Made by a program: the position numbers and the translations under genes. Below are positions 1-13,739 of a stretch of 13,739 nt of DNA, one piece after another; within the stretch, counting starts at the first letter, position 1; every line of letters starts with the position of its first letter. This DNA comes from an uncultured Opitutaceae bacterium (GTDB lineage: Bacteria; Verrucomicrobiota; Verrucomicrobiia; Opitutales; Opitutaceae). Location of the stretch: NCBI GenBank assembly GCA_937128785.1, contig CAKZMS010000132.1, positions 1 to 13,739 of the forward strand, written 5' to 3'. The notes beneath the pieces are model-generated. The model was not told the origin of the DNA, did not search any database, and worked only from the letters and a program-made list of their open reading frames with translations.

Positions 1-1245
<1,245 letters not shown>

Positions 1246-1268
1246 TTAGGATCCCGTAACTACCTTTC

Positions 1269-1301
1269 GAGCCGCCTGTTAGATCAGGCGGCTCTTTTTT
1301 T
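1269..1301 (+). terminator. Intrinsic terminator after rpoC
   Basis: A perfect 10-bp stem, GAGCCGCCTG (1269-1278) with CAGGCGGCTC (1285-1294), closes a 6-nt loop and is followed at once by seven T residues (1295-1301). It lies 24 bp past the rpoC stop. It is a textbook Rho-independent terminator and should separate rpoC transcription from the ribosomal-protein genes. Confidence 0.95.
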
Positions 1302-1308
1302 GTCCCCG

Positions 1309-1367
1309 CGGCAAAACATCCGAAATTTAAGTCTTGTCAAAGTGGATACGGTTGCGGATGTTTGCCG
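1309..1367 (+). repeat. 13-bp inverted repeat between rpoC and rpsL
   Basis: CGGCAAAACATCCG (1309-1322) is the reverse complement of CGGATGTTTGCCG (1355-1367) except for one extra A, giving a 13-bp stem with a single bulge and a 32-nt loop. The loop holds the AT-rich AAATTTAA and the promoter-like TTGTCA (1334-1339). There is no T-run behind it, so it is not a terminator itself. It could be an RNA structure in readthrough transcripts or a DNA operator around a promoter. The pairing is seen directly; the role is unknown. Confidence 0.75.
1334..1362 (+). promoter_or_regulatory. Candidate promoter P1 (upstream of possible small RNA)
   Basis: TTGTCA (1334-1339) matches the sigma-70 -35 box at five of six bases. 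With a 17-bp spacer the -10 position is GATGTT (1357-1362), only three of six. An AT-rich AAATTTAA sits just upstream. The 13-nt string around the -35 box recurs before rpsL (1571-1583), which supports a shared function. A start near 1369 would give a ~79-nt RNA ending at the terminator at 1447. The -10 box is poor, so this is a weak call. Confidence 0.3.
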
Positions 1368-1368
1368 T

Positions 1369-1447
1369 CCCTCCCGCCAAAAACACTTTGTCGAGCCTAG
1401 CTCCGGAGTGTTTATTCGCCCGGTCCTCGTGACCGGGCGATTTTTTT
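1369..1447 (+). ncRNA. Possible small structured RNA, unrecognised
   Basis: Between the two terminators is a ~79-nt stretch that could be an independent transcript. It contains a hairpin with AAACACT (1381-1387) pairing AGTGTTT (1407-1413) and an inner GAGC/GCTC stem (1393-1396 with 1400-1403), then the strong terminator hairpin. A promoter-like TTGTCA box lies upstream. It does not look like a tRNA, 5S RNA or any RNA family that I can name. The alternative is that the second terminator merely backs up the first, with no separate RNA. Confidence 0.25.
1416..1447 (+). terminator. Second intrinsic terminator in the rpoC-rpsL gap
   Basis: A perfect 10-bp stem, TCGCCCGGTC (1416-1425) with GACCGGGCGA (1431-1440), has a 5-nt loop CTCGT and is followed by seven T residues (1441-1447). 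Stem sequence differs from the first terminator, so it is not a duplicate. A second terminator 115 bp after the first implies either a transcript that starts between them or strong insulation of rpsL from rpoC. Confidence 0.93.
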
Positions 1448-1571
1448 GCCCCGACGGGAGCGAGCGATTTCTTGGATCCAAACCACCGGATCAGGGGCAC
1501 GCTATTACAGGGCAGGGGAGGCCCGTATCAGTCCTACTGAAGAAAGAATTGCGCAGAATTAATTTCGGGAC

Positions 1572-1600
1572 TTGTCAAAGCGGAAATAAATCTGTGCGAT
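1572..1600 (+). promoter_or_regulatory. Candidate promoter P2 for the rpsL operon
   Basis: TTGTCA (1572-1577) is a five-of-six -35 box, preceded by an AT-rich GAATTAATTT that could act as an UP-like element in this G+C-rich genome. With a 17-bp spacer the -10 position is TGCGAT (1595-1600), a poor match. The string CTTGTCAAAG-N-GGA (1571-1583) repeats that at 1333-1345. It is the best promoter candidate upstream of rpsL and would give a leader of about 180 nt. I could not identify a convincing -10 box. Confidence 0.38.
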
Positions 1601-1606
1601 CTTCCT

Positions 1607-1789
1607 CCTTTTCCTCTTCTTAGCACGTTTCCCACTCCGTGGAAGGGTGCTTCTCATATCACGAATCTGACTCCTTCCGAAAGGGGCCGGAATCGTGACA
1701 GTCTCTTTTTCGCCATAAATTGCTTGATCGCCTTATGGCGGGTCTTCACTTTTCGCCTCTTTTCTCAAAATAACTCCCTCGTTTTAACC
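1607..1789 (+). promoter_or_regulatory. Folded leader upstream of rpsL
   Basis: Three consecutive inverted repeats occupy the presumed 5' leader. The first is AGCAC/GTGCT (1622-1626 with 1647-1651) with an inner CCAC/GTGG. The second is CACGA/TCGTG (1660-1664 with 1693-1697) around CTCCTT/AAGGGG, followed by a T-rich stretch at 1702-1710. The third is a perfect 8-bp CGCCATAA/TTATGGCG (1711-1718 with 1733-1740). The last 30 bases before the rpsL ATG are pyrimidine-rich with no SD. This could be an attenuator or an autoregulatory protein-binding site. The helices are visible; regulation is inference. Confidence 0.4.
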
Positions 1790-2170
1790 ATGCCGACCAT
1801 CAACCAACTCGTGCGCAAAGGCCGCCGCCAAATCGTGGCGAAGTCCAAGTCGCCGGCCCTTGACGCCAACCCCTTCCGCCGCGGCGTCTGCGTGCAGGTC
1901 ATGACCCGCACCCCGAAGAAGCCGAACTCGGCCATCCGTAAGGTTGCCAAGGTGCGCCTCACCAACGGCAACGAGGTCATTTCCTACATCCCCGATGAGG
2001 GACACAACCTTCAGGAGCATAGCATTGTGCTCGTGCGTGGCGGTCGCGTGAAGGATCTCCCCGGTGTGCGTTATCACATCGTCCGTGGCGCCTTGGATGC
2101 CACCGGCGTCGAAAAGCGCCGTCGCTCCCGTTCCAAATACGGCGTCAAGCGACCCAAAGATAAGAAGTAA
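1790..2170 (+). CDS. rpsL: 30S ribosomal protein S12
   Basis: This 126-residue S12 is a decoding-centre protein that monitors codon-anticodon pairing in the 30S A site. It begins [10 protein letters not shown] at the ATG at 1790. An upstream in-frame TTG at 1724 would add 22 unrelated residues and is rejected. The conserved loop [11 protein letters not shown] keeps Lys43 and Lys44, and [13 protein letters not shown] keeps Lys88 and Asp89. These are the usual positions of streptomycin-resistance changes, so the sequence looks wild type. Asp89 is the site methylthiolated in many bacteria. The C-terminus is very basic ([13 protein letters not shown]). There is no SD; the preceding bases are CTCCCTCGTTTTAACC. 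It is the first gene of the str cluster and rpsG follows after 19 bp. Confidence 0.98.
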
Positions 2171-2189
2171 CTTTTATTGATTTCCGACC

Positions 2190-2663
2190 ATGTCACGTCG
2201 CCATAGAGCCACCAAGCGTAAGGTAACCCCGGACGCCCGTTATAACAGCCCTCTCGTCGCCCACCTCGTCAACGTGGTGATGCTCGATGGTAAAAAGAGT
2301 CTCGCTGAGCGCATCGTCTACGGTGCGTTCGAGAAGGTTTCCGAGAAGCTCGAAAAGGGCGATCCCGTGGATCTGCTGATCGGTGCATTGGAGAATGCCC
2401 GTCCCCGCCTCGAGGTGAAGAGCCGCCGCGTGGGTGGTGCCACCTACCAGGTGCCGGTTGAAATCTCTTACGAGCGCCAAGAGTCCCTCGCCCTGCGTTG
2501 GATCGTTAACGCCGCTGGCTCCCGCAAGGGAATCACCATGCGTGACGCTCTCGCCAATGAAATCATCGACGCCTACAACAACACGGGTGGCGTCGTGAAG
2601 AAGAAGGAAGACACGCACAAGATGGCCCAGGCCAACCGCGCGTTTGCTCACCTCCGTTGGTAA
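2190..2663 (+). CDS. rpsG: 30S ribosomal protein S7
   Basis: S7 is the primary 16S rRNA-binding protein that nucleates the 30S head and lies next to the E-site tRNA. The 157-residue length is standard. It starts [26 protein letters not shown] (about residues 77-91) is the family signature, and the protein ends AFAHLRW, as most bacterial S7 proteins do. In E. coli S7 represses its operon by binding the rpsL-rpsG intercistronic mRNA. That spacer is only 19 nt here (AT-rich, no SD), so the same mechanism is unlikely unless the site lies elsewhere. The next gene, fusA, starts 13 nt after its stop. Confidence 0.98.
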
Positions 2664-2676
2664 GGAACCTTTTCTA

Positions 2677-4866
2677 ATGTCTTCCGAAATCCCAGAGATT
2701 AAAGTCGTCACCGAACGCTCCAAGGCGTCTCCGGTTAACTCGAAAGAGCGTCCGTTCCCGTTGGAATGGACCCGCAACATCGGCATCGCTGCCCACATCG
2801 ATGCCGGCAAGACGACCACGACTGAGCGTATCCTCTTCTACTCCGGTGCCGTGCATAAAATCGGCGAAGTCCATGAGGGTGACACTGTCACTGACTGGAT
2901 GGCTCAGGAGAAAGAGCGCGGTATCACCATCACCGCCGCGGCGATTTCCTGTGCTTGGGACGCCTCCTGCGGTCCTTGGCAGGGCATCAAACAGCGCATC
3001 AACATCATCGACACGCCCGGTCACGTGGATTTCACCGCCGAAGTGGAGCGTTCCATGCGGGTGCTCGACGGCGCGGTCGCCGTTTTCTGTGCCGTTGCCG
3101 GGGTGCAACCCCAGTCGGAAACAGTTTGGCGCCAGGCCAACAAATACGGGGTGCCCCGTCTCGCGTTCATCAATAAGATGGACCGCGTCGGTGCCGACTA
3201 CTTCACCGCGGTGAAGGAAATGCGCGAAAAGCTGGGCGCTAACGCCCACCCGCTTTGTATCCCGATCGGCGCGGAAGACAATTTCTCCGGCGTGATCGAT
3301 CTCGTCCAAAACGTGGCCTACATTTTCGGCACGGAAAAGGACACGCTCGGACTCGAGCCCGTCACCTCGGAAATCCCGGAGGATTACAAGGAGCAAGCCG
3401 CGGAATACCGTGAGAAGCTCATCGAGGCCCTCTCCGATTTCGATGACAACCTTGCTGAGAAGTATCTCGGTGGTGAGGAAATCGAAGTGGAAGAGCTGAT
3501 GTTCGCCGTCCGCAAGGCCACCATTTCCCTCGAGTTCACCGGCGTGATGCCCGGTTCCGCGTTCAAGAACAAAGGCGTTCAGCGTCTGCTCGACGCGGTC
3601 GTGAATTATCTGCCCAGCCCGATCGACCTTCCGCCGATTTCCGGCGAAGACTCCGAGGGCGAAAAGGTCATCGCTGAGGTCGACGACGCCGGCAAGCTGG
3701 CTGGTCTCATCTTCAAGCTCTGGACCGATCCGTTTGTCGGTAAGCTCGTGTTCTACCGGGTTTACACCGGGCAGATGAAGCGTGGCGCTCCGGTCTACAA
3801 CCCTCGCACCCGCAAGTCCGAGCGCGTCTCGCGTCTCGTGCTCATGCGGGCGATGGACCGCGACGAAATCGATGTAGCCTATTCCGGTGATATTTGCGCC
3901 GTCGTGGGGGTGAAGGACATCATCACGGGAGATACCCTGTGCGATGCCGACTTCGACATTCGTCTCGAGCCCCCGTCATTCCCGGAACCGGTTATCGCGA
4001 TGTCGATCGAGCCGAACTCGAAGGCCGACCAAGAGAAGATGAGCACCGCGCTCCAACGTCTCGTGGCCGAGGATCCGACCCTCTCCGTCAAGACCGACGA
4101 AGAAACTGGTCAGACCATCCTTGCGGGTATGGGTGAGCTTCACCTCGACATCATTATCGACCGCATGAAGCGGGAGTTCAAAGTCGAAGCCACCACCGGT
4201 AAGCCGCAAATCGCCTACCGCGAAACCATTCTCGCCAACTCCGAAGGTGAAGGCAAATTCGTCCGCCAGTCCGGTGGTAAGGGACAGTATGGCCACGTGG
4301 TCATCACCATGGAGCCCAACGAAAAGGGTAAGGGCATCGAGGTCGTCAACAAGATCGTTGGCGGTGTCATCCCGAAGGAATTCATCAAGCCCACCACCGA
4401 CGGTCTCATGGAGGCCTGCAACAACGGTGTGGTCGCCGGTTATCCCGTCGTGGACGTGAAGATGACCATCATCGATGGTTCCTTCCACCCGGTCGACTCC
4501 TCGGAAATCGCCTTTAAGATGGCTGGCATCTTCGCGTTTAAGGAAGCGATGAAGAAGGCCTCCCCGATCCTGCTCGAACCGAGCATGGGCGTTGAGATTA
4601 CGACACCGGAAGAGTTCCAGGGCGACCTCATCGGCGACATCAACCGTCGTCGTGGCCAAGTCAACGGCATGCAAAGCAAAGCCGGTGCCGCCATCGTCGA
4701 TACGCATGTTCCCCTGGAGATGCTCTTCGGTTACGTGACCGACATCCGTTCCCTCTCGAAAGGCCGCGCCAGTGCAGCCATCACTCCTTCCCACTTTGAG
4801 CAGGTTCCGTCCTCGGTTCTCGCCAAGATTGTGGAGGCCTCCACGCAGGCTCCGGCCCGCACTTAA
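2677..4866 (+). CDS. fusA: Translation elongation factor G (canonical EF-G)
   Basis: EF-G is the GTPase that drives tRNA-mRNA translocation and, with RRF, ribosome recycling. The 729-residue product has all G motifs: P-loop AHIDAGKT (39-46), switch RGITI (81-85), DTPGH (112-116) and NKMD (166-169). A domain-IV string (HPVDSSEIAFKMAG) and the C-terminal GYVTDIRSLSKGRA region are also present. The ATG at 2677 is chosen because an SD-like TAAGGA (2661-2666), which includes the rpsG stop codon, precedes it at suitable spacing. A TTG at 2644 would overlap rpsG. It is about 25 residues longer than E. coli EF-G, mainly from an N-terminal arm (residues 1-30) ahead of the conserved RNIGI. It lies in the str cluster, but tuf does not follow. 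Confidence 0.98.
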   Translation: MSSEIPEIKVVTERSKASPVNSKERPFPLEWTRNIGIAAHIDAGKTTTTERILFYSGAVHKIGEVHEGDTVTDWMAQEKERGITITAAAISCAWDASCGPWQGIKQRINIIDTPGHVDFTAEVERSMRVLDGAVAVFCAVAGVQPQSETVWRQANKYGVPRLAFINKMDRVGADYFTAVKEMREKLGANAHPLCIPIGAEDNFSGVIDLVQNVAYIFGTEKDTLGLEPVTSEIPEDYKEQAAEYREKLIEALSDFDDNLAEKYLGGEEIEVEELMFAVRKATISLEFTGVMPGSAFKNKGVQRLLDAVVNYLPSPIDLPPISGEDSEGEKVIAEVDDAGKLAGLIFKLWTDPFVGKLVFYRVYTGQMKRGAPVYNPRTRKSERVSRLVLMRAMDRDEIDVAYSGDICAVVGVKDIITGDTLCDADFDIRLEPPSFPEPVIAMSIEPNSKADQEKMSTALQRLVAEDPTLSVKTDEETGQTILAGMGELHLDIIIDRMKREFKVEATTGKPQIAYRETILANSEGEGKFVRQSGGKGQYGHVVITMEPNEKGKGIEVVNKIVGGVIPKEFIKPTTDGLMEACNNGVVAGYPVVDVKMTIIDGSFHPVDSSEIAFKMAGIFAFKEAMKKASPILLEPSMGVEITTPEEFQGDLIGDINRRRGQVNGMQSKAGAAIVDTHVPLEMLFGYVTDIRSLSKGRASAAITPSHFEQVPSSVLAKIVEASTQAPART

Positions 4867-4890
4867 TCCAACTTCGTTCTTTATACTGCC

Positions 4891-5199
4891 ATGCAAGGCC
4901 AACGCATTCGTATCAAACTCCAAGGCTTCGACTACCGGGTCATCGACCAGTCCGCCCTGGAAATCGTCGAGACCGCCAAGCGCTCCGGTGCCCGCGTGTC
5001 CGGTCCCATCCCGCTGCCGACTCGCATCGAGAAGCTCAGCGTCAACCGCTCCCCCCACGTGGACAAAAAGTCCATGGAGCAGTTCGAGACCCGCACGCAC
5101 AAGCGTCTCATCGACATCATCGAACCCACCGCCCAGACGGTCGACGAGCTCAAGAAGCTCAACCTCCCGTCCGGCGTGGACATCTCCATCAACGTTTAA
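4891..5199 (+). CDS. rpsJ: 30S ribosomal protein S10
   Basis: S10 is a 30S head protein that, with NusB, also forms part of the transcription antitermination complex. The 102-residue product ([15 protein letters not shown] start) has the conserved [20 protein letters not shown] loop and ends [10 protein letters not shown], matching family length. It is the usual first gene of the S10 operon but lies 24 bp after fusA, so the str and S10 clusters are probably co-transcribed. There is no SD; the upstream TTCGTTCTTTATACTGCC is pyrimidine-rich. The leader that L4 would control in enterobacteria has no room here. Confidence 0.98.
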
Positions 5200-5328
5200 T
5201 TTTCACCGGCTTAACCGCCCAGATTCACCAAACCACAACTTTTAGCGGCACCTCCGACGGGCCACCATCCGCCGGAATCGCTAATGTAGGTCTCACTAAA
5301 CGGAAACCCTCCACCTACCTCTTAGCCC
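5200..5328 (+). promoter_or_regulatory. 129-bp rpsJ-rplC spacer with inverted repeats
   Basis: No protein gene is visible in this spacer, which is long for this operon. Two pairings can be drawn: TTAGCG (5242-5247) with CGCTAA (5279-5284), and GTAGGT (5286-5291) with ACCTAC (5313-5318). The second ends 10 nt before the rplC ATG. There is no SD and no convincing sigma-70 promoter. It may be an untranslated control site for L3 synthesis. The helices are short and could be chance. Confidence 0.3.
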
Positions 5329-5976
5329 ATGATCAATACTATTATAGGTAAAAAAGTCGGCATGACGCAGGTCTACGACGACAACAACGTCCTGATGGCC
5401 GTTACCGTTGTCGAAGCGGCCCCTTGCCCTGTCGTGCAGGTCAAGACTGTCGAAACCGACGGCTACAACGCCGTCCAGCTCGGTTACTCCGCCAAGAAGG
5501 CGAAGAATACCTCCAAGGCCGAACTCAACCACGCTGCCAAGGCTGGTCTCGAGCTCGCTCCTCGTCTGCTCGACGAAGTTCGTCTCAAGGACGCTCCCGA
5601 AGCCAAGCCCGGAGACACCGTCTCCGTGAGTGATTTCTCCGAAGGTCAACTCATCGATGTGATCGGTGTGACCAAGGGTAAAGGCTTCGCCGGGGTCATG
5701 AAGCGCTTCCGCGTCGCCGGTGGTCCTGCTTCCCACGGTTCCATGTTCCATCGCCGCATTGGTTCCATCGGCATGTGCCAGACTCCTGGTCGCGTGTTCA
5801 AGAATCAAAAGATGCCCGGTCACATGGGCAGCAAGCGCCGCACCGTGCAGAATCTGCGCGTCGTCGGCGTCAACGCCGAGAAGAACCTCATCCTCGTCCG
5901 CGGAGCCATCCCTGGCGCCAACGGTGACACGGTGGTGGTTCGCACCGCCATCAAGGGTCAAAAGGCCGCCGCCTAA
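5329..5976 (+). CDS. rplC: 50S ribosomal protein L3
   Basis: L3 is an early-assembling 50S protein whose long loop reaches toward the peptidyl-transferase centre. The 215-residue product starts MINTIIGKKVGMTQVY and carries the loop FRVAGGPASHGSMFHRR and QTPGRVFKNQKMPGHMG. Gln151 sits where the PrmB-methylated glutamine of E. coli L3 lies, so the modification may occur (inference). It follows an unusually long 129-bp spacer and has no SD; CACCTACCTCTTAGCCC precedes the ATG. rplD follows after 17 bp with a good SD. Confidence 0.98.
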   Translation: MINTIIGKKVGMTQVYDDNNVLMAVTVVEAAPCPVVQVKTVETDGYNAVQLGYSAKKAKNTSKAELNHAAKAGLELAPRLLDEVRLKDAPEAKPGDTVSVSDFSEGQLIDVIGVTKGKGFAGVMKRFRVAGGPASHGSMFHRRIGSIGMCQTPGRVFKNQKMPGHMGSKRRTVQNLRVVGVNAEKNLILVRGAIPGANGDTVVVRTAIKGQKAAA

Positions 5977-5993
5977 TCAAGGAGACGTAACCC

Positions 5994-6626
5994 ATGAAAC
6001 TTACCGTATTTTCTCCCGACGCCTCCAGCAGCAGCGAAAAGGAATTCAGCGTCCCTGAGTTCGAAGGCTCCAAAGGCCTGCAAGCGCTCAAGGAAGTCAT
6101 CGTCGCCATCAACGCCAACAACCGTCAAGGCACCCGCTCGACTAAGACGCGCGGTGAAGTGTCCGGCGGTGGCAAGAAGCCCTGGCGCCAAAAAGGCACC
6201 GGTCGCGCCCGTCACGGTTCCACCCGTTCGCCCATCTGGGTCGGTGGTGGTGTCGCTCACGGCCCCCGTCCGCAGGACTTCTCCAAGAAGATCAATTCCA
6301 AGGTGAAGGCACTCGCATTCTCCCGCGCTCTCTTCGATCGCGCGGTGGCCGGTGAGATCGCCGTGATCGAAGAATTCGTCACGACCCCGGCCAAGACCAA
6401 GGTTGCCAGCGAAATCATCGGTCGCATCGCCCCCAAGGGCCGCGTGCTCCTCGTCGATGCTCCCTTTGCCGAGACCACCGTTCTCGCCGCTCGTAACATT
6501 GCCCGCGTCTCCTTCCAGGAAGCCGCGAAGCTCAACGCCCACGACCTCGCGCAATACGCCAAGATCGTCGTCAGCGCCAAGGCCCTCGACGCCATCCTCG
6601 CCCGCGCCAACGGAGGTAATAACTAA
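5994..6626 (+). CDS. rplD: 50S ribosomal protein L4
   Basis: L4 lines the polypeptide exit tunnel beside L22 and in enterobacteria represses the S10 operon. The 210-residue protein contains the basic tunnel loop TRSTKTRGEVSGGGKKPWRQ then KGTGRARHGSTRSP (about residues 45-80), the most conserved L4 segment. The start ATG at 5994 has a good SD (AAGGAG, 5979-5984). Its TAA shares one base with the rplW ATG. Whether it has a regulatory role here is unknown, since no E. coli-like S10 leader can be present before rpsJ. Confidence 0.98.
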   Translation: MKLTVFSPDASSSSEKEFSVPEFEGSKGLQALKEVIVAINANNRQGTRSTKTRGEVSGGGKKPWRQKGTGRARHGSTRSPIWVGGGVAHGPRPQDFSKKINSKVKALAFSRALFDRAVAGEIAVIEEFVTTPAKTKVASEIIGRIAPKGRVLLVDAPFAETTVLAARNIARVSFQEAAKLNAHDLAQYAKIVVSAKALDAILARANGGNN

Positions 6627-6907
6627 TGCAAGCTGACAAGATTCTCAAAACCCTCCGCCTCACCGAAAAGTCCAACGCGCAATCCGCCGAGTTGGGGCAA
6701 TACGCCTTTGAGGTTTTCCCGAACGCCAACAAAGCGGCCATCGCTGCGGCGGTGGAAAGCACCTTCAAGGTGACCGTGAAGCGCGTGAACGTGATGAACT
6801 ACCTCGGCAAGACGACCCGTGGCCGCACCGGCCGTCCGGGTAAGAAGTCCGATTTCAAGAAGGCCATCGTTACGCTCAAGGCCGGCGACAAGATCGAGCT
6901 CGTCTAA
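6626..6907 (+). CDS. rplW: 50S ribosomal protein L23
   Basis: L23 sits at the exit of the nascent-chain tunnel and is the docking point for trigger factor and SRP. The 93-residue product has the expected fold order: KTLRLTEKSN near the N-terminus, FEVFPNANKAAIAAAVE, then VNVMNYLGKTTRGRTGRPGKK, ending in AGDKIELV. The ATG at 6626 overlaps the rplD stop by one base (TAATG), with a strong GGAGG SD at 6612-6616 inside rplD. This geometry suggests translational coupling to L4. Confidence 0.97.
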   Translation: MQADKILKTLRLTEKSNAQSAELGQYAFEVFPNANKAAIAAAVESTFKVTVKRVNVMNYLGKTTRGRTGRPGKKSDFKKAIVTLKAGDKIELV

Positions 6908-6938
6908 CCCAGCTCTTTAAATTCGGAGACCACATCCC

Positions 6939-7811
6939 ATGGCTATTCAATCTTCCCGTCCGACCACGCCTTCCCAGCGTTTCACCGAGCGTTCCTCGAC
7001 CAAGGGCCTCACCAAGAAACGTCCGGAAAAGGCGTTGACCGAGCCCAAGCCCAAGACCGGCGGCCGCAATTCCTACGGTCGCATCACGTCCCGCCGTCGC
7101 GGCGGAGGGCACAAGCAGCTCTACCGCATCATCGACTTCAAGCGTCTCGACAAGATGGACGTGACCGCCGAGATCATCGCGATCGAATACGATCCGAACC
7201 GTTCGGCTCACATCGCTCTGCTCGAGTATACCGATGGCGAAAAGCGTTACATCATTGCTCCCAACGGCCTCGTCGTTGGTGACAAGATCGTAGCCGGCAC
7301 CACGGCGACCATCCTCGATTTTAACGTCGGTAACAACTACCCGCTGAACATCATCCCGCCCTCCACCAAGATCCACTGTGTGGAGCTCCTGCCCGGTAAG
7401 GGTGCCCAGATCGCTCGCGGCGCGGGCACGGCTGCCGAGCTCGTGGCGATGAACGAAGACGGTTACGCGCAAATCAAAATGCCTTCCGGTGAGATTCGTC
7501 TCGTCCACGGCAAGTGCCGCGCAACCATTGGTGAAGTCGGCAACGACGACCACAATCGCATCTCCCTCGGTAAAGCCGGCCGCAGTCGCTGGCTCGGCCG
7601 TCGCCCCCGCGTCCGCGGTATGGTGATGAACCCCGTCGATCACCCCAACGGTGGTGGTAACGGCAAGTCCAAGGGTGGTGGCGGTGGCCAACATCTCGTG
7701 TCCCCGTGGGGTCAGCTCGCCAAGGGCTTCCCGACCCGGAGCCGTTCCAAGGCCTCCAACAGCCTCATCCTCGTCCGCAAGAACGGCCAGAAGCCGCGCG
7801 GCAAGAAATAA
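6939..7811 (+). CDS. rplB: 50S ribosomal protein L2
   Basis: L2 is a primary 23S rRNA-binding protein needed for subunit joining and peptidyl-transferase activity. The 290-residue product is about 17 longer than E. coli L2. [19 protein letters not shown] (41-59) and [11 protein letters not shown] (226-236) are family signatures. Asp234-His235 correspond to the functionally important Asp228-His229 of E. coli L2. The next conserved histidine is Asn237 here, and the following loop (238-251) is unusually rich in glycine and carries the added length. A GGAG SD (6925-6928) precedes the ATG. It is followed after 20 bp by rpsS. Confidence 0.98.
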
Positions 7812-7831
7812 TCAACTGATCTTCTTTCCTC

Positions 7832-8107
7832 ATGGCACGCTCCATCAAAAAAGGCTTCTTCGTCGACTATCACCTGATCGAGAAAATCGAGAAGGCCAAC
7901 GCCAACGGCGGCTCCAAAAAGCCGATCCAGACCTGGTCCCGACGCTCCACCATCACTCCTGAGTTCGTTGGATTCACTTTCAACGTCCACAACGGCAAGC
8001 AATTCACCGCCGTCTACGTCACCGAGAATATGGTTGGCCACAAGCTCGGTGAATTCGCTCCCACCCGTGCGTTCCGCACCCACGGTGGCATGACCCGCAA
8101 GGAATAA
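7832..8107 (+). CDS. rpsS: 30S ribosomal protein S19
   Basis: S19 is a 30S head protein that, with S13, contacts the A-site tRNA and the intersubunit bridge. The 91-residue length is standard. It starts [15 protein letters not shown], has [22 protein letters not shown] in the middle (about 35-56), and ends with [14 protein letters not shown]. There is no SD: TGATCTTCTTTCCTC lies directly before the ATG. A 103-bp spacer separates it from rplV, an unusual break in the S10 operon. Confidence 0.98.
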
Positions 8108-8210
8108 CCCACCGTTCGTTTTACTGTTTCTAATCAATAATCAAAAGGGCAGGGCGCTTCATTTCGGAATCGCTGCTGTCGCCCCTCCCGGGGAATCCCC
8201 GTAATAAACC
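8108..8210 (+). promoter_or_regulatory. 103-bp rpsS-rplV spacer with two hairpins
   Basis: The first part (8115-8147) is AT-rich, including AATAAT (8136-8141) that resembles a -10 box but lacks a matching -35 box. The second part is G+C-rich and can fold: GGGCG (8152-8156) with CGCCC (8180-8184), then CGGGG (8189-8193) with CCCCG (8197-8201) around an AAT loop. The last stem ends nine nt before the rplV ATG and takes up the only purine-rich bases near it. A role in controlling L22 synthesis is plausible but unproven. Confidence 0.35.
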
Positions 8211-8552
8211 ATGGAAGTTCAAGCTCTCACTCGCTACGCGCGCATGTCGCCGCAGAAGATGCGTGAAGTGTCCCGCACCATCCAGGGCCGCAAGGCTCCG
8301 GAGGCGGTCGCTTTACTGTCCGTCATTCCGCGCAAGTCCGCCCGCCTCATCGCCAAGACGCTCAACAGCGCGATCGCCAACGCCGAAAACAACAACAACG
8401 TCTCGGCCGACGATCTCATCGTGCACCGTGCTCTCATTGAGCAGGGTCCCGTGCTCAAGCGTTTCAAGGCTGGTGCCCGGGGCACCGCCAAGCCGCGTCG
8501 CAAGCCTCTCTCCCACATCCGCATCGTCCTCTCCGACGGTGCCAACACCTGA
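8211..8552 (+). CDS. rplV: 50S ribosomal protein L22
   Basis: L22 spans the 50S subunit and its beta hairpin narrows the exit tunnel opposite L4. The 113-residue protein starts [20 protein letters not shown]. It has the helix [20 protein letters not shown], the segment IANAENN, and the hairpin tip [19 protein letters not shown] (about 84-102), the region where macrolide-resistance changes occur in other bacteria; no deletion is apparent. There is no SD at functional spacing, and a 5-bp hairpin ends nine nt before the ATG. The TGA stop lies 7 nt before rpsC. Confidence 0.98.
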
Positions 8553-8559
8553 TTCTTCC

Positions 8560-9201
8560 ATGGGCCAAAAAACCAACCCCATCGGCTTCCGTCTGGCCGT
8601 CCGCCGCAACTGGCAATCCCGCTGGTTCGCCACCAAGAAAGATTTCCCCACGCTGCTGCGTGAGGACGCGCTGATCCGTGAGAAACTCATGGAAAAGCTC
8701 AAGCAGGCCTCGGTGCCGCGCATCTTCATCGAGCGCGCCTCCAACCGCGTCCGCGTCAAGATCTACACCGCCCGTCCGGGCATCGTGATCGGCCGCAAGG
8801 GCCAGGAAATCGAGAAGATCAAAGACGATCTCTCCAAGCTCACCGGCAAGGAGATCCTCCTCGATATCCAGGAGGTCAAGAAGCCCGAGATCGAAGCCCA
8901 GCTCGTCGCCGAGAATGTCGCCCTCCAGCTCGAGCGTCGCATCGCCTTCCGCCGCGCGATGAAGCGCACCGTTGAAATCGCCATGGCGCTCGGCGCCGAA
9001 GGTATCCGGATCCAATGTTCCGGTCGCCTGGGTGGTTCCGACATCGCTCGCCGCGAATGGCAGCGCAAGGGCCGCGTTCCTCTGCATACCCTGCGGGAGA
9101 ACATCGATTACGGCTTCACCGAAGCCAACACCGTCTACGGCAAGATCGGCGTCAAGTGCTGGATCTGTAAGCCGGAAGCTGACAGCAACGTGCCCGCCTA
9201 A
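8560..9201 (+). CDS. rpsC: 30S ribosomal protein S3
   Basis: S3 lies at the mRNA entry channel and, with S4 and S5, helps unwind incoming mRNA. The 213-residue product starts [14 protein letters not shown] at the ATG at 8560; the frame stays open upstream through rplV but the family start is clear. A KH domain with GRKG (78-81, in [15 protein letters not shown]) and the C-terminal signature [13 protein letters not shown] (155-167) are intact. It ends soon after the conserved core and lacks the longer tail of E. coli S3. There is no SD: only GATTCTTCC separates the rplV sequence from the ATG. Confidence 0.98.
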
Positions 9202-9238
9202 CCCGCCGCGCTGAACCCTTATTTAGGAGACAACTACT

Positions 9239-9658
9239 ATGGCTCTCGCTCCCGCCCGCACCAAATACCGCAAAGTCATGAAGGGCTCCCGCGCCGGCAA
9301 CGCCAAGGGTGGCAACACCATTGCGTTCGGCGAATTCGGACTCCAATCCCTGACTCGCGGCGGTATGACTGGCCGTCAAATTGAAGCCGCTCGTATCGCG
9401 ATCAATCGCCACATGAAGCGCAAAGGAAAGATCTGGATCCGGGTCTTCCCCCACAAACCGATCACCAAGAAACCCGCCGAAGTCCGCATGGGCTCCGGCA
9501 AAGGCTCCGTCGATCACTACGAAGCCGTCATCAAGCCCGGCGCCATGCTCTTCGAGATCGCTGGCGTCCCGCAATCCATCGCCAAGGAGGCCTGCCGCCT
9601 CGCCGACGCCAAGCTGCCGTTCCACTGCCGCTTCGTCGTGCGCGACCAATCCGTCTAA
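9239..9658 (+). CDS. rplP: 50S ribosomal protein L16
   Basis: L16 helps position A-site tRNA on the 50S subunit. The 139-residue product contains [18 protein letters not shown], the signature [14 protein letters not shown], and [14 protein letters not shown]. The Arg in VRMG aligns with E. coli Arg81, the hydroxylation target of YcfD-type oxygenases, so the acceptor residue is kept. An AGGAG SD (9225-9229) lies nine nt before the ATG at 9239. The gene is followed by rpmC after 20 bp, the normal order. Confidence 0.98.
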
Positions 9659-9678
9659 CCCTCTCTCGATCAACTAGT

Positions 9679-9876
9679 ATGAAAGCAAAAGATATTCGCG
9701 AATTGGCTCCGGCCGAGATCGAGACCCGTCTCCGCGAGACGCGTGAAGCTCTGGTGCAACTGCGTATGCGCAAGCACACCGGCCAGATCGAAAAGCCGCA
9801 CCAGCTGCGCGAGCTCCGCAAGGACATCGCCCGCATGGAGACCATCATCAACGAGAAGCAATCCGCGGCCGCCTAA
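9679..9876 (+). CDS. rpmC: 50S ribosomal protein L29
   Basis: L29 is a small helical protein near the tunnel exit, next to L23. The 65-residue product is two helices: [18 protein letters not shown], then [19 protein letters not shown], with [15 protein letters not shown] in the second helix. There is no SD: CTCTCGATCAACTAGT precedes the ATG. It is one of only four rpl genes here without one. The stop TAA (9874-9876) begins a weak TAAGG that might serve rpsQ. Confidence 0.96.
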
Positions 9877-9892
9877 GGTCGCCCTCAAAGCC

Positions 9893-10258
9893 ATGTCCAC
9901 AACGACTCGCAACGCCCGTCAGACCCTCATCGGAATTGTCACCAGCCGCTCCGGCGACAAGTCCGTCAAGGTCACCATCCCTTTCAAGATCCCGCACCCG
10001 CGCTACAAAAAGGTCATTAACCGTAAGACCATCGTCCACGTGCACGATGAGAAGAACGAGACCCACGTCGGCGACAAGGTCGAGATCATGGAAACCCGTC
10101 CCCTCAGCCGTCTGAAGCGCTTCCGCGTTCTGCGGATCGTCACGCTCTCCGCCGACGTCGAAGTCGCCGCCGCTCGGGCTGCCGCTGAAGCCAAGCAGGG
10201 CGAAGTCGCTCCCGCCGCTTCCGTCGAGGGTGTCGAAGGTGACACCAAGGACGCCTGA
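9893..10258 (+). CDS. rpsQ: 30S ribosomal protein S17 with C-terminal extension
   Basis: S17 is a primary binder of the 5' domain of 16S rRNA. The conserved OB-fold core is clear: [20 protein letters not shown] near the N-terminus, [31 protein letters not shown] and KRFRVLRIV. At 121 residues it is about 37 longer than E. coli S17. The surplus is a tail after VLRIVTLSA (about residue 87 on), rich in Ala and Glu and ending EGDTKDA, probably flexible. The ATG at 9893 is the family start; the frame is open further upstream but overlaps rpmC. The only SD-like element is TAAGG at 9874-9878, weak and far upstream. The stop is TGA. Confidence 0.97.
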
Positions 10259-10287
10259 ACCGGCGCCCAGCTCAGAAAGGTCAAACC

Positions 10288-10653
10288 ATGATTCAACTTC
10301 GTTCCATTCTCCAGATTGCCGACAACACCGGCGCCCGTAAGGCCAGCATGAGCTCCAAAAAGGGAGCTGGTCGCCAGATCGCAGGTGTTGGCGACATCAT
10401 CACCGTCAATATCAAGGATAGCTCCACCGATGCCTCGGTGAAGAAGGGTGAGGTCACCAAGGCCGTCGTCGTTCGCACCAAGGCACCCATCCGCCGCGCG
10501 GATGGCAGCTACCTTCGTTTCGACTCCAACGCCATCGTGATCATCAATCCTGATGGTAATCCCAAAGGCACCCGCATCTTCGGTCCTGTCGCTCGTGAAC
10601 TGCGCGCGAAGAACTTCATGAAGATCATCTCGCTCGCACCGGAGGTCCTCTAA
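10288..10653 (+). CDS. rplN: 50S ribosomal protein L14
   Basis: L14 lies at the subunit interface, contacts 16S rRNA in an intersubunit bridge, and is the site where the silencing factor RsfS binds. The 121-residue length and sequence are standard: [18 protein letters not shown] at the start, [11 protein letters not shown], the signature [20 protein letters not shown], then [20 protein letters not shown] (10275-10281) before the ATG is an acceptable SD. The stop is one base before the rplX ATG, so the two are probably translationally coupled. L14 begins the spc-type cluster. Confidence 0.98.
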
Positions 10654-10654
10654 C

Positions 10655-10939
10655 ATGCAGAAATTCCATATCAAACGCGGCGACGAAGTCGTCGTCATCG
10701 CCGGCGCCAACAAGGGCAAAACGGGCAAAGTGCTCGAACTCCTCGGTGCCAAGCAACGCGCTCGCGTTGAAGGCGTCGCCATGATCAAGCGTCACGTCCG
10801 CAAGTCCGAAGAGAACCCCAACGGGGCCATCGTCGACCGCGAAGGCTCGGTGCACGTCTCCAACCTCATGCTCAAGAGCAAATACGACGCGTCCTCCAAG
10901 CGTGCACCCGTCGCTGCTGCTGCTCCCGCCGAATCGTAA
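10655..10939 (+). CDS. rplX: 50S ribosomal protein L24
   Basis: L24 is an assembly-initiating 50S protein that binds the 5' part of 23S rRNA. The 94-residue product opens with a KOW motif (KRGDEVVVIAGANKGKTGKV, residues 8-27), followed by VEGVAMIKRHVRKSEENPNG and the VHVSNLML strand. The C-terminus ends in a short Ala/Pro-rich tail (PVAAAAPAES). A strong GGAGG SD (10641-10645) inside the end of rplN lies nine nt before the ATG. A 126-bp spacer then separates it from rplE. Confidence 0.97.
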   Translation: MQKFHIKRGDEVVVIAGANKGKTGKVLELLGAKQRARVEGVAMIKRHVRKSEENPNGAIVDREGSVHVSNLMLKSKYDASSKRAPVAAAAPAES

Positions 10940-11065
10940 AATCCGCCACGGGAAGGTCTCCGGTAATCTCCTTGCCAAGTCTTCCCGCACCTTGCGTTAC
11001 TCGTCTCCTTTTTCCCGTAACTACTCATTTACCGCCGTTGGGTCAGAACTCCAACGACACTTGCC
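10940..11065 (+). promoter_or_regulatory. 126-bp rplX-rplE spacer with alternative pairings
   Basis: CGGGAAG (10949-10955) pairs perfectly with CTTCCCG (10981-10987), and its first six bases can instead pair with TTCCCG at 11012-11017, giving two mutually exclusive folds. A separate perfect 6-bp hairpin, CGTTGG (11036-11041) with CCAACG (11051-11056), ends nine nt before the rplE ATG. No SD and no clear promoter are present. In E. coli, S8 represses the spc operon by binding mRNA at this same rplX-rplE junction, so this is the best place to look for an equivalent site. I did not recognise the S8 motif itself. Confidence 0.42.
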
Positions 11066-11635
11066 ATGAGCTCTCCCTACATTCCCGCCCTCAAGACGCA
11101 TTATCTTGAGAAAGTCGTCCCCGCTCTCACCGAGAGCCAGGGATACAAGAACCCGCACCAAGTTCCCGGTGTGGTCAAAGTTTCCATCAACACCGGCTTC
11201 GGCACGGATCTGGACAAGAACCAGATCAAGGACGTGTTGACGGATCTGACTACCATCGCGGGCCAGAAGCCCGTGACCGCCAAGGCGCGGAAATCCGTGG
11301 CGAACTTCAAGCTGCGCCAAGGCCAGATCGTGGGTGCCCACGTTACCCTGCGCGGCGATAACATGTGGGACTTCCTCTACCGCCTCCTCAGCGTGGCACT
11401 CCCGACCATCCGCGACTTCCGCGGGGTCCCGCCTCGTCTGGACGGGCAGGGTAACTACACCATCGGTATTGAGGATTACTCCATCTTCCCGGAAATCTCC
11501 GTCGAGAACGTCAAGCGCGCCCTCGGTTTTGATATCACCATCGTCACCACGGCCAACACCGACGACGAAGGCCGTGAACTCCTTTCCCTCCTCGGCATGC
11601 CGTTCCGTCGCCCCGAGCCCGCCCAAGCCGCCTAA
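11066..11635 (+). CDS. rplE: 50S ribosomal protein L5
   Basis: L5 binds 5S rRNA in the central protuberance and contacts the P-site tRNA. The 189-residue product has the conserved VPGVVKVSINTGFG (about 33-46), the ITAGQKPV-like TIAGQKPVTAKARKSVANFK, the segment LRGDNMWDFLYRL, and the GIEDYSIFPEI motif. It is slightly longer than E. coli L5 (179), with a short EPAQAA tail. The ATG at 11066 lacks an SD and follows a structured 126-bp spacer. rpsN follows after 12 bp. Confidence 0.98.
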   Translation: MSSPYIPALKTHYLEKVVPALTESQGYKNPHQVPGVVKVSINTGFGTDLDKNQIKDVLTDLTTIAGQKPVTAKARKSVANFKLRQGQIVGAHVTLRGDNMWDFLYRLLSVALPTIRDFRGVPPRLDGQGNYTIGIEDYSIFPEISVENVKRALGFDITIVTTANTDDEGRELLSLLGMPFRRPEPAQAA

Positions 11636-11647
11636 TCTTCTTTCGCC

Positions 11648-11953
11648 ATGCCGAAAACCTCCGCAATTCATCGCAATATCAAGCGCCAGAAGATGGCCGA
11701 CAAGTATGCCGCCAAGCGGGCCGAACTGAAGGCCATGCTGGTGAACCCCGACGCCACCGACGAAGAGTTCTTCGCCGCGCAAAAGGGTCTGCAAAAGCTG
11801 CCGCGTAATTCCTCGCCCGTCCGCGTGAAGAACCGCTGCGCCCTGTCCGGTCGCCCCCGCGCCTACATCCGCAAGTTCGGGGTATCCCGCATTACTTTCC
11901 GCGAGCTCGCTCTCGCCGGCAAGATCCCGGGCGTCATCAAGTCCTCCTGGTAA
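11648..11953 (+). CDS. rpsN: 30S ribosomal protein S14, long zinc-free type
   Basis: S14 is a 30S head protein needed late in assembly. The 101-residue length and the single cysteine (Cys64, in [17 protein letters not shown]) mark the long form without the CxxC zinc knuckles of the short type. It ends [11 protein letters not shown], as in other long S14 proteins. There is no SD: TCTTCTTTCGCC directly precedes the ATG, one of the clearest pyrimidine-rich initiation regions here. A 91-bp spacer follows before rpsH. Confidence 0.98.
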
Positions 11954-12044
11954 CCATCTCTTTTCAACTTTCAGCCCGTGGGGGTTCGTCCTTCTTCCGA
12001 GGACACGGATATGACCCACTGGCCGAGACTAAAAACATCCACCC
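11954..12044 (+). promoter_or_regulatory. 91-bp rpsN-rpsH spacer
   Basis: There is no gene and no SD here. The first 20 bases are pyrimidine-rich. A weak hairpin can be drawn from CGTG (11977-11980) with CACG (12004-12007) enclosing TCC/GGA (11989-11991 with 12001-12003), or alternatively GTGGG (11978-11982) with CCCAC (12015-12019). These folds compete and neither is strong. It may be an untranslated control site for S8, but support is thin. Confidence 0.2.
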
Positions 12045-12437
12045 ATGACCGATCCAATTGCTGATCTCCTAACGCGACTGCGCAACGCCAGCCGGGCCAA
12101 GCTCGACGAGTGCACCATGCCTCACTCGAAGCTCAAGGCGAGCCTCGCCGGCATCCTCAAGTCCGAGGGCTACGTCAACGACGTGTCCGAAGGCACCGAC
12201 GAAAGGGGCCACAAGACCCTTATCGTCTCCATGAAGTATGTCGGTGGCACTCCGGCCCTCACGGGTCTCAAGCGTGTCTCGACCCCCGGCCGTCGTCTCT
12301 ACTTCGGCTACAACGATATTCCGCGAGTGCTCAATGGCTTGGGCATCAGCATCCTCTCGACCTCCCAAGGTCTGATGAAAGACCAGGATTGCCGCCGCAA
12401 CAAGGCCGGTGGCGAGCTCCTGTGCAACATCTGGTAA
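12045..12437 (+). CDS. rpsH: 30S ribosomal protein S8
   Basis: S8 is a primary 16S rRNA-binding protein of the platform and, in E. coli, the translational repressor of the spc operon. The 130-residue product starts MTDPIADLLTRLRNASRAK and ends with the signature GISILSTSQGLMKD followed by NKAGGELLCNIW, both typical. The family start at 12045 lacks an SD (CATCCACCC precedes it). Its autoregulatory target, if kept, would be expected at the rplX-rplE junction upstream. rplF follows after 15 bp with a good SD. Confidence 0.98.
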   Translation: MTDPIADLLTRLRNASRAKLDECTMPHSKLKASLAGILKSEGYVNDVSEGTDERGHKTLIVSMKYVGGTPALTGLKRVSTPGRRLYFGYNDIPRVLNGLGISILSTSQGLMKDQDCRRNKAGGELLCNIW

Positions 12438-12452
12438 TCAGGAGAACGCAAC

Positions 12453-12989
12453 ATGAGCCGTATCGGTAAACAACCCATTCCCGTCCCGGAGAAGGTCAAA
12501 GTCGACATCTCCGGTCAGACCGTGACCGTCGAAGGTCCCAAGGGAAACCTCTCCAAGACGTTCAACAACGCCGCGACCGTCGTGTTCGAAGACGGTGAGA
12601 TCAAGGTCTCCCCCTCCGATTCCACCCGCTTCGCCAATGCCATGTATGGCACGGCCCGCTCGATCATCGCCGGTATGGTGATCGGCGTGACCGAAGGCTT
12701 CGCCAAGGACCTCGAAATCTCCGGCGTTGGTTTCAAAGCCGTCCTCAAGGGCAGCACGCTCGACCTCGCGTTGGGCTACTCCCACCCGATCCTTTATCCG
12801 GTTCCGGATGGCATCAAGGTCACCGTCACCGACCAGACCAAGGTCAAGGTCGAGGGCGTCGACAAGCAACTGGTCGGCGAAGTCGCCGCCAACATCCGTT
12901 CCTACTACCCGTGCGAGCCCTACAAAGGTAAGGGCGTCAAATACGCCGGTGAGCGTGTCCGCCGCAAGGAGGGCAAGACCGTCGCCTAA
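12453..12989 (+). CDS. rplF: 50S ribosomal protein L6
   Basis: L6 lies near the factor-binding site at the base of the L7/L12 stalk. The 178-residue length is standard. It starts [17 protein letters not shown] and has two duplicated alpha/beta domains, with [12 protein letters not shown] in the first and [17 protein letters not shown] in the second. It ends with the signature [20 protein letters not shown]. An AGGAG SD (12440-12444) lies eight nt before the ATG. rplR follows after 23 bp. Confidence 0.98.
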
Positions 12990-13012
12990 TCGGCAGAAAG
13001 GTAACCGCACCC

Positions 13013-13375
13013 ATGAATTCAAATCACAAAGCCCAACTCCTGCAGAAGCGCAAATGGCGCATCCGCAAGAAGATCAACGGCACCGCCGCGCGTCCCCGCC
13101 TGACGGTCAAGTTCTCCGCCAAGCACATCTACGCCCAGGCCATCGACGACGATGCCGGCCAGACGCTGGCTTATCTCTCGAGTCTCGATGCCGACATGCG
13201 CAAAGAGAAGCTCGCCGCCAATGTCTCCAGTGCCGAAACCCTCGGCAAGGCCTTCGCCGCCAAGGCGACCGCCGCTGGCATCACCGATGTGGTGTTCGAC
13301 CGCAACGGCGCCCGTTATCATGGCAAAGTAAAAACCTTTGCCGACGCCGCCCGCGAAGGTGGTCTCAAATTCTAA
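13013..13375 (+). CDS. rplR: 50S ribosomal protein L18
   Basis: L18 binds 5S rRNA in the central protuberance with L5. The 120-residue product has the basic N-terminus [20 protein letters not shown], then [16 protein letters not shown], and ends with [19 protein letters not shown], the usual L18 C-terminus. A moderate SD (GAAAGG, 12996-13001) precedes the ATG at 13013. Only seven bases separate its stop from the rpsE start. Confidence 0.97.
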
Positions 13376-13382
13376 GCACGAC

Positions 13383-13739
13383 ATGGCAATGAGCACTCCC
13401 TCAGCTACTCCTCCCTCTTCTGACGCCCCAGCGGGCCAAAACACCGGTCCTGGCGGACCTGGTGGCAATACTGGTCCCGGTGGCCGTGGCCCGGGTGGTC
13501 GCGGTCCTGGCGGACGCGGCCCGGGTGGTCGTGGTCCCGGCGGACGCGGCCCGGGTGGTCGTGGTCCCGGTGGCCGTGGTCCCGGCGGTCGTGGTCCTGG
13601 TGGCCGTGGTCCCGGTGGTCGTGGTCCCGGCGGTCCCCGTCGCGGTCGTGACAATGGCCCCGCGCAGGACGAAGGTCCCGAACTCTTCGAGAAAGTCGTC
13701 TTCATCAACCGCTGTTCCAAGGTGGTCAAAGGTGGCCGT
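13383..13739 (+). CDS. rpsE: 30S ribosomal protein S5, N-terminal part, with GPGGR-repeat extension (3' end outside window)
   Basis: S5 lies at the mRNA entry channel with S3 and S4 and affects decoding accuracy. The frame is set by the conserved ELFEKVVFINRCSKVVKGGR at its visible end (residues 100-119), the normal start of the S5 RNA-binding domain. Ahead of it lies an extension of about 99 residues, against about nine in E. coli. It comprises a Ser/Pro/Ala leader (MAMSTPSATPPSSDAPAGQ), a GPGGPGGNT segment, ten GPGGR units and one GPGGP (residues 31-85), then PRRGRDNGPAQDEGP. The start may be the ATG at 13383 or the in-frame ATG at 13389; neither has an SD. The extension is in frame and stop-free, so it is probably translated, and it should be positively charged and disordered. 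Confidence 0.95.
   Translation, partial: MAMSTPSATPPSSDAPAGQNTGPGGPGGNTGPGGRGPGGRGPGGRGPGGRGPGGRGPGGRGPGGRGPGGRGPGGRGPGGRGPGGPRRGRDNGPAQDEGPELFEKVVFINRCSKVVKGGR
13473..13637 (+). repeat. 15-bp tandem repeat array in rpsE (11 units)
   Basis: Eleven consecutive in-frame 15-bp units encode ten GPGGR and a final GPGGP. Units differ almost only at third codon positions. A 30-bp higher-order period is visible: units 3-4 (13503-13532) and 5-6 (13533-13562) differ at one base, and units 7-8 (13563-13592) and 9-10 (13593-13622) at two. This is the signature of tandem duplication under protein-level constraint. Copy number may vary between strains. Confidence 0.93.

Follow-up and report, generated by a model that had tools for sequence, protein, structure and literature searches.

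A GPGGR repeat array at the N-terminus of ribosomal protein uS5 in an Opitutaceae bacterium and related extensions in its class

At the end of a contig from an uncultured Opitutaceae bacterium, the rpsE gene for ribosomal protein uS5 (S5) begins with a long run of GPGGR pentamers. The initial annotation of this locus described a tail of ten GPGGR units and one GPGGP unit after a Ser/Pro leader, regarded so long an N-terminus as unusual for a bacterial S5, and compared it with the tail of eukaryotic uS5 (RPS2). This raises the questions of whether the array is real and translated, how far it is shared by relatives, and what it might do on the ribosome. We analysed the whole stretch of 13,739 nucleotides (the window); it is contig G000:C132, and the draft genome to which it belongs has 3.64 Mb in 774 contigs and is 82% complete. 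The array was confirmed at positions 13473-13637. The features of the locus are as follows:

13013..13375, plus strand: rplR (uL18), with its stop 7 bases upstream of the rpsE ATG at 13383
13383..13739, plus strand: 5' part of rpsE (uS5), with its ATG at 13383 or 13389; the contig end truncates the gene
13383..13472, plus strand: Ser/Pro/Ala leader, residues 1-30, including GPGGPGGNT
13473..13622, plus strand: residues 31-80, the ten GPGGR units, for which Tandem Repeats Finder gave periods of 15, 30 and 45
13623..13637, plus strand: GPGGP unit, residues 81-85
13638..13688, plus strand: linker RRGRDNGPAQDEGPELF, mostly conserved across the genus in the alignment of congeners
13689..13739, plus strand: start of the uS5 core EKVVFINRCSKVVKGGR, from the alignment with congeners

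Read from the translations, the window opens with the end of rpoC, continues with rpsL, rpsG, fusA and S10/spc-type genes, and is cut within rpsE. The order rplF-rplR-rpsE and a core motif like that of the congeners identify the product as a bacterial uS5. The core portion within the window is 51 bases long (13689-13739), and the rest of the gene presumably lies at the end of a separate contig, G000:C515; the PF00333 profile matched the C515 piece and all seven congeners. In the rpsE product, the conserved NRC motif is preceded by 108 residues. When the seven congeners were aligned, the second methionine was invariant and the first was absent in G003, so the ATG at 13389 may be the true start. 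Elsewhere in the window, at about 10170-10258, the S17 domain of rpsQ (PF00366) is followed by an Ala/Glu-rich segment some 40 residues long.

Reality and predicted translation of the array

The array matches itself perfectly at period 5 over 49 residues. When the genome as assembled (82% complete) was searched for GPGGRGPGG, the array alone was found, with 10 overlapping matches. In the DNA, the ten GPGGR units occur in eight versions. At least nine substitutions are needed to link the eight distinct units, and every one of them lies at a third codon position, with zero amino-acid changes. The third positions in the array are all fourfold degenerate, and without constraint about two amino-acid changes would be expected for each silent one. 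If two thirds of the substitutions could alter an amino acid, the silent-only pattern has a P of about 5e-5. Judged from its codons, the array appears to be under purifying selection, the amino acids having been kept while the DNA diverged.

Could the tail be the product of a wrong start call or of mis-assembly? The gene runs off a contig end in a draft genome of 774 contigs, and no Shine-Dalgarno-like motif was detected upstream of rpsE in a loose test; by the same test the motif is absent at 10 of the 19 usable starts in the window, rpsE included. The initial annotation had allowed for translation starting past the repeats and for an assembly artefact absent from relatives. Neither was borne out. 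From residue 4 to the core, all eight genus members are devoid of an in-frame ATG, GTG or TTG, and a start downstream of the repeats, which would need a non-standard codon, was rejected. Since no start codon bypasses the array, the tail should be translated. An assembly artefact was rejected because of the eight DNA versions of the unit and the tails in all seven congeners, two of them single-contig (G001 and G003). The artefact explanation is largely refuted, and we regard it as extremely improbable.

On the minus strand, a long frame at 13019-13729 mirrors the array (GPRPPGP...). This frame is probably not a gene and a mere side effect of the GC-rich repeat DNA.

uS5 N-termini in the genus, the class and the phylum

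The PF00333 profile was searched in 57 genomes, the window's own and 56 relatives, and 51 of them, own included, gave a match. GPGG-type tails, built from GPGGR or GPGGNR, are present in all seven congeners searched. The GPGGR pentamers number 10 in G004, 10 in G005, 3 in G007 and 2 in G003; of the GPGGNR hexamers there are 6 in G001, 6 in G002 and 5 in G006. Unit type and copy number therefore vary even inside the genus.

For a wider survey, 238 loci were pooled: the window, one locus each from 49 of the 50 matching relatives, 80 named loci and 108 from a class sample. G050, with its uS5 match at a contig end, was left out, and some named loci come from the same genomes as the relatives. The class sample, in which 182 of 188 genomes matched, consisted of 28 new loci from the search and 80 chosen stretches, mostly one per genus. 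Removal of L005 and L227 gave 236 loci, 177 of them non-redundant at 95% core identity. The start was placed at the first ATG past the rplR stop, or at a GTG or TTG if that ATG was more than 60 bases away. Tail length was counted as the residues ahead of the core motif, with the start methionine excluded and the last nine core-like residues included.

Long N-terminal parts were common, since 107 of the 177 have at least 40 residues; tail length spans 16-149 residues beyond the start methionine. Of the 107 long tails, 93 contain five or more arginines and 91 contain RG or GR one or more times; the other 16 have no such pair. The check that the initial annotation had proposed, an alignment of S5 N-termini, gave GPGG tails in the seven congeners and R/G-rich extensions across much of the class and in Actinobacteria, and its view that a long bacterial S5 N-terminus is unusual does not hold for this lineage.

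Such a region could arise without any function. A permissive uS5 N-terminus might gather the slippage products of GC-rich DNA (Gly, Pro, Ala and Arg), which would simply be tolerated. This would explain the wide span of lengths and their correlation with GC (rho 0.46), as expected of a neutral, composition-driven region. The Ala and Pro fractions of the long tails also track GC, units and copy numbers differ between congeners, and on a tree of 46 rows the tail changed between long and short five times. The Arg fraction of the long tails (0.136), however, is independent of GC (rho 0.02), and arginine is preferred over lysine, with R/(R+K) at 0.83 in the 107 long tails against 0.45 in the cores of the same proteins (p 2e-16). 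RG and GR pairs are clustered, with 4.99 observed against 3.01 in shuffled tails (p 3e-9). Both the composition and the pair p-values are too small because the relatives are not independent. Tandem repeats were found in 16 of the 177 tails, against a mean of 0.04 tails per shuffle (200 rounds, all 177), and all but one of the 16 include both Arg and Gly; of these 15, seven come from the window's genus and eight from elsewhere. Their units are unlike each other: GPGGR, GPGGNR, GRGPGQ, GGRGGQ, GGDRGR and GPGGRG.

The phylum sample points the same way. GPGG-type patterns matched in 15 of 387 genomes, and the four with at least two overlapping matches (G000, G003, G131 and G180) all have them in S5; in the other 11 the matches lie outside S5, several in improbable frames. 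Tolerated low complexity is the main rival explanation. It accounts for the length variation and the GC trend and fails to account for the arginine preference, the recurrence of similar composition and the confinement of changes in the array to third positions, and we consider it rather unlikely.

Two further results, like the 16 long tails with no RG or GR pair, count against a functional reading. The long tails average a net charge of just about +2, and 24 of the 107 are not positive; since many are of mixed charge, a purely electrostatic reading is weakened. A short N-terminus was found in 14 of the 42 family members that were examined, so evolution can dispense with the tail. These comparisons make the window array the extreme case of a uS5 extension that is widespread and changes fast.

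Several individual loci were conspicuous. In L260, L222, L047, L213 and L239 the uS5 N-terminus is occupied by different repeats or RG types, namely GGDRGR, GGRGGQ, GRGPGQ and GPGRGGPGR, and in one of these five by an RGGYGQRGG tail, which contains tyrosine and is reminiscent of eukaryotic RGG boxes. In three loci titled Akkermansia muciniphila (L072, L081 and L102) the uS5 is among the closest Opitutaceae-type matches, and these are possibly misnamed metagenome bins. An in-frame ATG within the tail was observed in 40 of 109 long-tailed representatives. In L027, L039-L046, L049, L051 and others, an in-frame ATG stands just ahead of the core (..PAMIEKVVFI), nine residues before the motif. It is possible that relatives with an internal ATG make two uS5 isoforms, tailed and tailless, which would not apply to the window's genus.

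The RPS2 parallel and a PRMT-fold protein of the same genome

In an AlphaFold2 model of the congener protein L030, residues 1-98 had no secondary structure (block pLDDT 46-59) and the core was mostly at 85-96. By composition and by this model, a disordered R/G-rich extension precedes the core, as in RPS2. According to the available part of PMC10216425, the tail of eukaryotic uS5/RPS2, a substrate of PRMT3 or Hmt1, is alike in being disordered, Gly/Arg-rich and located at the same end. No sequence match was detected: searched against all PDB sequences, the window tail, a low-complexity query, gave none at E up to 10. As far as this search goes, the likeness is one of composition and is best read as of separate origin. 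Together with the short N-termini in the family, this upholds the earlier suggestion of a convergence. DUF1963, which the accessible text of PMC4275035 groups with PDCD2 chaperones, was the only query used for a PDCD2/Tsr4-type chaperone and gave no match in 12 genomes.

The parallel may extend to a second component. Outside the window, the same genome encodes a PRMT-fold protein of 365 residues (METHYLTRANSFERASE; G000:C532:1842-2939, L326), and because it is a putative arginine methyltransferase, the RPS2/PRMT3 parallel is testable. The PRMT_C profile (PF22528) gave matches in four of the eight genus genomes. The protein of the window genome scored 25.2 bits against a cut-off of 27, and its three closest congener counterparts scored 28.1, 33.9 and 34.0 bits. 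It matches solved PRMTs over residues 47-337, its fold is like that of PRMT2, PRMT6 and PRMT3, and both the methyltransferase part and the beta-barrel are present. It contains DLGTGTG, HEQIGDFLFDE and PHW, which we take to be motif I, the double-E loop and the THW-type loop, respectively. Two Glu, the His and the Trp are invariant in 36 aligned proteins, and for some relatives the source gives the name protein arginine N-methyltransferase 1. On these motifs and matches, we regard this bacterial protein as having the PRMT fold over its full length and as a putative arginine methyltransferase; its distribution in the family is patchy. The product of the adjacent gene has a Beta-Casp and an RMMBL domain, and proteins of this family cut RNA. 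No PRMT5 family member was detected in the eight genus genomes, and no title on bacterial PRMTs was found among the open-licence papers listed.

A more sensitive query, an alignment of the four genus proteins matched by PF22528, found divergent homologues in two further congeners and gave matches in 18 of the 57 genomes, own included. All 18 belong to the family, as do 8 of the 10 class-wide matches. G015, G026, G465 and G488 have only distant matches. A quick enzyme tree with some long branches, from which database proteins below 300 residues were excluded and G026 is absent, has a group of 76 rows (support 99) that takes in the enzymes of G000, G004, G005 and G007; those of G001 and G003 lie outside it. 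The source names in this group, where given, include Luteolibacter, Akkermansiaceae and Synoicihabitans.

Does the enzyme go with the tail? An apparently perfect match between PF22528 and GPGGR tails (4 of 8 genomes) was abandoned after the divergent homologues in the two further congeners and a tree-based test. In raw family counts, long tails occur in 15 of 17 members with the enzyme and in 13 of 25 without it (Fisher 0.02). On the tree, the enzyme changed 12 times and the tail five times. Six independent pairs differ in the enzyme, and the tail differs in at most one of them (sign test p 1), a number of pairs at which 0.05 is unreachable. Among the genus members, those that encode an enzyme of the window's group are exactly the four with at least three GPGGR units (Fisher 0.029, post hoc), a match that amounts to at most about two independent events on the tree. 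The hexamer genomes have either no enzyme (G002 and G006) or a divergent one (G001).

An RPS2/PRMT3-like arrangement, in which the PRMT-fold enzyme methylates the tail arginines of the same genome and so tunes RNA or protein contacts, is in our view improbable. Once kinship is allowed for, the few informative pairs give it no support. The tailed genomes G002 and G006 (69% complete) are without the enzyme, G023 and G028 bear the enzyme and have short tails, and the window-genome protein falls below the PF22528 cut-off. Since only 10 of the 188 class genomes match, own included, most long-tailed genomes are without it. With the encoded PRMT-fold protein, the PRMT3 comparison is stronger than the initial annotation could tell; it is also weaker than it seems at first sight, as the few informative comparisons show no independent co-variation of enzyme and tail. 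We likewise give little credence to the sharper proposal of a bacterial counterpart of the uS5-PRMT pair, in which, in this genus, arginine methylation of the GPGGR array with its GRG spacing by the co-encoded enzyme would switch a tether at the mRNA entry. The enzyme-tail pair is a sharp hypothesis and not a finding.

Probable place on the ribosome and a proposed role

In the PDB chains 11bq and 3j9w, which we take to be E. coli and B. subtilis, the NR motif starts near residue 19, as judged from the alignment ends. Aligned chains that are presumably mycobacterial and from C. acnes have R/G-rich extensions of 41-49 residues ahead of this motif. The uS5 of Mycolicibacterium smegmatis, Mycobacterium tuberculosis and Cutibacterium acnes resembles the one studied here, each being a bacterial uS5 with an R/G-rich N-terminal extension. 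The actinobacterial extension differs in that it is shorter and the aligned parts contain no tandem array. Actinobacterial uS5 also has a C-terminal extension, which the congener L030, on which this was judged, does not: beyond the aligned part there are 16 residues in L030, 19 in 11bq and 41 in 5v93, which we assume to be M. tuberculosis.

Eukaryotic RGG boxes have arginines in glycine contexts as spaced repeats, and the array resembles them in this spacing. It differs in that GPGGR contains proline and no aromatic residue and is bacterial, and its RNA binding is putative. A further comparison is offered by actinobacterial Rho, where disordered N-terminal insertions raise the RNA affinity (PMC8828861, in the part available). 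Here too a disordered addition is made to an RNA-handling protein; it is another protein, and RNA binding was measured for Rho, whereas for the uS5 tail it is putative. The Rho of congener G003 (L325:848-3037, with Rho_RNA_bind and ATPase domains) itself has an N-terminal RGD repeat (RGDRGDRGD...). In each of the eight genus genomes, an RG-type pattern gave fewer matches than its reversed control. By this loose pattern, other RG proteins do not seem to be numerous in the genus, though some may exist; the Rho case of G003 is real.

The published structures of actinobacterial ribosomes suggest a place for the tail. In M. smegmatis the N-terminal extension of uS5 reaches the mRNA entry channel, according to the text available from PMC6133939. 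For C. acnes, the accessible sections of PMC10085706 assign globular density in the mRNA entrance to the extension, and a plug was proposed. Such a tail would fill the entry channel of idle particles and be displaced by mRNA. The same sections, however, also list parts of the C. acnes uS5 N-terminus as lacking density and describe the M. smegmatis map as free of plug density, so the maps of the two papers, as far as their available text goes, disagree in what they show. In addition, the Gly/Pro array has no predicted fold, and no structure was found for the phylum Verrucomicrobiota. For the tail studied here we find a regulatory plug improbable. No title on uS5 tails or ribosomal protein extensions in Verrucomicrobia and other bacteria was found among the open-licence papers listed, and the available part of PMC7203096 contains nothing on uS5.

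The presence of the tail, the lack of a bypassing start, the conservation of its amino acids, its predicted disorder and the recurrence of like composition are established. We favour, with a probability of about 0.5, the reading that it is a translated, intrinsically disordered R/G-rich extension of uS5 that acts as an RNA tether at the mRNA entry and is kept for its composition. The GPGGR tail would then be the genus form of an extension common across much of the class, in which the composition, arginine spaced by small and flexible residues, is kept and not a fixed sequence or length, and in which length and unit change through tandem duplication and loss. The tail would be tethered where uS5 contacts the mRNA entry channel, a location that we infer from the actinobacterial structures. 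Its evenly spaced arginines could make many weak contacts to RNA, most likely to the incoming mRNA and possibly to rRNA during 30S assembly, and the tail may thereby affect initiation or assembly. The initial annotation had suggested a role at the mRNA entry; with the structures of other bacteria this rests on more than analogy alone, and the role here is putative.

A uS5 N-terminal extension as such is known. Apparently new are the longest regular array in the survey and its position within a class-wide, fast-evolving RG-rich region. RG-rich disordered tails of uS5 are not confined to eukaryotes: in a bacterial class they appear repeatedly at the N-terminus of this protein, with repeats that differ in their units and are similar in composition. 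The natural differences in length and repeat among close relatives make a role of the tail at the mRNA entry testable. With a candidate enzyme and a candidate substrate in one genome, arginine methylation of a bacterial ribosomal tail is testable as well.
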